Virus record (IMG/VR): IMGVR_UViG_3300030106_004741
Location: 1-62,378 of that record
Reading direction: 5' to 3' (one strand)
Length of the DNA: 62,378 nt
From: a virus
Under the pieces are notes generated by a model. That model saw only the letters and a list, made by a program, of their open reading frames with translations, was not told where the DNA came from and made no database searches. Of the stretch, positions 1-62,378 are shown piece by piece. The translations under genes were made by a program, and so were the position numbers. The number at the start of each line of letters is the position of its first letter. Position 1 is the first letter of the stretch.

Positions 1-100
1 ATGGGTATTTATCTTGTGTGTTTCCACTACCTACATATTTTGCATTTCGTAGGTGTCTATTATAATTAGAATAACCTTTCTTTAATGTTCCATAAACTGC
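1..100. repeat. Left copy of terminal direct overlap
   Basis: Bases 1-100 match 62279-62378 with a single mismatch at base 2 (98 exact bases from base 3). This is the signature of a circular or circularly permuted molecule closed by an assembler, and the gene reading through it stays in frame when the copies are merged. A real short terminal repeat is possible but less likely because the repeat lies inside a coding region. Confidence 0.9.
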
Positions 101-601
101 AACTAAATTTTCTAATAATACATTATCTTTAGAATACCATACTCCATTTTTTCTAATCCATAAATCTTTGTTATATATTTGAAAGGTACGAGTACGAGTA
201 TTTATACTAACAAATCGGTGTTGATATTGTGACAACTCTTTTTTCCAAAGGTGTCTATTTATACCCCCCAACTTTTTTGCAAGAACTTTAGTGTCACATA
301 CATTATAATTACCCATTCCATGTATACTGCCATTCATCATTAATAACTCTTGTTTGTTGTTTCCACACACGAAAGGGTGTGTATTCTCTTTGTTCACTTT
401 ACCAATGGTTGCATATCGAAAGTGTGCAATATAGGGACGAGTGGTGTCTAATATATTATACTCTTTTGATTTGTGATATGATACTTCAAAGGTATCTAAC
501 CACACTATTCCCAATCCGTGAGGATTGATTTTACTTGAGGTTTTTAATACCTCTTTAGAAACTTTTTGTTGTTCCTTTTGTTTTACTATTATAATACACA
601 T
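1..601 (-). CDS. Class-II glutamine amidotransferase / GGCT fusion, N-terminal part (continues at 62279 across the joint)
   Basis: Reading down from ATG at 601, the protein begins Met-Cys, placing a cysteine at position 2 as in Ntn-type class-II glutamine amidotransferases. Residues 60-77 carry an HFRYAT-G...NTHPF block, equivalent to the glutamine-binding R-x-A-T...N-x-H-P region, and NGSI at 90-93 corresponds to the N-G oxyanion-hole motif (the usual preceding His is Met here). At 170-176 a second domain starts with YGTLKKG, the diagnostic glycine loop of gamma-glutamylcyclotransferase (AIG2-like). Merging the terminal repeat gives one open frame of 388 codons ending at 61713. Domain assignment is by motif. 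The expected chemistry is glutamine or gamma-glutamyl amide hydrolysis, then cyclisation to 5-oxoproline. The gene lies downstream of a predicted amidoligase on the same strand. Confidence 0.8.
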   Translation of the reverse strand, partial: MCIIIVKQKEQQKVSKEVLKTSSKINPHGLGIVWLDTFEVSYHKSKEYNILDTTRPYIAHFRYATIGKVNKENTHPFVCGNNKQELLMMNGSIHGMGNYNVCDTKVLAKKLGGINRHLWKKELSQYQHRFVSINTRTRTFQIYNKDLWIRKNGVWYSKDNVLLENLVAVYGTLKKGYSNYNRHLRNAKYVGSGNTQDKYP

Positions 602-711
602 TTTGTTTTGATTTTATGAGTAGAACATTTAATCTTTATGTTCAGAACTCGATTAATAATATACTAATATACGACAAGATTTAGACAATACCAAATATAA
701 CAGGTGTAAAA

Positions 712-742
712 AAAAAGAGAGGGTGGTAAGACACCCCCTCTC
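712..742 (-). terminator. Intrinsic terminator (minus strand)
   Basis: GAGAGGGTG (717-725) pairs with CACCCCCTCTC (732-742), allowing a two-base bulge. On the minus strand the hairpin is followed by a run of about nine U. It would stop transcription arriving from the amidoligase side before the GAT-GGCT gene, implying that gene has its own promoter between 602 and 711. Confidence 0.7.
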
Positions 743-1055
743 AAAATTGATTTATTATACCTATAAAGTTAGTCAGTATAATAAGGTTTAAATGAAATCT
801 TCAATTAAAAAGATATGTAAATATAAGTTAGTTTTATTTCTTGTGCAAATTATTTCTAATTTTTTTTTGATTGCCTCTAAAAAAAGAGAGAGAAACCTAC
901 TTTGCATTACCCCCATGCATTGTAAACTCCTCTCTCCACTTTATAAAAATGATTACACGAATATAATATATATATATAGAACTACCAAATTTATTTTAGT
1001 ATTCACTTTTTATTGTTCAATTTTTATAAAAACCTGCACAACAAATTTTCTACCT

Positions 1056-1086
1056 GGGTCTGGACTGGGTCTGGACTGGGTCTGGA
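1056..1086. repeat. 11-base tandem repeat in a GC-rich island
   Basis: GGGTCTGGACT occurs at 1056-1066 and 1067-1077, with a third partial copy (GGGTCTGGA) at 1078-1086, followed directly by a GC-rich stretch (1087-1103) containing CCGGGCCC. This is the most GC-rich spot in an AT-rich spacer. Confidence 0.8.
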
Positions 1087-1161
1087 GCGCACCGGGCCCT
1101 GGGATTTGTGCTTAACAGAGGTAGAGGATACTCCTTGCCTTAAAATTTTGCACCAAAATTT

Positions 1162-1181
1162 GTTTTTGTTTAAACAAAAAC
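1162..1181. repeat. Perfect 20-base palindrome
   Basis: GTTTTTGTTTAAACAAAAAC equals its own reverse complement. It runs straight into CGAATTATT, and similar AAAACGAA-type words recur at about 1225 and 3490. It could be an operator or a cruciform; nothing in the sequence decides. Confidence 0.6.
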
Positions 1182-1298
1182 GAATTATTGTGTGAAGACA
1201 TTTGCAATTTTTTGTTTTCCATTGCACTGAAAACGAATTATAAAAATAGGCATTCTGGGTTTTTGGGTACAAATTTGTTTTTGTGGGTGTAAAAAAAT

Positions 1299-1316
1299 AG
1301 TGTCTTATAAGACACT
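1299..1316. repeat. Palindrome AGTGTCTT-AT-AAGACACT (copy 1 of family)
   Basis: Perfect 18-base palindrome. On the minus strand it is followed by ATTTTTTT, so it could also work as a terminator. Related copies sit at 3644, 19030, 49103 and 60509. Confidence 0.75.
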
Positions 1317-1323
1317 TTTGTTG

Positions 1324-1344
1324 GTAGTCATAAACTCTGACTAC
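1324..1344. repeat. Inverted repeat GTAGTCA-N7-TGACTAC
   Basis: Seven-base perfect arms with a seven-base spacer. The same arms reappear at 61342-61364 on the other side of the GAT-GGCT gene. Confidence 0.65.
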
Positions 1345-1432
1345 TTTGTTGGGTGTGTGTGGGTTTCGTGTGTGGGGTTTCGTGTCGTGTGTTGGGTGGT
1401 GTGTGTTGGGTGGTGTGGTGTTCGTTCATTAG
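1345..1432. repeat. G/T-rich low-complexity tract with tandem repeats
   Basis: Almost pure G and T on the plus strand. It includes a perfect tandem pair of GTGTGTTGGGTGGT (1387-1400, 1401-1414) and a second near-tandem pair built on TGTGGGTTTCGTG. Five runs of three or more G (from 1351, 1361, 1374, 1394 and 1408) allow a loose G-quadruplex. Confidence 0.7.
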
Positions 1433-1436
1433 AGGG

Positions 1437-1462
1437 CAAAAAAAAGGGGGACAAAGTCCCCC
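1437..1462 (-). terminator. Intrinsic terminator after the amidoligase
   Basis: GGGGGAC (1446-1452) pairs perfectly with GTCCCCC (1456-1462) around an AAA loop, and the minus-strand transcript continues into about nine U. It lies 22 bases past the amidoligase stop codon. Confidence 0.85.
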
Positions 1463-1484
1463 AAATTTTCACAATCAACTCAAC

Positions 1485-2555
1485 TCAACTCGTGACATCT
1501 ATCCCTATCCTTTCTGCCCACTCTTGTTGTAATGGGACTAACCATTTACGAACTCGTGAAGATATCTCTCCTGTGTCAATAAACTTCTGAAAGTGTTTTG
1601 CATCGGTGTATACATCTTTAACTCGTTGTTCATCGTTTGGGAACATTCTCGACACTATCGGTTTTAACTTCTTCCAAAGTTTTGCAAAACTTCTATTCTC
1701 TATGTTATTATCATCGATGATATGGTTTATCAACTCGTAAAAGAACTCGTATCTCCTTATCATCTCTTTGACACTCTTAAATCTCGGTACAACTCTAAAC
1801 TCAATTAAATCTCGTTGTCCTCTTCTACTCGGTTTAATTAAACAAAATTGATACTTTGAGTGAACACTCTCTACTCTCCTCAACTGTTCTTCTCTATTTA
1901 TCCACCTTTGATATTGTCTAGGTGGTTGAAATTGAAATGGAGTGTCGGAGTTCATTCGTAAATTATAATTACAGTAGTTGTTTGATAATCTTTTACGATA
2001 TAAACTCATCACAAAACCACTAAACAAACGAACTCGTTTATTTAACTCTGTCCCACTCATTCCCACAACTCCAATAGTGGTGTGTCCTCCACATGTTCTG
2101 TCGGAGGGAGAATATCTATCGTCTATTAAACTCTCGGCATCTTTCATTAGAGAGAATACCTTATTTCTCCATCTACCTCTCGGAATTAATGGGAGTATAT
2201 TTGACACTCCCTCTGTTTCACAAGAACTATCTCTTTCGAGTTTGTTAAAAAATATGGTTTCTTTCACTACACTATCAACTCTAGTGAATAACTCGGCATT
2301 GTCGATACATTCTCGTGCAAAACCTAACTTCTCCACCTCAAAACCTACTGATACTCTTGAAATATATCCCCTTTCTCTGTCTTTTATGATATGTTTGTTA
2401 ATATCCTTTGTTGTCATTCCGTTTAAGTCCTCTCGGTGTAGAGAATTATTTAGAAATCTAGGGGAAGGGGCATTTGATGATTGGTAAGGGAATATCCTCC
2501 CTCTTCTCCTCTCGTTTAATAATTGGTATTTAATACCTGTTTTTAATCTGTTCAT
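1485..2555 (-). CDS. Predicted amidoligase (GCS/glutamine-synthetase-like COOH-NH2 ligase)
   Basis: 356 residues. Motifs in the order expected for the Amidoligase_2 family: GFEVE near residue 72 (the GxExE strand that binds nucleotide/metal), LERDSSC followed by EGVSNILPLIP near 107-126 (the D-x-S...E-x-S-P block), CGGHTTIG near 155 (the G-x-H-x-H-like block), and LIEFRVVPRF in the C-terminal third (the E-x-R strand). Such enzymes form amide bonds between a carboxylate and an amine using ATP. Known family neighbourhoods contain a glutamine-amidotransferase-like thiol peptidase or an AIG2 cyclotransferase; here both occur, fused, in the next gene on this strand. The start is preceded by an A-rich leader ending ATAAAA. 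Assignment is by motif and context; substrate unknown. Confidence 0.72.
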   Translation of the reverse strand: MNRLKTGIKYQLLNERRRGRIFPYQSSNAPSPRFLNNSLHREDLNGMTTKDINKHIIKDRERGYISRVSVGFEVEKLGFARECIDNAELFTRVDSVVKETIFFNKLERDSSCETEGVSNILPLIPRGRWRNKVFSLMKDAESLIDDRYSPSDRTCGGHTTIGVVGMSGTELNKRVRLFSGFVMSLYRKRLSNNYCNYNLRMNSDTPFQFQPPRQYQRWINREEQLRRVESVHSKYQFCLIKPSRRGQRDLIEFRVVPRFKSVKEMIRRYEFFYELINHIIDDNNIENRSFAKLWKKLKPIVSRMFPNDEQRVKDVYTDAKHFQKFIDTGEISSRVRKWLVPLQQEWAERIGIDVTS

Positions 2556-2775
2556 TTTTATAAATTTTAATTGATTATTATTTATTTCTATTTATTACAA
2601 TACGATACACTAGTGCAAACAGTACAAACAATGTGTAAAAAAACAATGTATTCCATTGTCCTGTTTTCCAAAAGTATATATGTACTATAAACGAGGCACA
2701 GATACAGATTATCATTGCCCATTTTATAAATTTTAATTGATTATTGTTCATTTTTATAAATTTTAAATTAATACT
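2551..2775. repeat. Duplicated A/T leader upstream of successive start codons
   Basis: On the minus strand, AATTAAAATTTATAAAA precedes the ATG at 2555; the same block, including the preceding AATAATC, recurs at about 2718-2745; a third version (TTTAAAATTTATAAAA) precedes the ATG at 2751; and a weaker version (AAAAGTTTATAAAA) precedes 3406. The 2718-2745 copy lies inside the first codons of the small membrane protein, so the duplication has become coding there. Confidence 0.7.
2578..2751 (-). CDS. Small membrane protein
   Basis: 57 residues from the ATG at 2751; an in-frame start further upstream (2859) would overlap the preceding gene and lacks a leader, so I reject it. The sequence shows two hydrophobic segments (about residues 11-26 and 34-50) and a basic end, consistent with a two-pass inner-membrane protein. 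A start at Met13 (2715) is also possible, because the repeated A-rich leader lies just before it. It sits between the 208-residue protein and the amidoligase on the same strand. Function unknown. Confidence 0.6.
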   Translation of the reverse strand: MNNNQLKFIKWAMIICICASFIVHIYFWKTGQWNTLFFYTLFVLFALVYRIVINRNK

Positions 2776-2779
2776 TGAC

Positions 2780-3406
2780 TTATTGATTGTTAGATATTGG
2801 TGGGTATTCATTGTTAGATAAATACTCGGCAAACTTCTCCATAACTTTTTGAACTTCATCGTTTGTCATATCTGTTTTAAATTCTCCATTGACTATTTTA
2901 AAGGACTTTGAAGAGATATCAAACTTCATCTTAACTGATAGTGTGGTTTCTGTTCTCGGTGTCATCGGTGTTTCTTCTCCATTTCCCTCAGTATTCAACT
3001 CTTTAACGAACTTCAAACAATTTTCAACACTTCTGACTATCGGTGTCCCCTCTTCTTTTAATCTGTTTACTTCTCTGTTAAATTTGTTGATTGTAGTTGT
3101 CGGGGTGTTCCCTATTTTTACCATTTTATAGAAAAAACTTTTATTCCACCCGAAAATCTTTTGAGAAAAGTCCTCGACACTCCACGAAATTCCCTCTTCC
3201 TCGAATACTTCTTTACATCTATCTGACTTGAAATACTTAAATGATTTTAAAACTAACTTTGACATCTTTACAGATGTATCGAACTTGGTTGAATTACTCT
3301 CATCAATAATGGTTTGTAAATCTGTGATTTGTGAGATTTGTAAACCTCTGGAGATTTGTGCATTCTCGTTAAAAAGCTGCACTTCATTTGACATTAAATT
3401 GTTCAT
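2780..3406 (-). CDS. Hypothetical protein, possible helix-turn-helix DNA-binding protein
   Basis: 208 residues, not assigned to a family. A central segment (about residues 70-97) reading SWSVEDFSQKIFGWNKSFFY resembles the helix-turn-helix of plasmid/phage regulators, where a Gly-Trp turn precedes the recognition helix; this is a weak inference. The C-terminal third is acidic and predicted helical. It is the first gene of the minus-strand arm leaving the 3.4-3.95 kb divergent region, a position suiting an early regulator or initiator. Confidence 0.55.
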   Translation of the reverse strand: MNNLMSNEVQLFNENAQISRGLQISQITDLQTIIDESNSTKFDTSVKMSKLVLKSFKYFKSDRCKEVFEEEGISWSVEDFSQKIFGWNKSFFYKMVKIGNTPTTTINKFNREVNRLKEEGTPIVRSVENCLKFVKELNTEGNGEETPMTPRTETTLSVKMKFDISSKSFKIVNGEFKTDMTNDEVQKVMEKFAEYLSNNEYPPISNNQ

Positions 3407-3537
3407 TTTTATAAACTTTTATGAAAGGTGTTATCCTCTCTGATTAATAATAGTATAAATATCGTTTAATTTGTGTTTATAACCAAACAAAAACGAACTT
3501 ATTATTGTCTTTTGTGTTTCTTTAGTATATCATCTGT

Positions 3538-3555
3538 CTAACTATCTGTTAGTCA
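3538..3555. repeat. 18-base dispersed element (copy 1)
   Basis: CTAACTATCTGTTAGTCA, of the form CTAACTWWCTGWTWRTCA, shared with 5800-5817 and 55388-55405. It contains the inverted repeat CTAAC-TATCT-GTTAG. Confidence 0.6.
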
Positions 3556-3643
3556 AAAGATTATTTTATATCATTTCCCTATGATATATTAACTCTATTT
3601 TCCTTTCGGAGAGGTGTTGTCCTTTATCTCTGTATGAGTATAA

Positions 3644-3661
3644 AGTGTCTTACAAGACACT
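3644..3661. repeat. Palindrome AGTGTCTT-AC-AAGACACT (copy 2 of family)
   Basis: Eight-base perfect arms around a two-base centre, same arms as at 1299 and 49103. It is not followed by a U-run on either strand here, so termination alone does not explain it. Confidence 0.7.
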
Positions 3662-3677
3662 CTCTAGAGGGCAATAA

Positions 3678-3723
3678 GGGGAGGAGAGGGGAGTATTCTA
3701 TTCAATAGAGGGGAGAGGAGGGG
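3678..3723. repeat. Homopurine mirror repeat with four G4 runs (triplex/quadruplex candidate)
   Basis: GGGGAGGAGAGGGG (3678-3691) and GGGGAGAGGAGGGG (3710-3723) are exact mirror images, all purine. The 18-base spacer contains the near-palindrome TCTATT-C-AATAGA. This is the classical layout of an intramolecular triplex (H-DNA); the four G4 runs also permit a quadruplex. Confidence 0.75.
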
Positions 3724-3922
3724 ACATATAGAGGGACATTCCTCTGTCTGTGTAGGTTAGTTATTACATCTGTTGATACACCTATACAAAACCTCAAAAA
3801 ATTGACACATCACAATTAAAAACAACACCCCCCCACCAAAAAAACACATCGTTTTCGATAGGGGTATGTCACTCGTGATATGGTATATAACCCAAACACT
3901 CTGTATATCTAATAAAATTTTG

Positions 3923-3930
3923 TATCTTTA
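3923..3930 (+). promoter_or_regulatory. TATCTTTA promoter -7 box
   Basis: One mismatch from the Bacteroidetes TAnnTTTG box, 25 bases upstream of the ATG at 3956, whose leader is A-rich. It is the first promoter of the plus arm. Confidence 0.6.
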
Positions 3931-3955
3931 CATTTTAAAGAAAATAATTATCAAC

Positions 3956-4249
3956 ATGAAGACATCTGCATTAAGAAAAAAGAATAAAAAAACGAGGGAA
4001 GAAAAGTTAAAAGACAAACTCAATACTCTTAATAAAGAAACTCGTTTAAAAAAGGCGGGTAAGATAATTGGTAGAGCTGAAAACAAAATAGACAGAAAGA
4101 AAGATGGCACTAATCGGTATGATAAGTCTAATAAAAAAATTGTTGATAAAGCTAACAAGAAACTTAAGAGGTTAGAAAAGAGAATGGATAAAAAAGAAGC
4201 TAGAATTAAGAAAAGACTTAAAAGAACTATAAAAAGAAATAAGAAATGA
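3956..4249 (+). CDS. Small lysine/arginine-rich protein with MKTxxLRK start
   Basis: 97 residues from the ATG at 3956. I choose this start because it follows the TATCTTTA promoter and because MKTSALRK matches the first residues of three other proteins here (4246, 4927, 9212); an upstream in-frame ATG at 3866 lies before the promoter. Strongly basic, predicted helical and coiled-coil prone. It overlaps the next gene by ATGA. Charge and the shared N-terminus suggest a packaged, nucleic-acid-binding virion protein; no family recognised. Confidence 0.6.
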   Translation: MKTSALRKKNKKTREEKLKDKLNTLNKETRLKKAGKIIGRAENKIDRKKDGTNRYDKSNKKIVDKANKKLKRLEKRMDKKEARIKKRLKRTIKRNKK

Positions 4250-4923
4250 AAACGGTTGCAGCTAGAAAAGCAGAAAAATTAAGACGAGAAAAGGAAAGAC
4301 AAAAAAGAAAAGAAGCTCGCCAGGAAAAGAGGGCTTTAAAAATGGAAGCTCGTAAAGATGCTAAAGTCAAAAAGGTTAAAAGTAGAGTAGAGAGTGGAAG
4401 AATAACTGCATCCAAAGGAAAGAAGAAGGTTGAGAAAATAAAACAAAGAAAAGAAAATCGTTCTTCAAGAATAAGAAAGGAGAAATATAAAAAAGGAGAA
4501 GGAACAAGAACGAAAACATACAAGAATCCTATTACAGGAAGAACTCGTACAGTTACTAAGTCTAGAGATAAAGACGGTAAGAAAAGAAAGAATGTTACAG
4601 TTGCACAAAGAAAAGGTGCAATGAACACTCAAGAGGTAGTTAGAAAAACTAAGTTTAAGTCTGGAGATATAGATAAGACTAAAAAGAAAAAGAAAATAGA
4701 TAAGTATGGGTATACTGAAAAGACAGTAAAAACTCGTGCTAAAAAAGATGGAGGTGTAGGAGGAAGAAAGAAGACAGAAACAAGAAAGAGATATCGTGAT
4801 GATAAGACTTTAAAAAGAAAGACTAAAACAGTAGAGTACGGAAGACGAGATAAAAAAACAGGAAAAAGAAAAACTAGAGAAGTAATAGTTATGGGTAAAA
4901 AAGGTGGATATGTAGATGCATAA
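4246..4923 (+). CDS. Highly basic protein with MKTxxxRK start
   Basis: 225 residues, about a third Lys or Arg. The N-terminal half is a long charged helix; the C-terminal half has Gly/Thr-rich strand-like segments ending in GKKGGYVDA. Its start MKTVAARK matches its neighbours. It overlaps the previous stop codon by ATGA, so the two are translationally coupled. Likely DNA- or RNA-binding by charge; no catalytic motif seen. Confidence 0.65.
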   Translation: MKTVAARKAEKLRREKERQKRKEARQEKRALKMEARKDAKVKKVKSRVESGRITASKGKKKVEKIKQRKENRSSRIRKEKYKKGEGTRTKTYKNPITGRTRTVTKSRDKDGKKRKNVTVAQRKGAMNTQEVVRKTKFKSGDIDKTKKKKKIDKYGYTEKTVKTRAKKDGGVGGRKKTETRKRYRDDKTLKRKTKTVEYGRRDKKTGKRKTREVIVMGKKGGYVDA

Positions 4924-4926
4924 ATT

Positions 4927-5214
4927 ATGAAGACAGTTAATTTAAGAAAACAATATACAACTCCATTTAAACAACAACCTGAACGGTTTGTTAACACACA
5001 ACCTGTAATGCCTACTACTCCTGTTGCACCTGTTAGTGTTCCCACAACAACACAACAACCGGTACAACCTGTAGAACCTACAGAGAACACTGACACAGTT
5101 GTAAACAATAATGTTAAAACAGGAATGCAAAATAACATTAACACACAAAGTAACCCTACGGCAGTAAATGTACCTGCACCGAAGGAAAGTTTAACTAATA
5201 AAAAAATGACATAA
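4927..5214 (+). CDS. Pro/Thr/Gln-rich protein with MKTxxLRK start
   Basis: 95 residues. After MKTVNLRK the chain becomes low-complexity, rich in Pro, Thr, Val, Asn and Gln, and looks disordered. That such a different body carries the same first eight residues as its basic neighbours argues that the N-terminus is a functional tag. It lies in the same operon, three bases after the previous stop. No function recognised. Confidence 0.6.
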   Translation: MKTVNLRKQYTTPFKQQPERFVNTQPVMPTTPVAPVSVPTTTQQPVQPVEPTENTDTVVNNNVKTGMQNNINTQSNPTAVNVPAPKESLTNKKMT

Positions 5215-5216
5215 TT

Positions 5217-5429
5217 ATGGAATACGATGGCTTAGAAGTTCGTAATGGACGATTAATAAATAACAGACCTCAGTCTGAAATGGGAATTGACATGGCTTGT
5301 AGACTTCGTGCTAAAATGAAAGGCGCAAAGTTAGTACAACAAATTGCCGATGGAATAGAATTATCTGAAGAAAGAAAAAGAATGCAAGAAATTTTTGGAC
5401 CTATTCCTACAGATTTCTTTAAGAAATAA
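5217..5429 (+). CDS. Small hypothetical protein
   Basis: 70 residues, mixed charge, no membrane segment. It is the last gene of the 3956-5429 operon, starting directly after the preceding stop, and is followed by a hairpin terminator. Family not recognised. Confidence 0.6.
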   Translation: MEYDGLEVRNGRLINNRPQSEMGIDMACRLRAKMKGAKLVQQIADGIELSEERKRMQEIFGPIPTDFFKK

Positions 5430-5455
5430 ACAACCCTTTTTGTTTTGATGTGGAT

Positions 5456-5482
5456 TAGGGGGCTTATGTCCCCTTTTCTTTT
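5456..5482 (+). terminator. Intrinsic terminator after the basic-protein operon
   Basis: GGGG (5459-5462) pairs with CCCC (5470-5473) with a short inner pair possible, followed by TTTTCTTTTT. It ends where the convergent small minus-strand gene stops. Confidence 0.65.
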
Positions 5483-5649
5483 TAATATGGAGAAGGCATC
5501 TTTACTCCAGCACCTTTCAAATCTTCTACACTTCCTATTACATAATGTTGATTGTCTGACATATATAAATCAAAGATATATGAATAGTCTTTATTAAGTC
5601 TATCATATTCTTCTTTAGATATCTTTATTATCTTTTTATATTCAGGCAT
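5482..5649 (-). CDS. Small hypothetical protein (55 residues)
   Basis: Starts MPEYKKIIKISKEEYDRL and ends KMPSPY before TAA at 5482-5484. It is a lone minus-strand gene inside the plus arm. A TATCTTTG box on the minus strand lies about 70 bases upstream (5722-5729), which supports it as a real gene. Acidic/basic mix with an amphipathic first helix; no family recognised. Possibly a small regulator, by position only. Confidence 0.6.
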   Translation of the reverse strand: MPEYKKIIKISKEEYDRLNKDYSYIFDLYMSDNQHYVIGSVEDLKGAGVKMPSPY

Positions 5650-5721
5650 TATACTGCTAAGATAAAGATAATTATCATAAGTAAAATATACAGGTATTTA
5701 GTTATATCTATTTTCATATAA

Positions 5722-5729
5722 CAAAGATA
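5722..5729 (-). promoter_or_regulatory. TATCTTTG promoter box (minus)
   Basis: Exact Bacteroidetes -7 box reading toward the 55-residue gene that starts at 5649; predicted leader about 65 bases. Confidence 0.55.
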
Positions 5730-5771
5730 ACACTTCTAATGTTAAGGCAATGTTAATTATCGACACTAACT

Positions 5772-5837
5772 ATGTCGTTTTTATGTCGATTTTAACTACT
5801 TAACTAACTGATAGTCAGAACTAGTGTCGAAAATGTC
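5772..5837. repeat. Iteron-like repeat block (copy A)
   Basis: Repeated ATGTCG/ATTT words, then CTAACT-type and GTGTC words. Bases 5783-5837 align without gaps to 55371-55425 at about 41 of 55 identical positions, and the match continues upstream in the ATGTCG words. It includes 18-base element copy 2 (5800-5817). Confidence 0.6.
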
Positions 5838-5922
5838 AGAAAATGTTTCAAAATTTTATACGATGATTTTATATAATAGGGGTATATATATATATATAAA
5901 TAGGAGGTTGTAAAAAATATCA

Positions 5923-5930
5923 TATCTTTG
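5923..5930 (+). promoter_or_regulatory. TATCTTTG promoter box, near-leaderless
   Basis: The ATG at 5935 lies only four bases after the box, so the transcript should begin at or next to the start codon. Likely drives 5935 through the GroEL-GroES genes, as no other promoter is visible before 8435. Confidence 0.7.
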
Positions 5931-5934
5931 TAAC

Positions 5935-6327
5935 ATGACATTTGATATTAGAACAAACGAAGAGAATCAATACTTGGCTTTAACGACACTATATAATCAA
6001 CAACTATATATAGAGTCTAAACTTGTAAAAGAAGAAAATAGAGATAAAGAGTATATTAAGGTATTAGAAGAAAGATTAGCTATGCCCTCTGATTTAACTA
6101 TTGACCAATATCTAAAAGACTTTAAACAATACTCAAAACTAGAGTATAACCAAAAACACCCTGAAGAATATTTTGAACAAAAGGTAAAAGACATTTTTGA
6201 GTTTCCTGGAAAAAGGATTGTATTAAAATTAAAAACAGAAAAATTTGTATATTTGTCGCAAGAATTTAGTACATTTGATAAACTGCAAGAGTTTATAGCT
6301 TTAGTAGTTACAACAAAAAAACATTAA
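5935..6327 (+). CDS. Hypothetical protein upstream of GroEL
   Basis: 130 residues, soluble, mostly helical with a short strand-rich end. No family recognised. It starts directly at a TATCTTTG promoter and is 16 bases upstream of the chaperonin gene, so it is probably co-transcribed with it and expressed from a near-leaderless mRNA. Confidence 0.65.
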   Translation: MTFDIRTNEENQYLALTTLYNQQLYIESKLVKEENRDKEYIKVLEERLAMPSDLTIDQYLKDFKQYSKLEYNQKHPEEYFEQKVKDIFEFPGKRIVLKLKTEKFVYLSQEFSTFDKLQEFIALVVTTKKH

Positions 6328-6343
6328 AATAAAATAAAATAAA

Positions 6344-7957
6344 ATGAATCAATCAAACGGGTACTCCCCTAAAGAACTATTCTTCGGTTCTAATGGAAGG
6401 GAAAAATTAATTAAAGGAATAGACAAGTTATCTAATGCGGTAAAAAGCACACTCGGACCACGAGGTAATACAGTGCTTATAGAATCTCCTGAACACACAC
6501 ATGGAATTACTGTAACTAAAGACGGTGTAACCGTAGCAAAGTCTGTTTCGTTAATAGACCCTGTTGAAAACCTCGCGGTTAGAATGATGAAAGAAGCGGC
6601 AGAAAGAACAGCCACTAGTGCGGGTGACGGAACAACTACGGCAATAGTATTGACTGAGGCAGTGGTAAAAGCTGCATTAAACACTATACAACCTAAAGAC
6701 AATAAAACGGAAATACTTCGTGAGTTGGTAGAGGGTACTAAAGAGGTGGTTAAGTATTTAAAGAAAGAGGGAGTAAAGATTGCACCATCTACTTTAAAAG
6801 ATGTAGCAACTATATCTGCTAACAACGATTCTTTTATTGGAGATATTATATCTAAAGTTCATAATGAGGTTGGGGAGAATGGAATTGTAACGGTAGAAAA
6901 ATCTCAAACAGCAGAAACTTATTATGAAACCACAAAGGGAGTTAAGATAGATAGAGGATATACAAGTCCTTTATTTGTTAATAACCAAAAGAAAGATGAA
7001 TGTATATTAGAAGATGTGCATATATTAGTTTCAGATGCAGAAATAAATAATATATTAAACATTGAAAATATATTAAAACCAATTATCCAAGAGGGGAAAA
7101 AACTTTTACTTATATGTCCTTGTTCAAATAATGTAATAAATACATTGTCCGCTAATGTAATGAAAAGGAGTTTAAAAGTATGTAATATACCCCCACCCTC
7201 TTTTGGATATAAACAACACGAATTAATGCAAGACATAGCTCTTTCTGTAGGTGCAACATATTTCTCTGAAAAGACGGGAGATGATTTGAGCATCATAAAC
7301 TTCTCCGATTTAGGGAGGGCGTCCAAGGTGATAGTTGGTCGGGACTCTACAATCATTCTCTCGTCAGAGAAAACTGAAGAACATCACAATCTTATAGACA
7401 CTCGTGTTTCTGAATTAAAAGAAGCCCATAAGATGGCAACTAAAAAGGGTGATAAAGAATTTATACTATCTCGTATTGCATCTTTAACAGGAGGGATAGG
7501 AGTTATATATGTGGGAGGAAACACTGACCTTGAGCAAAAGGAATTATATGATAGGGTAGATGATGCTGTATGTGCAGTTCGTTCTGCACTTGTAGAAGGA
7601 ATTTTACCAGGAGCAGGGTTAGCTTTATATAATTTTACATATAACATGAAGGAATATGAGAGTTATTCTGAGTCTAAAAAAATTGCTTACGCAATTTTAA
7701 CTAAAGCTCTTAATGCTCCTTTAAACCAAATACTTAAAAATGCAGGACTTAAATCTGAAAAGATTTATAATACAGGATTTAAAAAGGGAATAGGATATGA
7801 TGTGAAAAATGGAGAAATTGGAAATCTTATTAAATTAGGGGTAATAGACCCTGTAAAGGTAACTAGAACAGCATTGCAAAATGCTGTGTCAGTTGCAGTA
7901 ACTATTTTAAGTACGGATGCTATTATTACAATGGCACGTTCATACGAAACTAACTAA
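6344..7957 (+). CDS. groEL: GroEL-like chaperonin
   Basis: 537 residues, close to the bacterial length of about 545. Family features: TLGPRGNTVLI near residue 38-48, the ATP-binding GDGTTTA loop near 93-99, an apical-domain region near 190-370, RVDDAVCAVRSALVEG near 400 (equivalent of the catalytic Asp of GroEL) and LPGAG. It lacks the C-terminal GGM tail, ending SYETN. It should form a double ring that folds phage (probably capsid) proteins. A GroES gene follows 220 bases later. The sequence is divergent in the apical domain, as phage chaperonins tend to be. Confidence 0.95.
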   Translation: MNQSNGYSPKELFFGSNGREKLIKGIDKLSNAVKSTLGPRGNTVLIESPEHTHGITVTKDGVTVAKSVSLIDPVENLAVRMMKEAAERTATSAGDGTTTAIVLTEAVVKAALNTIQPKDNKTEILRELVEGTKEVVKYLKKEGVKIAPSTLKDVATISANNDSFIGDIISKVHNEVGENGIVTVEKSQTAETYYETTKGVKIDRGYTSPLFVNNQKKDECILEDVHILVSDAEINNILNIENILKPIIQEGKKLLLICPCSNNVINTLSANVMKRSLKVCNIPPPSFGYKQHELMQDIALSVGATYFSEKTGDDLSIINFSDLGRASKVIVGRDSTIILSSEKTEEHHNLIDTRVSELKEAHKMATKKGDKEFILSRIASLTGGIGVIYVGGNTDLEQKELYDRVDDAVCAVRSALVEGILPGAGLALYNFTYNMKEYESYSESKKIAYAILTKALNAPLNQILKNAGLKSEKIYNTGFKKGIGYDVKNGEIGNLIKLGVIDPVKVTRTALQNAVSVAVTILSTDAIITMARSYETN

Positions 7958-7968
7958 TTATTTATACT

Positions 7969-8181
7969 ATGACAGAGAAAATTTTGAATACGTTTTTTTA
8001 TGGGTTCTTACCTATAAAATTTAGAAGATTATTAAGAAGTGTATTATTGGCTATCCTTATAGGGAGTTGGTTAATAAACGGTTTTACTTTAGCAGAGGTT
8101 ATAACTTTTGGAATTGCTTTTGTATTTATTGCAGGAGGAATAAGTTATGTGTTAGAACCATTCTTTAAAAAGATAAAATGA
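7969..8181 (+). CDS. Small membrane protein between GroEL and GroES
   Basis: 70 residues with two hydrophobic segments (about 23-40 and 43-60) and basic ends. It overlaps the GroES start by ATGA. An integral membrane protein inserted in a chaperonin operon is unusual; function unknown. Confidence 0.65.
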   Translation: MTEKILNTFFYGFLPIKFRRLLRSVLLAILIGSWLINGFTLAEVITFGIAFVFIAGGISYVLEPFFKKIK

Positions 8182-8435
8182 AACCAATAGGTAAACACAT
8201 TATAATCAAACCCATTGATGAAGAAATTGTTTCTAAATCAGGGTTAGTTTTATCTGCAGACGATACTAGTAAATTACGTTATCGTAAAGGAACTGTTATT
8301 GCTGTAGGAACTGATGTGGGTGTAATCAACAAAGATAATACAATTTATTATAATAAAATATCAGGATATACAATGTTAATAGGAGATGAACCCTATACTG
8401 TTATTCTTGAGAAAGATGTCGTTGTTGTCTTATAA
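8178..8435 (+). CDS. groES: GroES-like co-chaperonin
   Basis: 85 residues. It starts PIGKHIIIKPIDEE and has a mobile-loop-like stretch near SKSGLVLSADD, then RKGTVIAVGTDVGVI, and ends in a beta strand (YTVILEKDVVVVL) where GroES has its ILA-type ending. It should cap the phage GroEL ring. It overlaps the convergent minus-strand gene by 35 bases. Confidence 0.85.
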   Translation: MKPIGKHIIIKPIDEEIVSKSGLVLSADDTSKLRYRKGTVIAVGTDVGVINKDNTIYYNKISGYTMLIGDEPYTVILEKDVVVVL

Positions 8436-8832
8436 AATCATTCATGTCTTCTATCATACTCTTATAAACCTTATCTGAATAAGATACATTTTTGGCAAAT
8501 ATAGGATTAGAAGTTAAACTAGTGGGGATTTCTTCCCCACTTAACTTTTTATATATAGAGCTTACAACTCTTTTTGCTTTGTAAGATAATTGATATAAAC
8601 CCTTTCTTTTGCCATCATATTTTCTAAACACCTGTATCCACCCATCACGAAGTAGATTGTCAAATCTATTTATATTCCAACTTATTAATTTATCAAACTC
8701 TGCAAACTTATCTTTAGAAAAGTATTTTTCAGAATATAAAAACAAGATAATATCTAGGTCGGCTTGAGATAATTTATATTTAGCTTTAATGAAATATCGA
8801 ATAACTCTCCAATACTTTAAATAATCTTTCAT
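8401..8832 (-). CDS. Winged-helix transcriptional regulator (MarR-like)
   Basis: 143 residues. LSQADLDIILFLYSEKYFS, then a recognition-helix region near WNINRFDNLLRDGWI and a wing near VFRKYDGKRKGLYQLSYKAKRVV, fit a winged helix-turn-helix of the MarR/PadR type. It is a minus-strand gene within the late plus arm, tail-to-tail with GroES and head-to-head, 39 bases apart, with the gene at 8872. It could autoregulate and control the TAACTTTG promoter at 8843. Regulatory role inferred. Confidence 0.65.
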   Translation of the reverse strand: MKDYLKYWRVIRYFIKAKYKLSQADLDIILFLYSEKYFSKDKFAEFDKLISWNINRFDNLLRDGWIQVFRKYDGKRKGLYQLSYKAKRVVSSIYKKLSGEEIPTSLTSNPIFAKNVSYSDKVYKSMIEDMNDFIRQQRHLSQE

Positions 8833-8842
8833 TTAATTTTAT

Positions 8843-8850
8843 TAACTTTG
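8843..8850 (+). promoter_or_regulatory. TAACTTTG promoter box
   Basis: Fits TAnnTTTG, 21 bases before the ATG at 8872 and within the 39-base gap next to the divergent regulator gene. Confidence 0.65.
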
Positions 8851-8871
8851 CGTATTAAAGGTACTAAAATT

Positions 8872-9201
8872 ATGCCAGACAACGAAGAAAATAAAGAAAA
8901 GAACTCTACTACTAATAACAAGGAGAAAAAAGAGGTGGTTGTGGACAACAACGGGGATAAGGATAACGAAGAAAAGAAGGAGAAAAAAAAGAAAGAAGAT
9001 AAAAAGAATCTTCGTGAAACCTTAAAACTTATTGCCGACAAGAGTAGGGAGAAGATGAAAAACATCTTTAAGAAAGATGATAGAAAGAAAAGCACAAAAC
9101 AACAAACCAACGCCACTCGAACTAGAAGTACAAAACTCACAGGTCTAAGAGGGTTGCAGGGGTTCATGAGTAGTGATGACACATTTGATGATTTAGCTTA
9201 A
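8872..9201 (+). CDS. Highly charged hypothetical protein
   Basis: 109 residues from ATG at 8872; an in-frame TTG at 8848 is inside the promoter box and is rejected. The first 60 residues are almost all Lys, Glu, Asp and Asn; the end is TGLRGLQGFMSSDDTFDDLA. Looks disordered with a helical centre. Possibly a packaged or scaffold-like protein; no family recognised. Confidence 0.55.
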   Translation: MPDNEENKEKNSTTNNKEKKEVVVDNNGDKDNEEKKEKKKKEDKKNLRETLKLIADKSREKMKNIFKKDDRKKSTKQQTNATRTRSTKLTGLRGLQGFMSSDDTFDDLA

Positions 9202-9211
9202 AAACAATACT

Positions 9212-9565
9212 ATGAAAACAAGTCAATTAAGAAAAGAATATAAAAAAGGTAATCTTGATAAAGAAGAGTATAAAAAAAAGAAAAAAACTAACCGTAAAAC
9301 TAAAGTAAAAAACACGGTTACTAAAACAAAAAAAACCATTAAAAAGGTAAAAGATAAAGTTGAGAAACTGAAAAAAAGTAAAGTGGGTAAGGTGGTTAAA
9401 AAAGTGGTAGATAAAGCATCTAAAGCTAAAAACACTAATGCTTATAAAATATATAAAGGTGGTAAAGACACCATTTCTAATTTGAAGAAAGGAAAAGTAG
9501 GTGCAGCCATTAAAAATGTTAGAGATACTGTAAAAAGTTTAAATAAGAAAAAAAAGAAAAAATAG
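9212..9565 (+). CDS. Lysine-rich protein with MKTxxLRK start
   Basis: 117 residues, nearly half lysine, with alternating KVKDKV/KKVVDKA helices and a KKKKKK end. It begins MKTSQLRKEYKKG, the fourth protein in the window with this N-terminus. Histone-like by composition; probably binds packaged DNA. Ten bases after the previous gene, so same operon. Confidence 0.6.
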   Translation: MKTSQLRKEYKKGNLDKEEYKKKKKTNRKTKVKNTVTKTKKTIKKVKDKVEKLKKSKVGKVVKKVVDKASKAKNTNAYKIYKGGKDTISNLKKGKVGAAIKNVRDTVKSLNKKKKKK

Positions 9566-9582
9566 AGATAAAAAATAAATAG

Positions 9583-9590
9583 TATCTTTG
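9583..9590 (+). promoter_or_regulatory. TATCTTTG promoter box
   Basis: Exact box, 33 bases upstream of the ATG at 9624; A-rich leader. Opens the 9624-15493 gene run. Confidence 0.7.
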
Positions 9591-9623
9591 TAGGTAGTTA
9601 ATAATTAAAAAAAGAAAACTAAT

Positions 9624-9821
9624 ATGAAACAAGGTTATAATTCAAGACTTGATGAGTCTTTAGGAAACAGACATAAAGGAAAACACAAACAATCTTTTAA
9701 AGATAGACGTGATGAGTCTAAAGCTATGTCTAAAAAACTTTATTCTCATGCGTATGGTGCAGACCATAACATGAAGTATGAAGGAGTAAAAGAGTGTATT
9801 TCTAGAGCGGTTAGAAAATAA
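9624..9821 (+). CDS. Small basic phage protein (MKQGYNSRLDESLG family)
   Basis: 65 residues. The opening MKQGYNSRLDESLGNRH and the later RRDESKAM are, from memory, typical of a small conserved protein of marine and Bacteroidetes phages with no known function. It is read directly before 9821 (the stop codon overlaps the next ATG). Confidence 0.6.
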   Translation: MKQGYNSRLDESLGNRHKGKHKQSFKDRRDESKAMSKKLYSHAYGADHNMKYEGVKECISRAVRK

Positions 9822-10021
9822 TGGCTACGAGAGGAAGAACTAAAGAGAAGTTTCCTGAGATTAAAGATAAAAATCAAGGGAAGTTTACTGCTTGGGCAAA
9901 AAAAAACGGATTTAAAGATGCTTGTAGTGCAGCCAATGCTGTCATGAAGAATACAGGTGAGTATTCTAAGTCAGTAGTAAAAATGGCTAATTATGCTAAA
10001 AATTTTGGATGTAGTAGATAA
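9821..10021 (+). CDS. Small conserved phage protein (KFTAWAKKNGF type)
   Basis: 66 residues: a GKFTAWAKKNGFKDACSAAN core, then MKNTGEYSKSVVKMANYAKN and a final Cys. A predicted three-helix basic protein; I recall the pattern from other environmental phages but know no function. Overlaps both neighbours by one base (TAATG). Confidence 0.6.
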   Translation: MATRGRTKEKFPEIKDKNQGKFTAWAKKNGFKDACSAANAVMKNTGEYSKSVVKMANYAKNFGCSR

Positions 10022-10107
10022 TGAAAAAAATAATTGAAAAAATAAAATGTTGGATATCATGTTTATTTAAAATTAAATGTGACAAACCCCAATGCAAATG
10101 TAAATAA
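10021..10107 (+). CDS. Tiny cysteine-rich protein (28 residues)
   Basis: MKKIIEKIKCWISCLFKIKC then DKPQCKCK and stop. It starts on the last base of the previous stop and ends immediately before the next ATG, which is why I accept it. An amphipathic helix with five Cys; could be membrane-associated or metal-binding. Function unknown. Confidence 0.5.
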   Translation: MKKIIEKIKCWISCLFKIKCDKPQCKCK

Positions 10108-10428
10108 ATGGCAGAATCGCGTGGATTAGGAGATAGTATTGAAAAGTTCACTAAAGCAACAGGAATTAAAAAGGTGGTGGAAAGTGCAACGGAATTGGTG
10201 ACGGGTAAAAAAGACTGTGGCTGTAGTGAGCGTAGGGATAAGTTGAATAGACTTTTTCCTTACCAGAATAAAGAAAAACAATACGACCCTCTTCCTAATG
10301 AGCAAAACCCTACATCGTCTATAGGTCCAGTGGTAACGGACAATCGTGCAGGAGTGGCGGTAACTAGAAGTCGTAATGGAGTAATAAGAAGAGCGTGGTC
10401 ACCTAAAGGAAAAACATATAATAAATAG
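10108..10428 (+). CDS. Conserved small virion-region protein
   Basis: 106 residues. The GLGDSIEKFTKATGIKKVVE helix is followed by DCGCSERRDKLNRLFPY, a pattern I recognise from Bacteroidetes phages, then a Gly/Pro-rich tail ending SPKGKTYNK. The CGC motif may bind metal. Position before two structural paralogues suggests a virion role; function unknown. Confidence 0.55.
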   Translation: MAESRGLGDSIEKFTKATGIKKVVESATELVTGKKDCGCSERRDKLNRLFPYQNKEKQYDPLPNEQNPTSSIGPVVTDNRAGVAVTRSRNGVIRRAWSPKGKTYNK

Positions 10429-10432
10429 ATAA

Positions 10433-11104
10433 ATGGCTTATCAAAAAATATACGGAATACCGACTCGTACTATGTGGCTCACTCCTAGTGATTATGCACT
10501 TATACCATGTCCTTCTGATTTTATATATCAGGGAAAGACCACAGATGATTCGGGAGACCCAACTGTTTTGTATGACTCAACGGTAAACTTTAAAGTTCTA
10601 GGGGTGACGGAGGGGTGTGTTATTTTGATTAAAAAACCCTCCACAGGACAGGGTTGGGCAGTAGCTAGAACTATTAACGATGTCAAAAAAGCGGACACGG
10701 GGAATTTAGGATTGAATGCAATCGTTAGTTACCCAAATTATGTAACGGGTAAAGCTGTGAGTACAGACTATGCTATTTATCGACCTCCTACAAAACCCTG
10801 TATAGTTACTCCACGAACTTTAAGAGAATTAGGACTTGGGACCTATGCAGATAAACCTATCACCTTCCGAGATGCAGGAGGAGATTCCACAGATGTTTAT
10901 ACTGGTGCAGGTGTGCAAGCAACGTGGATAACGGGACTTAGTTTCATAGAAGGTCAAGGGGTGTCGAATATATGGCCTTTTCAAATATCACAATGGGTGG
11001 CAACATCAACTGATAAGGGGGTTGCGACTGATTGGGAAGCATTAGTTAACGCGGGGGGAGTTCCTGACGCTGCGGGTTGTCAATTATTTATGGGAAGTTG
11101 GTAA
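10433..11104 (+). CDS. Virion structural protein, paralogue 1
   Basis: 223 residues, beta-rich. It shares MAYQK...G..TR......SDYA.IP with the next gene (11135), so the two are a tandem duplication that diverged in the body. Likely a head-decoration or tail component by composition; no enzymatic motif. Confidence 0.5.
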   Translation: MAYQKIYGIPTRTMWLTPSDYALIPCPSDFIYQGKTTDDSGDPTVLYDSTVNFKVLGVTEGCVILIKKPSTGQGWAVARTINDVKKADTGNLGLNAIVSYPNYVTGKAVSTDYAIYRPPTKPCIVTPRTLRELGLGTYADKPITFRDAGGDSTDVYTGAGVQATWITGLSFIEGQGVSNIWPFQISQWVATSTDKGVATDWEALVNAGGVPDAAGCQLFMGSW

Positions 11105-11134
11105 AAATAAAAAATTAAAAAAGTTTAAAAAAAA

Positions 11135-11740
11135 ATGGCTTATCAAAAAAATTTAGGAGTAGGAACAAGATATTTAAATATATTTGTATCCGATTATGCA
11201 GATATTCCCAATCCAGGGGCTTTTATGTTAAATGGGGTTACCACTACCGTAAGTCCAGCTCTTGCCCCTTATGGCACACTTCCTACAGGTCAAGCAGTAG
11301 GGCAAACATTATTAATCGATACGGGTGTTAATTTTGAAAGTGATACGGCTGTTAAAGTTGGTGACATTGTTTATGCTATTGAGAGTGTAGGTTTATGGGA
11401 GCGTGGGGCAGGAACAGTGTTAGGGGTTTCAGCATCTACACTGGTAGTAAGTACTAATCCTGTATCAACGCCTTTTAATATAGATTTTGCAATAGGTACA
11501 GGAATTAAATATGCAATTTATGATGGTTCGATGAATGAACCGTGTATGCTTTATGATGGATTAATGTCGGATAAGTTTGCAAATTGGATGGTGACAACGG
11601 CAGGAGGAGATACATTGGAAATTCCTAGTGGAGGTCCAGGTGCTGTCGCTGACCCTGTTGTTAATTGCCAAGTAAAAAAACTATGGCTACCTAAAAACTA
11701 CACAGATTTTAATCCTACACGAAGTTACGGAGTATGGTAA
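11135..11740 (+). CDS. Virion structural protein, paralogue 2
   Basis: 201 residues with the same N-terminal block (MAYQKNLGVGTRYLNIFVSD) as 10433, then a beta-rich, Gly/Val-rich body ending RSYGVW. Preceded by a 30-base A-rich leader. Probably the same fold as its neighbour; tail or head decoration are both possible. Confidence 0.5.
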   Translation: MAYQKNLGVGTRYLNIFVSDYADIPNPGAFMLNGVTTTVSPALAPYGTLPTGQAVGQTLLIDTGVNFESDTAVKVGDIVYAIESVGLWERGAGTVLGVSASTLVVSTNPVSTPFNIDFAIGTGIKYAIYDGSMNEPCMLYDGLMSDKFANWMVTTAGGDTLEIPSGGPGAVADPVVNCQVKKLWLPKNYTDFNPTRSYGVW

Positions 11741-11800
11741 ATAAATGGATAACAACTAGTTCGTGGGATGTTCCCATGACTATAAAATATATTATTAAAG

Positions 11801-11929
11801 ATGGCAAAAAAAGTATGGACCTTTACACCCACCAAAAAAAAGTCGCATCATCGACATGCAAAAAGCGGGACATCGTATAATAAGGGGTCTAAAAATTACA
11901 TTAAACAATATCGTGGACAAGGAAGATGA
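11801..11929 (+). CDS. Small basic protein (42 residues)
   Basis: MAKKVWTFTPTKKKSHHRHA..., ending YRGQGR with a TGA overlapping the next ATG (ATGA). Very basic and His/Lys-rich. A competing frame, 11734-11880 (48 codons, starting MVNKWITTSSWDVP), covers the same DNA; I prefer this one because of its coupling to the next gene and its likeness to other small basic phage proteins. Confidence 0.55.
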   Translation: MAKKVWTFTPTKKKSHHRHAKSGTSYNKGSKNYIKQYRGQGR

Positions 11930-12942
11930 GAGTATTATTAATTTTATTTTTATTTCCTTTATTGTCTTTTGGGCAATTTTTTAAGTACTCTACTGTGTAT
12001 ACTTCTTTTTCTATGGGGACATCTATGTCTGAAAGAGAAAATTATATTGCAGTAAATAGAGGTTATGAAGATGTTACAGAAATTAATCCTTACGATTATA
12101 ATTTAACTTTCGGAATCCGAAAAATAGCAAGATTTGATTATGAATATAAAGTTAAAACGTGGTACTACGGTACTGAACGAACTGTTTCAGACAATGTTAC
12201 TGTTGGGAATGCTAGTGGTTGGGAGTATCTCCTTAATTATTCTTTTATACGGAATCGTGGTGAAACATTTAATAATGCAGATTTTTGGTTACGTTACCTC
12301 GGCAATAACACGGTTACTAAGTTGCAATACAAAGATAACCAAAGGGTAAATTTAGAATACACTTCTTTTGACACTAGATTGCGTTTTACTAAAGGCCCGT
12401 GGGATTTTACTGCAGGAGTAATTGCAAGAAATCACCCTGTGTATGGGGTTAATCCTATTGAGGATTTTTGGACTCCAGGAGAAAGCACTTTTGTAGAGTT
12501 AGCGGCAGATTTTGGATATAGTAGAGAGTTTGTAAATGGACAATGGCATTGGTTTAGTGGGGAAGAACTATTAGCAACATCGAATGATGAGTTTTATAAA
12601 CATTATTTTGGAGATGCTGTTGCATCGTTTAATGAACAAGAATTAGAAAAATTAGGCACACAAAACGAAATAAGTGCCGTTTTAGGTGTTTCATACTATA
12701 AATGGACTCCTAAACTATGGATTCATATATGGTATAATTTACTACCTTTGCATTATGGACTAGATGATTATTCTTTTGAATATGGTGGAGAAAAATATGA
12801 TTGGGCAGAATGGGATTCAGGAATAGTGTTTGGTTCTCGCATCACAAAACACTTAGGGATATTTGTAGAAGGTACTCATCAAAAGTATTGGATGAAGCCT
12901 GTATATGAGTTAAAGTTTGGGTTTAACTATTTATTCTTTTAA
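11926..12942 (+). CDS. Secreted outer-membrane beta-barrel-like protein
   Basis: 338 residues. Residues 1-16 (MRVLLILFLFPLLSFG) are a clear signal peptide, with Q17 as the likely mature end, typical of flavobacteria. The mature part is rich in alternating aromatic strands (for example TWYYGTERTV, YYKWTPKLWIHIWYNLL) and ends FGFNYLFF, the C-terminal aromatic signature of outer-membrane barrels. It would be inserted in the host outer membrane. Possible roles are receptor masking/superinfection exclusion or helping release; none is proven. Followed by a second secreted protein two bases later. Confidence 0.6.
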   Translation: MRVLLILFLFPLLSFGQFFKYSTVYTSFSMGTSMSERENYIAVNRGYEDVTEINPYDYNLTFGIRKIARFDYEYKVKTWYYGTERTVSDNVTVGNASGWEYLLNYSFIRNRGETFNNADFWLRYLGNNTVTKLQYKDNQRVNLEYTSFDTRLRFTKGPWDFTAGVIARNHPVYGVNPIEDFWTPGESTFVELAADFGYSREFVNGQWHWFSGEELLATSNDEFYKHYFGDAVASFNEQELEKLGTQNEISAVLGVSYYKWTPKLWIHIWYNLLPLHYGLDDYSFEYGGEKYDWAEWDSGIVFGSRITKHLGIFVEGTHQKYWMKPVYELKFGFNYLFF

Positions 12943-12944
12943 GT

Positions 12945-13586
12945 ATGAGAAAATATATATTTATTTTATTTGTTTTATTAAGTTGGTTTGCAAAAGGACA
13001 AGAGTACAACAATAATTGTGCATCCTGTGTTGAAACGGGAGGTTTTTATTGTGGTGATGACGAATCAAATTGGACACAGTATTCTCCAAATGGATGTGTT
13101 CCAAATAATTGGCTTAATGATGGTTGGGAAGATTGTGTTGATGCTTCTGATGAAAATGGAGCTGAACCTACATCATTAGAAAGTTGTGCTATTGATATAG
13201 TGCCATGTGATACCGTGTATGTGGATGTGATAGAATATATAAATTTAACAGACACCGTTTATGTAGAGTTAATCGATACCATTATAGAAGTCCAGGTTTT
13301 TGAAGAAATTGATACTCTTTATGTATATGAAGATGTATTAGACACGATGTTTATAGATGTGATAGAATATGTAGAGATATTTGTTATAGACACTATTATT
13401 GAAACAGAATGGATGTATATAGAAGAGTATATTGATTGTGACACAGGATTACCGTGTAATACTCAAATAATAGAAATAATTAAAGATTCTAAAACTAGCT
13501 CTTTAATGTATAATTTAAAAGGACAGGTTATAAGAAAACCTGAAAGTATATATATTCAAAATGGCAAAGTGAAATGGCTCAAATAG
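12945..13586 (+). CDS. Secreted LDLa-like protein with sorting-domain-like C-terminus
   Basis: 213 residues with signal peptide MRKYIFILFVLLSWFAKG (cleavage before Q19). Residues 24-65 hold six Cys and DGWEDCVDASDEN, close to the calcium-binding end of LDL-receptor class A repeats. The middle is made of imperfect DTVYVDVIEY / DTVYVELIDT repeats. The last 26 residues (MYNLKGQVIRKPESIYIQNG, then KVKWLK) resemble the type IX secretion C-terminal sorting domain of Bacteroidetes. This suggests export by the host and display or release at the surface. It overlaps the next start by 13 bases. Confidence 0.55.
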   Translation: MRKYIFILFVLLSWFAKGQEYNNNCASCVETGGFYCGDDESNWTQYSPNGCVPNNWLNDGWEDCVDASDENGAEPTSLESCAIDIVPCDTVYVDVIEYINLTDTVYVELIDTIIEVQVFEEIDTLYVYEDVLDTMFIDVIEYVEIFVIDTIIETEWMYIEEYIDCDTGLPCNTQIIEIIKDSKTSSLMYNLKGQVIRKPESIYIQNGKVKWLK

Positions 13587-13861
13587 GAGAAAACACAAAG
13601 GTTAGTACTGACTTAAAATTTATTATCAGTTTTGTAATAATGATAGTAGGGTTGGTGGGTACTTATTATAATCTTGTAGGACAAGTAAATGAATTAGAAC
13701 TTAAGGTAAATAAGTTCGATGGATATCCTAGTGCTAATGAGATAAACATGAAAAATGAACTGATACGACAAACAGTTTTATCCAACAAAGAAACATTAGA
13801 TGCTATAGAAAACAAGATAGATGTTATGGATGAAAGATTGTATCAAGTAATTCAAAAATAA
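13574..13861 (+). CDS. Membrane-anchored coiled-coil protein (lysis-region)
   Basis: 95 residues: a single hydrophobic span (about 17-34) followed by a coiled coil (VNELELKVN..., IENKIDVMDERLYQ). Topology resembles an inner-membrane spanin or a holin accessory factor, and it lies just before the endolysin and holin genes. Family not recognised; role inferred from position. Confidence 0.5.
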   Translation: MAQIGENTKVSTDLKFIISFVIMIVGLVGTYYNLVGQVNELELKVNKFDGYPSANEINMKNELIRQTVLSNKETLDAIENKIDVMDERLYQVIQK

Positions 13862-14223
13862 TGCGAGTTTTATTTTATTTATTATTATTCTTTACCACCC
13901 TGTGTATAGGGCAAGATTATATCCAAGAGGATAAGTTTGAGGAAGTGTTGAGTGAAGATATTGTAATAATTGAGTTTTATGCAGATTGGAACAAAGACAA
14001 TAAAATAGATTTAAAAGAATTTAAGGATGTGAAGTCTTATGTAGTAAATGTAGAAGACTGTCCCAATTTAACTAAAGAATACAAAATACTTTCTGTTCCT
14101 ACCCTAATTATTTTTAATAATAAAAAGGTGGTGGAAAAATATGAAGCTGATTTAACTTTTCAGTTATGTATAAAGGCAGCTAAAAAGAAAGTAGAAGAAT
14201 TAGTATTAAAGAAATTTATGTAA
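13861..14223 (+). CDS. Secreted thioredoxin-fold protein lacking the CXXC motif
   Basis: 120 residues, signal peptide 1-17 ending CIGQ. IVIIEFYADWNKDN (35-47) is the thioredoxin strand and active-site region, but the usual WCxxC is WNKDN; the cis-proline motif SVPTLIIF (P80) is kept. So it has the fold without the redox pair. One Cys (C67) remains in the mature chain. Probably periplasmic, perhaps a binding or chaperone protein for the other secreted proteins. Overlaps the previous stop by one base. Confidence 0.65.
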   Translation: MRVLFYLLLFFTTLCIGQDYIQEDKFEEVLSEDIVIIEFYADWNKDNKIDLKEFKDVKSYVVNVEDCPNLTKEYKILSVPTLIIFNNKKVVEKYEADLTFQLCIKAAKKKVEELVLKKFM

Positions 14224-14225
14224 GT

Positions 14226-14705
14226 ATGAAGTTGTCGAAAAATTTTTCTCTTTCGGAGTTTTTAAAATCTAATGTGGCTAAGCGTCACGGAATCTCTAAT
14301 TCTCCCGAAGAACATCATATTGAACAGATGAAGTTATTGTGTGAAAACACATTACAACCTATAAGAGATGGCATAGGTTCTATTGGTATTAATTCAGGAT
14401 TTAGGTCAAAAGAATTAAACAAAGCACTTGGTGGAGCTCATAAAATAAAAGATGGAGTTTATGTTGCTACAAGTCAACACTGTAAAGGACAAGCGGCAGA
14501 TTTAAAATTCAGAAACAAAGAAGGGAAGGTAGACAATAAGGTTATATGGGATTATGTTATAGAAGAAGGAGTTGAGTTCGACCAAATGATAAATGAATTT
14601 GATTTTGCATGGATACATATATCTTATAATCCTGAAGGAAATAGGTGTCAATTATTAGAGGCATATAAGGGTTCTAATGGAAAAACTAAATATAAAAAAG
14701 TATGA
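14226..14705 (+). CDS. Endolysin, M15-type peptidase
   Basis: 159 residues. INSGFRSKELNKALGG and SQHCKGQAADL, with WIHIS later, give the zinc-binding and catalytic set of the M15 D-Ala-D-Ala carboxypeptidase-like family (H85, D92, H131). It cleaves peptidoglycan cross-links or stem peptides for host lysis. No signal peptide, so it needs the holin encoded immediately downstream, which overlaps it by four bases. Confidence 0.88.
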   Translation: MKLSKNFSLSEFLKSNVAKRHGISNSPEEHHIEQMKLLCENTLQPIRDGIGSIGINSGFRSKELNKALGGAHKIKDGVYVATSQHCKGQAADLKFRNKEGKVDNKVIWDYVIEEGVEFDQMINEFDFAWIHISYNPEGNRCQLLEAYKGSNGKTKYKKV

Positions 14706-15076
14706 TAAAAGGATTTATAAAATCACTAATTGGAGATGCATCTACTATTATTGATGAAGTGGTTACATCTAAAGAAGAAAAAATAGCACTACGAAATGCT
14801 ATGAAAAAAATGTTATTAGAATCAGAAGTAGAGTTGCAAAAAAATGTGACAGAAAGGTGGAAGGCAGATATGCAATCCGACTCGTGGTTAAGTAAAAATG
14901 TAAGACCCCTTACATTAGCGTTTCTATTAGTTTCTACAGTTTTACTCATATTTATAGATGCGGGTTTTATTAACTTTGAAGTCAAAAATTCATGGGTAGA
15001 TTTATTACAGCTTGTCATGATTTCTGTAGTGGGGGCGTATTTTGGAGGTCGTTCACTTGAAAAAATTAAAAAATAA
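14702..15076 (+). CDS. Holin, 3TM-holin-like
   Basis: 124 residues: an N-terminal amphipathic helix, a charged coiled segment (KEEKIALRNAMKKMLLESEV), the motif RWKADMQSDSWLSKNVRPLT, then hydrophobic spans (about 73-92 and 98-115). This order is characteristic of the GTA_holin_3TM family. It should permeabilise the inner membrane to release the endolysin. Confidence 0.8.
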   Translation: MIKGFIKSLIGDASTIIDEVVTSKEEKIALRNAMKKMLLESEVELQKNVTERWKADMQSDSWLSKNVRPLTLAFLLVSTVLLIFIDAGFINFEVKNSWVDLLQLVMISVVGAYFGGRSLEKIKK

Positions 15077-15077
15077 T

Positions 15078-15197
15078 ATGGCACGAAAAAAAAGAATGAA
15101 AAACCCCTGTTGGAAAGGTTTTATTGCTTACGGAACAAAAATAAAAAAAGGAAAAAAAGTTCCTAATTGTGTTCGTAAAAAAAGGAAAAAAAGATGA
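15078..15197 (+). CDS. Tiny basic protein with NPCWKGF...KVPNCV motif
   Basis: 39 residues, MARKKRMKNPCWKGFIAYGT... to VPNCVRKKRKKR. The PCWKG-x(n)-GKKVPNCV pattern is, from memory, frequent in small marine-phage proteins and at the ends of virion proteins. Two Cys may bind metal. The stop overlaps the next ATG (ATGA). Function unknown. Confidence 0.6.
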   Translation: MARKKRMKNPCWKGFIAYGTKIKKGKKVPNCVRKKRKKR

Positions 15198-15493
15198 AAA
15201 TAACAAGCGCCAAAAAACAAGCGGCATTAAAAAATGCAGGAGTATCAGGTTTAAACAAACCTAAAAGAACACCCAATCACCCTACTAAATCTCATGTAGT
15301 AGTTACAGTTTGTGATGGTAAAATAAAAACTATTCGTTTTGGGGAACAAGGGGCAAGTACCGCGGGAAAACCTAAACAAGGAGAGTCAGATAGAATGAAA
15401 AAGAAAAGAAAATCTTTTAAATCTAGACATCGTAAAAATATAGCAAAAGGAAAGTGTTCGGCAGCGTATTGGGCGGATAAAGTAAAATGGTAA
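15194..15493 (+). CDS. Small basic marine-phage protein (RKSFKSRHRKN family)
   Basis: 99 residues. VCDGKIKTIRFGEQGAS forms a likely beta hairpin, followed by RMKKKRKSFKSRHRKNIAKG and SAAYWADKVKW. I recognise this C-terminal pattern from many environmental phages; function is not known to me. Strongly basic, so DNA- or RNA-contacting is plausible. Confidence 0.6.
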   Translation: MKITSAKKQAALKNAGVSGLNKPKRTPNHPTKSHVVVTVCDGKIKTIRFGEQGASTAGKPKQGESDRMKKKRKSFKSRHRKNIAKGKCSAAYWADKVKW

Positions 15494-15501
15494 AATTTTA
15501 C

Positions 15502-15509
15502 TATCTTTG
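15502..15509 (+). promoter_or_regulatory. TATCTTTG promoter box
   Basis: Exact box, 24 bases before ATG 15534. Would drive the tail-adaptor paralogues and the packaging genes. Confidence 0.7.
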
Positions 15510-15533
15510 TAGAATAATTTAAAATATAATATA

Positions 15534-15767
15534 ATGACAAAAAAAATAACTAATGAAGAGTTAAACTCTCTTAAAGAAAGTTTAAAAGCTCATAATGATT
15601 TAAAAATCAAACTAGGAGATACTGTTATTCAACAACAAAGTTTGTTGGCGGGAATGGCTAGATTAAGAACTGAGTTTGCAAAAGAAGAAAATAAACTAAT
15701 AGAAAAATATGGTAAAGACTCTCGTATTAATATGGAAACAGGAGAGGTTACCGAAATAAAAGAATAA
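15534..15767 (+). CDS. Small coiled-coil protein
   Basis: 77 residues, one long charged helix (NEELNSLKESLKAHNDLKIK..., then TEFAKEENKLIEKYG) ending RINMETGEVTEIKE. Likely dimer/trimer-forming. It precedes the tail adaptor cluster; could be a chaperone or linker for fibres. No specific family recognised. Confidence 0.6.
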   Translation: MTKKITNEELNSLKESLKAHNDLKIKLGDTVIQQQSLLAGMARLRTEFAKEENKLIEKYGKDSRINMETGEVTEIKE

Positions 15768-15770
15768 ACC

Positions 15771-16022
15771 ATGGGTAAAATCAGCACATACAACCAAATA
15801 GTTACACCTGCGTTAACGGACTTAGTTATAGGTACGGATATTAATGATAGTAATATAACTAAAAATTTTAGTGTTCAACAAATAATATCAATGTTGGGAG
15901 GTGGTAGTACGGGTGCAATAGTCATCTTACCTGAATATGGTAGTGATGGCGCGGCAGGTTCAGCAGGATTGGTTGCAGGTCAATTTTATCGTACAGGAGG
16001 AGATGTGAAAGTTAAATTATAA
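15771..16022 (+). CDS. Tail adaptor/fibre paralogue 1 (short)
   Basis: 83 residues. The N-terminal pattern ISTYNQIVTPALTDLVIGTD...TKNFSVQQI is shared with the next two genes; this TD-x2-IGTD...KNF block is common at the start of Bacteroidetes-phage tail fibres, probably for docking. The C-terminus is a short Gly/Ala-rich collagen-like stretch ending in a beta strand. Confidence 0.55.
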   Translation: MGKISTYNQIVTPALTDLVIGTDINDSNITKNFSVQQIISMLGGGSTGAIVILPEYGSDGAAGSAGLVAGQFYRTGGDVKVKL

Positions 16023-16025
16023 TGC

Positions 16026-16583
16026 ATGGGAAAGATAAGTACATACGATGTAAACTCTATTCCTGTGGGAACAGATATGTTAATTGGAACAGATGTTCAA
16101 TCCACTCCACCTAATCAAACTAAAAATTTTACGGTTAATCAATTAGCTGAGTATGCCCAAGGAGCATATATAACACAAAGAATTTCTATAAGTGGGGCTA
16201 ATGTGGTTTTGTCAAGTACAAATGCTATTACCCTAATAGAAGCTGCCCCTTCAGGTAAGGCAATTTTTCCTATTCAAATACTAGTAGATAACAACCCTTA
16301 TAGTGGGCCTCAATTTACCACAAGTGCCACTTCCACTTTAACTATTGGATACATTCAATCGGTAAGTGGGATTGCGGGAGATGGGCGCTTTGTAGATAGT
16401 TCAATTACAGCACATGCCCTATTCAATTCAACAGTGGGTAGAGTTTTATGGTATCGTCCACCTACTAATCAAGAAATTTTACCTGTAGGCAACGAGAGGC
16501 CATTGGGTTTTAGAACTACCAATATAACGGGAGGGGGTGATAATTTAAATATACACTTTACTATTACTTATAAGATTATTTAA
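16026..16583 (+). CDS. Tail adaptor/fibre paralogue 2
   Basis: 185 residues with the shared docking block (GTDMLIGTDV, then TKNFTVNQLAEYA) followed by a beta-rich body of about 130 residues ending LNIHFTITYKII. The body differs from its neighbours, fitting a modular tail protein with exchangeable tips. Possible receptor-binding role. Confidence 0.55.
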   Translation: MGKISTYDVNSIPVGTDMLIGTDVQSTPPNQTKNFTVNQLAEYAQGAYITQRISISGANVVLSSTNAITLIEAAPSGKAIFPIQILVDNNPYSGPQFTTSATSTLTIGYIQSVSGIAGDGRFVDSSITAHALFNSTVGRVLWYRPPTNQEILPVGNERPLGFRTTNITGGGDNLNIHFTITYKII

Positions 16584-16584
16584 A

Positions 16585-17187
16585 ATGGCAAAGATAGAGT
16601 CTTTTGAGATTGTAAACCCTGTGGAGGGAACAGATATAATGGTGGGGACAGATGTTAGTGAAGTTAATCGACCTGTTAAAAATTTTACAATAGACTCACT
16701 TTCTCCCTTACTGAATGGAGAGTGGTATGATTTTAAATACATAATGCCTAGAGAGGAAATTGAAAACCTTAATAACCCTGCGGGAGGAGGTAATGATGTA
16801 ACAACCTTTTTGCCCGCAAAACCAGGGGGGATGTGGGTGATAGATTTAAACACTTGGTATTGGAAAACAATATATAAAGATACTCCATGGCAACTTACAG
16901 GTTTTTCCTTTGGGTTTTTTTTTCCTTATTTTTATGGAACAGTAGTGAGTGGAGGTTCTTATTTTTACTATGCCAATGCTCAAAATGTAAATTATTCCAA
17001 ACTTGTGACTAACACCCAAAATGCCTTATGGAGATATAATGATAGTTATGATGCTAGCCAAAACAACACACTAGATATGACAAATACGAGTTTTGGAATG
17101 AGGTGGGCTTTTTTTGGAGAGGTTACAGGAGGAGGAGGGCATTGGGAGTTTGGATTTAGATATAGGTTTACAGAAATACAAACCTAA
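16585..17187 (+). CDS. Tail adaptor/fibre paralogue 3
   Basis: 200 residues: docking block (GTDIMVGTDV, then KNFTIDSLSPLL) and an aromatic, Gly-rich beta body (FSFGFFFPYFYG..., FGFRYRFTE). Unrelated in the body to paralogues 1 and 2. Probably another tail tip or fibre subunit. Confidence 0.55.
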   Translation: MAKIESFEIVNPVEGTDIMVGTDVSEVNRPVKNFTIDSLSPLLNGEWYDFKYIMPREEIENLNNPAGGGNDVTTFLPAKPGGMWVIDLNTWYWKTIYKDTPWQLTGFSFGFFFPYFYGTVVSGGSYFYYANAQNVNYSKLVTNTQNALWRYNDSYDASQNNTLDMTNTSFGMRWAFFGEVTGGGGHWEFGFRYRFTEIQT

Positions 17188-17214
17188 ATAATTAATAAAA
17201 TAAAATGAAAAACA

Positions 17215-17433
17215 ATGGATATAAGAAAAATTTCTGTAGGACCTGATTATAAATCAAGTTCTATGCATTATATTGTAGGTCAACCTGTTTTAAATGGAGC
17301 TTACACTATACATTTAATAAAACAAGAAAAGGATATGGTAAAGATTTGGATAGAACAAGATAATGAAATTATTTTGTGGAAATCTTTTAATCACAACATG
17401 CCTATTGCAACTGAATATAATATCAATTTCTAA
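17215..17433 (+). CDS. Small conserved hypothetical protein
   Basis: 72 residues, beta-rich: MDIRKISVGPDYKSSSMHYI, then VLNGAYTIHLIKQE and IWIEQDNEIILWKSF. I recognise the opening from marine phages but know no function. Overlaps the next start by one base. Confidence 0.55.
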   Translation: MDIRKISVGPDYKSSSMHYIVGQPVLNGAYTIHLIKQEKDMVKIWIEQDNEIILWKSFNHNMPIATEYNINF

Positions 17434-18014
17434 TGCAGTCGCCTTTTTATTTTATTGTTACACCTTTGTTAAACAAAAGGTATGACAACTCTAAGGTTAT
17501 TGGAGGTAAAGAAATTATTGTAAGTACATCAGATGAAGACCATAGGTTTTCCAATAGACACGCAAAAGTAATAAGTGTTCCATTAGGGTATGAGGGAGAT
17601 ATAGAAAAAGGAGATACTTTGTTGGTTCATCATAATGTTTTTAAGTTTTATCATGACATGAGGGGCAGACAAAGAAGTGGTAGAAGTTTTTTAAAAGATG
17701 ATTTATTTTTTGTAGATGAAGAACAGTTTTTTATGTATAAAAAACATAATTATGGGTTTTTGAAAACCAAATGGAATGCAATAAATCGATATTGTTTTGT
17801 TGAACCTGTAGATGTAGAAGATAGTATTATAAAAAAACCTTTACAACATGAACCATTAGTAGGTATTATGAGATATCCTAATAAATACTTAAAAAGCAAA
17901 GGAGTAAAAGAGGGGGATAAAGTTTCTTTTCAACCAGATAGTGAGTATGAATTTACGGTGGAAGGGAAAAAAATGTATCGTATATATGACCATCAAATTA
18001 CTATAAAATTATGA
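17433..18014 (+). CDS. Beta-barrel protein, possibly two GroES-like domains
   Basis: 193 residues. AKVISVPLGYEGDIEKGDTL with VHHNVFKFYHDMRG in the first half, and VGIMRYPNK...GVKEGDKVSFQPDSE ending MYRIYDHQITIKL in the second half, look like two repeats of a GroES-type barrel (strand, GD turn, strand). Fold inferred from pattern only; it may be a structural or assembly factor. Overlaps the oxygenase gene by four bases (ATGA). Confidence 0.4.
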   Translation: MQSPFYFIVTPLLNKRYDNSKVIGGKEIIVSTSDEDHRFSNRHAKVISVPLGYEGDIEKGDTLLVHHNVFKFYHDMRGRQRSGRSFLKDDLFFVDEEQFFMYKKHNYGFLKTKWNAINRYCFVEPVDVEDSIIKKPLQHEPLVGIMRYPNKYLKSKGVKEGDKVSFQPDSEYEFTVEGKKMYRIYDHQITIKL

Positions 18015-18466
18015 CTTTATTTGTATTAGATGATATATTGGCAAATCCCGATAAGTATGTACAAGATGCTTTAAAAAATCCTTTTGTGGATGTGGAAAAC
18101 TTTAAAGGAATACAACCACGAGCAAATGATGAGGTGGAGAATTTTGTGTTATCACTGTTTCCTGATTATACAGTGACATATAATTTTATTCGTCAATCAC
18201 CTTTTAAACAAATTGAGCCGAATTATATTCATACAGATGAAATGATGGGGGATAAAACAGTTTTAGTATATTTAAATAAGTATTATCCTGCAAATGCAGG
18301 AACAGTGTTATATGATAAAGATGAAGAAAAGTCTGTAAGAATTTACATGAAATATAACAGACTAGTTGTGTTTGATTCTCACGAAAAACACTCTAGAAAT
18401 TTGTATAATAATTTTGGTGAGAAAAATAATTCACGATTGGTGCAAGTTTTATTTTTAAAAAAATGA
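18011..18466 (+). CDS. 2-oxoglutarate/Fe(II) oxygenase-like protein
   Basis: 151 residues. Metal and cosubstrate residues are in the right order: H74-T-D76, a distal His in FDSHEKHSRN (H124 or H127), and R142 in SRLVQVLF, with GTVLYD strands between, as in prolyl-hydroxylase-like and DUF6445 oxygenases. It would hydroxylate an unknown substrate, perhaps a virion protein or a host surface molecule, since it sits between tail and packaging genes. Confidence 0.7.
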   Translation: MTLFVLDDILANPDKYVQDALKNPFVDVENFKGIQPRANDEVENFVLSLFPDYTVTYNFIRQSPFKQIEPNYIHTDEMMGDKTVLVYLNKYYPANAGTVLYDKDEEKSVRIYMKYNRLVVFDSHEKHSRNLYNNFGEKNNSRLVQVLFLKK

Positions 18467-18621
18467 GTGACAAGTTTGAATGGAGAAAAATGGATTGGAA
18501 GGAAATAAAAAAACTTACCAAACCCATGGTTCACCAAAGTAAAAAAAAATATAATAGAAAAAGAGATGGATTCAAAAGAATTAAAAATACAGATTATAGA
18601 AGCGGGGAGGAAGGCGGTTAG
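18463..18621 (+). CDS. Small basic protein upstream of terminase (52 residues)
   Basis: MSDKFEWRKMDWKEIKKLTK..., ending DYRSGEEGG. Begins by ATGA overlap with the oxygenase and overlaps the terminase small-subunit candidate by 56 bases. Basic and helical. Accepted for its tight coupling; function unknown. Confidence 0.5.
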   Translation: MSDKFEWRKMDWKEIKKLTKPMVHQSKKKYNRKRDGFKRIKNTDYRSGEEGG

Positions 18622-18847
18622 GCAATTAATAAAAGTGGCTAAAGAAGAAATAATTAAACCTGACCCTGAAGATGAACTTGCAGCGGATAGATTAAAAAAT
18701 GCCGCAGCCACAAAAAAATTAGCCATATTTGATGCGTTTGAAATTTTAACTCGTATTGATGTGGAGGAAGAAAATTTAGATAGTAGTAATAATAAAACCA
18801 AAAGTATTGACAGCAACCAAGGATTTGCCGAAAGAAGGTCTAAATAG
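18566..18847 (+). CDS. Putative terminase small subunit
   Basis: 93 residues, all-helical: MDSKELKIQIIEAGRKAVRQ, then LAADRLKNAAATKKLAIFDAFEILTRI. Its size, helix pattern and position overlapping the large terminase fit the small DNA-recognition subunit of Bacteroidetes phages. No clear helix-turn-helix seen, so this rests mainly on context. Confidence 0.5.
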   Translation: MDSKELKIQIIEAGRKAVRQLIKVAKEEIIKPDPEDELAADRLKNAAATKKLAIFDAFEILTRIDVEEENLDSSNNKTKSIDSNQGFAERRSK

Positions 18848-21071
18848 TTTGTATGCAAAAATGCATAACTATGTGTCTAAACAGGTATTAGCTAAAAAAA
18901 ACAAAGCTAAAACTTGGCAGTACGGGTATAATGAAAAATACGATTTTGTAAACATATCTAAAACAGGAAGAGTAGGAGAGATAATAAATGTGGCGGGGTT
19001 AAAAATAGGATTACCCTTAAGTCCTAAAGAGTGTCTTGCAAGACACACTGACAAATCACAACAGTATTGGGAAAGACACGACTTACCTAAACCTTTAAGT
19101 AAAATACAATCTATTTTTCAATGGAACACGCGTAGTAATGAATTTAAACAGTCATGGGTGGATTATATCGAAAAAGAGTTTGATAAAAGAGAAGAAGGCA
19201 CATGGTTTATGAACAAGGGTGTCCCCACATATATAACAGGTTCTCACTACATGTATTTACAATGGACAAATATAGATGTGGGGTATCCCGATTATCGTGA
19301 AGCCAATCGGATATTTTTTATTTTTTGGGAGGCATGTAAGGCGGACAATCGTTGTTTTGGGATGACTTATTTAAAAATTAGACGTTCAGGATTTTCTTAT
19401 ATGGGTTCTTCTGAATGTGTTCATATAGGAACATTAGCTAAAGATTCAAGGGTGGGTATATTATCTAAAACGGGTGCAGATGCTAAAAAAATGTTTACCG
19501 ATAAAGTAGTTCCTATATCTTCTCGATTACCTTTCTTTTTTAAACCTATACAAGACGGTATGGATAAACCTAAAACAGAATTAGCGTTTAGAGTTCCTGC
19601 ATCTAAGATAACTAAAAAGAATATGTATGAAATTGAAGAAGAAGAATTGCACGGACTAGATACAACTATCGATTGGAAAAACACAGACGAAAACTCTTAT
19701 GATGGAGAAAAATTATTATTATTGGTTCATGATGAAAGTGGTAAATGGGTGCGACCAAATAATATATTAAATAATTGGAGGGTTACTAAAACATGTTTAA
19801 GACTAGGTAGTAAAATTATTGGTAAATGTATGATGGGTTCAACATCTAATGCCTTAGATAAGGGGGGTGATAATTTTAAAAAACTATATGAAGATTCTAA
19901 TGTTTTAAAAAGAAATCAAAACGGACAAACTAAATCGGGTTTATATTCTTTATTTATTCCTATGGAATGGAACATGGAGGGATTTATTGATAGATATGGA
20001 ATGCCTGTATTTAAGAATCCAGAAAATAAAATTTTAGGGGTAGACAATGAATACATTAAAAATGGGGCAATAGACTATTGGGAGGCAGAGGTAGCATCTT
20101 TAAAAAATGACGCAGATGCTCTTAATGAATTTTATCGTCAATTTCCTAGAACAGAGTCACACGCTTTTAGAGATGAAAGTAAGTCCGCTTTATTTAATCT
20201 AACTAAAATTTATCAGCAAATTGATTATAATGATTCTATAATAATGGAACACCATGTAACGGTTGGTTCTTTTCAATGGGCAAATGGGGCTAAAGATACA
20301 AAGGTTATTTGGTCTCCCAATCCTAGAGGTAGGTTTAAAGTAAGTTGGATGCCCAATAAAAATTACCAAAACAAATTTATAGAAAAAAGGGGAATAAGAT
20401 TTCCTTGCAATGAACATTTAGGGGCGTTTGGGTGTGATTCTTATGATATTTCAGGAACAGTGGGAGGGGGAGGTTCGAATGGAGCATTACATGGGTTAAC
20501 TAAATTTAACATGGATGAAGCCCCTAGTAATGAGTTTTTTTTAGAATATGTGGCACGTCCCCAAACAGCTGAGTTGTTTTTTGAAGACGTGTTAATGGCG
20601 TGTGTTTTTTATGGTATGCCTATTTTAGTTGAAAACAATAAACCTCGTCTTTTATATCATTTTAAAAATCGTGGATACAGAGGATTTTCTTTAAATCGTC
20701 CCGATAAACATTTTACTAAACTTTCTAGAACGGAAAAAGAATTAGGAGGTATACCCAATTCTTCTGAAGATGTTAAACAATCTCATGCTGCAGCCATTGA
20801 ATCTTATATTGAAAAACATGTGGGATTAGATTTTACAGGAACATATAGAGATGCTGATGTTATGGGTACTCTACCGTTTAATAGAACCCTAGAAGATTGG
20901 GCAAGATTTGATATAAGTAATAGAACTAAATTTGATGCGAGTATTAGTTCAGGATTGGCAATTATGGCTAATCAAAAGCATCTTTATATGCCCGAACAGA
21001 AACAATCAAAAATAAGTGTTAACTTTGCAAGGTATACCAACAAAGGAATTTATAGTGAGCTCATAAAATGA
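18807..21071 (+). CDS. terL: Terminase large subunit
   Basis: 754 residues from a TTG start at 18807; the first ATG (18861) is an alternative. The N-terminal region has YITGSHYMYLQW, typical of Bacteroidetes-phage terminases. The Walker A is the divergent KIRRSGFS (near 190), and LLLLVHDESGKW (near 301-312) is the Walker B and catalytic region. Acidic residues for the RNase-H-like nuclease lie in the C-terminal half (for example GAFGCDSYD near 540). It drives ATP-dependent DNA packaging. It contains an AGTGTCTT-GC-AAGACACA element at 19030. Confidence 0.88.
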   Translation: MTATKDLPKEGLNSLYAKMHNYVSKQVLAKKNKAKTWQYGYNEKYDFVNISKTGRVGEIINVAGLKIGLPLSPKECLARHTDKSQQYWERHDLPKPLSKIQSIFQWNTRSNEFKQSWVDYIEKEFDKREEGTWFMNKGVPTYITGSHYMYLQWTNIDVGYPDYREANRIFFIFWEACKADNRCFGMTYLKIRRSGFSYMGSSECVHIGTLAKDSRVGILSKTGADAKKMFTDKVVPISSRLPFFFKPIQDGMDKPKTELAFRVPASKITKKNMYEIEEEELHGLDTTIDWKNTDENSYDGEKLLLLVHDESGKWVRPNNILNNWRVTKTCLRLGSKIIGKCMMGSTSNALDKGGDNFKKLYEDSNVLKRNQNGQTKSGLYSLFIPMEWNMEGFIDRYGMPVFKNPENKILGVDNEYIKNGAIDYWEAEVASLKNDADALNEFYRQFPRTESHAFRDESKSALFNLTKIYQQIDYNDSIIMEHHVTVGSFQWANGAKDTKVIWSPNPRGRFKVSWMPNKNYQNKFIEKRGIRFPCNEHLGAFGCDSYDISGTVGGGGSNGALHGLTKFNMDEAPSNEFFLEYVARPQTAELFFEDVLMACVFYGMPILVENNKPRLLYHFKNRGYRGFSLNRPDKHFTKLSRTEKELGGIPNSSEDVKQSHAAAIESYIEKHVGLDFTGTYRDADVMGTLPFNRTLEDWARFDISNRTKFDASISSGLAIMANQKHLYMPEQKQSKISVNFARYTNKGIYSELIK
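19030..19047. repeat. Palindrome AGTGTCTT-GC-AAGACACA (copy 3, inside terminase gene)
   Basis: Same arms as the intergenic copies, with the last base changed. Here it encodes part of the terminase N-terminus, so conservation may be by chance or by function. Confidence 0.5.
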
Positions 21072-23503
21072 AAGACATAAAAATAAACATAGCATCACAA
21101 GGATTTCCAAGTCAATTTGTTTCCGATAGTGAAAAGGCAACAGATGAATTTGGACTTCAAATTGGTCAAGCTATACAATACGAATGGTTTAGAAAAGATG
21201 GTAATCAATGCAGGTATTATAATCAGTGGAGAGATTTTAATAGATTAAGATTATATGCCCGTGGGGAACAACCTATTCAAAAGTATAAAAATGAATTAGC
21301 CGTAGATGGAGATTTATCTTATCTTAATTTAGATTGGACTCCTGTACCTATTATACCTAAATTCGTAGATATTGTAGTAAATGGAATGGCAGACCGTTTA
21401 TTTAAAGTAAATGCATACGCTCAAGATGCCATGTCCCAATCAAATCGTAGTAAGTATCAAGAAATGATACAGGGACAAATGGTGGCAAAACCTGTACTAA
21501 ACATTATTAAAAAAGAAGGAGGTGTAAATCCTTTTACAATGAATCCTAACGATTTACCTCAAAATGATGAAGAGTTGTCTTTATATATGCAGATTCAATA
21601 TAAACCTGCCATAGAAATTGCTCAAGAAGAAGCTATTGATACTTTGTTTGATAACAATAAGTATCATGATTTAAGAAAAAGATTTGACTATGATTTAATG
21701 GTGTTGGGTATTGGGATTGCTAAACACGAGTTTTTGCCAGGTTCAGGAGTGAAGGTGAGTTATGTTGACCCCGCTAATGTGGTATATAGTTATACGGAAG
21801 ACCCTCATTTTAAAGATTGTTTTTATTGGGGAGAAATTAAAACCCTACCTATTATTGAGTTGAAAAAAATAGACACCTCCCTCACTAATGAAGATTTAGA
21901 GGAGATTTCTAAATATAGCCAAAGTTGGTATAATTATTATAATACCGCCCAATTCTATGAAAATGATATTTTTTATAGAGATACGGCTACAGTAATGTAT
22001 TTTAATTATAAAACTACAAAAACATTTGTCTACAAAAAGAAGGTTACTGACAATGGTAATAGTAAGATGATAGAAAAAGACGACCAATTTAACCCTCCTC
22101 AAGAAATGATGGAAGAAGGTAAATTTGAAAAAATCTCTAAAACTATTGATGTTTGGTATGAGGGAGTAATGGTAATGGGAACAAATATTTTGTTAAAATG
22201 GGAGTTGGCAGAAAATATGGTAAGACCTAAATCGGCTAATCAATATGCTATTCCTAATTATGTGGCAGTAGCACCAAGAATGTATAAAGGAGTAATTGAA
22301 TCATTGGTAAGACGAATGATACCTTTTGCAGATTTAATTCAAATTACTCACTTAAAGTTACAACAAGTTATTTCTAGAACTGTTCCTGACGGAGTTTTTA
22401 TTGATGCAGACGGACTTAATGAAGTTGATTTGGGTACAGGAAACGCTTATAATCCTGAAGATGCATTAAGATTATACTTTCAAACAGGTAGTGTAATAGG
22501 TAGAAGTTATACTCAAGAGGGAGATTATAATCAAGGCAAAGTGCCAATTACTCAACTTAATGGAACAACGGGGGCAGGAAAAACACAAATGTTAATTGCA
22601 AACTATAATCATTATTTAGACATGATTCGTTCTTGCACGGGTTTAAATGAAGCTAGAGATGGTTCAACACCTGACCCTAACTCATTGGTGGGTGTTCAAA
22701 AATTGGCGGCTTTAAATTCTAATACTGCGACTAGACATATTTTAGATGGTAGTTTGTTTATATATAGAAGTTTAGCGGAAGCCCTTTCATATAGAGTGGC
22801 AGATATTTTGCAGTTTGCAGATTTTAAAGAAGTATTTGTTAATCAAATAGGAAAATATAATGTTTCTATATTAAATGACACCAAGGAATTATATCTTTAT
22901 GACTTTGGTATTTTTATTGAAGTTGCACCTGACGAAGAAGAAAAACAACAATTAGAACAAAACATTCAAATGGCTCTTCAAAAACAAGATATTAATTTAG
23001 AAGATGCTATTGAAATTAGAGAATTAAGAAATTTAAAATTAGCTAATCAGTTGCTTAAGTTAAAAAGAAGTAAAAAACAAGAGTCAGACAGAAACTTTGA
23101 AATGCAAAAACAACAACAACAACAACAAGCGCAACAACAATCACAACAAATGGCTGCAGAGATGGCTATGCAAAAACTACAGGCGGAAAATCAGGCAAAA
23201 ATGCAATTAAAACAAACTGAAATTGCATTTGAAATAGAAAAGATGACTAAAGAGGCGGAACTTAAAGCTCAATTAATGGATAAAGAGTTTGGGTTTAACC
23301 AACAACTGAGAGGTATATCGGAACAAGGTTTACAACAAAGAGAAACTGAAAGAGAAGAAGCTAAAAAAGAAAGAATTAGTCAACAAAATACTCAACAAAG
23401 TAAATTGATAAATCAAAGAAAAAACAATTTACCACCTCAAAACTTTGAGTCTAATGAAGATAGTTTAGATGGTTTTGACTTAGCAGAGTTTTCTCCTAGG
23501 TAG
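21068..23503 (+). CDS. Portal protein
   Basis: 811 residues directly after terminase (4-base overlap). Helical N-terminus, WTPVPIIPKFVDIVVNGMADR near 95-115, and a conserved VDPANVVYSYTEDPHF are typical of Bacteroidetes-phage portals. Residues about 680-760 are a Gln-rich coiled coil (a run of Gln near 682-690), probably the barrel/crown helix. Forms the dodecameric vertex for DNA entry and tail attachment. Confidence 0.85.
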   Translation: MKDIKINIASQGFPSQFVSDSEKATDEFGLQIGQAIQYEWFRKDGNQCRYYNQWRDFNRLRLYARGEQPIQKYKNELAVDGDLSYLNLDWTPVPIIPKFVDIVVNGMADRLFKVNAYAQDAMSQSNRSKYQEMIQGQMVAKPVLNIIKKEGGVNPFTMNPNDLPQNDEELSLYMQIQYKPAIEIAQEEAIDTLFDNNKYHDLRKRFDYDLMVLGIGIAKHEFLPGSGVKVSYVDPANVVYSYTEDPHFKDCFYWGEIKTLPIIELKKIDTSLTNEDLEEISKYSQSWYNYYNTAQFYENDIFYRDTATVMYFNYKTTKTFVYKKKVTDNGNSKMIEKDDQFNPPQEMMEEGKFEKISKTIDVWYEGVMVMGTNILLKWELAENMVRPKSANQYAIPNYVAVAPRMYKGVIESLVRRMIPFADLIQITHLKLQQVISRTVPDGVFIDADGLNEVDLGTGNAYNPEDALRLYFQTGSVIGRSYTQEGDYNQGKVPITQLNGTTGAGKTQMLIANYNHYLDMIRSCTGLNEARDGSTPDPNSLVGVQKLAALNSNTATRHILDGSLFIYRSLAEALSYRVADILQFADFKEVFVNQIGKYNVSILNDTKELYLYDFGIFIEVAPDEEEKQQLEQNIQMALQKQDINLEDAIEIRELRNLKLANQLLKLKRSKKQESDRNFEMQKQQQQQQAQQQSQQMAAEMAMQKLQAENQAKMQLKQTEIAFEIEKMTKEAELKAQLMDKEFGFNQQLRGISEQGLQQRETEREEAKKERISQQNTQQSKLINQRKNNLPPQNFESNEDSLDGFDLAEFSPR

Positions 23504-23530
23504 TGTCTAAATTTGTATTAAAAAAATTAT

Positions 23531-23538
23531 TAACTTTG
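23531..23538 (+). promoter_or_regulatory. TAACTTTG promoter box
   Basis: Fits TAnnTTTG; 17 bases before ATG 23556. Probably gives extra transcription of scaffold and capsid genes. Confidence 0.65.
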
Positions 23539-23555
23539 TATAAAAATATAATGTA

Positions 23556-24686
23556 ATGGAAATAAAAGTAAGAGCTCTTGATGATAGTGCAGAAAAATCA
23601 TCACAACAATTAGAACAAGAACTCCTTGATAAACATGAGGAGAAACAAAAAGGAGAAGAGGTTAAAAAGGAAGAATCTCCCGTAACCGAAAAAAAAGAAA
23701 CAGTTGAAACTACTTCTGAAGAAAGTCAACAACCTTTAGAAAAAACGCCAGAAGTAGAGTTAACTGAAGAAGATGTTCTTTCACATATTAATAAAAGGTA
23801 TAATAAGGAGATATCTTCAGTAGATGAATTATTTGCTGAAAAAGAAAAAAATGAGGAGTTGCCTGAAGATGTGGCTGCTTATTTAAAGTATAAGAAAGAA
23901 ACAGGACGAGGTTTTGATGATTATGTTAAACTTAACAAAGACTTTGATAAACTTTCGTCCAATCAACTTTTAAAAGAATATCTTACAGCTACCGAAGATG
24001 GTTTGGATGAAGAAGATATAAAAGACATGATAGATGAGTTCAAGTATGAAGAAGACATGGATGAACCATCGGTAATTAAAGAAAGAAAAAGGGAAAAGAA
24101 AAAACTTATTGCTCGTGCAAAAAAGTTCTTTAATGAACAGAAAGAACAATATAAGCGTCCTGTCGAGTCGAAGGAAAATGTGCTTAGTTCTAATGAACAA
24201 GAAGAATTTACACAGTATAGGCAATATGTTAAGGATGCTAAAAGCATTGAGGAGGAAAATAATCGTAAACGCGAATATTTTACTAAAAAAACTGATGAAG
24301 TATTACACCAAGAGTTCAAAGGTTTTGAGTTCACTGTCGGTGACACAGAATTAGTTTATTCTCCTGTAGATAGAATGGAGTTGAAAAAAGCCCACTCTAC
24401 ACCTATGAATTTTGTAAATAGATTTTTAGATGATAAGGGTTTGGTAAAAGATGCTCCAGGATATCACAAGGCGTTAGCAGTTGCAATGAATCCTGATAAA
24501 TTTGCTAGGTTCTTTTATGAACAAGGCAAATCACATGCAACAGAGGATGTTATGCGTAAGACTAAAAATATAAATATGTCTGAACGAAAAGCACCCGAAG
24601 TAGCTACAAAAGGAGGATTGCGTGTTAAATCTTTATCGGATAGTTCAGGTAGGGGTTTAAAAATTAAGAGTATTAAAAAAAGTTAA
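23556..24686 (+). CDS. Scaffold-like protein
   Basis: 376 residues, very charged and Glu/Lys-rich, mostly coiled coil, with a basic C-terminal tail (RGLKIKSIKKS). Such a protein directly before the major capsid gene fits the internal scaffold, with the basic end binding the capsid protein. No protease motif seen. Role inferred from composition and order. Confidence 0.7.
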   Translation: MEIKVRALDDSAEKSSQQLEQELLDKHEEKQKGEEVKKEESPVTEKKETVETTSEESQQPLEKTPEVELTEEDVLSHINKRYNKEISSVDELFAEKEKNEELPEDVAAYLKYKKETGRGFDDYVKLNKDFDKLSSNQLLKEYLTATEDGLDEEDIKDMIDEFKYEEDMDEPSVIKERKREKKKLIARAKKFFNEQKEQYKRPVESKENVLSSNEQEEFTQYRQYVKDAKSIEEENNRKREYFTKKTDEVLHQEFKGFEFTVGDTELVYSPVDRMELKKAHSTPMNFVNRFLDDKGLVKDAPGYHKALAVAMNPDKFARFFYEQGKSHATEDVMRKTKNINMSERKAPEVATKGGLRVKSLSDSSGRGLKIKSIKKS

Positions 24687-24706
24687 AAATTAAAAAAGTT
24701 TAAAAA

Positions 24707-26134
24707 ATGGCAGGACAAGTATTAGGGACTCCTGGTTTTGACTTACAGCCAAGTGCTGAACGAGTTGCCACGAGCCAAAATTACATTACAAACTTCGACT
24801 TTTTAAATCAGTATCTACCTGATACTTATGAAAAAGAGTTCGAAAGGTACGGAAACCGTACTGTATCAGCATTCCTAAGATTGGTGGGAGCTGAGATGCC
24901 TTCGATGTCAGACCAAGTAACATGGGCTGAACAAGGTAGATTACATACCAAATATGTTAACTGTGCAAGTAACCAAGCGGCAGCCCAAGACGCTGCAACA
25001 ATAACTGTGAATGATGCATTAGTTCCAGGTAGTGGTCAAATTGCTGTTAGACAAGGACAGACTGTATTTATTTCTGATAATGCAGGAGGTGGTTTTAACA
25101 AAGGTTTGGTGACAGGAGTGGATTATGCAGCGGGAACATTTGATGTTGCTTACTACGAAGGTGGTGGTCAAGTGTTTGGAAACACTGCAGTCTTAACTGT
25201 ATTTATTTACGGTTCAGAATTTAGAAAAGGCACAACAGGGATGACAGAATCTTTAGAAGCAGATGATGTTTTCTTTAACAACTCTCCAATTATTATTAGA
25301 GATTTATACGAAGTTTCAGGTTCAGATATGGCACAAATCGGTTGGGTAGAAATATCTACTGAGGATGGCGGTACAGGATACTTATGGTATCTAAAATCAG
25401 AACACGAAACTAGATTAAGATTTGATGATTATCTAGAAACAGCAATGATTGAAGCTGTCCCTGCAGAGGGAGGTTCAGGTGTTGCAGCACTAACAAGTGC
25501 TACTAATGTGGGTAACAAAGGTTCAGAAGGTATCTTCTACGTTGTTGGCCAAAGAGGTAATGTTTGGAGTGGTGGTAACCCAACAGCTTTAGCAGATTGG
25601 GATGCAGTTATATCAAGATTAGACAAACAAGGAGCTATTGAAGAAAACGTGGTTTTCGTTGATAGAGATTTCGGTTTTGATATCGATGATATGTTGGCTG
25701 CACAAAACTCTTATGGTGCAGGTGGTACTTCTTACGGATTGTTTGACAATGACGAAGAAATGGCACTTAATTTAGGATTTACAGGATTCCGTAGAGGTTA
25801 CGACTTCTATAAAACTGATTGGAAATACCTAAATGACCCAACTATGAGAGGTGGTTTACCAACAGGTGCAAGTTCAGGTAGAGTAAATGGATTATTAGTA
25901 CCTGCGGGTTCTACATCTGTTTATGACCAAATTCTTGGTAAAAATGCAAAAAGACCGTTTTTACATGTTAGATATCGTGCTTCACAAAGTGAAGATAGAC
26001 GATACAAAACATGGATTACGGGTTCTGCAGGAGGAGCGCGAACATCGGATTTAGATGCGATGCAAGTTAACTTCTTGTCAGAAAGATGTGTTTGTACTTT
26101 AGGTGCAAATAACTTCTTCTTATTCCAAGAGTAG
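24707..26134 (+). CDS. Major capsid protein
   Basis: 475 residues, beta-rich with an extended N-terminal arm (QNYITNFDFLNQYLPDTYEK) and codon use richer in non-A/T third positions than its neighbours, as expected for the most abundant virion protein. It follows scaffold, has its own terminator directly after it, and lacks other motifs. Likely HK97-type fold by position. Probably the main client of the phage GroEL. Confidence 0.82.
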   Translation: MAGQVLGTPGFDLQPSAERVATSQNYITNFDFLNQYLPDTYEKEFERYGNRTVSAFLRLVGAEMPSMSDQVTWAEQGRLHTKYVNCASNQAAAQDAATITVNDALVPGSGQIAVRQGQTVFISDNAGGGFNKGLVTGVDYAAGTFDVAYYEGGGQVFGNTAVLTVFIYGSEFRKGTTGMTESLEADDVFFNNSPIIIRDLYEVSGSDMAQIGWVEISTEDGGTGYLWYLKSEHETRLRFDDYLETAMIEAVPAEGGSGVAALTSATNVGNKGSEGIFYVVGQRGNVWSGGNPTALADWDAVISRLDKQGAIEENVVFVDRDFGFDIDDMLAAQNSYGAGGTSYGLFDNDEEMALNLGFTGFRRGYDFYKTDWKYLNDPTMRGGLPTGASSGRVNGLLVPAGSTSVYDQILGKNAKRPFLHVRYRASQSEDRRYKTWITGSAGGARTSDLDAMQVNFLSERCVCTLGANNFFLFQE

Positions 26135-26149
26135 AATTGTTTAGAAATA

Positions 26150-26180
26150 GGGGAGTTAAATCTCCCCTTTTTCTTTTTTT
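26150..26180 (+). terminator. Intrinsic terminator after major capsid gene
   Basis: GGGGAG (26150-26155), loop TTAAAT, CTCCCC (26162-26167), then TTTTTCTTTTTTT. Isolates the highly expressed capsid gene. Confidence 0.9.
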
Positions 26181-26203
26181 AAAATTATATAAAATTAAAT
26201 CAG

Positions 26204-26959
26204 ATGGCAAAAAAAAATCAAAAGTATGTTTCTAAAACATACAAACTCAAAAGAGATGCAGCTCCTTTAACTTTCATGCTAGCATCTAGACACACAAAAA
26301 GATATCCTTTATTATGGTTCGATGAAAACACAGGTGAAAATCGCGCCTTAAGATATGCTAGAAACCAAAAATCAGTTTTTGAAGATGAACAAGATGGTAA
26401 CGCTATTTTAGAACCTATTATTTTTGAAGACGGTTTTTTAGTGGTAGACAAAAAAAATCAGTTACTTCAAGAGTTTTTATCACTTCATCCACAAAATGGA
26501 TTAAAATTTGAAGAGGTGAATCTAGAAAGAGATGCCAAGGACGATGTAGAGTATTTAAACATGGAGGTAGACGCATTGGTAGAAGCAAGGTCTTTAAGTA
26601 TAGAACAAGTTGAAAACTTATGTAGAGTACTCTTTAGTATGAACACTGATAAATATACTACTGCTGAACTTAAACGTGACATGTTGGTGTATGCAAGAAA
26701 TAATCCTGCGGACTTTTTAAATGCATTAAATGACCCTGGGTTACAATTACAATCCACAGTTCAAAAGTTTTTAGATAGTAAGTTGATTATTTTTAAAAAT
26801 CAAAAAAAGGATGTGTACTTCAATTTGAAAGCTAATAAAAAACGAATGGTGGCAATTCCTTTTGGTGAAGACCCATTGTATGTTATATCTTCATTTCTTC
26901 AATCAGATGAAGGAGTTGAGGTTTTAGAGATGCTTGAGAAAAAACTTGAATTAGTGTAG
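26204..26959 (+). CDS. Conserved virion-region protein
   Basis: 251 residues, mixed alpha/beta: MAKKNQKYVSKTYKLKRDAA start, central helices (ALVEARSLSIEQVENLCRVL), end MLEKKLELV. It lies between capsid and connector genes, so a head-completion or capsid-associated role is likely. No catalytic motif; not assigned to a named family. Confidence 0.55.
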   Translation: MAKKNQKYVSKTYKLKRDAAPLTFMLASRHTKRYPLLWFDENTGENRALRYARNQKSVFEDEQDGNAILEPIIFEDGFLVVDKKNQLLQEFLSLHPQNGLKFEEVNLERDAKDDVEYLNMEVDALVEARSLSIEQVENLCRVLFSMNTDKYTTAELKRDMLVYARNNPADFLNALNDPGLQLQSTVQKFLDSKLIIFKNQKKDVYFNLKANKKRMVAIPFGEDPLYVISSFLQSDEGVEVLEMLEKKLELV

Positions 26960-26971
26960 GTATTTTTTTAT

Positions 26972-26979
26972 TATCTTTG
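26972..26979 (+). promoter_or_regulatory. TATCTTTG promoter box
   Basis: Exact box with a TTG 23 bases upstream; 31 bases before ATG 27011. Confidence 0.7.
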
Positions 26980-27010
26980 TAAAAGTATTAACCCATTAAT
27001 TTTTTTTACA

Positions 27011-27310
27011 ATGGACAAATTTTTAGAAATACCCGTTACGGGACAGTCAGATTTTTTGTTAAGTGTTTCAGATGTAATTGCAGTTACAAGAGTGGACGAC
27101 ACGACTACATTAATCACTTACAATAGCGCAAATACAGCCACACTTACTCACACTAATTTGGCGGCACAAGATTATTTAATGCGTGATTCAATTAATAACC
27201 AAATGACAAGTGCTTTGGCAACTTCATGGACTAATGTAGTATTCGATTTTAGTTCTCCCATTTTATCAGATGGAACAGTTGTTGCGGTATCTGCTATAGC
27301 GATTGCGTAA
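27011..27310 (+). CDS. Small structural protein
   Basis: 99 residues, beta-rich (FLLSVSDVIAVTRVDDTTTL..., TATLTHTNLAAQ). Probably a capsid decoration or fibre-like protein: it shares a strand-turn-strand style with its larger neighbour and is two bases upstream of it. Family not recognised. Confidence 0.5.
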   Translation: MDKFLEIPVTGQSDFLLSVSDVIAVTRVDDTTTLITYNSANTATLTHTNLAAQDYLMRDSINNQMTSALATSWTNVVFDFSSPILSDGTVVAVSAIAIA

Positions 27311-27312
27311 AT

Positions 27313-28107
27313 ATGGCAAAGTATATAAAAATACCAACACCTATGTACGCGAGTTCTACGGCAACGAATACGGCAGTGGCAGACTCAGGTACAACAGATG
27401 CGGCTACTGAGGGTAAATTAACCCAAAGTGGACAAAACTTTCTTACTACGGTAAGTGTTGGTGATTATGCAATTATTACAACTACAGCAGGGGCATATCT
27501 TAATAGAATGTCTGCAAAAGTAACTGCGGTAGATAGTGATACAGTATTAAGTGTTACAGGTCCAGGTTTACCTGCAACAGGAACAGGTGGTTTATCGGCA
27601 TCAGGTACGGCATACTCTATTGTGGCTGCGGCAGATATTTACAAATGTGATTTATCTACTGCATCATTTAAAAGTAATGTTTCTGTAGGAGATATGGTAT
27701 GCAACACTACTACTAATAGAAATTATTTAATTACAGCAATTAATAGTGATACTTCTGTTAGTATTGATTGGATAGGTGGTGTTATAGCGGGAGATGATTT
27801 TTTCATACTTTCGGATGCAGGACAACATGGATACAACTTAACAAGAGTAGATAATTTAACAATGATGAGAGGAAATGCTTCTAATGGTGAAGTTACTTTT
27901 CATTATAAAAAACTATCATCTACTAATGAGAAGTTGGCTATTGACCCCGGTGATACAGTTACGGATGATAATTGGTATGCTACAATTAAGCAAGCTGCCG
28001 AAGAAGCGTATGCCTCAAAGTGGGACAACATAGCAGTACAAGTTCCTATTGTAGAGTCCTCAGGGACACAAGGTGTTCAGTGGGCAGGTACATTTACTTG
28101 GAGTTAA
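27313..28107 (+). CDS. Structural protein, repeat-containing
   Basis: 264 residues, Thr/Ala/Gly-rich. Two copies of a VGD...AIITTT/MVCNTTT...VDSDT/INSDTSVS motif (near 55-80 and 128-155) indicate an internally duplicated beta domain. Likely head-decoration or spike protein. A terminator follows. Confidence 0.5.
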   Translation: MAKYIKIPTPMYASSTATNTAVADSGTTDAATEGKLTQSGQNFLTTVSVGDYAIITTTAGAYLNRMSAKVTAVDSDTVLSVTGPGLPATGTGGLSASGTAYSIVAAADIYKCDLSTASFKSNVSVGDMVCNTTTNRNYLITAINSDTSVSIDWIGGVIAGDDFFILSDAGQHGYNLTRVDNLTMMRGNASNGEVTFHYKKLSSTNEKLAIDPGDTVTDDNWYATIKQAAEEAYASKWDNIAVQVPIVESSGTQGVQWAGTFTWS

Positions 28108-28131
28108 AAAATATCGTTACTCGACAAGGAA

Positions 28132-28165
28132 AGGGGGCAAATTTCAAATGCCCTCTTTTTTTTTA
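28132..28165 (+). terminator. Intrinsic terminator
   Basis: AGGGGGCA (28132-28139) pairs with TGCCCTCT (28149-28156, one G-U), followed by a run of T. Immediately followed by the next promoter. Confidence 0.8.
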
Positions 28166-28166
28166 T

Positions 28167-28174
28167 TATCTTTG
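28167..28174 (+). promoter_or_regulatory. TATCTTTG promoter box, near-leaderless
   Basis: ATG 28180 is five bases after the box. Starts the connector/stabilization operon. Confidence 0.75.
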
Positions 28175-28179
28175 TAGGT

Positions 28180-29208
28180 ATGATAAACGAAGCAAGACAA
28201 TCGGTATTAGCATTTCTTAATAAGAATAACTATGGGTATATACCACCTGCAGATTTTAACCTATTTGCATATCAAGCTCAGTTAGATGTTTTTGAAGATT
28301 ATTTTTATCAATATAATTATCAAATAAACAAAGAAAACGCTCGGCAATCAGGAACGGGTTATGCCAATTTAAAAGAGGGGTTAGAGGAGGTTTTAGACAT
28401 GTTTACTGAAACAGTTCCCTTACTTCCTGTAACAAATTTTGCAAACCCACAAGTGCAACCCCTTACCAATAGGTGGAGGTTACCTAATAATTATTATCTT
28501 CTTTTAGAGTTATACCACTATTGTACTACTTTAGCTTCAGGTACATGTGAAGATGGAGATGAGTACACTTTAAACGATGCTACCGCAGATTTTATTAGTG
28601 CAGGTGTTCAGGTGGGAGATTATGTTTATAGAACAGATGAATTAAATAATATAGGTTTATACAACATAACATCTGTAAATAGTGCAACACAACTTGGTGT
28701 TAATTGGGATGAGTTTAATGGTACTTTTCATTATCGTGTAGTAAAGGCAAATTCGTCTGCCGAATTAGATAAAGTTACACCAAGTAAATTAACAAGAATG
28801 TTAAGGTCTAATTTAACTAGTCCTACATGTTCTTTTCCTATTTATACTATTGGACAGGAAACAGGAAAGGTAATTCAAAATACAAACGGTGTTGGTGTAA
28901 ATTTTCAAAACAATGATGGTTCTTACGTTAGTTGTTATCCTCAAGAAGTTTTTCAAACAAGCGCAGGACCTATGTGTAGATATGTAAGATATCCTTTAGC
29001 ACCACAATGGACATGGAACACTCTTACTAATGGTGAACCTGTTTTTGATGAAACAGCTACCGACTATCAAGATTTTGAACTACCTGAATCTGACTATCAA
29101 GATTTAGTAACTCGTATTTTACAATACGCAGGAGTGTCTATAAGAGAATTAGAAGTATATAAGTTTGGGCAAACCCAAGAAAATCAAACAGAACAAAGTG
29201 AAAAATAA
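28180..29208 (+). CDS. Head-tail connector-like protein
   Basis: 342 residues. The helical N-terminus (ARQSVLAFLNKNNYGYIPPA) and an inserted beta domain with VGDYVYRTDELNN are followed by an acidic tail. Lies first in the operon before the neck genes; in Bacteroidetes podoviruses this slot carries ring/adaptor proteins. Assignment from order only. Confidence 0.55.
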   Translation: MINEARQSVLAFLNKNNYGYIPPADFNLFAYQAQLDVFEDYFYQYNYQINKENARQSGTGYANLKEGLEEVLDMFTETVPLLPVTNFANPQVQPLTNRWRLPNNYYLLLELYHYCTTLASGTCEDGDEYTLNDATADFISAGVQVGDYVYRTDELNNIGLYNITSVNSATQLGVNWDEFNGTFHYRVVKANSSAELDKVTPSKLTRMLRSNLTSPTCSFPIYTIGQETGKVIQNTNGVGVNFQNNDGSYVSCYPQEVFQTSAGPMCRYVRYPLAPQWTWNTLTNGEPVFDETATDYQDFELPESDYQDLVTRILQYAGVSIRELEVYKFGQTQENQTEQSEK

Positions 29209-30131
29209 TGGCATATATATCGCAATTTACATATTACACTAATAATAATAACATCCCTGAAGATGCAAATTGGGGTTCATATCAGTATGTTACATTAAAA
29301 GAAATAGTAAATAATTTTTCTTTAATGTATAGTGGTAATCAATCTATGATAAACAACACTTCAAGGTACAAGATATTATTCCATGCCAAAAGAGGAATAC
29401 AGGAATTAAACTACGATGCTTTTAAGGAAATTAAAGTATTAGAACTTCCTGTTCCAAGTGATTGTAGGTTTATATTGCCCTCAGATTATGTAAATTGGGT
29501 AAGAATATCTATGTATAAAGATGGATGTTTACGACCTTTAACTGAAAATATTCAGGTAAATTCGGCATTAACATATCTACAAGATAATAATGAGAACATA
29601 TTGTTTGACCAAGATGGAAATGCTTTAAGTCCTCAGTTTTCCCAACTAGACATTGAAAGAATTAAAGGAACAAAAAAAAGTATATACCTAAATAAAAATA
29701 ATCCTTTTAATGGAGCGGAAGGTTATAATTACAATGGGGGATGGTATTTTGATTACTCGATAGGGGCAAGATATGGATTAAACACAGAAACGGCTAATAT
29801 AAATCCTACTTTTAGAATTGATAAAAAAGGAGGGGTAATTAACTTTGATTCTACTATGGCTAATGAATTATGTGTATTAGAATATGTTTCAGACGGAATG
29901 GAGGGAGGTAATAACGATGAAATAAGTGTAAATAAATTATTTGAAGATTATATATATGCTTATATAAAATACGCGCTTTTAAACAATAAATTTGGAGTGC
30001 AAGAATATATGATAAATAGAGCCCGAAAAGATAAGACAGCTTTACTACGAAATGCTAAAATTAGAATTAGCAATATACATCCAGGAAGACTTCTTATGAA
30101 TTTAAGAGGGCGAGATAAATGGATAAAATAA
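29208..30131 (+). CDS. Neck/ring protein
   Basis: 307 residues. VTLKEIVNNFSLMYSGNQSM and YKILFHAKRGIQELNYDAFK are a pattern I recognise from neck/ring proteins of crAss-like and related Bacteroidetes phages. It overlaps the previous stop by one base and is followed by the stabilization protein, supporting a portal-to-tail adaptor role. Confidence 0.6.
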   Translation: MAYISQFTYYTNNNNIPEDANWGSYQYVTLKEIVNNFSLMYSGNQSMINNTSRYKILFHAKRGIQELNYDAFKEIKVLELPVPSDCRFILPSDYVNWVRISMYKDGCLRPLTENIQVNSALTYLQDNNENILFDQDGNALSPQFSQLDIERIKGTKKSIYLNKNNPFNGAEGYNYNGGWYFDYSIGARYGLNTETANINPTFRIDKKGGVINFDSTMANELCVLEYVSDGMEGGNNDEISVNKLFEDYIYAYIKYALLNNKFGVQEYMINRARKDKTALLRNAKIRISNIHPGRLLMNLRGRDKWIK

Positions 30132-30132
30132 A

Positions 30133-33100
30133 ATGCCTAAACTAACACGAAATTTTACAAAAGGAATTATGAATAGGGTGGTAGACCAACGCCTTATTCC
30201 TAATGGGGAATATATTTCTGCTATAAATGTTAGATTGGGTTCAACTGAGTTGTCTGAAATAGGTTCATTAGAAAACTCTAAAGGAAATTCTAAACTTACC
30301 TCATTGTCTTATGGTTCAACCGAAGGTACACTTTTAGCTTCAGGAGTAACTACAGGAGAAAGTGTGGCAGGAGATATTGTCTATGATAATACTGCAACTT
30401 TTATTGCCGACACAGTGCAAAGTGGTTTAGGTCAAATTGCAACTAACACGACTACAGGACAATCTGCTACTGTAGACGGGACTGTAACTGACACAGAAGC
30501 ACCCTTAAGTTCATCAATATTTGGAACAGGAACATTAGGAAATTCTTATGAAATAAGAACAGCCACTATCCCTAATTATTTAAGTAATGACGCAGTGTGT
30601 ATTGGGGCTTATGAAGATGGAGGTAGAGAAACTATGTATTGGTTTGTTCATGACCCAAGTTTTTCTTTTAGTACTACAGGTGTTTTAGATTTAGTTGTTT
30701 CTTATCACACACCTTCAGGAACAGTAGCGTATCACCTTGTTAGTGTTGATGATGGCACAGGAGCTCGTTCTACACTTAATTTCAACCCTCAATATACAAT
30801 AACAGGTGTAGATATGGTGAGTTTAGGAGGAGGTTCAATAGATTGTGGGCCAAGACAAATGTTGTTTTGGACAGATGATTACAACCCTCCTAGAAGAATA
30901 AATGTAGATAAAGGGTATTCTCCCCCTAATGCTGGATATGTAGACCAATTTACTGCAGAATCTATTATGGTTATTAAAAAACCACCTGCACAATCTCCTA
31001 TTGTAATTACAGATGATACGGGAGGTGACCAAAATTATATGGAGGACAGATTCTTGTGTTTTGCATATAGGTATAAATATGAAGACGGGGAGTATTCAGC
31101 AACCTCACAGTTCAGTTCTCCCGCTTTTCTTCCTAATTTATTTTTATTTAGTCCTAATAGTTTTTTAAACGAGGGGATGGTAAACATACACAATCAGGCA
31201 GACATAACTTTTAACACAGGAGGACCATTGGTAGTAGCTATTGATTTATTGTTTAAAGATGCCGATAACAGCACGATTAAAGTTATTGAAAAAATAAACA
31301 AAGCAGAAATGGGTTATGGTGATAATCAAGATGTCACATTTGCTTTTAACAATAGTAAAATTTTCACCGTACTACCTGAAGCAGAAATTTTAAGATTATA
31401 TGATAACGTCCCTAGATTTGCAAAAGCTCAAACTTTAATGGGAAATAGATTAATGTATGGTAATTATGTGGAAGGATATGATTTGATTGATAACACAGGA
31501 CAAGCCCTAAGGTTGGATTATCAAGCTATATTAAGGTCACAGAACTTAGGGTTTTATAGTTTAACCACAAGCACGAGTCTTACTACTTATAATCTTCCTG
31601 GAGAACCGGCTAATATTGTTTCAAATATTGGTCTTGCAGTAGACTTTTCAGATTTACCAGGACCAATGACGGCGGGTTCTGTTTTAGAGTTTAATCTAAC
31701 TTTCCAACATGATTCTTTTACGAGTAATACAGTTACCGCTCTACCTCAAATACCTTTTACTGTTACTTTTCTTTATGTTTTACCTCAAGATTTTGCGAAT
31801 GCTTATGAACTAGGAATCTTTCCCGATTTTGTGGAAAAAGTAGAAAATTTAGCCCCCGTTTATAGTGCTACTGACCCCACTTCTTGTAGTTTTACAACTT
31901 TTACAGATGAGTTCTACTGTGCAGCTTCGGCGGCTTTAAATGCTACATGTACCACACCCAACTGTGTGCCTGATAATAGTGTAACAAAGTATGCAGGTGC
32001 AATAAACTCTGTTCCTACTGTACCTCCGTTTTCTCAAGGTATATTTATGAATGCTTATCCCGCCAATGTTAATCAGTTAACCTTTTTGTTTCCTGCAGTT
32101 TTATATGTGGGAGATGTAAATAATCCAAATACATCCGCTAATGTGTGGGAATACTTTTCTATTACTAGTTCGGCTGTTGATTATGCCGAAGGGGGTATTC
32201 CTCCAAGTTTACATAGTGATAGAGGATATGAAGTGGGAATTGTTTATATGGATGAATTTAATAGAAGTACTACAGCTCTTGTAAGTGATACTAACACTAT
32301 TCATGTTCCGTGTGCTGCCTCAGATTTAAAAAATAACATTAGAGTTGAAATACCTGACACTCAGGTTGCACCTATTTGGGCTCATCGATATAAATTTGTA
32401 GTAAAACCTGATAAAGAAAATTATGATACTATCTATAGTTTAGTGGTTTATTCTGACCCTGCAACTGATTCTGATTATATATTATTAGATGGAGAAAATG
32501 CTAGAAAAGTACAGGAGGGAGATAGATTAACGGTAAAAACAGATGCAGACGGACCTATTAATCAGTGTATTGAGGTTACTGTTTTAGAAAAAAAGGCACA
32601 AGAAAACAACTTTATTACTATCTATGAAGACGATGGGGTAACCCAAATACCTGTTCCCGCAGGAGTATATATGAAGATAAAGGCAAAAGATTTTAATATT
32701 CAAACACCTCAAAACAATATCTTACTACCAGGGCAAGAAAGTGATACTCAAGGAGGGTCTTCAGGTAGCCCCACTGATTGTGCTTATATATCTCAATATC
32801 CTGATGGATGGATGTGGGGAAGTACGGTAGCTGAAGGATTTTCTTATGATGATGGTGGAACTTGGGTAGATATTCCTATACCTTTAGGTAGTTCCATAAG
32901 AATAAGATTTATATGGAAAAGAACAGGAGGTTCAGGTGGTAGTGGATGTTCATGTGAAAAAAGAGAAGCAACTTTAGATAAAACATTTGTTGTAAACGAT
33001 AATTATAATAGTGTATATGATTGGTGGATGGGAGATAATATCGCATCTCAGGTAAATGGACAAGATAATTTTACTACTGTAGACTTAGGGTGTCCTGCCG

Positions 33101-35262
33101 AAAATTGTCCTATATCTAATTTGTTTTTAGATGCAGGAACGGGACTTCCTTTTACGAGTGCTTCAATACCTTGTGAAGGTTGCACCAATTATATGAGGTT
33201 TTATAAAGCTAGTCCCACTGACCCTTTATACTTTGGTATAACAGGAACAAAAAAATGTAGTGGTGCGGGGTTGTCGAAAAACAAGAGGTCGACTGTGAAA
33301 GTTACTTTTGAAATATATTTAGCGGGAGATGCATTAACTTTTGAAACACAACCCACAGATGCTTTACCTGATGTTTGGTATGAAAATGGAACATCTTACG
33401 GTATTGACAGAAGTGATGGTTCACATTTAGGAAATTTAGCCCGATTCCCCAATAACGTAAGTCAAGACATTACCACAGGAGTTACGGGAATAATTGATTT
33501 AGATTTCTTTAATTGTTATTCATTTGGTAATGGGGCGGAAAGTTATAAAATAAGAGATTCTATAACAGCGAGAACTTTTAATCTAGGGAATAGAGTTACC
33601 TCCACTTCCTCACAAGATTATGGTGAAGCTGACAGATTTGCCGACATTACATATAGTGGTGTTATAAACGATGAAAGTAATGTTAATAAACTAAACGAGT
33701 TTAATTTAGGATTGTTAAACTTTAAACCCCTAGAAGATTCTTTTGGACCTATATTTATATTGTCGGGTAGAAAGACAGATGTTTTAGTGCTTCAAGAAGA
33801 TAAAATATCTTATGTTTTGGCAGGTAAAAATCTATTGTCTGATGCGGCAGCGGGAGGTGCAGTAACATCTGTTCCTGAAGTTTTAGGAACACAAATTGCT
33901 AGAGAAGAAGAATATGGTATTAGTCAAAATCCTGAAAGTTTTTGTGTTTATGGATATGATAAATACTTTACGGATGCTAAGAGAGGAGCGGTAATTCAGT
34001 TAAAAGGAGGAGGGCAAAATGAAAAACTTACTATTATATCAGACCACAATATGCGTTCATGGTTTAGAGATTTGTTTATAGATGACGGACACGCAAACAC
34101 TCAAAAACTAGGAGGTTTTGACCCTTATATGAATGAATTTGTTTTATCTTCTAACAATAGAGGAATACCAATAGAAGGAGAGTGTTTTGAATGTGACACG
34201 TTAAGGGGAATTGATTTAAGTTTAGTTTCTCCTGTAACTTTAAATTTTGAGTTAGGAACAACGATTGGTGAGGTAACAGTTAATTTTACTGTTATTTCTC
34301 CTATAATGAACTTTGGTTATAATGCCTATTGGAACAATACACTCGTCGCTACGGGGTCAGAACTTAATGCTATAGCGGGTAGTCAATATACCTTTAGTTT
34401 TGACAAAACATTAGTTAATCCTTCTTTATTAACCATCGTTATAAGTGGTTCGGAAGTTGGTGGATTAGGGGGAGTAATGGAGTGGTATGTAGCTTGTCCT
34501 GTTCCTACAGAAATAACTGTTATTCAAGTATGTTTAACTAACCCTGGAGAAATGGGTTCAACTATTCATAATCAAACACGATGGAACAGTGGAGCGTTTA
34601 CATCAGTGTGGTTACCTGCAAGTTCTACACCTCCTGTCACATTTGGTCCTGGACCATCTCCTGTTGTTTCTCAATATGATGTAACTACAGGGCCTCAAGG
34701 TTTCGGTGGTATACCATTAAACGGTTCAACAGTGGGGTTATATACAAGAGTAATTGGTTCAGATGATTTTGTTTTTGACCCATCTGCAGATAAATACTAT
34801 TGGTTGAGAAGTGCTACGTTATATGATAATAATACAACAGATATAAACGCCTTAATGGCGATTGTAGAGGCAGATGTAAGTCAACCATTAACCATTGACT
34901 CCACTTTAGCTCCTGGACAATACTCGGGAACATTTACAATGCCTACTAACAATTTACAGTATTTATATTTGATATATGATTACCGAAGTTCACAGGAAAT
35001 ATCTTTGTGTCATGATACGGTATTATTTGAAGTGTGTTGTAATTGTAATTGTGTGGCAGGACAATGTACGAAATATAGAATAAATTGGATTGCAGGACCT
35101 ACAACGAATGTTACTTACACTAGTTGTTCAGGAACGTCTGAGTTAGAAATATTATATGAAGGGCTTAATATAGAAATTTGTGTGCAATCAGGCAATATTC
35201 CTGTAATTCAAGACCCGAGCACTGTTGTAGAACAACTAGTAATACAATGTAATTGTACTTAA
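30133..35262 (+). CDS. Tail stabilization-like protein (giant)
   Basis: 1709 residues. The N-terminus, KLTRNFTKGIMNRVVDQRLI followed by PNGEYISAINVRLGSTE, matches the opening of 'stabilization' proteins of crAss-like and Bacteroidetes podoviruses. The rest is beta-rich with repeated Cys-rich segments (near 930-990 and 1620-1709, ending IQCNCT), suggesting appended fibre- or adhesion-like domains. Probably sits at the tail tube/neck and may contact the host. Confidence 0.65.
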   Translation: MPKLTRNFTKGIMNRVVDQRLIPNGEYISAINVRLGSTELSEIGSLENSKGNSKLTSLSYGSTEGTLLASGVTTGESVAGDIVYDNTATFIADTVQSGLGQIATNTTTGQSATVDGTVTDTEAPLSSSIFGTGTLGNSYEIRTATIPNYLSNDAVCIGAYEDGGRETMYWFVHDPSFSFSTTGVLDLVVSYHTPSGTVAYHLVSVDDGTGARSTLNFNPQYTITGVDMVSLGGGSIDCGPRQMLFWTDDYNPPRRINVDKGYSPPNAGYVDQFTAESIMVIKKPPAQSPIVITDDTGGDQNYMEDRFLCFAYRYKYEDGEYSATSQFSSPAFLPNLFLFSPNSFLNEGMVNIHNQADITFNTGGPLVVAIDLLFKDADNSTIKVIEKINKAEMGYGDNQDVTFAFNNSKIFTVLPEAEILRLYDNVPRFAKAQTLMGNRLMYGNYVEGYDLIDNTGQALRLDYQAILRSQNLGFYSLTTSTSLTTYNLPGEPANIVSNIGLAVDFSDLPGPMTAGSVLEFNLTFQHDSFTSNTVTALPQIPFTVTFLYVLPQDFANAYELGIFPDFVEKVENLAPVYSATDPTSCSFTTFTDEFYCAASAALNATCTTPNCVPDNSVTKYAGAINSVPTVPPFSQGIFMNAYPANVNQLTFLFPAVLYVGDVNNPNTSANVWEYFSITSSAVDYAEGGIPPSLHSDRGYEVGIVYMDEFNRSTTALVSDTNTIHVPCAASDLKNNIRVEIPDTQVAPIWAHRYKFVVKPDKENYDTIYSLVVYSDPATDSDYILLDGENARKVQEGDRLTVKTDADGPINQCIEVTVLEKKAQENNFITIYEDDGVTQIPVPAGVYMKIKAKDFNIQTPQNNILLPGQESDTQGGSSGSPTDCAYISQYPDGWMWGSTVAEGFSYDDGGTWVDIPIPLGSSIRIRFIWKRTGGSGGSGCSCEKREATLDKTFVVNDNYNSVYDWWMGDNIASQVNGQDNFTTVDLGCPAENCPISNLFLDAGTGLPFTSASIPCEGCTNYMRFYKASPTDPLYFGITGTKKCSGAGLSKNKRSTVKVTFEIYLAGDALTFETQPTDALPDVWYENGTSYGIDRSDGSHLGNLARFPNNVSQDITTGVTGIIDLDFFNCYSFGNGAESYKIRDSITARTFNLGNRVTSTSSQDYGEADRFADITYSGVINDESNVNKLNEFNLGLLNFKPLEDSFGPIFILSGRKTDVLVLQEDKISYVLAGKNLLSDAAAGGAVTSVPEVLGTQIAREEEYGISQNPESFCVYGYDKYFTDAKRGAVIQLKGGGQNEKLTIISDHNMRSWFRDLFIDDGHANTQKLGGFDPYMNEFVLSSNNRGIPIEGECFECDTLRGIDLSLVSPVTLNFELGTTIGEVTVNFTVISPIMNFGYNAYWNNTLVATGSELNAIAGSQYTFSFDKTLVNPSLLTIVISGSEVGGLGGVMEWYVACPVPTEITVIQVCLTNPGEMGSTIHNQTRWNSGAFTSVWLPASSTPPVTFGPGPSPVVSQYDVTTGPQGFGGIPLNGSTVGLYTRVIGSDDFVFDPSADKYYWLRSATLYDNNTTDINALMAIVEADVSQPLTIDSTLAPGQYSGTFTMPTNNLQYLYLIYDYRSSQEISLCHDTVLFEVCCNCNCVAGQCTKYRINWIAGPTTNVTYTSCSGTSELEILYEGLNIEICVQSGNIPVIQDPSTVVEQLVIQCNCT

Positions 35263-35279
35263 CCTTAAAAATTTAAATT

Positions 35280-36365
35280 ATGCCAACTTTTGGAAGTTAT
35301 TATATAGACGGAAACAATTTTTTTCAAGCCACAGGTGTTTGGACAAACCCTCAATTAACAACATGTGCTCCTGAAGGATATTATTCTGACGGAACAAATG
35401 TAAGATATTTAGATGCTTCGTGTGTCTTGGGAAGTGTGACTCCATGTCCCTCGTGTTATATACCTTGTGGTTCAGATATTAATGTAGATGAAGACAATGC
35501 ACCTGGAAACTATAGAATGCAGTTTTCCACAGGAGGAGATGTGGGGGCAATGATGGTTTATTTTAACCCCGCTAATTTACCTGATGGTATTAGAGTGACT
35601 TATCAAAGTACGGTTTATAATTATTATTCAAGTGCAAGGTATGGAAAGTTATGGGATTATAATACTCCCGTAATAGGTTCAGGAGAAATTATGTTTGTGG
35701 GTACAACAGGTCAGTCGGGGTGTGATGGAGCTCCTGGTTTGCTTCCTGTAGGATTACAGGCTGCACCTCCTGCGGCAAATTCTACTTGTCCTGCACCTGA
35801 TTGTGGTGGCCAATATGGTCCTGGAGGCATGGGTGAGGTTAGGGTTTATGATAATGCCACTAATAGTTTTCAATTAAGCACAGAAACCACTTCATGGTTT
35901 GTGGGGGCTTCGATGAATAAACTAACTCCTCTTTGTCCTACTATGTGTGGTGTAGTTGTTCCTATACTAACTGCCTCAGCTGATGAAGTGGTAGTAGATG
36001 TTTTTGGGTGTTGTGATAATACGGGTTGGGATGCAAAGATAACCTGTCCAACTTTATTGACAGGAATAAGCTTTACAGGATATGCAGCTACAAACTTTAC
36101 AGACGCTTGTAACGACACATCAAATACAGGAACTCTTTATAACGCACCCATAGGAACATTTGGAGGAGGAACAAATTGTATGGTAAATTGGAATGAGGGG
36201 ACTTACGGTTCTCCTGGAATTAATGATTTAATGTTTCAAGGTCCTAACGGACCGTATGGGCAAGGGAATGTTACCTTCGATGGTTTTTATAAATATCCTG
36301 AAGGTGGTATAGATAAATATATAGAAATAATTGACAATGTTGTTGTCAGTGCAGGAAACTGTTAA
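35280..36365 (+). CDS. Tail-associated cysteine-rich protein
   Basis: 361 residues, beta-rich, with clustered Cys (PCPSCYIPCGSD near 59-70; TLCPTMCGVV mid-chain). Gly/Pro/Asn-rich loops suggest a fibre or spike. Follows the stabilization protein by 17 bases. No enzymatic motif. Confidence 0.5.
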   Translation: MPTFGSYYIDGNNFFQATGVWTNPQLTTCAPEGYYSDGTNVRYLDASCVLGSVTPCPSCYIPCGSDINVDEDNAPGNYRMQFSTGGDVGAMMVYFNPANLPDGIRVTYQSTVYNYYSSARYGKLWDYNTPVIGSGEIMFVGTTGQSGCDGAPGLLPVGLQAAPPAANSTCPAPDCGGQYGPGGMGEVRVYDNATNSFQLSTETTSWFVGASMNKLTPLCPTMCGVVVPILTASADEVVVDVFGCCDNTGWDAKITCPTLLTGISFTGYAATNFTDACNDTSNTGTLYNAPIGTFGGGTNCMVNWNEGTYGSPGINDLMFQGPNGPYGQGNVTFDGFYKYPEGGIDKYIEIIDNVVVSAGNC

Positions 36366-36377
36366 AATAAAAAAAAT

Positions 36378-37367
36378 ATGGCATTTGACGCAAATTATAC
36401 ATTAACCCACAGTGAGTCGGCAACAGGTTGGCCTTCTTACTACACTTATTATCCTGATTGGATAAAAGGCATGAATAATTATTTATACACTTGGAAAGGT
36501 GGAGATTTATATCGTCATAACACTAACAATACGCGAAATAATTATTATGGTACTCAAGATTGGAGTATAGTTACTAGTGTAGTTAACGATGAGGTTTTAG
36601 AAAACAAAATATTTAAAACGATAGCTTTTCAAAGTAACCAAGCTTGGTTTGTGCTATCTGCAGCTACAGATACTATGGGGGGTGGTACAGGCACTCCGTC
36701 ACAAACGACTGTTAGTGCTTCTATTAACCCAGATTGGTTTGAATTAAAAGAGGGAGTTTGGTATGCTTATCTTCGTTACAACAATGCTAGTGCCTCAAGT
36801 ATGGACCAAGACATTAGAACAACTCAAGGAATTATTAACGTGCTGTTTTTACCGGGAGCGGGTCTTCCTAATAATTGGGACACGACTATACCTACAGGTG
36901 TAATTATTGCCCTTGCACGCCCAACTCTATCTGGTAGAGGTAATCAAGCTGAGGGTTATGTTTCTTATGTTCAAGCACCCCCTGTGTATGGAAATGTTTC
37001 AGTGGGAGATTCTATATTTGTAAAAAGTAGTATAGGTGGAGTAGAGTATTTTATAGGAACAGTAACAGCCCTACATAACAAGGTAAATCCTGTAGATATA
37101 GAAGGTGGTTCGGCGGTATTTAGTCAAAATCAACCTGAGTTTTACAACTTCTGTGATGCTATTGTAGTAGATAATACCGTTTTAGGTGCAACAGCCGTCC
37201 CTGCAACTAGTCAAGCAATGTCGGGGGACTTGTATTACGCTAAAAACAATCAAGCTAATTCCACAGGATTAGTAGGTCATTATTTAGAGTTTACAATACT
37301 AGATTTCTCTAGTTCCCCAAGTGAATTGTTTGCAGTTCAAAGCGATGTAATGAAAAGTTATCCATAA
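36378..37367 (+). CDS. Tail/structural protein
   Basis: 329 residues, aromatic and beta-rich: SYYTYYPDWIKGMNNYLYTW, GTGTPSQTTVSASINPDWFE, VGDSIFVKSSIGGVEYFIGT. Likely tail fibre or tip subunit. Not assigned to a named family; role from position between tail and internal-protein genes. Confidence 0.5.
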   Translation: MAFDANYTLTHSESATGWPSYYTYYPDWIKGMNNYLYTWKGGDLYRHNTNNTRNNYYGTQDWSIVTSVVNDEVLENKIFKTIAFQSNQAWFVLSAATDTMGGGTGTPSQTTVSASINPDWFELKEGVWYAYLRYNNASASSMDQDIRTTQGIINVLFLPGAGLPNNWDTTIPTGVIIALARPTLSGRGNQAEGYVSYVQAPPVYGNVSVGDSIFVKSSIGGVEYFIGTVTALHNKVNPVDIEGGSAVFSQNQPEFYNFCDAIVVDNTVLGATAVPATSQAMSGDLYYAKNNQANSTGLVGHYLEFTILDFSSSPSELFAVQSDVMKSYP

Positions 37368-37373
37368 AATTAC

Positions 37374-37381
37374 TATCTTTG
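37374..37381 (+). promoter_or_regulatory. TATCTTTG promoter box
   Basis: Exact box, seven bases before ATG 37389. Starts the internal virion protein operon. Confidence 0.72.
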
Positions 37382-37388
37382 TAGGGAA

Positions 37389-37799
37389 ATGACATTTAAT
37401 ATAAAACCATTAAAAAGTACAGACTACGAAGAGGTGTTAATAGATTGGTGGAAAGATTGGGGGTGGACACCTCCTGTTAAGGATTTTTTACCTGATAATG
37501 GTAAGGGGGGAATTATGGTATACGATAAAGATATTCCTGTATGTGCAGGATTTGTTTATAATACAAACTCTAAAGTAGCTTGGGTAGATTGGATTATTTC
37601 TAATCGTAATTATAGAAAAACCCCTGAACGAAAAGATGCTATAAATTTGTTAATAGAAACTTTAACAAATGTATGTAAAAATTTAGGGAATAAATATAGT
37701 TATGCTTTGATAAAGCATGATAGACTAATTAAGTGTTATGAAAAGGTAGGATATGAAAAGGGAGATGTGTATAATAAAGAGATGATAAAAGTTTTATAA
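37389..37799 (+). CDS. GNAT-like acetyltransferase domain protein
   Basis: 136 residues. The N-terminal IKPLKSTDYEEVLIDWWKDW, the strand pair GIMVYDKDIPVCAGFVYN and AWVDWIISN, the helix INLLIETLTNVCKN, and the end YALIKHDRLIKCYEKVGYEK follow the GNAT fold order. The acetyl-CoA loop (RxxGxG/A) is weak here (NYRKTPERKD), so activity is uncertain. May modify a virion or host protein. Confidence 0.6.
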   Translation: MTFNIKPLKSTDYEEVLIDWWKDWGWTPPVKDFLPDNGKGGIMVYDKDIPVCAGFVYNTNSKVAWVDWIISNRNYRKTPERKDAINLLIETLTNVCKNLGNKYSYALIKHDRLIKCYEKVGYEKGDVYNKEMIKVL

Positions 37800-37800
37800 T

Positions 37801-38460
37801 ATGGCTATAGCAACAAGTACAGCATTGACAGTGGCAAGTGTGGCGGCAACGGCAGCTTCTACGGCAGGTTCTTTTATTCAGGCAAACAAACAAAAAAAAC
37901 TTCAACAAAAAGCTGAGTCGGAGGCCAAAAGAGCAATGGACCAAGCAAGAGGTAAACTTGATGTTAATTTTTATGATGCACTTTCTGTTGACTTAACACC
38001 GTATGAGTTAGAACGAGAGGCATTACTATCTCAAGGAGCACAACTGCAACAGGCAGCAGTAGAAGGAGAAGAGAGAGGGGCAGCTGCAAGTGCAGGTAAA
38101 ATTCTTGCATCTCAACAAAAAGCTCAACAAGATGTTACAAAACGAATGAGTAAAGAGTTGTCCGATTTAGAAAAAATGTCTGCAAAAGAAGATAGTAGAT
38201 TAAGAGATGTTGGAGTCCAAATAGATTTAGAAGAAGCCGCAGGGGCTCAACAAGCAGCAGCCGATGCACAAAAAGCAAGGGCAGCCGCAATACAACAAGG
38301 TTTTGAAGGTTTAACAAGTCTTGCAAGTCAAGGGCTAGAGGCAGCTCCATTATTTGGTAAGGGTGGTGCAGATGCCACTCCTACCCCTGTTAATGTAACG
38401 GGTCCAGGTAGTGGAAATAATAATCAAATAACCGATAATGTCGAGGGTTGGGGAGATTAA
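37801..38460 (+). CDS. Alanine-rich internal virion protein
   Basis: 219 residues. N-terminal hydrophobic Ala-rich helix (STALTVASVAATAASTAG), then a long helical Ala/Gln/Glu-rich body and a Gly/Pro/Asn tail. This resembles podovirus internal (ejection) proteins that insert in the host envelope. It is followed by two larger internal-protein genes. No sequence family assigned. Confidence 0.65.
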   Translation: MAIATSTALTVASVAATAASTAGSFIQANKQKKLQQKAESEAKRAMDQARGKLDVNFYDALSVDLTPYELEREALLSQGAQLQQAAVEGEERGAAASAGKILASQQKAQQDVTKRMSKELSDLEKMSAKEDSRLRDVGVQIDLEEAAGAQQAAADAQKARAAAIQQGFEGLTSLASQGLEAAPLFGKGGADATPTPVNVTGPGSGNNNQITDNVEGWGD

Positions 38461-38478
38461 TAATTAATAATAAAAAGT

Positions 38479-40437
38479 ATGACTTATTATAAATACGCCG
38501 AGAGGAGTGCTGAGAGTTACATAAATTGGGCAGAAGTCGGAAAGAACATGTCCGACATGTTGCGTGAAGAAAGACGAGTTAGAGAAGAGAAAATCGCTGC
38601 CATTGATGAACAAACTAGACAGGCAGGAGAAACATTAGCCAATGCACCCCAAGGTGAACATGCAGGATATAATGATTGGGTAATGGGGTATTCTGTAGAT
38701 GCACAGAAAGCATTACTTATGCAAGACAGATTACTTAAGTCAGGACAATTATCTTTAAGAGATTACACACTACAACGACAAAATATATTAGATGGAACAG
38801 AAGAAGTGTTTGGTATAATGAAAAGTTGGAATGAAGATTACGAAGAAAGAATGAATCAAATGCAAGACGGCACGGCAGCCGAACAACAAAATTGGCAGAT
38901 GATGGAGTTAGAGTCTTTTGGTAATTTCAACTCTCATGGTTTATATATAAACCCTACCAACTTTAGTGTGTCTTTAGGAAAAAAACAAGTAAAAGACCCC
39001 TCTAAACCATATCACCCAACTGACAATCCTTATGTCGCAGGTTTAAGTCAAAACCCTAATGATTTTTCTACTGTTCAGGGATTAAAAAATAGACTCAACC
39101 AAACTATTGAAAGAGTAGATTTGGGGAAAAATTTAGCAGGTGAGGTAGAGAATTTTGCAGACGTATATAAAGAGGTGATTTGGGATAAAAGGAAAAACAT
39201 CAAAACAGAGGATAGTATAGAAAGAATGAATGAGTGGGACAATATAAAGAGAGATGTGGTAAACGCACAACTTGTAAATCCTACAGCAGTAGGAAGTATT
39301 TTAACTGATACGGCAGGAGTTAATCCTGATAGTATAACAGAAGAAAATCCTAGTGGTACATCATGGGGTTTTACTAGAGACCCTGAGGCGGCGGCTAATG
39401 ATGCTAACCTTATTTTATTAGTACCAGACCCCAACCAACCCAACAGTGGTATGTTAGTTCCTGATTTTAGTACCGAAAATGGTCAAAGGCAAATGGAAAT
39501 TGCTTATGAGGTAGTGGCGAATAAGTTCGAATCTCAATTAGAAAAAACTCAAGAACCAATGTCACAGTTTGCACCACAACAACAACGTCCTCCAACAAAT
39601 GCTCAACTTAATAAAAAGAAAGATGATAGAGCAACTTTAGGTCACATGACTAATGTTAGTAATTTAATGTCAGGAAATAAAGCAGCATTTGAGTCTACAT
39701 CCACCGATGTGGTTAAAACATTTGAGAATGTAGAAAAAGGAGTATGGCGTCCTGTTAATTTCACAAGAGAGAATGGTGTAATTACTGTAACCTTAGGTGA
39801 TGGTAGAGGAAATGAAAAACAAGAGGTATTTGACCAAAACGCAGAAGGTGTAACAGAAGAAAATATAGGACAAGAGTTATGGCAATTTGTTGTACCTAAT
39901 GATGCTAATATCTCTTACCAAGAAGGTTTAACAGTTTGGAATGAGTCTGAAGGAGGAGGTTTTGTGCCAAGAATGATAGAAGACACCAACAACCCTGGAC
40001 AAATGATACCTAACCCCGCTTGGAAAGGTGAGGAGAGTGGAAGTTATCAAGCCCCATTTGTTGCAGTTAACAATAAAAATGCAGATATAAATCAAGTATA
40101 TGTTATGCAAGATGGAGAAACTATTACACTAGCTCAACAACTTAATGCGGTAGATTATAGTAATGAGGGGCAAATTCAAGATGCGGTTAAAAACTCATTA
40201 AGCAATATGTTAAAAGATATAAACCCAAGTATAAAAACTAAATTTATTGACAACACTTGGCCTAGTAAAAATGAACTAGAAGTTACAGTAGATGGAAAAT
40301 TATATAAAATAAAAGGTGGCAGAACTAGTTTTGATAAAACCAAAATACAAAATTTAATAGAAAAAATTGCAAGAGAAAATATTGACAAGTGGAACAACTC
40401 TGAAGGGGGTAGAAACAATACTAATGCAGCACCGTAG
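38479..40437 (+). CDS. Internal virion protein (large)
   Basis: 652 residues, mostly helical, rich in Gln, Asn and Glu. Starts YKYAERSAESYINWAEVGKN and has a DARG-like beta insert (ITVTLGDGRGNEKQEVF). Placed between the Ala-rich protein and the giant polyvalent protein, which is the usual ejection-protein order in T7-like and crAss-like phages. No enzyme motif found. Confidence 0.6.
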   Translation: MTYYKYAERSAESYINWAEVGKNMSDMLREERRVREEKIAAIDEQTRQAGETLANAPQGEHAGYNDWVMGYSVDAQKALLMQDRLLKSGQLSLRDYTLQRQNILDGTEEVFGIMKSWNEDYEERMNQMQDGTAAEQQNWQMMELESFGNFNSHGLYINPTNFSVSLGKKQVKDPSKPYHPTDNPYVAGLSQNPNDFSTVQGLKNRLNQTIERVDLGKNLAGEVENFADVYKEVIWDKRKNIKTEDSIERMNEWDNIKRDVVNAQLVNPTAVGSILTDTAGVNPDSITEENPSGTSWGFTRDPEAAANDANLILLVPDPNQPNSGMLVPDFSTENGQRQMEIAYEVVANKFESQLEKTQEPMSQFAPQQQRPPTNAQLNKKKDDRATLGHMTNVSNLMSGNKAAFESTSTDVVKTFENVEKGVWRPVNFTRENGVITVTLGDGRGNEKQEVFDQNAEGVTEENIGQELWQFVVPNDANISYQEGLTVWNESEGGGFVPRMIEDTNNPGQMIPNPAWKGEESGSYQAPFVAVNNKNADINQVYVMQDGETITLAQQLNAVDYSNEGQIQDAVKNSLSNMLKDINPSIKTKFIDNTWPSKNELEVTVDGKLYKIKGGRTSFDKTKIQNLIEKIARENIDKWNNSEGGRNNTNAAP

Positions 40438-40439
40438 AT

Positions 40440-43400
40440 ATGGATTATTTAAGTCAATTATATGAATGGATATCATCCAAAGATGATAGTTATCAAGCAA
40501 GGTATTCATTTGAAGAGTTTTCTGATAAAATGCAAGACCCCGCCTATGCAGCTGAAATGCATGAGTGGATAAGTGGTATAGATAAAAGTTTTGCTAGTAG
40601 ACGCCCTTTAGATGATTTTATAGAAACCGTAAAAAAAAAAGACGATACAAAACTTTCTCTTTCTACTTCAGAGGGGATGCAGTCGGCATTAGATTCAAAA
40701 GATGGTTCTTCGGATTCCTCCGTCAAAAAAACAACCCTAGACCCTCAAAAAGAAATTGATTTTCAAGAGTGGTGGAACACCAACCCTGAAGTTTTAACAT
40801 GGAAAGATTCTTACACTAAAAGAACGGGCAACCCTCCTGATGTAGAGTCTAATGAAGAAGATTACCGACTCGCTTTTCAAAAGGGTGTTGTTCCTCAGTT
40901 AAATGAAGAGAGTGGGCAACCCGAGTGGGGAGATTATGGATTTAATCCCCAATTAAATGAAACAGTAACAGAAACAGAAACGGTTTCTCCTGCGGTAGAT
41001 GATGCTAATAATCAAGACGGGGAAGAAAAAGATTTTTTCGAAACATCTCTAGATGTAATTAATCAAGACCTTATTGGAACACGAGAAGAAAATGTGGTTG
41101 CAGAAATGAATTATCATTTTAAAGATTACGGTTTTGATTTTGAGGAAATAAGTATTGGCGATGCCATGAAGGTTAAAGCTAAAAATGGTAAGGAAATAAC
41201 AATAGACTTAGACCCCGACTTAAGCATATTAGGGGTATCGTTAATTGGAAGGGGTAAGAAAAAAACTAAAGAGTCTGAAAAATTACGTCAGTTTTTAAGA
41301 GATAATAGAGAAGAGTCAGAGTTTCTTACTAATACTGAACGAGGATATAAGTTAAATGAGCAGAAGTTTAGAAACGAACAAGATATTAAATTAAGAACCT
41401 CGTTATTTAATGAAGAGTCAAACGCCTTTAAAGATGAGGTTCAATCATTTGTTAAAGATAGAAATGACTTTGAACGCAAACGACAACAAATGTTAACATG
41501 GAATCAATCTAAAATTAATGAAAACAGAGAGGAGTGGGATTTATATCAGGAAGAATCTAAAGCTATTGAAAATAGACGCTTGAAATTAGTGCAACAAGAA
41601 AAAAACTTTAGAAAAAGGGGAGGAGAGTTAGATAAACTTGTGGGAGAATGGACGGAAATGGAAGCTGAAAAGGGTAGTTGGTTAGGTGGTTTATATAATG
41701 CTTTTTTAGATGGTTCAGCTCGTATTTCTGCCAACACAATGAATATAATGGCAGACATTGGTATTGCTATTGGTGGGGGTAAAGATGTTACGGATGAGAT
41801 GATATCGCTTGCACTTAGAGATGGTAAAATTACTCAAGAACAATTAAATGAAATTTATGCCAACAATCCTGAAGAAAAATTTAAACCCAAATATGATAAA
41901 AATGGGAAAATGATTAGAGATGATGGAAGAAGTTATTTAATTGGTGAAGCTACCGAGCGTCACACTATGCTTCATGGACAAAACCAACTTGATGATAAAC
42001 GAACAGAAAAAATCAATAAAGAAATTAGAGATTTATTAACCACCAACGATATTCAAAACTACACAAGTCAAATCAGAGACCTACAGAAAAAAAGTCTTAA
42101 ATATGATAATGTAGAAAGGATTCCCGTGCTAGATGCTGACGGTAAACCTATGAAAGTAAAGTATCCTGACGGAGAAAGAACAATGTATGTGTCGCAAGTA
42201 AAAGATGAACGTAATCCTTTTTCTTTAGCAGTAACCGCCCAAAACCAAGATATGAGTATGGGTATGGTAGATGCCACACGAAAAGGGTTAAGGTGGGCTG
42301 TAGGAGATTCAGAAACCACAGGAGAATGGACAGATTTAAAGAAAGAAGGTTTTTGGGGTGGTGCATTATTAGGATTAATGGAATCTGTTCCCGCCATGTT
42401 GGGAGGTAATAATGCTGCGGGGTGGGCTCAAAGAACTGCCCAAATGTATTCGCAAGTGTCGGACCATGTTATGGAAGAGATGCAAAATGACCCTGACTTC
42501 GCTAATATCAGTGAGAATGAAAAGTATGCCGTAACTGTACCTTTAGGTATAGTGGTGGGGGGACTAGAAGCTATTGGATTAAGAAACGTAATGAAGCAAA
42601 GTGGTTTGGTAAACAAAATTGTTTTAAGAGTAATGAATAAATCTCCTAAAGGGGCAACGCCTAAAACCTTTCAGGAACTTGTTACTAAAGAAATAGACAG
42701 CATGGTGGCGAGAGGTGTTATAACGGTAGGGGCAGCGGGTATGGCGGAATTTGAAACAGGGTTTTTACAAGAAGGTGCAGATATAGCTATTAAAGAAATT
42801 TATAATTCTGTTAAAGAAAAAGACATGTTTGATACCCCTGAAACATTTGGAGAGGTAGTTGGACAAATGTTATATGCGGGAGGTCAAGAAATGGTAGGAG
42901 GTTTAATTTTAGGTGTTCCTGGGGGAATAGGTAATGCCTTAACTACTTATGATTTTTCTAAACTAGATGAATCACAATGGAAAATTTTTGAAGAAATAAA
43001 TAAGTCAGAAAAAAGTCAATCAGATTATTTTACTTTTTTTGTCCAAGATATTAAACAAAAAATTTTAAAGGGTGAGCTTACTAAAAAAGAAGGAGATAAA
43101 ATACTTAATGATTTTAATAAGGTATCAGGAGTATATTCCCAACTCCCCCAAGATGTTACTTCAGAACAAAAGAAACAGTTATTAGGGTTACTCTTAAGAA
43201 AACAAGACCTACAAGAACAGATAGCTAATAAAGATAAAACATTAGTAAAAAAAGAATTAGCAGAAATAGAAAGTATAAATAGTAGAATGGAAAATATTTT
43301 ACAAACAGATACTACCACTGAAACAAAAACAGATACCGCTCCCACGGAACAGCAGGTTGACACTACCCTAGACCCTGCCACACAACAAGAAACACAAACC

Positions 43401-46400
43401 GAAACAGAAACACAACAAGAACCTTTAACCCAAGAACAAAAAGATGTAGACGCGTTTTTTGGTGAAGAGGTTTCAGATAATCAAGTTAATGTAAATGAAA
43501 AAATTGTTATTAACCAAGGTGCTCCCGTAGAAGGAAGTCCTCAGTCTACTGATTTAAACACCTTTAAGCAAACCTTAAACAATGTTCAGAAAAGTGTAGT
43601 TAATTTGGCAGAAAAAGGTTTAAGTGCTATTTCTACTATTGCCCCCAATATCAAAATGGTAGTTCACACTACTCAAGATGCGTATGGTCAAAACGTAAGT
43701 GATGCTATGTCTAGAGGTGAATATAATCCTGAAACAGGTGTTATTCATATCAATTTGTCTAAAGCTAATTTAACTACCGTTCCCCATGAAATTTTTCATG
43801 CAGTGGTTGTGACCAAAACTCAAACGGACGCAGAGGCATCTGCCCTCACCAAAGCAATGATGAATGCAGTACGAAAGACTATTACTACGGGGCAAAAAAG
43901 TTTATTAGACAAAATTGAAGCCCATGCTTCAAAATATGAATCTGATTTAGTTAATGAAGAACAATTAGCAGAGTTAATGGGTATACTTGCAAGTGAATTT
44001 AAAACATTAAGTAAACCTCAAAAATCTGCAGTTATGTCTTGGATAAAAAATCTAGGACAAAAACTAGGTTTTAAAATGGATTTTATTAATCAATTAACTA
44101 AAAATGAAGAAGCTGTTATAGATTTATTAAATACCATGGCAAAGAAAATAAGTTCAGGAGAAGTTATTAGTGATGCCGATGTAGAAGGTTTAGGGGGAGG
44201 AAGGGTGAGAGAAACTGAAGATAAAAAAACACAAGAAAAAAGACAACCAAAACAGCAAAAAGCTCCAAAGGATTTAACCTTTGAAGAATATATAAAAAGA
44301 AACACTCGACAACAAAAAGAAGAAGTGGCTGCCGAAAAGTTTAACCTAGACGAACTAGAGGTGATTTCTAAGGGGGGTTCAGTAAGAATAGTATATCAAC
44401 ACCCTACTGACCCCAATAAAGTTATTAAAGTGGCTACAAGCCCACGAGGACTAGAACAAAATGCAAGTGTAGGGTTTGGAGATTTTAATATATTGGATGG
44501 AAGAATAGCTGAACTCTTCGAAAAGGGATTAGATTATATAGTGGTAGAAAAAGTTTCACGAAATGATAAAGTTGTAAATAAGTATTTAAAAGGATTAAAG
44601 TCGGCATATCAAGAGAATGGGGTAGACAGGTTTGGTAATGTTGCTCCTATAGTGCAAGAAATAATGCAAGATAAAGGGTTAATAGACTTTTTAAATTATA
44701 ATCTTTTATGGGGTGATTTTCTTGCTACTAGAAATTGGGGGGTGAGAACAGATGGTGAAGTAGTATTAGTAGATGAAGGAGCTTTAAATGATAAAGTATT
44801 TTATCGTTCTAAAATAGAAGAGTGGGCTCAAAAAGAATGGCAACAGGTAAAAGATAGAAAAAGAAAAACAAGACAACAACAACTTAACTTGTTTGACCAA
44901 CAAAACGAACAAACTCCTGATGCAGAATTTAACCCATCTAATTTCTATGAACAAAAAATAAAAGAATACAAAGGCGATACATATCGTGCCGCCTTAGCCA
45001 CGCAAGCAGAAGTAGACAGAAGAGAACAGGGTAGAAAGAAAGTAGAACAACCTCGTAGACCTAAACAAAAAACAATCCAAGAGGTTTTAACCTACTTTAA
45101 CATGAGCCCGAGTGGTTTTATAAATAAACAAAACACAGTAGAATATGTGCAAAGGTTTTTACCCGAAGGATATAAAGCTGTTCGTTCTAAAACCACTTAT
45201 GATGGTTACGGAGGAGGAATTTTTGTGGTAAATAGAAATGGAAGAAGGGTTAAGCCCACACAAAGAAAAACTAGATATCAAAAAGATATGGTTGTTCCTA
45301 ACTCTGGTGGTAAAACTATATTAGATTATTTTGTAGAAGGATTAGAAAACAATTTTAGTAGAAGTGCTATTGTAGATTATCTTACAAGAAGAAAGGGGGT
45401 TTTAATGAGAGATATAAAAAATGTTCTTAAAATATCTAAATCAGACACCAAGTTGTTAGAGTCTATAAAACTATTACCTAAAAGTTTTGGTGATGTAAAA
45501 GGAGGATTAAAAAGTGGGATTGCTTTGTTTAATAGAGTTATGGCCTATAGGCAAAGACTTATAGATAGAAACAAAGATGGTAGGGTGAAAAGAAAATTGA
45601 GTGAAACAGAGATAAACGAAAAGACGATGGATTTTTTAGAGTCACAACCTGAATACAAAGGTGAGTCGGCTACTTATAAAAAAGGAAAAGATACTAAAAC
45701 AAGAAAAGGTTTATCTAAACTTCAAATGTTAATGCAAGTAGAACTTCAAAAAAACTTTGGTAAACGAACCACGAGAGAAGTGGGGAATAAAATGAGGAGG
45801 TTAAAAATGATGTTAGACGGAATGAGAAGGGGTAGAAGTGATTTAAATAAAATCAAAAGAGAAGTAAGAAACTTTATGAGAATAGCTTTGCCTCCAGGAA
45901 TGTATACTAAACCTGAGGTTTTAAAACTTGTGAGAAAGTTAGAATTAGCTAATGCCAATAACATTGACAATATTATTAAAGAAATAAATGAGATTGCTAT
46001 AAAGAAAAATGTAGACATGCTTTCTAAAGAAGTGACTGACTTGTTGAACGGCAAGTATGAACAAACACTAGGGGGTAGAAAAAGAGGATATAAAGTAGAT
46101 ACTAGAGCTAAAGAAATTTTAAAGAAAATTAAAAAAGCGTTTCAAGGAACGGCAAAATCTACAGCCGTAGAGATTGCAGCAGATAATGCAGCTCTACAAA
46201 CAAGGTATGATGAACTTTCACAAAAACAATCTTTAACTGAACAAGAAATAGATGAAATGGCATCACTTCAAATTATGATTGAATTAAACAATTCAAGATT
46301 AATGTTAGATAATAATGTGCATAAATTAACTTCACTCGGCTCAGTAGTAGAACAACTTGCAGATGTGATTGTTGGGGGGAAACAAAGACTTAACGAGTCA

Positions 46401-48953
46401 ATTAAGGCACAACATAAAGAATATCGTAGTCAATTTGCAGAAGCGTTCTATGATATTACGGGAGTAAAACTTCCTATTGAACAACTTGAATTAGCAGAAG
46501 TCCAATATGAAAACAACCCAACGGAAGAAAATCAAACCAAGTTACAAGAGGCACAGGATATTTATGATGAAACTATTAATAAAAACAAAAGAGAAATTAG
46601 TCAGAAAAATGATGCAAAAAAAGTGGCAGCGAGAGTTAAAAAACTTATGGGTAGTATTTTAAATGGTATAGGAAACATATTTCACTCTCATGAAGCCCTA
46701 GATGGTTTGATGGACAAAATCTCTATGTTGCCTGGGAAAATGTTTGAAGGAAAAATGCAAACCCTTGTTACAGAGAGAGTAGATGCAGCAAGCAGAGAAT
46801 TTAAGGGGAGAAAATTAGAGATAGAAAAATTGTTGCAAGATAAAATGAAAGAAGTGTTTGGGAAGAGATGGAAGAAAATAATGGCAGAAAACCGTCAAGA
46901 AAAACAAACAGGCATATACCTCGACCCTGAAGCAGTGAATCAGGCACAAGTAAAATATGACACCGACCCAACAAAAGAAAACTTAAAGAACTTAAATAAA
47001 GTAAAAGCAAAACAGGAACTTATACTAAGTCAAGAACAAATGTATTATTACTACAACCAATACAAAGACCCTGCAAACCAAGGGACTTTTGAGGTGATGT
47101 ATGGTAAAGACTATAAGAGAGTAATGGAGGAAATGACAAATAAACTTACACCTGAAACAAAAGCATTTGCAGATTTTCAGGTAGATGTATTATTCCCTGC
47201 CTTGTATGAACATTATAATAAAACATACCAAAAAATCTATAGAACAAACATGCCTTATAATGAGTTTTACGCAGGTAAAATGTACAGAGATGTCGAAATG
47301 AAACCTTTAGACTTGTTGGGAGGTGATATAAGTGGAACTTCTGTAGGGGCTTCATCTACTTTAGCGAGGGTGCAAAACACTAATCCAATCCAAAAGATGA
47401 ATGGAACAGATGTGTTGTTAACCTATATTAATGACATGGAGTATTTTTCTGCCTATGCCGTTCCTGTACGAGATATTAATAAACTTTTTAGTAACACCAC
47501 CATTTCTAATAGTATTAAAGATATTCACGGCAAAACCACTAACACCTTAATTCAAGATGCTATTAAAAAAATAGCTAATAAAGGGGTTAGAACCGATATG
47601 ACTAACTTTGCAATCAGTCACATGAACGATGTGTTTATTTTGTCTAGATTAGGTATTAACCCTGTGGTAATGCTTAAACAATTAACCTCGTTTATTACCT
47701 ACGCTAACGACATTGGTTTTATAAACTACGCGAAGTATGGTATGAAGAATATCACTCAAGTAAAACAAACTTGGAAAGAAATTAGAGATAACTCTGTGTA
47801 CATGCAAGACAGAAGAAATAATGGTATCATGAAAGCTATAGAGAGTTATAGTGAAAAAAGTATGCAAGAGTTTGTCCCCACTTGGTTTATGAGTGAATCT
47901 TTAGGGGCTCAAAAAGAATGGCTTACAAACTTCTTAATGTTTACCACCAAGTTTGGTGATAGGACAGCCATTATGGTTGGGGGTATGCCTAATTATTTAT
48001 ACTACAAAGCAGAGTTTAAGAAGAAAAACCCACAAGCAACAGAACAGCAAGCGATAGATTATGCTATTGTAAAGTTTGAGAAAGACACCAAAAGAACTCA
48101 ACAGTCAGGTGATTTACAGGATAAGGATATTATGCAAACAGGAAATCCTGTCGTAAGAGCTCTTAATATGTTTATGACAACACCTAAACAATACTTAAGA
48201 AAAGAAATACAAGGTTTTAGAAATTTAGGTAGAAAGATTGCGGCGATGGACACGAAGGCAGGAAAGGGTACGGTATTGGAAAATTTAAGAACCGTAGGCA
48301 TGTATCATGTGGTAATGCCTGTGTTCTTCCAATGGGTTGCACTTGGTATGCCTGGATTATTGAGGGGGGTTGAAGATGAAGATAAAGAAGACTTGTTACG
48401 AGCAGGGATAATTGGAAACTTAAATGCCTTATTTATTTTAGGAGAAGCGGTTAATATGGCGGGAGATTTCTTTACGGGAAAACCTTATGCAGGAGAAAGT
48501 GCAAAGTCAGTGGGTATTTTAAACATTGCATCAAGACTAACCAAGATGGCAAAAAGAGCCGAGGCAGCCAAAAGTGAAGAAAAGAAAAAAGAATTATGGA
48601 TGAATTTTTATTTAGAACTATCTACGCTATCAGGAATGCCTGTGCCACAAGTTAAAAAATTATGGACTAATTACAGTAAGTTATATGGAGAAAGTGTGCC
48701 TCCTGGAGAAGCAATAATGAGATTATTTAATTACTCTGAATGGCAAATACAAGGTGGGCAACTAAAGAGTGCAGAAAAAGAAGGTGGTATAAAATTAAGA
48801 AAAAAAGAAATGGAGGAGTTTGCACCAGATTTATATGAATTAAAATACGACAATAAACCTGGGGCTGTAATAGAGTTAGAGGAAATGCAAAAAGAATTTG
48901 AAGCAGAGGAGGATATAAGAAGACGAGAGATATTAGAACAAATGTTTGAGTAG
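40440..48953 (+). CDS. Giant polyvalent internal virion protein (zincin motif, kinase-like region, LPD38-like end)
   Basis: 2837 residues. The first 70 residues contain YEWIS-type internal repeats. HEIFH at about 1116-1120 is a gluzincin metal motif in TTVPHEIFHAVVV. Residues about 1305-1450 (VRIVYQHPTDPNKVIKVAT, then LLWGDFLATRNWGV and VLVDEGAL) resemble a protein-kinase fold: an N-lobe Lys, a catalytic Asp loop and a DFG-like Asp. Long helical regions follow, and the end (about 2390-2620, DVFILSRLGINPVVMLKQLT and later FMTTPKQYLRKEI) resembles the LPD38 domain of polyvalent proteins. Such proteins are injected with DNA and disarm host defences. Each domain call is by motif. Confidence 0.7.
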   Translation: MDYLSQLYEWISSKDDSYQARYSFEEFSDKMQDPAYAAEMHEWISGIDKSFASRRPLDDFIETVKKKDDTKLSLSTSEGMQSALDSKDGSSDSSVKKTTLDPQKEIDFQEWWNTNPEVLTWKDSYTKRTGNPPDVESNEEDYRLAFQKGVVPQLNEESGQPEWGDYGFNPQLNETVTETETVSPAVDDANNQDGEEKDFFETSLDVINQDLIGTREENVVAEMNYHFKDYGFDFEEISIGDAMKVKAKNGKEITIDLDPDLSILGVSLIGRGKKKTKESEKLRQFLRDNREESEFLTNTERGYKLNEQKFRNEQDIKLRTSLFNEESNAFKDEVQSFVKDRNDFERKRQQMLTWNQSKINENREEWDLYQEESKAIENRRLKLVQQEKNFRKRGGELDKLVGEWTEMEAEKGSWLGGLYNAFLDGSARISANTMNIMADIGIAIGGGKDVTDEMISLALRDGKITQEQLNEIYANNPEEKFKPKYDKNGKMIRDDGRSYLIGEATERHTMLHGQNQLDDKRTEKINKEIRDLLTTNDIQNYTSQIRDLQKKSLKYDNVERIPVLDADGKPMKVKYPDGERTMYVSQVKDERNPFSLAVTAQNQDMSMGMVDATRKGLRWAVGDSETTGEWTDLKKEGFWGGALLGLMESVPAMLGGNNAAGWAQRTAQMYSQVSDHVMEEMQNDPDFANISENEKYAVTVPLGIVVGGLEAIGLRNVMKQSGLVNKIVLRVMNKSPKGATPKTFQELVTKEIDSMVARGVITVGAAGMAEFETGFLQEGADIAIKEIYNSVKEKDMFDTPETFGEVVGQMLYAGGQEMVGGLILGVPGGIGNALTTYDFSKLDESQWKIFEEINKSEKSQSDYFTFFVQDIKQKILKGELTKKEGDKILNDFNKVSGVYSQLPQDVTSEQKKQLLGLLLRKQDLQEQIANKDKTLVKKELAEIESINSRMENILQTDTTTETKTDTAPTEQQVDTTLDPATQQETQTETETQQEPLTQEQKDVDAFFGEEVSDNQVNVNEKIVINQGAPVEGSPQSTDLNTFKQTLNNVQKSVVNLAEKGLSAISTIAPNIKMVVHTTQDAYGQNVSDAMSRGEYNPETGVIHINLSKANLTTVPHEIFHAVVVTKTQTDAEASALTKAMMNAVRKTITTGQKSLLDKIEAHASKYESDLVNEEQLAELMGILASEFKTLSKPQKSAVMSWIKNLGQKLGFKMDFINQLTKNEEAVIDLLNTMAKKISSGEVISDADVEGLGGGRVRETEDKKTQEKRQPKQQKAPKDLTFEEYIKRNTRQQKEEVAAEKFNLDELEVISKGGSVRIVYQHPTDPNKVIKVATSPRGLEQNASVGFGDFNILDGRIAELFEKGLDYIVVEKVSRNDKVVNKYLKGLKSAYQENGVDRFGNVAPIVQEIMQDKGLIDFLNYNLLWGDFLATRNWGVRTDGEVVLVDEGALNDKVFYRSKIEEWAQKEWQQVKDRKRKTRQQQLNLFDQQNEQTPDAEFNPSNFYEQKIKEYKGDTYRAALATQAEVDRREQGRKKVEQPRRPKQKTIQEVLTYFNMSPSGFINKQNTVEYVQRFLPEGYKAVRSKTTYDGYGGGIFVVNRNGRRVKPTQRKTRYQKDMVVPNSGGKTILDYFVEGLENNFSRSAIVDYLTRRKGVLMRDIKNVLKISKSDTKLLESIKLLPKSFGDVKGGLKSGIALFNRVMAYRQRLIDRNKDGRVKRKLSETEINEKTMDFLESQPEYKGESATYKKGKDTKTRKGLSKLQMLMQVELQKNFGKRTTREVGNKMRRLKMMLDGMRRGRSDLNKIKREVRNFMRIALPPGMYTKPEVLKLVRKLELANANNIDNIIKEINEIAIKKNVDMLSKEVTDLLNGKYEQTLGGRKRGYKVDTRAKEILKKIKKAFQGTAKSTAVEIAADNAALQTRYDELSQKQSLTEQEIDEMASLQIMIELNNSRLMLDNNVHKLTSLGSVVEQLADVIVGGKQRLNESIKAQHKEYRSQFAEAFYDITGVKLPIEQLELAEVQYENNPTEENQTKLQEAQDIYDETINKNKREISQKNDAKKVAARVKKLMGSILNGIGNIFHSHEALDGLMDKISMLPGKMFEGKMQTLVTERVDAASREFKGRKLEIEKLLQDKMKEVFGKRWKKIMAENRQEKQTGIYLDPEAVNQAQVKYDTDPTKENLKNLNKVKAKQELILSQEQMYYYYNQYKDPANQGTFEVMYGKDYKRVMEEMTNKLTPETKAFADFQVDVLFPALYEHYNKTYQKIYRTNMPYNEFYAGKMYRDVEMKPLDLLGGDISGTSVGASSTLARVQNTNPIQKMNGTDVLLTYINDMEYFSAYAVPVRDINKLFSNTTISNSIKDIHGKTTNTLIQDAIKKIANKGVRTDMTNFAISHMNDVFILSRLGINPVVMLKQLTSFITYANDIGFINYAKYGMKNITQVKQTWKEIRDNSVYMQDRRNNGIMKAIESYSEKSMQEFVPTWFMSESLGAQKEWLTNFLMFTTKFGDRTAIMVGGMPNYLYYKAEFKKKNPQATEQQAIDYAIVKFEKDTKRTQQSGDLQDKDIMQTGNPVVRALNMFMTTPKQYLRKEIQGFRNLGRKIAAMDTKAGKGTVLENLRTVGMYHVVMPVFFQWVALGMPGLLRGVEDEDKEDLLRAGIIGNLNALFILGEAVNMAGDFFTGKPYAGESAKSVGILNIASRLTKMAKRAEAAKSEEKKKELWMNFYLELSTLSGMPVPQVKKLWTNYSKLYGESVPPGEAIMRLFNYSEWQIQGGQLKSAEKEGGIKLRKKEMEEFAPDLYELKYDNKPGAVIELEEMQKEFEAEEDIRRREILEQMFE

Positions 48954-48954
48954 T

Positions 48955-49095
48955 ATGCCTTTTAGAAGTGAATCACAAAAAAAATGGATGTATGCCAATA
49001 AACCAACGATGGCACGCAAGTGGCAACAAGAAACCCCTAAAGGCACGGATTTGCCCCTATATGCATCTAAAAACAAAAAAATCAAAAAAAAATAA
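48955..49095 (+). CDS. Small conserved phage protein (FRSESQKKWMYANKP type)
   Basis: 46 residues: MPFRSESQKKWMYANKPTMA, then TPKGTDLPLYASKN and a lysine tail. This short helix-turn-helix-like pattern with W-M-x-A-N-x-P and TPKG-x-x-LP is very common in phages and is of unknown function. It is the last gene of the plus arm, one base after the giant protein's stop. Confidence 0.65.
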   Translation: MPFRSESQKKWMYANKPTMARKWQQETPKGTDLPLYASKNKKIKKK

Positions 49096-49102
49096 GCCCA
49101 TA

Positions 49103-49120
49103 AGTGTCTTCTAAGACACT
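49103..49120. repeat. Palindrome AGTGTCTT-CT-AAGACACT (copy 4 of family)
   Basis: Perfect eight-base arms at the convergent end of the two arms. On the minus strand a run of about nine T follows ten bases later, so it may serve as a bidirectional terminator. Confidence 0.7.
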
Positions 49121-49150
49121 ATCTCGCGGTAGGTAAGGGTATTATATCCC

Positions 49151-49564
49151 CTAAAATTTAACATATTTAAATGGCTTGGGGTCTTCAAAATAAACCATTA
49201 ACTCCTTGTCATTAACGGCTTCATCTCTCACTTCAGTTCTACCACCCCATCTCATTTCACCCACTAATTCGGGAACTTTAGCGTATATAATCCCATCTTC
49301 ACAAGCCCACATAATAATAGGGTTTAGTCTTTTGTCACACAACTTAACTAATTTTCTGGCAGCCACATACAGGGGGAAAGAATCTTTTAACAAACAACTC
49401 TTTCCTTTAACTTCCGCGTAGGCACATATTTTATTATTTGAATCGAAAATTCTAAAGTCAATATCATTAGGTCCTAGTTTTTTATAACTACCCTTAAACA
49501 AACCCACAAACTTCTTTATAGCTTTTAATTCTCTTTTTAAATCTTCGTTATTTTCGTATCTCAT
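49151..49564 (-). CDS. PD-(D/E)XK nuclease-like protein
   Basis: 137 residues from the ATG at 49564, which overlaps the upstream TGA (ATGA); a longer frame would run into the phosphoesterase gene. NDIDFRIFDSNNKICAYAEV followed by KGK has the spacing D-x(n)-E-x-K of restriction-like nucleases. Could process recombination or packaging intermediates. Last gene of the minus arm. Confidence 0.6.
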   Translation of the reverse strand: MRYENNEDLKRELKAIKKFVGLFKGSYKKLGPNDIDFRIFDSNNKICAYAEVKGKSCLLKDSFPLYVAARKLVKLCDKRLNPIIMWACEDGIIYAKVPELVGEMRWGGRTEVRDEAVNDKELMVYFEDPKPFKYVKF

Positions 49565-50280
49565 AATTCCATTAAACAATTTATAGCTGTGTGTCCTCCT
49601 AATACTACCCCACATCCGATTGCTTGTTTTTTGAAATGTTTGGCGTAGGCGGCGGCGTACGAACCTCCGTCAATCCCACATCCCACCTGCATCCCAAAGA
49701 CACGAAAGTTTCTTCCCACTAACCACTCGGTGTAACATTGGGTATGGATATGACCCTGCACGGTGGACATCATATCGTTTTTTGCCTTGGTCCTCGCTGT
49801 CCCCCCTTCTCCATGAACATACTGAACATTATCATATACTATTCTTTCCACCCAATTCCAATTAGTTCCAAGAACTTCATTGTAACTTTTAATCCATTGT
49901 TTAGGAACATCAGAGTCGAAGGCCTTCCTCATTATCATCCGGTCATGGTTTCCGATGAGAACATCAGCCACAGGAAATGCCTTATTCCATTTTGCAACCT
50001 CTTCAATAGCATATTCGAGTTCTGTTCCCCCCGACATGCCATTCGGGTCTGTTTGATGGAAAGAGCTATAGTGATTATCTAAAATATCTCCTATAAAAAT
50101 TACTTGATTACAGTTGTGTTTAGCATAAATATCTTTACAAAAATCTAAATAACCCTCTAAACAAAAGGGGGCATGAATATCTCCTATAACGAGGATACGT
50201 CTTTCGTTTTTAGTAAAATATTCAAATGCAGTTTTTTTATTGCCTTTAAGGCGGGGTCTAAAGTCGGAATTAAATTTCAT
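49561..50280 (-). CDS. Calcineurin-like metallophosphoesterase
   Basis: 239 residues with the full motif set in order: GDIHAPF (~33), GDILDNHYSS (~64), GNHDR (~109), HGEGG (~155) and GHIHT (~176). Two-metal phosphoesterase, commonly found next to replication genes in phages; the substrate could be a nucleotide, a DNA end or RNA. Overlaps both neighbours. Confidence 0.85.
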   Translation of the reverse strand: MKFNSDFRPRLKGNKKTAFEYFTKNERRILVIGDIHAPFCLEGYLDFCKDIYAKHNCNQVIFIGDILDNHYSSFHQTDPNGMSGGTELEYAIEEVAKWNKAFPVADVLIGNHDRMIMRKAFDSDVPKQWIKSYNEVLGTNWNWVERIVYDNVQYVHGEGGTARTKAKNDMMSTVQGHIHTQCYTEWLVGRNFRVFGMQVGCGIDGGSYAAAYAKHFKKQAIGCGVVLGGHTAINCLMEL

Positions 50281-50467
50281 CTTCTAATGATTCTAATATC
50301 TCTTTACACCTCTTTATCAAAACTTTAGTTTCTTTCCTGCACTTATCATACTCTTTATCCATAAAGCTCTCATATAATTCGTCAGTGGCGGTGTGAATTT
50401 CATTAGTGATATAGTTAATATGCTCTATACGTTCTAATTCATAAACAGATATTTTGTTAATGGACAT
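50270..50467 (-). CDS. Small helical protein
   Basis: 65 residues, predicted helical hairpin with heptads (HINYITNEIHTATDELYESF, then LIKRCKEILESLEDEI). Overlaps the phosphoesterase start by 11 bases. Unknown function. Confidence 0.55.
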   Translation of the reverse strand: MSINKISVYELERIEHINYITNEIHTATDELYESFMDKEYDKCRKETKVLIKRCKEILESLEDEI

Positions 50468-50499
50468 GATTTATTTATTAAACCCCTTTGTTTCATGTC

Positions 50500-50940
50500 T
50501 TACATCTTACTTTCGATGTACATTACCTTGCTTTCTTTAAGTTTTTTTACTTTTAATTCTAGTTCTCTGTTGCGTAAATATAGGTTTTTATTTTCTTTTT
50601 GGAGTAAAATCAGTTCTTTTTTCAACTCAAACTCGTTCATTTGCGTATAAATAATAGAGGAACTTTGCATTTGTTCATAAATTTGTTCATAAGTTTCGGC
50701 AAAATCTTTATCTATTTTGTAGAACCATTCGAAGTTGTTAAAATAATTTAAAATCGTCGCATGGTTTAAATTTAACATCTTACTAATAGCAAAACAACCA
50801 AAACCCCTTTTCTCCATAAGTTTAGAAAAAAGACATCGTGCTTTTATATAGGGGGTGTTTCGACATTTTTCGGTTAGTTTTAAATTAAATTTTCTCTCTA
50901 ATAAGTCTTTAGCGTTTTTTGCTTCTGCTGTTAATTTCAT
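50500..50940 (-). CDS. DnaA domain-IV-like DNA-binding protein
   Basis: 146 residues. YIKARCLFSKLMEKRGFGCF, then AISKMLNLNHATILNYFNN, is the helix-turn-helix of DnaA domain IV (the ARxxxxxL...I...F..NHATI pattern) without any AAA+ domain. The C-terminal half is a coiled coil. It may bind DnaA-box-like sites in the phage or host origin. A second such protein is at 58096. Confidence 0.7.
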   Translation of the reverse strand: MKLTAEAKNAKDLLERKFNLKLTEKCRNTPYIKARCLFSKLMEKRGFGCFAISKMLNLNHATILNYFNNFEWFYKIDKDFAETYEQIYEQMQSSSIIYTQMNEFELKKELILLQKENKNLYLRNRELELKVKKLKESKVMYIESKM

Positions 50941-51260
50941 TTTAATGATTTGTTTTGATTAATATAGTCTAAATAAGTATCACAATCTATTTCATTTATA
51001 TCAATAAATAAAATAGGGTGATGTTTGCCTTCCTTTATATATTCTATTTCAAAAAAGAAAGGATGTTTTTGTTTTACCACTCCCGCAATTTGTTGTGACC
51101 AAACCTTACGGCTGTGTAGATTGTTTAAGTTTTTCTCTAACTGCATCATAACATTTATTCCAACCTCGTAGGGGTGTTCCATTAATTCATCAATAAACCA
51201 CTCGTCAAACTTGCACTCATTATTTTTTACCTCCTCTATATACTTCTGTTTTAATGCCAT
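50937..51260 (-). CDS. Hypothetical protein in replication operon
   Basis: 107 residues. MALKQKYIEEVKNNECKFDE, then an alpha/beta end (FFFEIEYIKEGKHHPILFID). Overlaps the VRR-NUC gene by 41 bases and the next gene by four. No family recognised. Confidence 0.55.
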   Translation of the reverse strand: MALKQKYIEEVKNNECKFDEWFIDELMEHPYEVGINVMMQLEKNLNNLHSRKVWSQQIAGVVKQKHPFFFEIEYIKEGKHHPILFIDINEIDCDTYLDYINQNKSLK

Positions 51261-51468
51261 AACTTTTTAACTCTTTAATACGATACTCTTGTAATTTAGA
51301 TAACTTTCCTTTTTTATTTTTCACCTCCACGAACAACACATTACTATTTGGGGGTATAGCTAGAAGGTCTGGGATGCCGTTTTTATTGGTGGTTGTTAAT
51401 TTAATAACATAATAACCTTCACTTTCTAGTTCTTTTATTTTTTTTGATTGAATTTGTTGTTCTGTCAT
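51220..51468 (-). CDS. VRR-NUC-type nuclease
   Basis: 82 residues. GIPDLLAIPPNSNVLFVEVK followed by NKKGKLSKLQ is the compact VRR-NUC form of the PD-(D/E)XK fold. Single-domain VRR-NUC proteins are common in phages, often beside SNF2-like helicases as here, and cut DNA junctions or flaps. A TATCTTTG box lies just before its ATG. Confidence 0.82.
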   Translation of the reverse strand: MTEQQIQSKKIKELESEGYYVIKLTTTNKNGIPDLLAIPPNSNVLFVEVKNKKGKLSKLQEYRIKELKSYGIKTEVYRGGKK

Positions 51469-51471
51469 TCT

Positions 51472-52716
51472 TTACAAAGATAATAAATCCTTTTTGAAGT
51501 GTCTAACGGTGTAGTCCTTCTTCTTTGTTACCGCTTTATATATATCGTCTTCTATTCCGTTTTTACAAAAAACCCAATACACACTATTGTGAGAACGACT
51601 TTTTGTTGTCATTCTATCACGACTTTGCCAATAGCTTGTTGCACTAAAGTCTATGTTGTAATAAACAATATGGTCGGCTTCTTTTAGAGAAATACCTTCT
51701 CTTCCACTCACAATTTGTAATGCTATATTTTTATCTGTTTCCTTAAACTCCTTTAACTCGGTAGTTAGGTCTTCCCCAAAAATTATTTTTAAAGCATCTA
51801 ACTCGGCTTTAAACTTATAAAAGATAGCAATCTTTTTATTTTTAAAGTGTTCTTTAATAAATTGTGCCTTACTATAATCTAAAACCATATTGTTCCCACT
51901 TTCAAACTTGACTGTTCCTGAATAAAGTTGATGTAATTTAGTCATTAATTTTACAGGTGTGTCAGCTAAAACAATCTCCTCCTCTCCCTCTACCACCCTG
52001 TCTTTTTTCAACTTAGTAGTAACCTCATAGGTTAAGTCACTCATGGTGACATATAAAACTTGTTCGGAAATTTTAGTTTTAAATCCTGCTTCTTTTTGAG
52101 AAAAACTAATAGTATGGGGTTTCATCTTGTCTAAAATTAAATCTGAACCCCCTGAATAGTCCCGAATAAATAGTCCGTTTATTTTCTTTTCTTTTATTTT
52201 TACATAACGATGAGCAAACTTATAAAAATTTACACAATCATTAAAAGGGTTGGATGGGATACCGTACACTTGATGGTATAATTGACTATACGACTCGGGT
52301 GTAGGAGTTCCTGATAATAACATAACTTTGGCACGAGTTTTGAATATAATATCTTTTACTGCTTTTGCGCGTTTATTGGGTTTGGGAAACGCCCCTAAAC
52401 TATGTGCCTCATCACATATAATCATATCCCACTTTAAATCTGGTATTTTATGCAGAGATTCATAATTAACTACTATCAATTTGTATTCAGGAGATAAAGA
52501 TTTATAATCTTTTTCAATAGAGGATATGGCTTTCTTTTTAGTTATAAATAAAACATTATTCATAAATAGTTTTTCCGCCACCCCTAAACTTGTTAGGGTT
52601 TTGCCTGTTCTCACCTCCATAGCGAGGTAAACAAAATTATTTTTAATAAGACACCCTACCGCTTGGTCTATTATATTTGATTGATAATCTCTAAAAGTGA
52701 TTTTTGATAAACTCAT
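51472..52716 (-). CDS. SNF2/DEAD-like superfamily II helicase
   Basis: 414 residues. Q-motif region FRDYQSNIID, motif I EVRTGKT (~35), motif II DEAH (~102), motif III LLSGTP (~134), motif V IVSGREGISL (~337) and motif VI YWQSRDRMTT (~364). The compact SNF2-like helicase is typical of phage replication modules, with the VRR-NUC downstream. Remodels or unwinds DNA during replication/recombination. Confidence 0.9.
   Translation of the reverse strand: MSLSKITFRDYQSNIIDQAVGCLIKNNFVYLAMEVRTGKTLTSLGVAEKLFMNNVLFITKKKAISSIEKDYKSLSPEYKLIVVNYESLHKIPDLKWDMIICDEAHSLGAFPKPNKRAKAVKDIIFKTRAKVMLLSGTPTPESYSQLYHQVYGIPSNPFNDCVNFYKFAHRYVKIKEKKINGLFIRDYSGGSDLILDKMKPHTISFSQKEAGFKTKISEQVLYVTMSDLTYEVTTKLKKDRVVEGEEEIVLADTPVKLMTKLHQLYSGTVKFESGNNMVLDYSKAQFIKEHFKNKKIAIFYKFKAELDALKIIFGEDLTTELKEFKETDKNIALQIVSGREGISLKEADHIVYYNIDFSATSYWQSRDRMTTKSRSHNSVYWVFCKNGIEDDIYKAVTKKKDYTVRHFKKDLLSL
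51475..51482 (-). promoter_or_regulatory. TATCTTTG promoter box (minus), near-leaderless
   Basis: Six bases before the VRR-NUC ATG at 51468 and overlapping the end of the helicase gene. Gives the last six genes of the arm their own promoter. Confidence 0.65.
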
Positions 52717-52936
52717 TTAATTCTTTACATTTTATAAATTCTTCTTCTCCTTCATAATACTCTAACACACCCAACACATCTTCTAATTCTAGTTCACTTG
52801 AGGGGTCATGTGCAAACCAACCTCCTCCTTTTTCAATAATTAAAACTGCATCATACTGTCTTATTATTACATCATACGAGTTTTGCATTGCTTTTTCTAA
52901 ACTCCAATCTTGATACTCGTCTTCTTTTAAAAACAT
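52691..52936 (-). CDS. Small acidic protein
   Basis: 81 residues, strongly acidic, alpha/beta: AVLIIEKGGGWFAHDPSSEL followed by LEDVLGVLEYYEG. Could be a DNA mimic or small adaptor because of its charge; that is inference. Overlaps the helicase start by 26 bases and follows the primase gene by one base. Confidence 0.55.
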   Translation of the reverse strand: MFLKEDEYQDWSLEKAMQNSYDVIIRQYDAVLIIEKGGGWFAHDPSSELELEDVLGVLEYYEGEEEFIKCKELNEFIKNHF

Positions 52937-52937
52937 T

Positions 52938-55355
52938 TTAAAAATCCAAATCTGTTTGTACTTCTAATTCTTTTTTACTTCTAATTCTTAGCCACCTTCC
53001 CTGTGCATCTCTCCCCTCTTCGGGTTGTACACCTTCTTTATATAGAGCATAAGAAACTAACCATTTGTAAAATCTAGTTCTCGAAATAGTCATTTTGGCT
53101 TTAGGGCCATAGTCAGGATATTCCTCAATAAACTCTAAATATAATTGGTGTTTATAGTTTTTTACATCTACAACTAGTTTAGGGTTAGGTTGCGACCCTT
53201 TTATTAAACCACACCACTCTATAAAATCGTGAGATGTTTCGGCGGATAGTTTTCTTATTTTCAAATTAACAAATTTACTTATTTGAAGTCCGTTTTCTAA
53301 ATAGAGTTGTAAACAACTTATCATGTAATTATCAAACCCACACCACTCATCATCACTCCAATCTCCAAACATTAATTTTCCAAAATCATCTAAAGGTGTG
53401 AATGATTTATTGTAATGTTGATGAAGTTCCAACTCCCATTTTCTACGCTCAAAAGAATTACCCGCTCCCTTAATTGCATAATTAGTTGTTATAGCAATCT
53501 TGGGAGATTTATTAAAAGGTATTTTAATTGCATCTTTGTTTTTCTTTTCCAATGTTAAACCTTCGGTTACTACACTAAACAATCTTTCAAAATCAAAATG
53601 TTTCTTTACATCGTCAAAAACAAGTATTTGAGTGTCAGCTGATACAAGTTGATAAGCAAAAGACCTTTCAAAAGTAAATGATTTTCCGTCAATAGTTACA
53701 ACTTTTTTCATATTAGCCAAAGCATTCATAAAGATACCTTTACCTGTCCCTCCCTCTGGGTTGTCAGATATAACCTCATCATTTAAAATAACGGCAGGAC
53801 AATAAGATAAATTTTTATGTCCATGTAATAAAAATCCAACCGTACTTTCCATAGACTTTACTCTTTCATGATTATTACCTGATATGTTTCCGATAAATTT
53901 TTTATAAGAACAATCCTTATGTTCACATAGATTAAAGTTTCTATCAATAATATGGTCTTTCCAAACATAACCTCCTAAATCTAAATAATCAATAGGTTTT
54001 ATTTCGTCTTTTGTTATTTTTACTGCACAATTTCTATAATATAAATATGCAGAGTTTTTAGTGTCCGCTATAAAATAAATATCAATAGTGGCTAATAAGG
54101 TTAAAAATTCTTCTCTAAACAATCTGGTGTTATCGGCAAAATAATTATAAACTGATGTATCATCAATCTCTAATAAATGTCCTAATATAAAATCCTTTAT
54201 TTCCTTTTCAGAAGTGTGGTCTATTAAATTATTAGTAACCCTAACAAACACATAGTTCTTACTTCCTTCGGGGCAATACTTATAAAACCCGCTGTCTTCC
54301 AAAAACTGTTTAAATAAAATATGTACTATTTTAATTGTTCCCTTATCATTTTTACTCCAAAACTGTTTAAGGGCATTTTCTTCCTCTACCTTATTTAAAA
54401 CTGCATCTATAGTTTTATCATCTAAATTCGTTTCCTCTAGTTGATTTCTTATTTCTTTTTTAGTAACCCCTCTTCTTAATTTAGATTTAATAACATTTAC
54501 TCTTTCCTCGTCCTCATAGTATTTAGTTCCAAAATTTTGGGTGTGCGAATAAGCACTATCAATAGTTCTTTGTATTTCAGTAAGATTAAAATCTTTTGTA
54601 GCAAAACTATTCATAACATAAGATGCTAAAGACTTGTTTATTCCGTAATCATTAAAAGCCATTGCAAGAACATATACATTTTGATTTCTTTGTCCTTCAA
54701 CCATTGGGTATTTTTTTTGCCACCACTTTACCAATATCTCTACAATTTTATTTTCATCTGTAATAGGTATAGTGGGTGGGTCTCGGTGTACTATAACCTC
54801 AGTATACTCAATATCTTCTATAACATCCCATACAGAAGAATTTGGGTTTATATGTAATAAAGGGTCATAACTTTCATAACACACTCTACTTAAATTTTTA
54901 CATGTCTTATCAAAATAAGGAGAAGAGAAATGTTTTTCTAATGAATTAAAATAATTAATATGATTATCTGCATCTTCTGGTATTTTAACCAAAACTTTTA
55001 ATCCATTACCCGAAGGACTTATAAAAACTGCATAAACATATTTGTCTTTAGTTAAACTTTCTTTAGCACTTAATAAATCTTTTTGTTTTTTATAGCCGTC
55101 AAAATCTAAACAAATCAATCCACTATGAGTATTAAGAGAGGTGTCATTTCTTTTTGTAAATGTCCCCGAAAAACACAATGCTGGTAAATTTTTCTTTATC
55201 TCGTTTCTTGCCCCCTTGTCTTTTTCTAATCTTATTTTCTTTACAAGTTCTTTTGATGCTCCCTCTTTAATTCGGCTTAATACTAACCCTACTTCTCTAT
55301 AAAAAGGAGTTGAGGTCTCCTTTATGTTTTTAAAAATTGTAATTGTTGGTGTCAT
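52938..55355 (-). CDS. Primase-helicase (BT4734/VirE-like N-terminus, SF3-type ATPase)
   Basis: 805 residues. The N-terminal domain has LICLDFDG (~120) and VYAVFISPSGNGLKVLVKIP (~147), the signature of the BT4734-like primase module. The central linker is helical. The ATPase has PEGGTGKGIFMN (Walker A, ~533), ILVFDDV (Walker B, ~583) and KIAITTNYAIKG (sensor 1, ~625), as in D5/SF3 helicases. It primes and unwinds the phage DNA; no polymerase is encoded, so host polymerase must be recruited. It is preceded by a terminator and iteron-like repeats. Confidence 0.85.
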   Translation of the reverse strand: MTPTITIFKNIKETSTPFYREVGLVLSRIKEGASKELVKKIRLEKDKGARNEIKKNLPALCFSGTFTKRNDTSLNTHSGLICLDFDGYKKQKDLLSAKESLTKDKYVYAVFISPSGNGLKVLVKIPEDADNHINYFNSLEKHFSSPYFDKTCKNLSRVCYESYDPLLHINPNSSVWDVIEDIEYTEVIVHRDPPTIPITDENKIVEILVKWWQKKYPMVEGQRNQNVYVLAMAFNDYGINKSLASYVMNSFATKDFNLTEIQRTIDSAYSHTQNFGTKYYEDEERVNVIKSKLRRGVTKKEIRNQLEETNLDDKTIDAVLNKVEEENALKQFWSKNDKGTIKIVHILFKQFLEDSGFYKYCPEGSKNYVFVRVTNNLIDHTSEKEIKDFILGHLLEIDDTSVYNYFADNTRLFREEFLTLLATIDIYFIADTKNSAYLYYRNCAVKITKDEIKPIDYLDLGGYVWKDHIIDRNFNLCEHKDCSYKKFIGNISGNNHERVKSMESTVGFLLHGHKNLSYCPAVILNDEVISDNPEGGTGKGIFMNALANMKKVVTIDGKSFTFERSFAYQLVSADTQILVFDDVKKHFDFERLFSVVTEGLTLEKKNKDAIKIPFNKSPKIAITTNYAIKGAGNSFERRKWELELHQHYNKSFTPLDDFGKLMFGDWSDDEWCGFDNYMISCLQLYLENGLQISKFVNLKIRKLSAETSHDFIEWCGLIKGSQPNPKLVVDVKNYKHQLYLEFIEEYPDYGPKAKMTISRTRFYKWLVSYALYKEGVQPEEGRDAQGRWLRIRSKKELEVQTDLDF

Positions 55356-55358
55356 TTT

Positions 55359-55425
55359 GATGTCGATTTAATGTCAATTTTAATTATCTAACTTACTGAT
55401 TATCAATGTCAGTGTCAATAATGTC
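55359..55425. repeat. Iteron-like repeat block (copy B)
   Basis: Aligns to 5772-5837 (about 41 of 55 core positions identical) and contains several ATGTCA/G-(A/T)TT words plus the third 18-base element (55388-55405). Lies immediately upstream of the primase-helicase gene. Confidence 0.6.
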
Positions 55426-55515
55426 GTTTTTTTGTCTAAAATAAATAAATAAAAATAAAAAAGAAAATAATTTTCATATATATTGTAGTAAACACGAAAA
55501 ATACGACAAAATCGG

Positions 55516-55557
55516 CACAAAAAAAGGGGGGTAGAAATGCAATACCACCCCCCTTTC
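55516..55557 (-). terminator. Intrinsic terminator after the SSB-like gene
   Basis: A G-run with GTA (55526-55534) pairs with TACC-A-CCCCCC (55444-type arm at 55544-55554), followed on the minus strand by a run of U. Separates the recombination genes from the primase-helicase gene. Confidence 0.8.
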
Positions 55558-55572
55558 TTAAACATGCCTACT

Positions 55573-55845
55573 TTAGAAAGGTAAATCTTCCTTCACTTCC
55601 TGAGGTTGTGATGGAGTATTTTTTTCTTGTGTATCCTGATTAGGTTTCCATGTATCAAGTTCACAATAAAAGTTTCCACTTCTTGCTCTATTGATGTTAA
55701 GGTTTACCCACCCATTGTTAGCACGCTCTTTTAAAAATGCTAATGCATCTTCTACTTTAATTGAAAGTCTTCCGACTACAAAATCGGGTTGATTTTCTCT
55801 TGTCTTAAAAGAAAATCCATCTGCAAAAATTTTTTCATCTGCCAT
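55573..55845 (-). CDS. Single-stranded DNA-binding-like protein
   Basis: 90 residues. A short beta core (VVGRLSIKVEDALAFLKERA, NGWVNLNINRARSGNFYCEL) is followed by a disordered Gln/Pro tail ending KEDLPF, the acidic-hydrophobic tip by which SSB proteins recruit partners. Small for an OB-fold, so it may be an atypical SSB. Sits between the exonuclease and primase-helicase genes. Confidence 0.65.
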   Translation of the reverse strand: MADEKIFADGFSFKTRENQPDFVVGRLSIKVEDALAFLKERANNGWVNLNINRARSGNFYCELDTWKPNQDTQEKNTPSQPQEVKEDLPF

Positions 55846-55872
55846 TTTAATTAGTTTTAAGTTAGTTAATAA

Positions 55873-56607
55873 TTAGTTTAATTGTTCATTTATGTAATAA
55901 GTGTTTATATCTTCTTCTGCGTTTTTACAAAAGAATTGATTATATACAGTTATTGCTTTTTCTACTTTTTGTTCTCCTCTTTCTAAAAACTCTTGTGTTG
56001 GCTCAAACATTCCTAGTGTGTGAGTTTGCTTGTCTATCACAAGAAAGATTAAAGGTTTACCAAAAAGTTGTTCATATATATATGCCTGACTATCGTAATT
56101 ATACTCCCTAGCCGACCATTTAAATTTAGATATATCACTTGTTGTTTTTAAATCTACCAACACATGTTCATTTACTATATCTGCCTTACCCTTCCACCAT
56201 ATTCCTTTTATTTCCTTAATCTTAGGCACTTCATAGGAATTATCTTTTTCTTTAATCATGTCAAAAAAATCTATATTACTCAACATAGTTTTAGTTAATG
56301 ATATTATTTCGTCTACTTCTTTTTGTAACAGAACGATTGTTCCATTACTATATTCTTTGTATGCTTTTGTGTTACGAGAATTTACATCTATACAGTTTAT
56401 ATTTTTAACCTTGTTCGGCTCAAGTATTAATTGATGAAACAACCTTCCTTTTAAAAAATTTACATTATCAGGTCTGTCCTCCCCAAAATCTCTTGGGTTT
56501 TTTAAAAGTGTTCCTATATCAGAGTTAGACAAATAGTTTTTTCCAACCCCACGATAGTACTGTTCATCATCTTTTAATTGTTCTGAAATTTTATTTATAT
56601 CTACCAT
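55873..56607 (-). CDS. RecE/YqaJ-like PD-(D/E)XK exonuclease
   Basis: 244 residues. Start region YLSNSDIGTLLKNPRDF; catalytic core GKADIVNEHVLVDLKTTSD (about 138-156, giving D-x(n)-D-x-K), then YDSQAYIYEQLFGKPLIFLV. This is the RecE-type 5'-3' exonuclease of phage recombination systems, and it pairs with the DUF1071 annealing protein encoded upstream. Overlaps the previous gene by seven bases. Confidence 0.82.
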   Translation of the reverse strand: MVDINKISEQLKDDEQYYRGVGKNYLSNSDIGTLLKNPRDFGEDRPDNVNFLKGRLFHQLILEPNKVKNINCIDVNSRNTKAYKEYSNGTIVLLQKEVDEIISLTKTMLSNIDFFDMIKEKDNSYEVPKIKEIKGIWWKGKADIVNEHVLVDLKTTSDISKFKWSAREYNYDSQAYIYEQLFGKPLIFLVIDKQTHTLGMFEPTQEFLERGEQKVEKAITVYNQFFCKNAEEDINTYYINEQLN

Positions 56608-56753
56608 TTTCTTTTGTTTTTTAAACTGTCTATGATATGCTTAAATCTTCTTTTAAGTTTTTCAATATCATATACTTTTTTATAATCTTTATCATAACTG
56701 TATTCTACACCTATTTCAAAATCCTCTTGATATGTATGTTTTTGTTTATTCAT
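56601..56753 (-). CDS. Small charged protein
   Basis: 50 residues from the ATG at 56753 (an in-frame start further up would lie inside the structured RNA element). MNKQKHTYQEDFEIGVEYSY... ending IIDSLKNKRKW. Basic helical end. Directly downstream of the structured element at 56768-56870, so it is the likeliest target if that element is cis-regulatory. Unknown function. Confidence 0.5.
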   Translation of the reverse strand: MNKQKHTYQEDFEIGVEYSYDKDYKKVYDIEKLKRRFKHIIDSLKNKRKW

Positions 56754-56767
56754 ATTTAAAATTTTTA

Positions 56768-56870
56768 AAGTAAGAAGGGGGGCCAAAGAACCACAAAGCG
56801 CCCACTATGGGCTAGAGTGAGGAGAACGACCAAGTTAATTCACTCTAATAAAAAAACCCCCCTTCCACTT
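56768..56870 (-). ncRNA. Probable structured RNA element (three-way junction)
   Basis: Three nested perfect stems: P1 GAAGGGGGG (56774-56782) with CCCCCCTTC (56857-56865), extended by AAGT/ACTT (56768-56771, 56867-56870); P2 TAGAGTGA (56813-56820) with TCACTCTA (56840-56847), 19-base loop; P3 GCCC (56800-56803) with GGGC (56809-56812), five-base loop, abutting P2. No U-run follows, so it is not a simple terminator. Strand is given by the surrounding minus-strand operon. Could be a leader element for 56753 or a separate small RNA. Confidence 0.6.
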
Positions 56871-56997
56871 ATTCTAACTCTTTCCAATAAGCCCTACTGC
56901 AACCGTCACTGCAAAAATCATAATCACTATCCTCTCCACAGTGTTTACATATTACTTTGTTTACTTCTATTTGATATGGCTCTATATCCCAACTCAT
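56869..56997 (-). CDS. Small zinc-ribbon protein (42 residues)
   Basis: MSWDIEPYQIEVNKVICKHC..., with CKHC (C17, C20) and CSDGC (C29, C33) forming a four-Cys zinc site, ending WKELE. Starts by overlap with the previous stop (TAATG). Its stop borders the structured RNA. Probably a small nucleic-acid or protein adaptor. Confidence 0.6.
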   Translation of the reverse strand: MSWDIEPYQIEVNKVICKHCGEDSDYDFCSDGCSRAYWKELE

Positions 56998-57119
56998 TAT
57001 TTTTTATTCTTTATTTGTTTATCTATCCAATTTGAGATTTGAGTTACGATATACATTCCTGCAATAATACCCATTCCAAAAGTAACTCCCATTAATAGGA
57101 TTGTTAATATATTTTCCAT
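56997..57119 (-). CDS. Small single-pass membrane protein (40 residues)
   Basis: MENILTILLMGVTFGMGIIA..., one hydrophobic helix (about 4-26) and a basic end KQIKNKK. Both its start (TAATG with the annealing protein) and its stop (TAATG with the zinc-ribbon gene) are coupled, which supports it. Unknown function. Confidence 0.6.
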   Translation of the reverse strand: MENILTILLMGVTFGMGIIAGMYIVTQISNWIDKQIKNKK

Positions 57120-57703
57120 TACTTACTTATTATTTTTTTTAATTCTTTTTTTACAACATCTGTGACTTTATATTTTTTAGACAACATGGTGGCAATTTTC
57201 TCCATGCCTAATTGTTTATTGTCCGCCACATACCTTAAAACCTTATCCCAATTATCATCTCCAATATCTAATGTTATACCTATAATTTTATCTTCTTTTT
57301 CAGGTTTAGAGGGTATATCTTCTCCTGTCCACAACGATAAACCAAGTCCGTGCATTGCGATTGCTTTTGCAGTTGCTCTTTGGATAGTTTTACTTACATC
57401 AAATGATGTCATTTTGTCCATAGGTATAGATTTGTTTCTAAAATCCATAACAGGTAGATAATCTATATGTTCAATATCATTTACTATAATACCCACTTTC
57501 ACATAAGCCGTTTTCCCTTCAGTAAAATAATTAAGTCCTGTTGATTGACACTCATATACTACTCGTTGTGATTTAGGATATTCTTTTTTCAACATATCCC
57601 ATGCATTACTCCACGAAAGGTAATCCAACCCTCCCTTTTTTTCTACCAACCTTTTAATAGGTAGTTCTGATAATTCTTTATAATAATTTTTTACTTTACT
57701 CAT
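57119..57703 (-). CDS. DUF1071-type single-strand annealing protein
   Basis: 194 residues. LDYLSWSNAWDMLKKEYPKS near the start, TAYVKVGIIVNDIEHIDYLP in the middle, and TIQRATAKAIAMHGLGLSLW, followed by TGEDIPS, are the hallmarks of the DUF1071/Sak-type Rad52-like recombinases. It anneals ssDNA made by the RecE-like exonuclease three genes downstream. The C-terminal domain is a helical extension. Confidence 0.85.
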   Translation of the reverse strand: MSKVKNYYKELSELPIKRLVEKKGGLDYLSWSNAWDMLKKEYPKSQRVVYECQSTGLNYFTEGKTAYVKVGIIVNDIEHIDYLPVMDFRNKSIPMDKMTSFDVSKTIQRATAKAIAMHGLGLSLWTGEDIPSKPEKEDKIIGITLDIGDDNWDKVLRYVADNKQLGMEKIATMLSKKYKVTDVVKKELKKIISK

Positions 57704-58103
57704 CTTTAATAAAATTTAATTTAGTTGAAATTGTGGTAAAATTCTCCATAATTCTAACCCTGTTTGCTTTAGCATTAAGAATTGCTCGTGTGTTATTTTT
57801 ACCATTTAATTCTTTTTTAATTTTCTTTTCTATTTTATCTAGTTTTCTACGATAATTAGTCAAAGATAACACATAAATTCCATATCTCCAACCTTTTTCT
57901 TTAAAAACTTCATACTCTGCTATACTAATTTCTTGATAGTAATCTCCGTTTAAAGTCGTGTTAAGAATTTGCACAGTATTAGTTTCGTGGCATTTCATTA
58001 TTTTAATTCCACACAACAACCTTGCCCCATACCCTTTTTTATCTAATATGGCGGCTGCAATATCCTCTTCTGCCTCTTCCCAGACTTTTAATAAATCACA
58101 CAT
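57696..58103 (-). CDS. Hypothetical protein in replication operon
   Basis: 135 residues, alpha/beta then long basic helices (LTNYRRKLDKIEKKIKKELN). Overlaps both neighbours by eight bases. No family recognised; likely nucleic-acid associated by charge and context. Confidence 0.55.
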   Translation of the reverse strand: MCDLLKVWEEAEEDIAAAILDKKGYGARLLCGIKIMKCHETNTVQILNTTLNGDYYQEISIAEYEVFKEKGWRYGIYVLSLTNYRRKLDKIEKKIKKELNGKNNTRAILNAKANRVRIMENFTTISTKLNFIKDE

Positions 58104-58392
58104 TTTCTTCTATTCTTTCTATTACACTTAAATAATCTTTGTCTTCATTTATTTTTTCTTCCACTTGATTTATTCCATGAATAATAGATGAGTGGTTAAT
58201 TCTATAACCTCTACTTTCCATAAAGTCCTGTATATAAGTAATTCTCATAGGTCTTTTTTTACATAAGTAATATAAAAGATGACGAGCATCAACTTTGTTT
58301 CTTTCTTTGGACTTTGTAAACAATTCAAGTTCAGGCAACTCAAATACACGAGCAACCTCTTGCACATATTTTTTAAATATATCTTTTTTCAT
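58096..58392 (-). CDS. DnaA domain-IV-like DNA-binding protein (second copy)
   Basis: 98 residues. VDARHLLYYLCKKRPMRITY, then IQDFMESRGYRINHSSIIHG, is again the DnaA domain IV helix-turn-helix (HSSIIHG equivalent to the HSTVxHA signature). No ATPase part. May be an initiator, or may titrate DnaA boxes. Overlaps the methyltransferase by 20 bases. Confidence 0.75.
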   Translation of the reverse strand: MKKDIFKKYVQEVARVFELPELELFTKSKERNKVDARHLLYYLCKKRPMRITYIQDFMESRGYRINHSSIIHGINQVEEKINEDKDYLSVIERIEENV

Positions 58393-59572
58393 TTTCTAAA
58401 ATTTTTTTAATTATTCCTTTTAACACATTTACACTCATACTATTACCTGCTTGTTTATATAATTGAGTGTCACTTATATCATTATCTTTGCAGTTTTTAA
58501 AAAACACATCTTCAAAACCTTGCAGTCTTAAACACTCTAATGGTGTTAATCTTCTTATGTTTTGTTTTTTTTCTTTTACCAGAGGAGCACTTCTGCTTAT
58601 TTCACTCGCACTGTTTTTAGATGCAGTTAAACAGGGTGATAACCCATTTTCTCTTATTCTTAACCCTTCATCTGTTCTCACATCTGCAATCCACTCTATT
58701 TCTCCCACCATACTATCTAAAGAATGAGTTGTGATGGTATTAACCACATTGTCACTTCTAAACTCTAACCTTTTTTGTCTATCCTGATTTGCATCGGCAC
58801 TTGATTTTCTTGGCCATGTTCTTAATGCACAACCCCTTACCTCTATTAAATCATCTGCTCTTGCCCCACCAACCTTTAATGCACTCATAATTCCTTCAGT
58901 GTCGTGAAACTTTGCACGAAAACCATTTCCTTTTTCTTCATTCCTTTTATTGTATTCTTTTAATTTTTCTATTTGTTGTTCTTTTAAAAAATACTTTTCC
59001 TCCACATTACTTTCTAACAAATGTTTGATTTTAATTTCTAAATTAACATGTTGTGGCCACTCAAAATAATGCTCATCTCTAAACCCCACTATAAAAATTC
59101 TCTCTCTATTTTGTGGTATACCGAAATGTTTCGTATTTAAAACCTTTGCATAAGTCCTGTACTTTGTTTCTTTTAAACACTCCATTATAGTTCGGTATGT
59201 GTTTCCTTTGTCGTGATTTACTAAACCCTTTACATTTTCTAAAATAAAATACTTGGGTCTTACATGTTGAATGTATTGTAATAAATCAAAAAACAATGTA
59301 CCTCGTGTATCCTCAAATCCTTTTCGTTTACCCGCAATACTAAATGCCTGACACGGAAAACCTGCGACATATAAATCTACATAGGGTGTGTTTTTTTGTT
59401 CCCGTGCAGTAATGTCGTCATAAAAAATTTCAGGATTATAATTAGAAAGATAACTTTTCTTTGCCCACTTATCTACATCACATGCAAACTTTACCCTGTG
59501 TTCTATACCTAATTGTTTTAATGCTTGTTCTGGAGCACCTATTCCGCTAAAGTCCGTTCCTACTTTTATCAT
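58373..59572 (-). CDS. DNA (cytosine-5) methyltransferase
   Basis: 399 residues with all core motifs: I FSGIGAPEQAL, IV GFPCQAFS (catalytic C74), VI ENVKG (E112), VIII PQNRERIF, the variable target-recognition region (about 190-330), IX RRLTPLECLRLQGFE, and X QAGNSMSVNV. Full-length and apparently intact. No cognate endonuclease is adjacent, so it is probably an orphan enzyme protecting phage DNA from restriction. Confidence 0.95.
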   Translation of the reverse strand: MIKVGTDFSGIGAPEQALKQLGIEHRVKFACDVDKWAKKSYLSNYNPEIFYDDITAREQKNTPYVDLYVAGFPCQAFSIAGKRKGFEDTRGTLFFDLLQYIQHVRPKYFILENVKGLVNHDKGNTYRTIMECLKETKYRTYAKVLNTKHFGIPQNRERIFIVGFRDEHYFEWPQHVNLEIKIKHLLESNVEEKYFLKEQQIEKLKEYNKRNEEKGNGFRAKFHDTEGIMSALKVGGARADDLIEVRGCALRTWPRKSSADANQDRQKRLEFRSDNVVNTITTHSLDSMVGEIEWIADVRTDEGLRIRENGLSPCLTASKNSASEISRSAPLVKEKKQNIRRLTPLECLRLQGFEDVFFKNCKDNDISDTQLYKQAGNSMSVNVLKGIIKKILENEKRYI

Positions 59573-59678
59573 TTTTTAATTCTTTTACTTGTTCGGTTAA
59601 TTCTTTTATCCCTTTACTTATTTTAGGTATCTCCCTAATTAGAGTTTCATAAAACTCCATCTCAACTTTTGTTATCAT
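59547..59678 (-). CDS. Small coiled-coil protein (43 residues)
   Basis: MITKVEMEFYETLIREIPKI..., then KELTEQVKELKNDK and RNGL. Overlaps the methyltransferase start and the upstream gene's stop, as do most genes of this operon. A short amphipathic helix; unknown function. Confidence 0.5.
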   Translation of the reverse strand: MITKVEMEFYETLIREIPKISKGIKELTEQVKELKNDKSRNGL

Positions 59679-59937
59679 TTTTCTCATCTTCTTTTGCAAT
59701 TATTAATAAAATTAAATACCCACATAAATCAAATAGTGTGTCTTCAGTTTCATCGGACAATCCTCTGTTTTTTATTCTTGCAAGTTTATCGTCTATTCTT
59801 GCACAGAGAGATGCACTTGCCTTACCTTTACTAAATATATTAATAGGTTGTAATGCCGAGTTGCCGTATGCATCATTTTTTTCCGCTAACATCTCGTACA
59901 CCTTTCTGCTTACTTGTTTTATTTTGTCTTTACTCAT
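59662..59937 (-). CDS. DUF1599/Nmad-like protein
   Basis: 91 residues from ATG 59937 (59943 is an alternative). YEMLAEKNDAYGNSALQPIN, then CARIDDKLARIKNRGLSDET and DTLFDLCGYLILLI match the DUF1599 (nucleotide-modification-associated domain 1) pattern of K-x-D-Y-G, R-x-D-K-x-x-R and E-D-x-x-D-L-x-x-Y. The helical fold resembles MazG-type nucleotide pyrophosphatases. Located two genes before the methyltransferase. Confidence 0.7.
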   Translation of the reverse strand: MSKDKIKQVSRKVYEMLAEKNDAYGNSALQPINIFSKGKASASLCARIDDKLARIKNRGLSDETEDTLFDLCGYLILLIIAKEDEKNDNKS

Positions 59938-60355
59938 TGTCATTACCTTTAATTTCATGCCTCTTTAAAAACTCACTCCACTCCTTTTTGTGTTTTGCCC
60001 AATTATACTCAGTAAACCTGTATTCTCTTTCCCAAATGTGTTCCTCAATTTTAGCCAAACTATCTTTAGTATATATATCTCCGTTATTGTCCCACACATA
60101 CTTGTATTTACTATTTCGGAGAACTTGCACTATATACCCACCTGCATATCTTACTACATGTTCACATAAAGGTTGAAAGATTATTTTTTTTCCTAAAATT
60201 TTTTTAGCCCTTGCAGGTTTTTCAATAAGACCTGTTTTTACCCAATCTTTGAAATTAAAACTTTTTAAAAATTCTTCTGATAACTTTACCCAATGAGTGT
60301 TGGGGTTTTTTTCCGACAATTCTCGTTGAATGTCTTTGATTACATTTTGTTCCAT
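59930..60355 (-). CDS. Hypothetical protein, first gene of the replication operon
   Basis: 141 residues, mixed alpha/beta, with FQPLCEHVVRYAGGYIVQVL and KYVWDNNGDIYTKDSLAKIE. First gene after the TATCTTTA promoter, which often marks an early regulator or host-takeover protein. No family recognised. Confidence 0.55.
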   Translation of the reverse strand: MEQNVIKDIQRELSEKNPNTHWVKLSEEFLKSFNFKDWVKTGLIEKPARAKKILGKKIIFQPLCEHVVRYAGGYIVQVLRNSKYKYVWDNNGDIYTKDSLAKIEEHIWEREYRFTEYNWAKHKKEWSEFLKRHEIKGNDNE

Positions 60356-60432
60356 ATTACAATACTTTAACTTTTAAAGTCCTTACACTTAATTGGTGTA
60401 TTGCATTTAGAACTAATCGTTTATTTAAAGTA

Positions 60433-60463
60433 TAAAGATAGTGTAATCTTTTTATAAATCAAA
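60433..60463 (-). promoter_or_regulatory. Minus-strand promoter (TTTG, 19-base spacer, TATCTTTA)
   Basis: On the minus strand TTTG (60463-60460) is separated by 19 bases from TATCTTTA (60440-60433), fitting the Bacteroidetes -33/-7 layout. It is 78 bases before ATG 60355 and should drive the whole replication operon. Confidence 0.7.
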
Positions 60464-60471
60464 ACTAAATC

Positions 60472-60497
60472 AAAAAAAAAGAGGACACAAAGTCCTC
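60472..60497 (-). terminator. Intrinsic terminator
   Basis: GAGGAC (60481-60486) pairs with GTCCTC (60492-60497) around ACAAA, followed on the minus strand by nine U. Ends the 60529-61710 gene group before the replication promoter. Confidence 0.85.
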
Positions 60498-60508
60498 TTT
60501 CTTTATTG

Positions 60509-60526
60509 TGTGTCCTTTAAGACACT
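60509..60526. repeat. Palindrome TGTGTCCT-TT-AAGACACT (copy 5, imperfect)
   Basis: Two changes from the AGTGTCTT family consensus. Between a stop codon (60529) and the terminator. Confidence 0.5.
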
Positions 60527-60528
60527 CT

Positions 60529-60933
60529 TTAAATCTCGGCATGAAAATAACAATGTCCATGTGTTTCGAGTTGTTTTAAAACTTGTTTACCAAATCTTAA
60601 ATCGGCAAACTCGTGTAACAAATATCTCAAATCTTGTTCTATAAAGGTTTTATTCTCTATACTTTTATTAAGATATTCCAATAACATTTTATCATTGTAA
60701 CCATTGTTTTCCTTAAAGAACTTCTCTAAAACTTTTAAAACATCGTGTCCTATGTTTTCTTTAATCACTTTTATCTCGTCCTTTACTGTCTTTATTGCCT
60801 CTTCATCTTCTCCGAACCAATACTCGATTTCAGATGGTTCACTTTCCATTGCCCCGAACCGTACTGCACAATCCGAACTTTGCACTGCAAACCAAAACTT
60901 ACCTTCAATATCTCCTCTATAATACCTTCCCAT
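60529..60933 (-). CDS. Conserved hypothetical protein (MGRYYRGDIEGKFWF type)
   Basis: 134 residues. GRYYRGDIEGKFWFAVQSSD and IEYWFGEDEEAIKTVKDEI are patterns I recall from Bacteroidetes genomes and phages, with no known function. Acidic middle, His-rich end (HGHCYFHAEI). Possibly early host-takeover. Overlaps the lipoprotein gene by 17 bases. Confidence 0.6.
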   Translation of the reverse strand: MGRYYRGDIEGKFWFAVQSSDCAVRFGAMESEPSEIEYWFGEDEEAIKTVKDEIKVIKENIGHDVLKVLEKFFKENNGYNDKMLLEYLNKSIENKTFIEQDLRYLLHEFADLRFGKQVLKQLETHGHCYFHAEI

Positions 60934-61081
60934 AATTTTCTGTTTTTTGTGAGGACACTTCCACTTCCTCGTTATTATCTATTGCACTAAATTTCCACCC
61001 ACTACTCCTATTACAAAGACTAGAGGTTGCACAAGAACTTAAAAATAAAACTCCTGTGACTATTACTAAATACTTTTTCAT
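60917..61081 (-). CDS. Small lipoprotein (54 residues)
   Basis: MKKYLVIVTGVLFLSSCATS..., a signal peptide with lipobox LSSC (C17 lipidated). The mature part is polar and ends GKVL. Should be anchored in the host envelope facing the periplasm or surface. Small phage lipoproteins often act in superinfection exclusion or as outer-membrane spanins; which applies here is unknown. Confidence 0.65.
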   Translation of the reverse strand: MKKYLVIVTGVLFLSSCATSSLCNRSSGWKFSAIDNNEEVEVSSQKTENYGKVL

Positions 61082-61086
61082 TGTTT

Positions 61087-61317
61087 CTATTTTGTTAAAT
61101 CGTTAAACATATCTATCATTCCAATACCAAACCACACTCCTACACAACTACCTATAAAAATACTAATCGGTATAAATGATTGACAAAGAGTGGTTATACC
61201 ATAATACAAACCTGCACATAAAGACACTATCGTTAAACTGATTAAGAATAGAACTTTTAATCTATCCATTGTTATCCCAAATATGTACTTTAATAATTCT
61301 TTAAATTTAATTTTCAT
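61087..61317 (-). CDS. Small two-pass membrane protein
   Basis: 76 residues, hydrophobic segments at about 21-44 and 48-69 and a charged start (MKIKFKELLKYIFG). Directly upstream of the lipoprotein gene, so the two may work together in the envelope. Unknown function. Confidence 0.6.
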   Translation of the reverse strand: MKIKFKELLKYIFGITMDRLKVLFLISLTIVSLCAGLYYGITTLCQSFIPISIFIGSCVGVWFGIGMIDMFNDLTK

Positions 61318-61341
61318 TATATAAAATTTTTATTGTTAATG

Positions 61342-61364
61342 AGTAGTCAAAAAACTTGACTACT
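61342..61364. repeat. Inverted repeat AGTAGTCAA-N5-TTGACTACT
   Basis: Perfect nine-base arms around AAAAC. The core GTAGTCA/TGACTAC equals the arms at 1324-1344. No U-run on the minus strand, so regulation is as likely as termination. Confidence 0.65.
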
Positions 61365-61388
61365 TTCGTTCATTGAGAACTCATCAGA

Positions 61389-61589
61389 TTAACTTTTTAA
61401 TACTTGTTTTAAATTCTCTAACATTTTATCATACTCTTGTCTTATTCCCAACTCCCTACTTCCACAATCATCATCTCCACCATAAACTGCAACACTATAC
61501 TCTAATAAATCATTTATCATTACATAAATATCTCTTAATCTTTCGTGGTTTTTACTACCTATATATATATATCCTTTATTTTTTTTCAT
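61389..61589 (-). CDS. Small hypothetical protein
   Basis: 66 residues. KGYIYIGSKNHERLRDIYVM, then an acidic DDDCGSRELGIR loop and a helical end. Follows the zinc-ribbon gene by five bases. No family recognised. Confidence 0.5.
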   Translation of the reverse strand: MKKNKGYIYIGSKNHERLRDIYVMINDLLEYSVAVYGGDDDCGSRELGIRQEYDKMLENLKQVLKS

Positions 61590-61593
61590 AATT

Positions 61594-61710
61594 TTATTTT
61601 TTACTTTTTTTACAATTACACTTAACCTCTTTCTTTTTGATTTTACCCTCCCAATGTAATAACACTAGGGAGGATAAATTCTTTTTACAATACTTACATT
61701 CAAATCTCAT
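61594..61710 (-). CDS. Small zinc-ribbon protein (38 residues)
   Basis: MRFECKYCKKNLSSLVLLHW..., then VKCNCKKSKK. C5-x2-C8 and C31-x-C33 make a minimal zinc site in a very basic chain. It starts three bases after the GAT-GGCT stop, so it is coupled to that gene, which itself ends in a zinc ribbon. Confidence 0.6.
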   Translation of the reverse strand: MRFECKYCKKNLSSLVLLHWEGKIKKKEVKCNCKKSKK

Positions 61711-61712
61711 AA

Positions 61713-62378
61713 CTATATACTGTCGGTTAAAACATCATTTTCTGCAAACCATTCTCCACAACTATTGCAATAGTAGTTAGAGAACTCATCGAATTGTAAA
61801 TCACAATAACAATTAACACAATAAGGTTTTGTTTCTAGGATATCTTCCTCTCTAATAACCTCACTATCTCGGCAACTGTCAATAGTTAAATCTTGAATAG
61901 GTTGCACATTACCCCAATCAAAAGAATTATCACTCCAATCAAAAAGAGAGGGAGTATAACTTTTCGTTTTTTGAGTTTGTTTTGTTTTTGATTTCCAACT
62001 ACCCCTCTTTGTGTAATTACTGAAACTCCAATTTTGAGTATATGTTTTGTGAAACTGTGTTCCCTTTGTTATTTCTTGTGGGTTAAAGTATAACCAACAA
62101 TTAATAATCTTTCCACTTGACAATTTGATAGGTATCAATTCTCTTCTATACCAACGAGGATGTCCCTCTAGGTTGTCTAAATCTTTAAAAGTGGTGTTAG
62201 ATACTTTAAATACATCTACCTTAACATTATGTCCAACTCCTTTTTTGTTTACCACATAAGGTAGTCCCTGAATAATTAAAGGGTATTTATCTTGTGTGTT
62301 TCCACTACCTACATATTTTGCATTTCGTAGGTGTCTATTATAATTAGAATAACCTTTCTTTAATGTTCCATAAACTGC
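61713..62378 (-). CDS. GAT-GGCT-zinc-ribbon fusion, C-terminal part (continues from 601 across the joint)
   Basis: Entering from the joint, residues about 169-240 form the cyclotransferase core: YGTLKKG (170-176), then FKDLDNLEGHPRWYRRELIP, in which E238 aligns with the catalytic Glu of gamma-glutamylcyclotransferases (human E98, in an EQEG context). After a Ser/Lys/Thr-rich linker (about 275-300), the last 35 residues carry CVNC (354, 357) and CNSC (371, 374), a zinc ribbon. A GTG at 62255 could look like a start, but the frame is open far upstream through the joint, so the full 388-residue product is preferred. Amidotransferase, cyclotransferase and zinc ribbon on one chain is an arrangement I do not recognise. 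Confidence 0.8.
   Translation of the reverse strand, partial: AVYGTLKKGYSNYNRHLRNAKYVGSGNTQDKYPLIIQGLPYVVNKKGVGHNVKVDVFKVSNTTFKDLDNLEGHPRWYRRELIPIKLSSGKIINCWLYFNPQEITKGTQFHKTYTQNWSFSNYTKRGSWKSKTKQTQKTKSYTPSLFDWSDNSFDWGNVQPIQDLTIDSCRDSEVIREEDILETKPYCVNCYCDLQFDEFSNYYCNSCGEWFAENDVLTDSI
62279..62378. repeat. Right copy of terminal direct overlap
   Basis: Partner of 1-100; see there. Removing one copy leaves about 62,278 unique bases. Confidence 0.9.

Follow-up and report, generated by a model that had tools for sequence, protein, structure and literature searches.

Podoviruses have been described that encode an amidoligase, a glutamine amidotransferase and a gamma-glutamyl cyclotransferase together, a set termed a putative 'peptidoglycan modification cassette' (PMC5498523, PMC11945000). 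The phages concerned include phiEco32, 7-11, LUZ24/PaP3, tf, RIO-1, PSA-HP1 and CW02 (Iyer et al. 2009 and Hardies et al. 2013, as cited in PMC5498523), and the known cassettes lie among early and replication genes (PMC5498523). Phage amidoligase modules have been recorded since 2009; in the literature consulted, their products are presented as hypotheses and no biochemical test is described. Arthrobacter phage Salgado, Kuravirus O18-011 and CW02 carry the module in unfused form, and separate-gene versions span phages of Arthrobacter, Bacillus, Geobacillus, Salinivibrio and Escherichia. With these precedents, the claim of the original prediction that a ligase, an amidotransferase and a cyclotransferase are newly combined here falls away.

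The locus considered here, found in an uncultured virus whose hosts are probably flavobacteria, is a reduced, previously unannotated version of this known phage module. The window, that is, the whole stretch of 62,378 nucleotides analysed, resembles the described cassette in encoding a glutamine synthetase (GS)-type amidoligase, a class-II glutamine amidotransferase (GAT) and a gamma-glutamyl cyclotransferase together, but differs in that the last two are fused to each other and to a zinc ribbon, and in that the ligase is beyond the reach of PF12224. No ATP-grasp enzyme (PF08443, RimK-type), such as CW02 and MW202615 possess, was found in the window, in 40 relatives or in MW202828. The second ligase, COOH-NH2_lig (PF14395), was likewise absent when sought elsewhere in the genome, and the idea that either missing enzyme is encoded at a distance was discarded on this negative genome search. 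The product must therefore be simpler than, or different from, that of the described cassettes. The novel features are that the module here consists of two genes, with neither an ATP-grasp enzyme nor a second ligase, that amidotransferase and cyclotransferase are fused, and that the amidoligase family, though widespread, is missed by Pfam. Phage C75C1 (OQ984151) and its IMG/VR relatives have a GAT-cyclotransferase of the same fused type, 1-3 kb downstream of an amidoligase; in that group, however, the ligase is a canonical Amidoligase_2, the zinc ribbon is lacking, and the phage is an unrelated one of about 40 kb.

The fused enzyme and the circular record

The viral record is circular: bases 3-100 of the window are identical to bases 62281-62378, a 98-base end overlap. 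When the overlap is collapsed, a single open minus-strand frame of 388 residues runs from 601 to 61713, with the features listed here.

3-100, no strand: terminal overlap, identical to 62281-62378, closing the circle; collinear with the open reading frame of relative L084
1-601, minus: first part of the fused enzyme, comprising the class-II GAT (residues ~1-165, Cys2 codon at 596-598) and the start of the cyclotransferase (GGACT); runs on at 62378; assigned from the joint, family, fold and invariant glutamine-binding motifs
61713-62378, minus: second part of the fused enzyme, comprising GGACT, a low-complexity linker and the C-terminal zinc ribbon; assigned from PF06094, the E238 alignment and Foldseek
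62028-62375, minus: portion of the GGACT domain after the joint (PF06094 match)
62166-62168, minus: E238, proposed general acid/base of GGACT, aligned with E82 of human GGACT
within ~61758-61820, minus: C-terminal zinc ribbon, four cysteines

An end-joining artefact was rejected because the continuous frame of L084 (65% identical) aligns without gaps across the joint, and because the 388-residue frame is broken if the overlap is left uncollapsed. Circularity and this alignment bear out the proposal that one chain spans the joint; it carries, in order, a Cys2 class-II amidotransferase, a gamma-glutamylamine cyclotransferase and a zinc ribbon.

Both enzymatic domains are confirmed by an alignment of 59 family members and by an AlphaFold model (pLDDT 87). 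PF06094 (GGACT/AIG2-like) matches residues 167-284 with E 5.7e-21 (75.7 bits against a Pfam cut-off of 22.8), and with E 8.1e-23 in a second profile search. The GAT matches are weak and below the Pfam cut-offs (GATase_4, E 1.6e-4, 21.1 bits against 23; GATase_6, E 5e-4, 20.5 bits against 27). With the family alignment and the model, the amidotransferase part of GFAT-1 is matched at E ~1e-6, with weaker matches to AsnB and PurF, and mouse and human GGACT at E 5e-10 to 1e-9 (3jub, 3juc and 1vkb in Foldseek). The catalytic Cys2 and a complete glutamine pocket (R, T, N-G, D) occur in 59/59 sequences, the invariant positions being Cys2, H60-F-R62-x-A-T65, H75-P76, N90-G91 and D103. E238 is present in 58 of the 59, the single exception being a protein without a GGACT domain, and accompanies Y-G-T-L in all 58 chains that possess the domain; the zinc-ribbon cysteines are kept in 57-58 of the 59. 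Cys2 and E238 are thus conserved as expected of the active-site residues that the original prediction took them to be.

Like the amidotransferase domains of GFAT-1/GlmS, PurF and AsnB, the phage GAT has Cys2 after the initiator Met, the arginine, the Asn-Gly oxyanion hole and the glutamine-pocket Asp, but its chain has no synthase domain and is fused instead to the cyclotransferase. The C-terminal half finds its best structural and sequence match in human/mouse GGACT (3jub/1vkb), with which it shares the YGTLK motif and catalytic Glu; the mammalian enzyme stands alone, whereas the phage domain is fused and its substrate is only predicted. Substrates of GGACT-type enzymes, the human one included, are gamma-glutamylamines (PMC7022552). 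The fusion is not peculiar to one phage, since it was found in all relatives checked but L045, and in C75C1-type phages.

A divergent amidoligase

Predicted fold, motifs and profile comparison place the 1485-2555 product with the GS-type amidoligases.

1485-2555, minus: divergent GS/GCS-fold amidoligase, 356 aa; from AlphaFold/Foldseek, hhalign and invariant residues
2331-2339, minus: proposed active site E73xE75, by residue conservation
2229-2237, minus: proposed active site E107/D109, by residue conservation
2211-2213, minus: proposed active site E115, by residue conservation
2082-2084, minus: proposed active site H158, by residue conservation
1794-1802, minus: proposed active site E252xR254, by residue conservation

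The protein has no Pfam or PHROG match, and PF12224 found nothing above threshold in the window protein or in 48 clade records (47 related phage records and MW202828); C75C1, the positive control, was detected. A search of PDB sequences with the ligase profile (hmmsearch) was also negative. The AlphaFold model (pLDDT 87, pTM 0.88) agrees with the GCS/GS fold that had been predicted: the 50 PDB matches listed for it are all glutamine synthetases or YbdK (Foldseek, best E 8e-5), with low global TM-scores of 0.25-0.32. Alignment to phage Amidoligase_2 proteins by hhalign gave 95% and E 4e-8 over 178 columns, with motifs in register. E107, D109, E115, H158, E252 and R254 are invariant in 62/62 sequences, and E73/E75 occur in 61, the remaining one being truncated. 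The ExE, D/E...E, H and ExR motifs are presumably equivalent to the metal- and ATP-binding residues of GS. Fold, profile match and invariant residues together rule out a chance resemblance. The phage ligase and Amidoligase_2 (PF12224) have fold class, motif order and motif spacing in common; the former differs in its large N- and C-terminal additions and in carrying CGGHITI where Amidoligase_2 has the G-HVHH motif.

When ~85,000 bacterial and archaeal genomes were scanned with a pattern, no cellular member of the ligase family turned up. A cellular origin was set aside, the single match being an Erythrobacter MAG contig that is probably phage DNA.

Distribution and neighbourhood

Ligase and fused enzyme each occur on well over a hundred IMG/VR contigs. 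In loci with sufficient flank the partner gene is present in 58/58 and 61/61 cases (the two directions), so the co-occurrence in related phages that the original prediction anticipated is found, far beyond chance. Both genes are absent from related Flavobacterium, Cellulophaga and Tenacibaculum isolates. In L045 a GAT without GGACT replaces the fused enzyme and adjoins a second amidoligase.

The pair runs together with replication genes. Across 144 pair loci the only gene universally nearby is the following one, for which neither Pfam nor PHROG gave a family with a useful score and which possibly encodes a DNA-binding regulator.

2780-3406, minus: conserved partner upstream of the pair, 208 aa, with a homologue directly preceding the amidoligase at 134/144 pair loci

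The idea that the two enclose a further gene common to all copies of the module was rejected, the commonest intervening genes occurring in at most 83 of the 144 loci. At 23/144, a short gene between or near the pair has a secreted-looking product that weakly matches SLT transglycosylase. The phage genome also has a cytosine-5 methyltransferase at 58373-59572; such a gene was seen in 1/161 loci, and no hypermodification enzyme was found among the window proteins scanned.

Possible functions of the pair

The reading we prefer, at a probability of roughly 0.55, is a reduced two-gene amidoligase/GAT/cyclotransferase module that remodels gamma-glutamyl or amide bonds, with peptidoglycan as the leading target. 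Of its parts, the enzyme classes of the original prediction are very probably correct; gamma-glutamyl/amide chemistry is likely; and peptidoglycan is a tentative choice of target. A carboxylate would be activated by the ligase at the expense of ATP and coupled to ammonia or an amine. Hydrolysis of glutamine or of a gamma-glutamyl amide by the GAT half would provide ammonia or serve for trimming, and the GGACT half would take off a gamma-glutamyl cap in the form of 5-oxoproline. The GAT half could just as well be a glutaminase that provides the ligase with ammonia. During infection these activities may jointly make and rework gamma-glutamyl/amide bonds on a host compound. If this were a peptidoglycan stem peptide or precursor, the altered wall would block competing phages or host hydrolases.

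This module is supported by strict co-occurrence of the pair in one clade and joint absence from related isolates, by the pairing of the same fused enzyme, in the unrelated C75C1-type phages, with a canonical Amidoligase_2, by the L045 swap, by the separate-gene versions in other phages, and by the invariant catalytic residues. Further support comes from GGACT-type action on gamma-glutamylamines (PMC7022552), the replication-gene setting, as in known cassettes (PMC5498523), and the SLT-transglycosylase-like gene. It is weakened in that peptidoglycan is a literature hypothesis joined by a weak neighbourhood hint, in lacking the ATP-grasp and second ligase of described cassettes, and by the low TM-scores to GS and the blindness of PF12224 to the family in the 47 relatives and MW202828.

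It is unlikely that the pair is instead an amidation machine, in which the GAT half is a glutaminase channelling ammonia to the ligase, which amidates a carboxylate (cf. AsnB-type or MurT/GatD enzymes acting on peptidoglycan), while GGACT does no more than remove gamma-glutamyl by-products or gamma-glutamylamines of the host. Ammonia is the native substrate of the GS fold, the GlmS/PurF-type pocket residues are all invariant, and some phage amidoligases adjoin GAT (Ottawa, Salgado); but GAT is fused with GGACT rather than the ligase, and in Geobacillus GR1 and Bacillus 055SW001 the partner of the amidoligase is GGACT, with no annotated GAT nearby. Rather less likely is a two-gene writer/eraser, in which the new ligase family would mark one defined host molecule with a gamma-glutamyl or amide group and the fused protein would remove it by hydrolysis and cyclisation; with both removal steps in one protein, the mark could be turned over during infection. 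To our knowledge, such chemistry has been demonstrated for no virus.

Salvage of nitrogen or glutamate, with gamma-glutamyl compounds and ammonia recycled for phage replication by auxiliary metabolic genes, is improbable. It has been proposed for Phage-ZRK32, with 'host material recycling' for PSA-HP1 (PMC10945688, PMC5498523), and fits a position among replication genes; however, an ATP-consuming ligase makes bonds and does not save them, and the family is missing from the ~85,000 cellular genomes scanned, one phage-like contig apart. The make-trim-release cycle originally envisaged, with host proteins bearing an amide or isopeptide tag that can be removed again, has in its favour one ligase with two removers of gamma-glutamyl groups and the action of human GGACT on gamma-glutamylamines (PMC7022552). 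It is very unlikely, as no conserved carrier peptide or target gene accompanies the pair, only the 208-aa protein being conserved nearby. Phages do use amide chemistry on DNA bases and this one encodes a methyltransferase, but it is scarcely credible that the pair hypermodifies nucleobases, or eliminates a small-molecule host defence signal that bears an amide or gamma-glutamyl group, given the rarity of that gene and the lack of hypermodification enzymes among the window proteins scanned.

As the ligase is missed by both Pfam and PHROGs, the two-gene module is counted too rarely in a large aquatic phage group. With just two genes, which are hardly ever found apart, the clade offers the simplest version of the module to express and assay. 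If the wall-modification idea is true, the pair would give phages a defined means of superinfection exclusion.

Genome ends and gene content

The window, a single IMG/VR virus record, has about 98 identical bases at both ends (3-100 = 62281-62378), so that the genome is either closed into a circle or circularly permuted. A minus-strand ORF of 388 residues reads through the joint from 601 to 61713. Its frame breaks if the overlap is left uncollapsed, and a 65% identical relative in locus L084 is uninterrupted, so that the chain which the original prediction had drawn across the joint is upheld. The next gene in the same direction encodes the 356-residue ligase, and the non-coding stretch separating the two genes carries short repeats at 1060-1090 and 1345-1425 (ctgggtctgga...; gtgtgggtttcgtgtg...).

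601 to 61713 across the joint, minus strand: fused amidotransferase (GAT)-cyclotransferase (GGACT)
1485-2555, minus strand: ligase
6344-7957, plus strand: phage-encoded GroEL (PF00118, E 3.4e-57), conserved throughout the clade as the module's neighbour, encoded on the other strand
13861-15076, plus strand: thioredoxin, M15 peptidase (likely the endolysin) and three-TM holin in succession, a probable lysis cassette
17433-18014, plus strand: GroES-like protein (PHROG 13932)
58373-59572, minus strand: cytosine-5 DNA methyltransferase (PF00145, E 1.1e-75), found in just 1 of 161 related loci

Folds and active sites

The ligase matches nothing in Pfam or PHROG, and PF12224 (Amidoligase_2) has no match in 47 related records and MW202828. 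All 50 matches listed for a model built from 62 sequences (pLDDT 87.3, pTM 0.88) are nevertheless glutamine synthetases or YbdK, a carboxylate-amine ligase (best E 8e-5, probability 1.0; global TM-scores just 0.25-0.32), bearing out the proposed GS/GCS-type fold. The ligase profile aligns with that of seven phage Amidoligase_2 proteins (95%, E 4e-8), pairing GFEVEK with GIELEF, ERDSSC-E with DAS-E, CGGHIT with CG-HVH and LEFR with IEFR. Residues E73/E75, E107, D109, E115, H158, E252 and R254 are invariant in the family, and the motifs agree in shape and order with the GS-superfamily metal/ATP site. The MW202828 homologue (L003:9926-11650) has an additional N-terminal region of ~225 residues. 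The only family match in bacterial genomes (L171:2449-2709) comes from an Erythrobacter MAG, on a 12-kb contig that is probably stray phage DNA.

In the fused enzyme, residues 167-284 form the GGACT/AIG2 domain (PF06094, E 5.7e-21). The N-terminal part matches class-II amidotransferase families weakly (E 1.6e-4 and 5e-4, under Pfam cut-offs); its predicted membership of that class is settled by aligning 59 sequences and by modelling the L084 homologue with AlphaFold (pLDDT 87), a model for which Foldseek returned human and mouse GGACT (5e-10 to 1e-9) and the amidotransferase part of GFAT-1 (~1e-6), as well as AsnB and PurF. Cys2, H60-F-R62-x-A-T65, H75-P76, N90-G91 and D103, which we take to be counterparts of the GlmS/PurF glutamine pocket, are invariant (59/59). 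YGTL and E238 are kept in all 58 chains possessing the GGACT domain, and the four zinc-ribbon cysteines in 57-58 of 59 sequences. In human GGACT the residue aligned with E238 is E82, which 3jud carries in mutated form; Cys2 and E238, originally named as active-site residues, are both conserved. Given this conservation, each half should recognise a free gamma-glutamyl group.

Linkage and distribution

IMG/VR scans placed ligase relatives on 193 contig stretches and fused-enzyme relatives on 154, 80 of each being retained. Where a ligase locus extends 6 kb or more downstream, the fused enzyme is present in 58/58 cases (L045, a related locus, counting only through a GAT without GGACT domain); where a fused-enzyme locus extends 6 kb or more upstream, the ligase is present in 61/61, confirming the predicted co-occurrence. 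The genes always follow one order: GroEL on the opposite strand, then a protein of 208-214 aa, the ligase, GAT-GGACT, an ssDNA-annealing protein, an exonuclease and a primase. Terminase-related isolates have Flavobacterium, Cellulophaga, Tenacibaculum and Maribacter hosts; only 2 of 49 window genes have Shine-Dalgarno sites, which Bacteroidota genes likewise lack. Four of these isolates lack both ligase and GAT-GGACT, and GGACT of any sort. The pair is co-present or co-absent, and thus acquired and lost jointly, though the sample of absences is small (four isolates). Identity to the nearest phages is 39-46% for the ligase, 34-44% for the upstream 208-aa gene, 63-67% for GAT-GGACT and 80-86% for replication proteins, a pattern that suggests replacement or fast change of segment 1485-3406 (minus strand).

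L045 has no GAT-GGACT; instead, a GAT without GGACT adjoins a second ligase, which belongs to the same fold family (hhalign 98%, E 1.7e-14), and no GGACT was found elsewhere in its genome. This second pair (L045:5016-7162) comprises a GS-type ligase missed by Pfam (5016-6224, with a long N-terminal extension) and a GAT with a Cys-rich tail. In a different kind of phage, ~40 kb long and represented by C75C1 (OQ984151) and its relatives in IMG/VR, a canonical Amidoligase_2 (PF12224, E 3.5e-30) lies shortly upstream of GAT-GGACT. Separate genes occur in Arthrobacter phage Salgado (GGCT-amidoligase-GATase), Ottawa (amidoligase-GATase, GGACT directly before), Bacillus 055SW001 and Geobacillus GR1 (amidoligase and GGACT) and Kuravirus O18-011 (amidoligase-GATase-ATP-grasp-GGCT); CW02 and MW202615 have larger sets, including a COOH-NH2 ligase and an ATP-grasp enzyme. 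C75C1, L045 and the separate-gene phages independently support a functional ligase/GAT/GGACT link.

Mechanism, target and known cassettes

With enzyme classes, residue conservation and linkage established, the ligase would form an amide bond in an ATP-dependent step, the GAT half would hydrolyse glutamine or a gamma-glutamyl-amide, and the GGACT half would free the gamma-glutamyl cap as 5-oxoproline; the substrates of its closest characterised relative are gamma-glutamylamines (PMC7022552). The GAT half might simply supply ammonia, but the direct fusion of two gamma-glutamyl-recognising domains points away from this, as do modules in which GGACT occurs but no GAT is annotated, and bond remodelling is favoured.

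Peptidoglycan is the leading putative target, solely on account of the hypothesis in the literature, the location of the pair among early genes and the presence nearby of a gene resembling SLT transglycosylases (23/144 loci; weak Pfam match, E 0.002). The protein tag and the modified nucleobase, also raised by the original prediction, are possible but less likely.

The literature contains a putative peptidoglycan modification cassette of seven genes in RIO1-like podoviruses, listing phiEco32, 7-11, PA11, tf, MR299-2, LUZ24, PaP3 and CW02 (PMC5498523), the same in a LUZ24-like phage (PMC11945000), amidoligase plus GATase in OM43 phages (PMC10580990) and a proposed nitrogen-metabolism role in Phage-ZRK32 (PMC10945688); the passages considered here report no enzymology of the amidoligase module. 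The window system shares three enzyme activities with the cassette but lacks its RimK-type ATP-grasp enzyme and COOH-NH2 ligase (the positive controls CW02 and MW202615 matched), and is thus a reduced, fused variant rather than a full member. The pair is real, well conserved and functionally linked, and for the most part it is a phage module already known, in a form that had escaped recognition.
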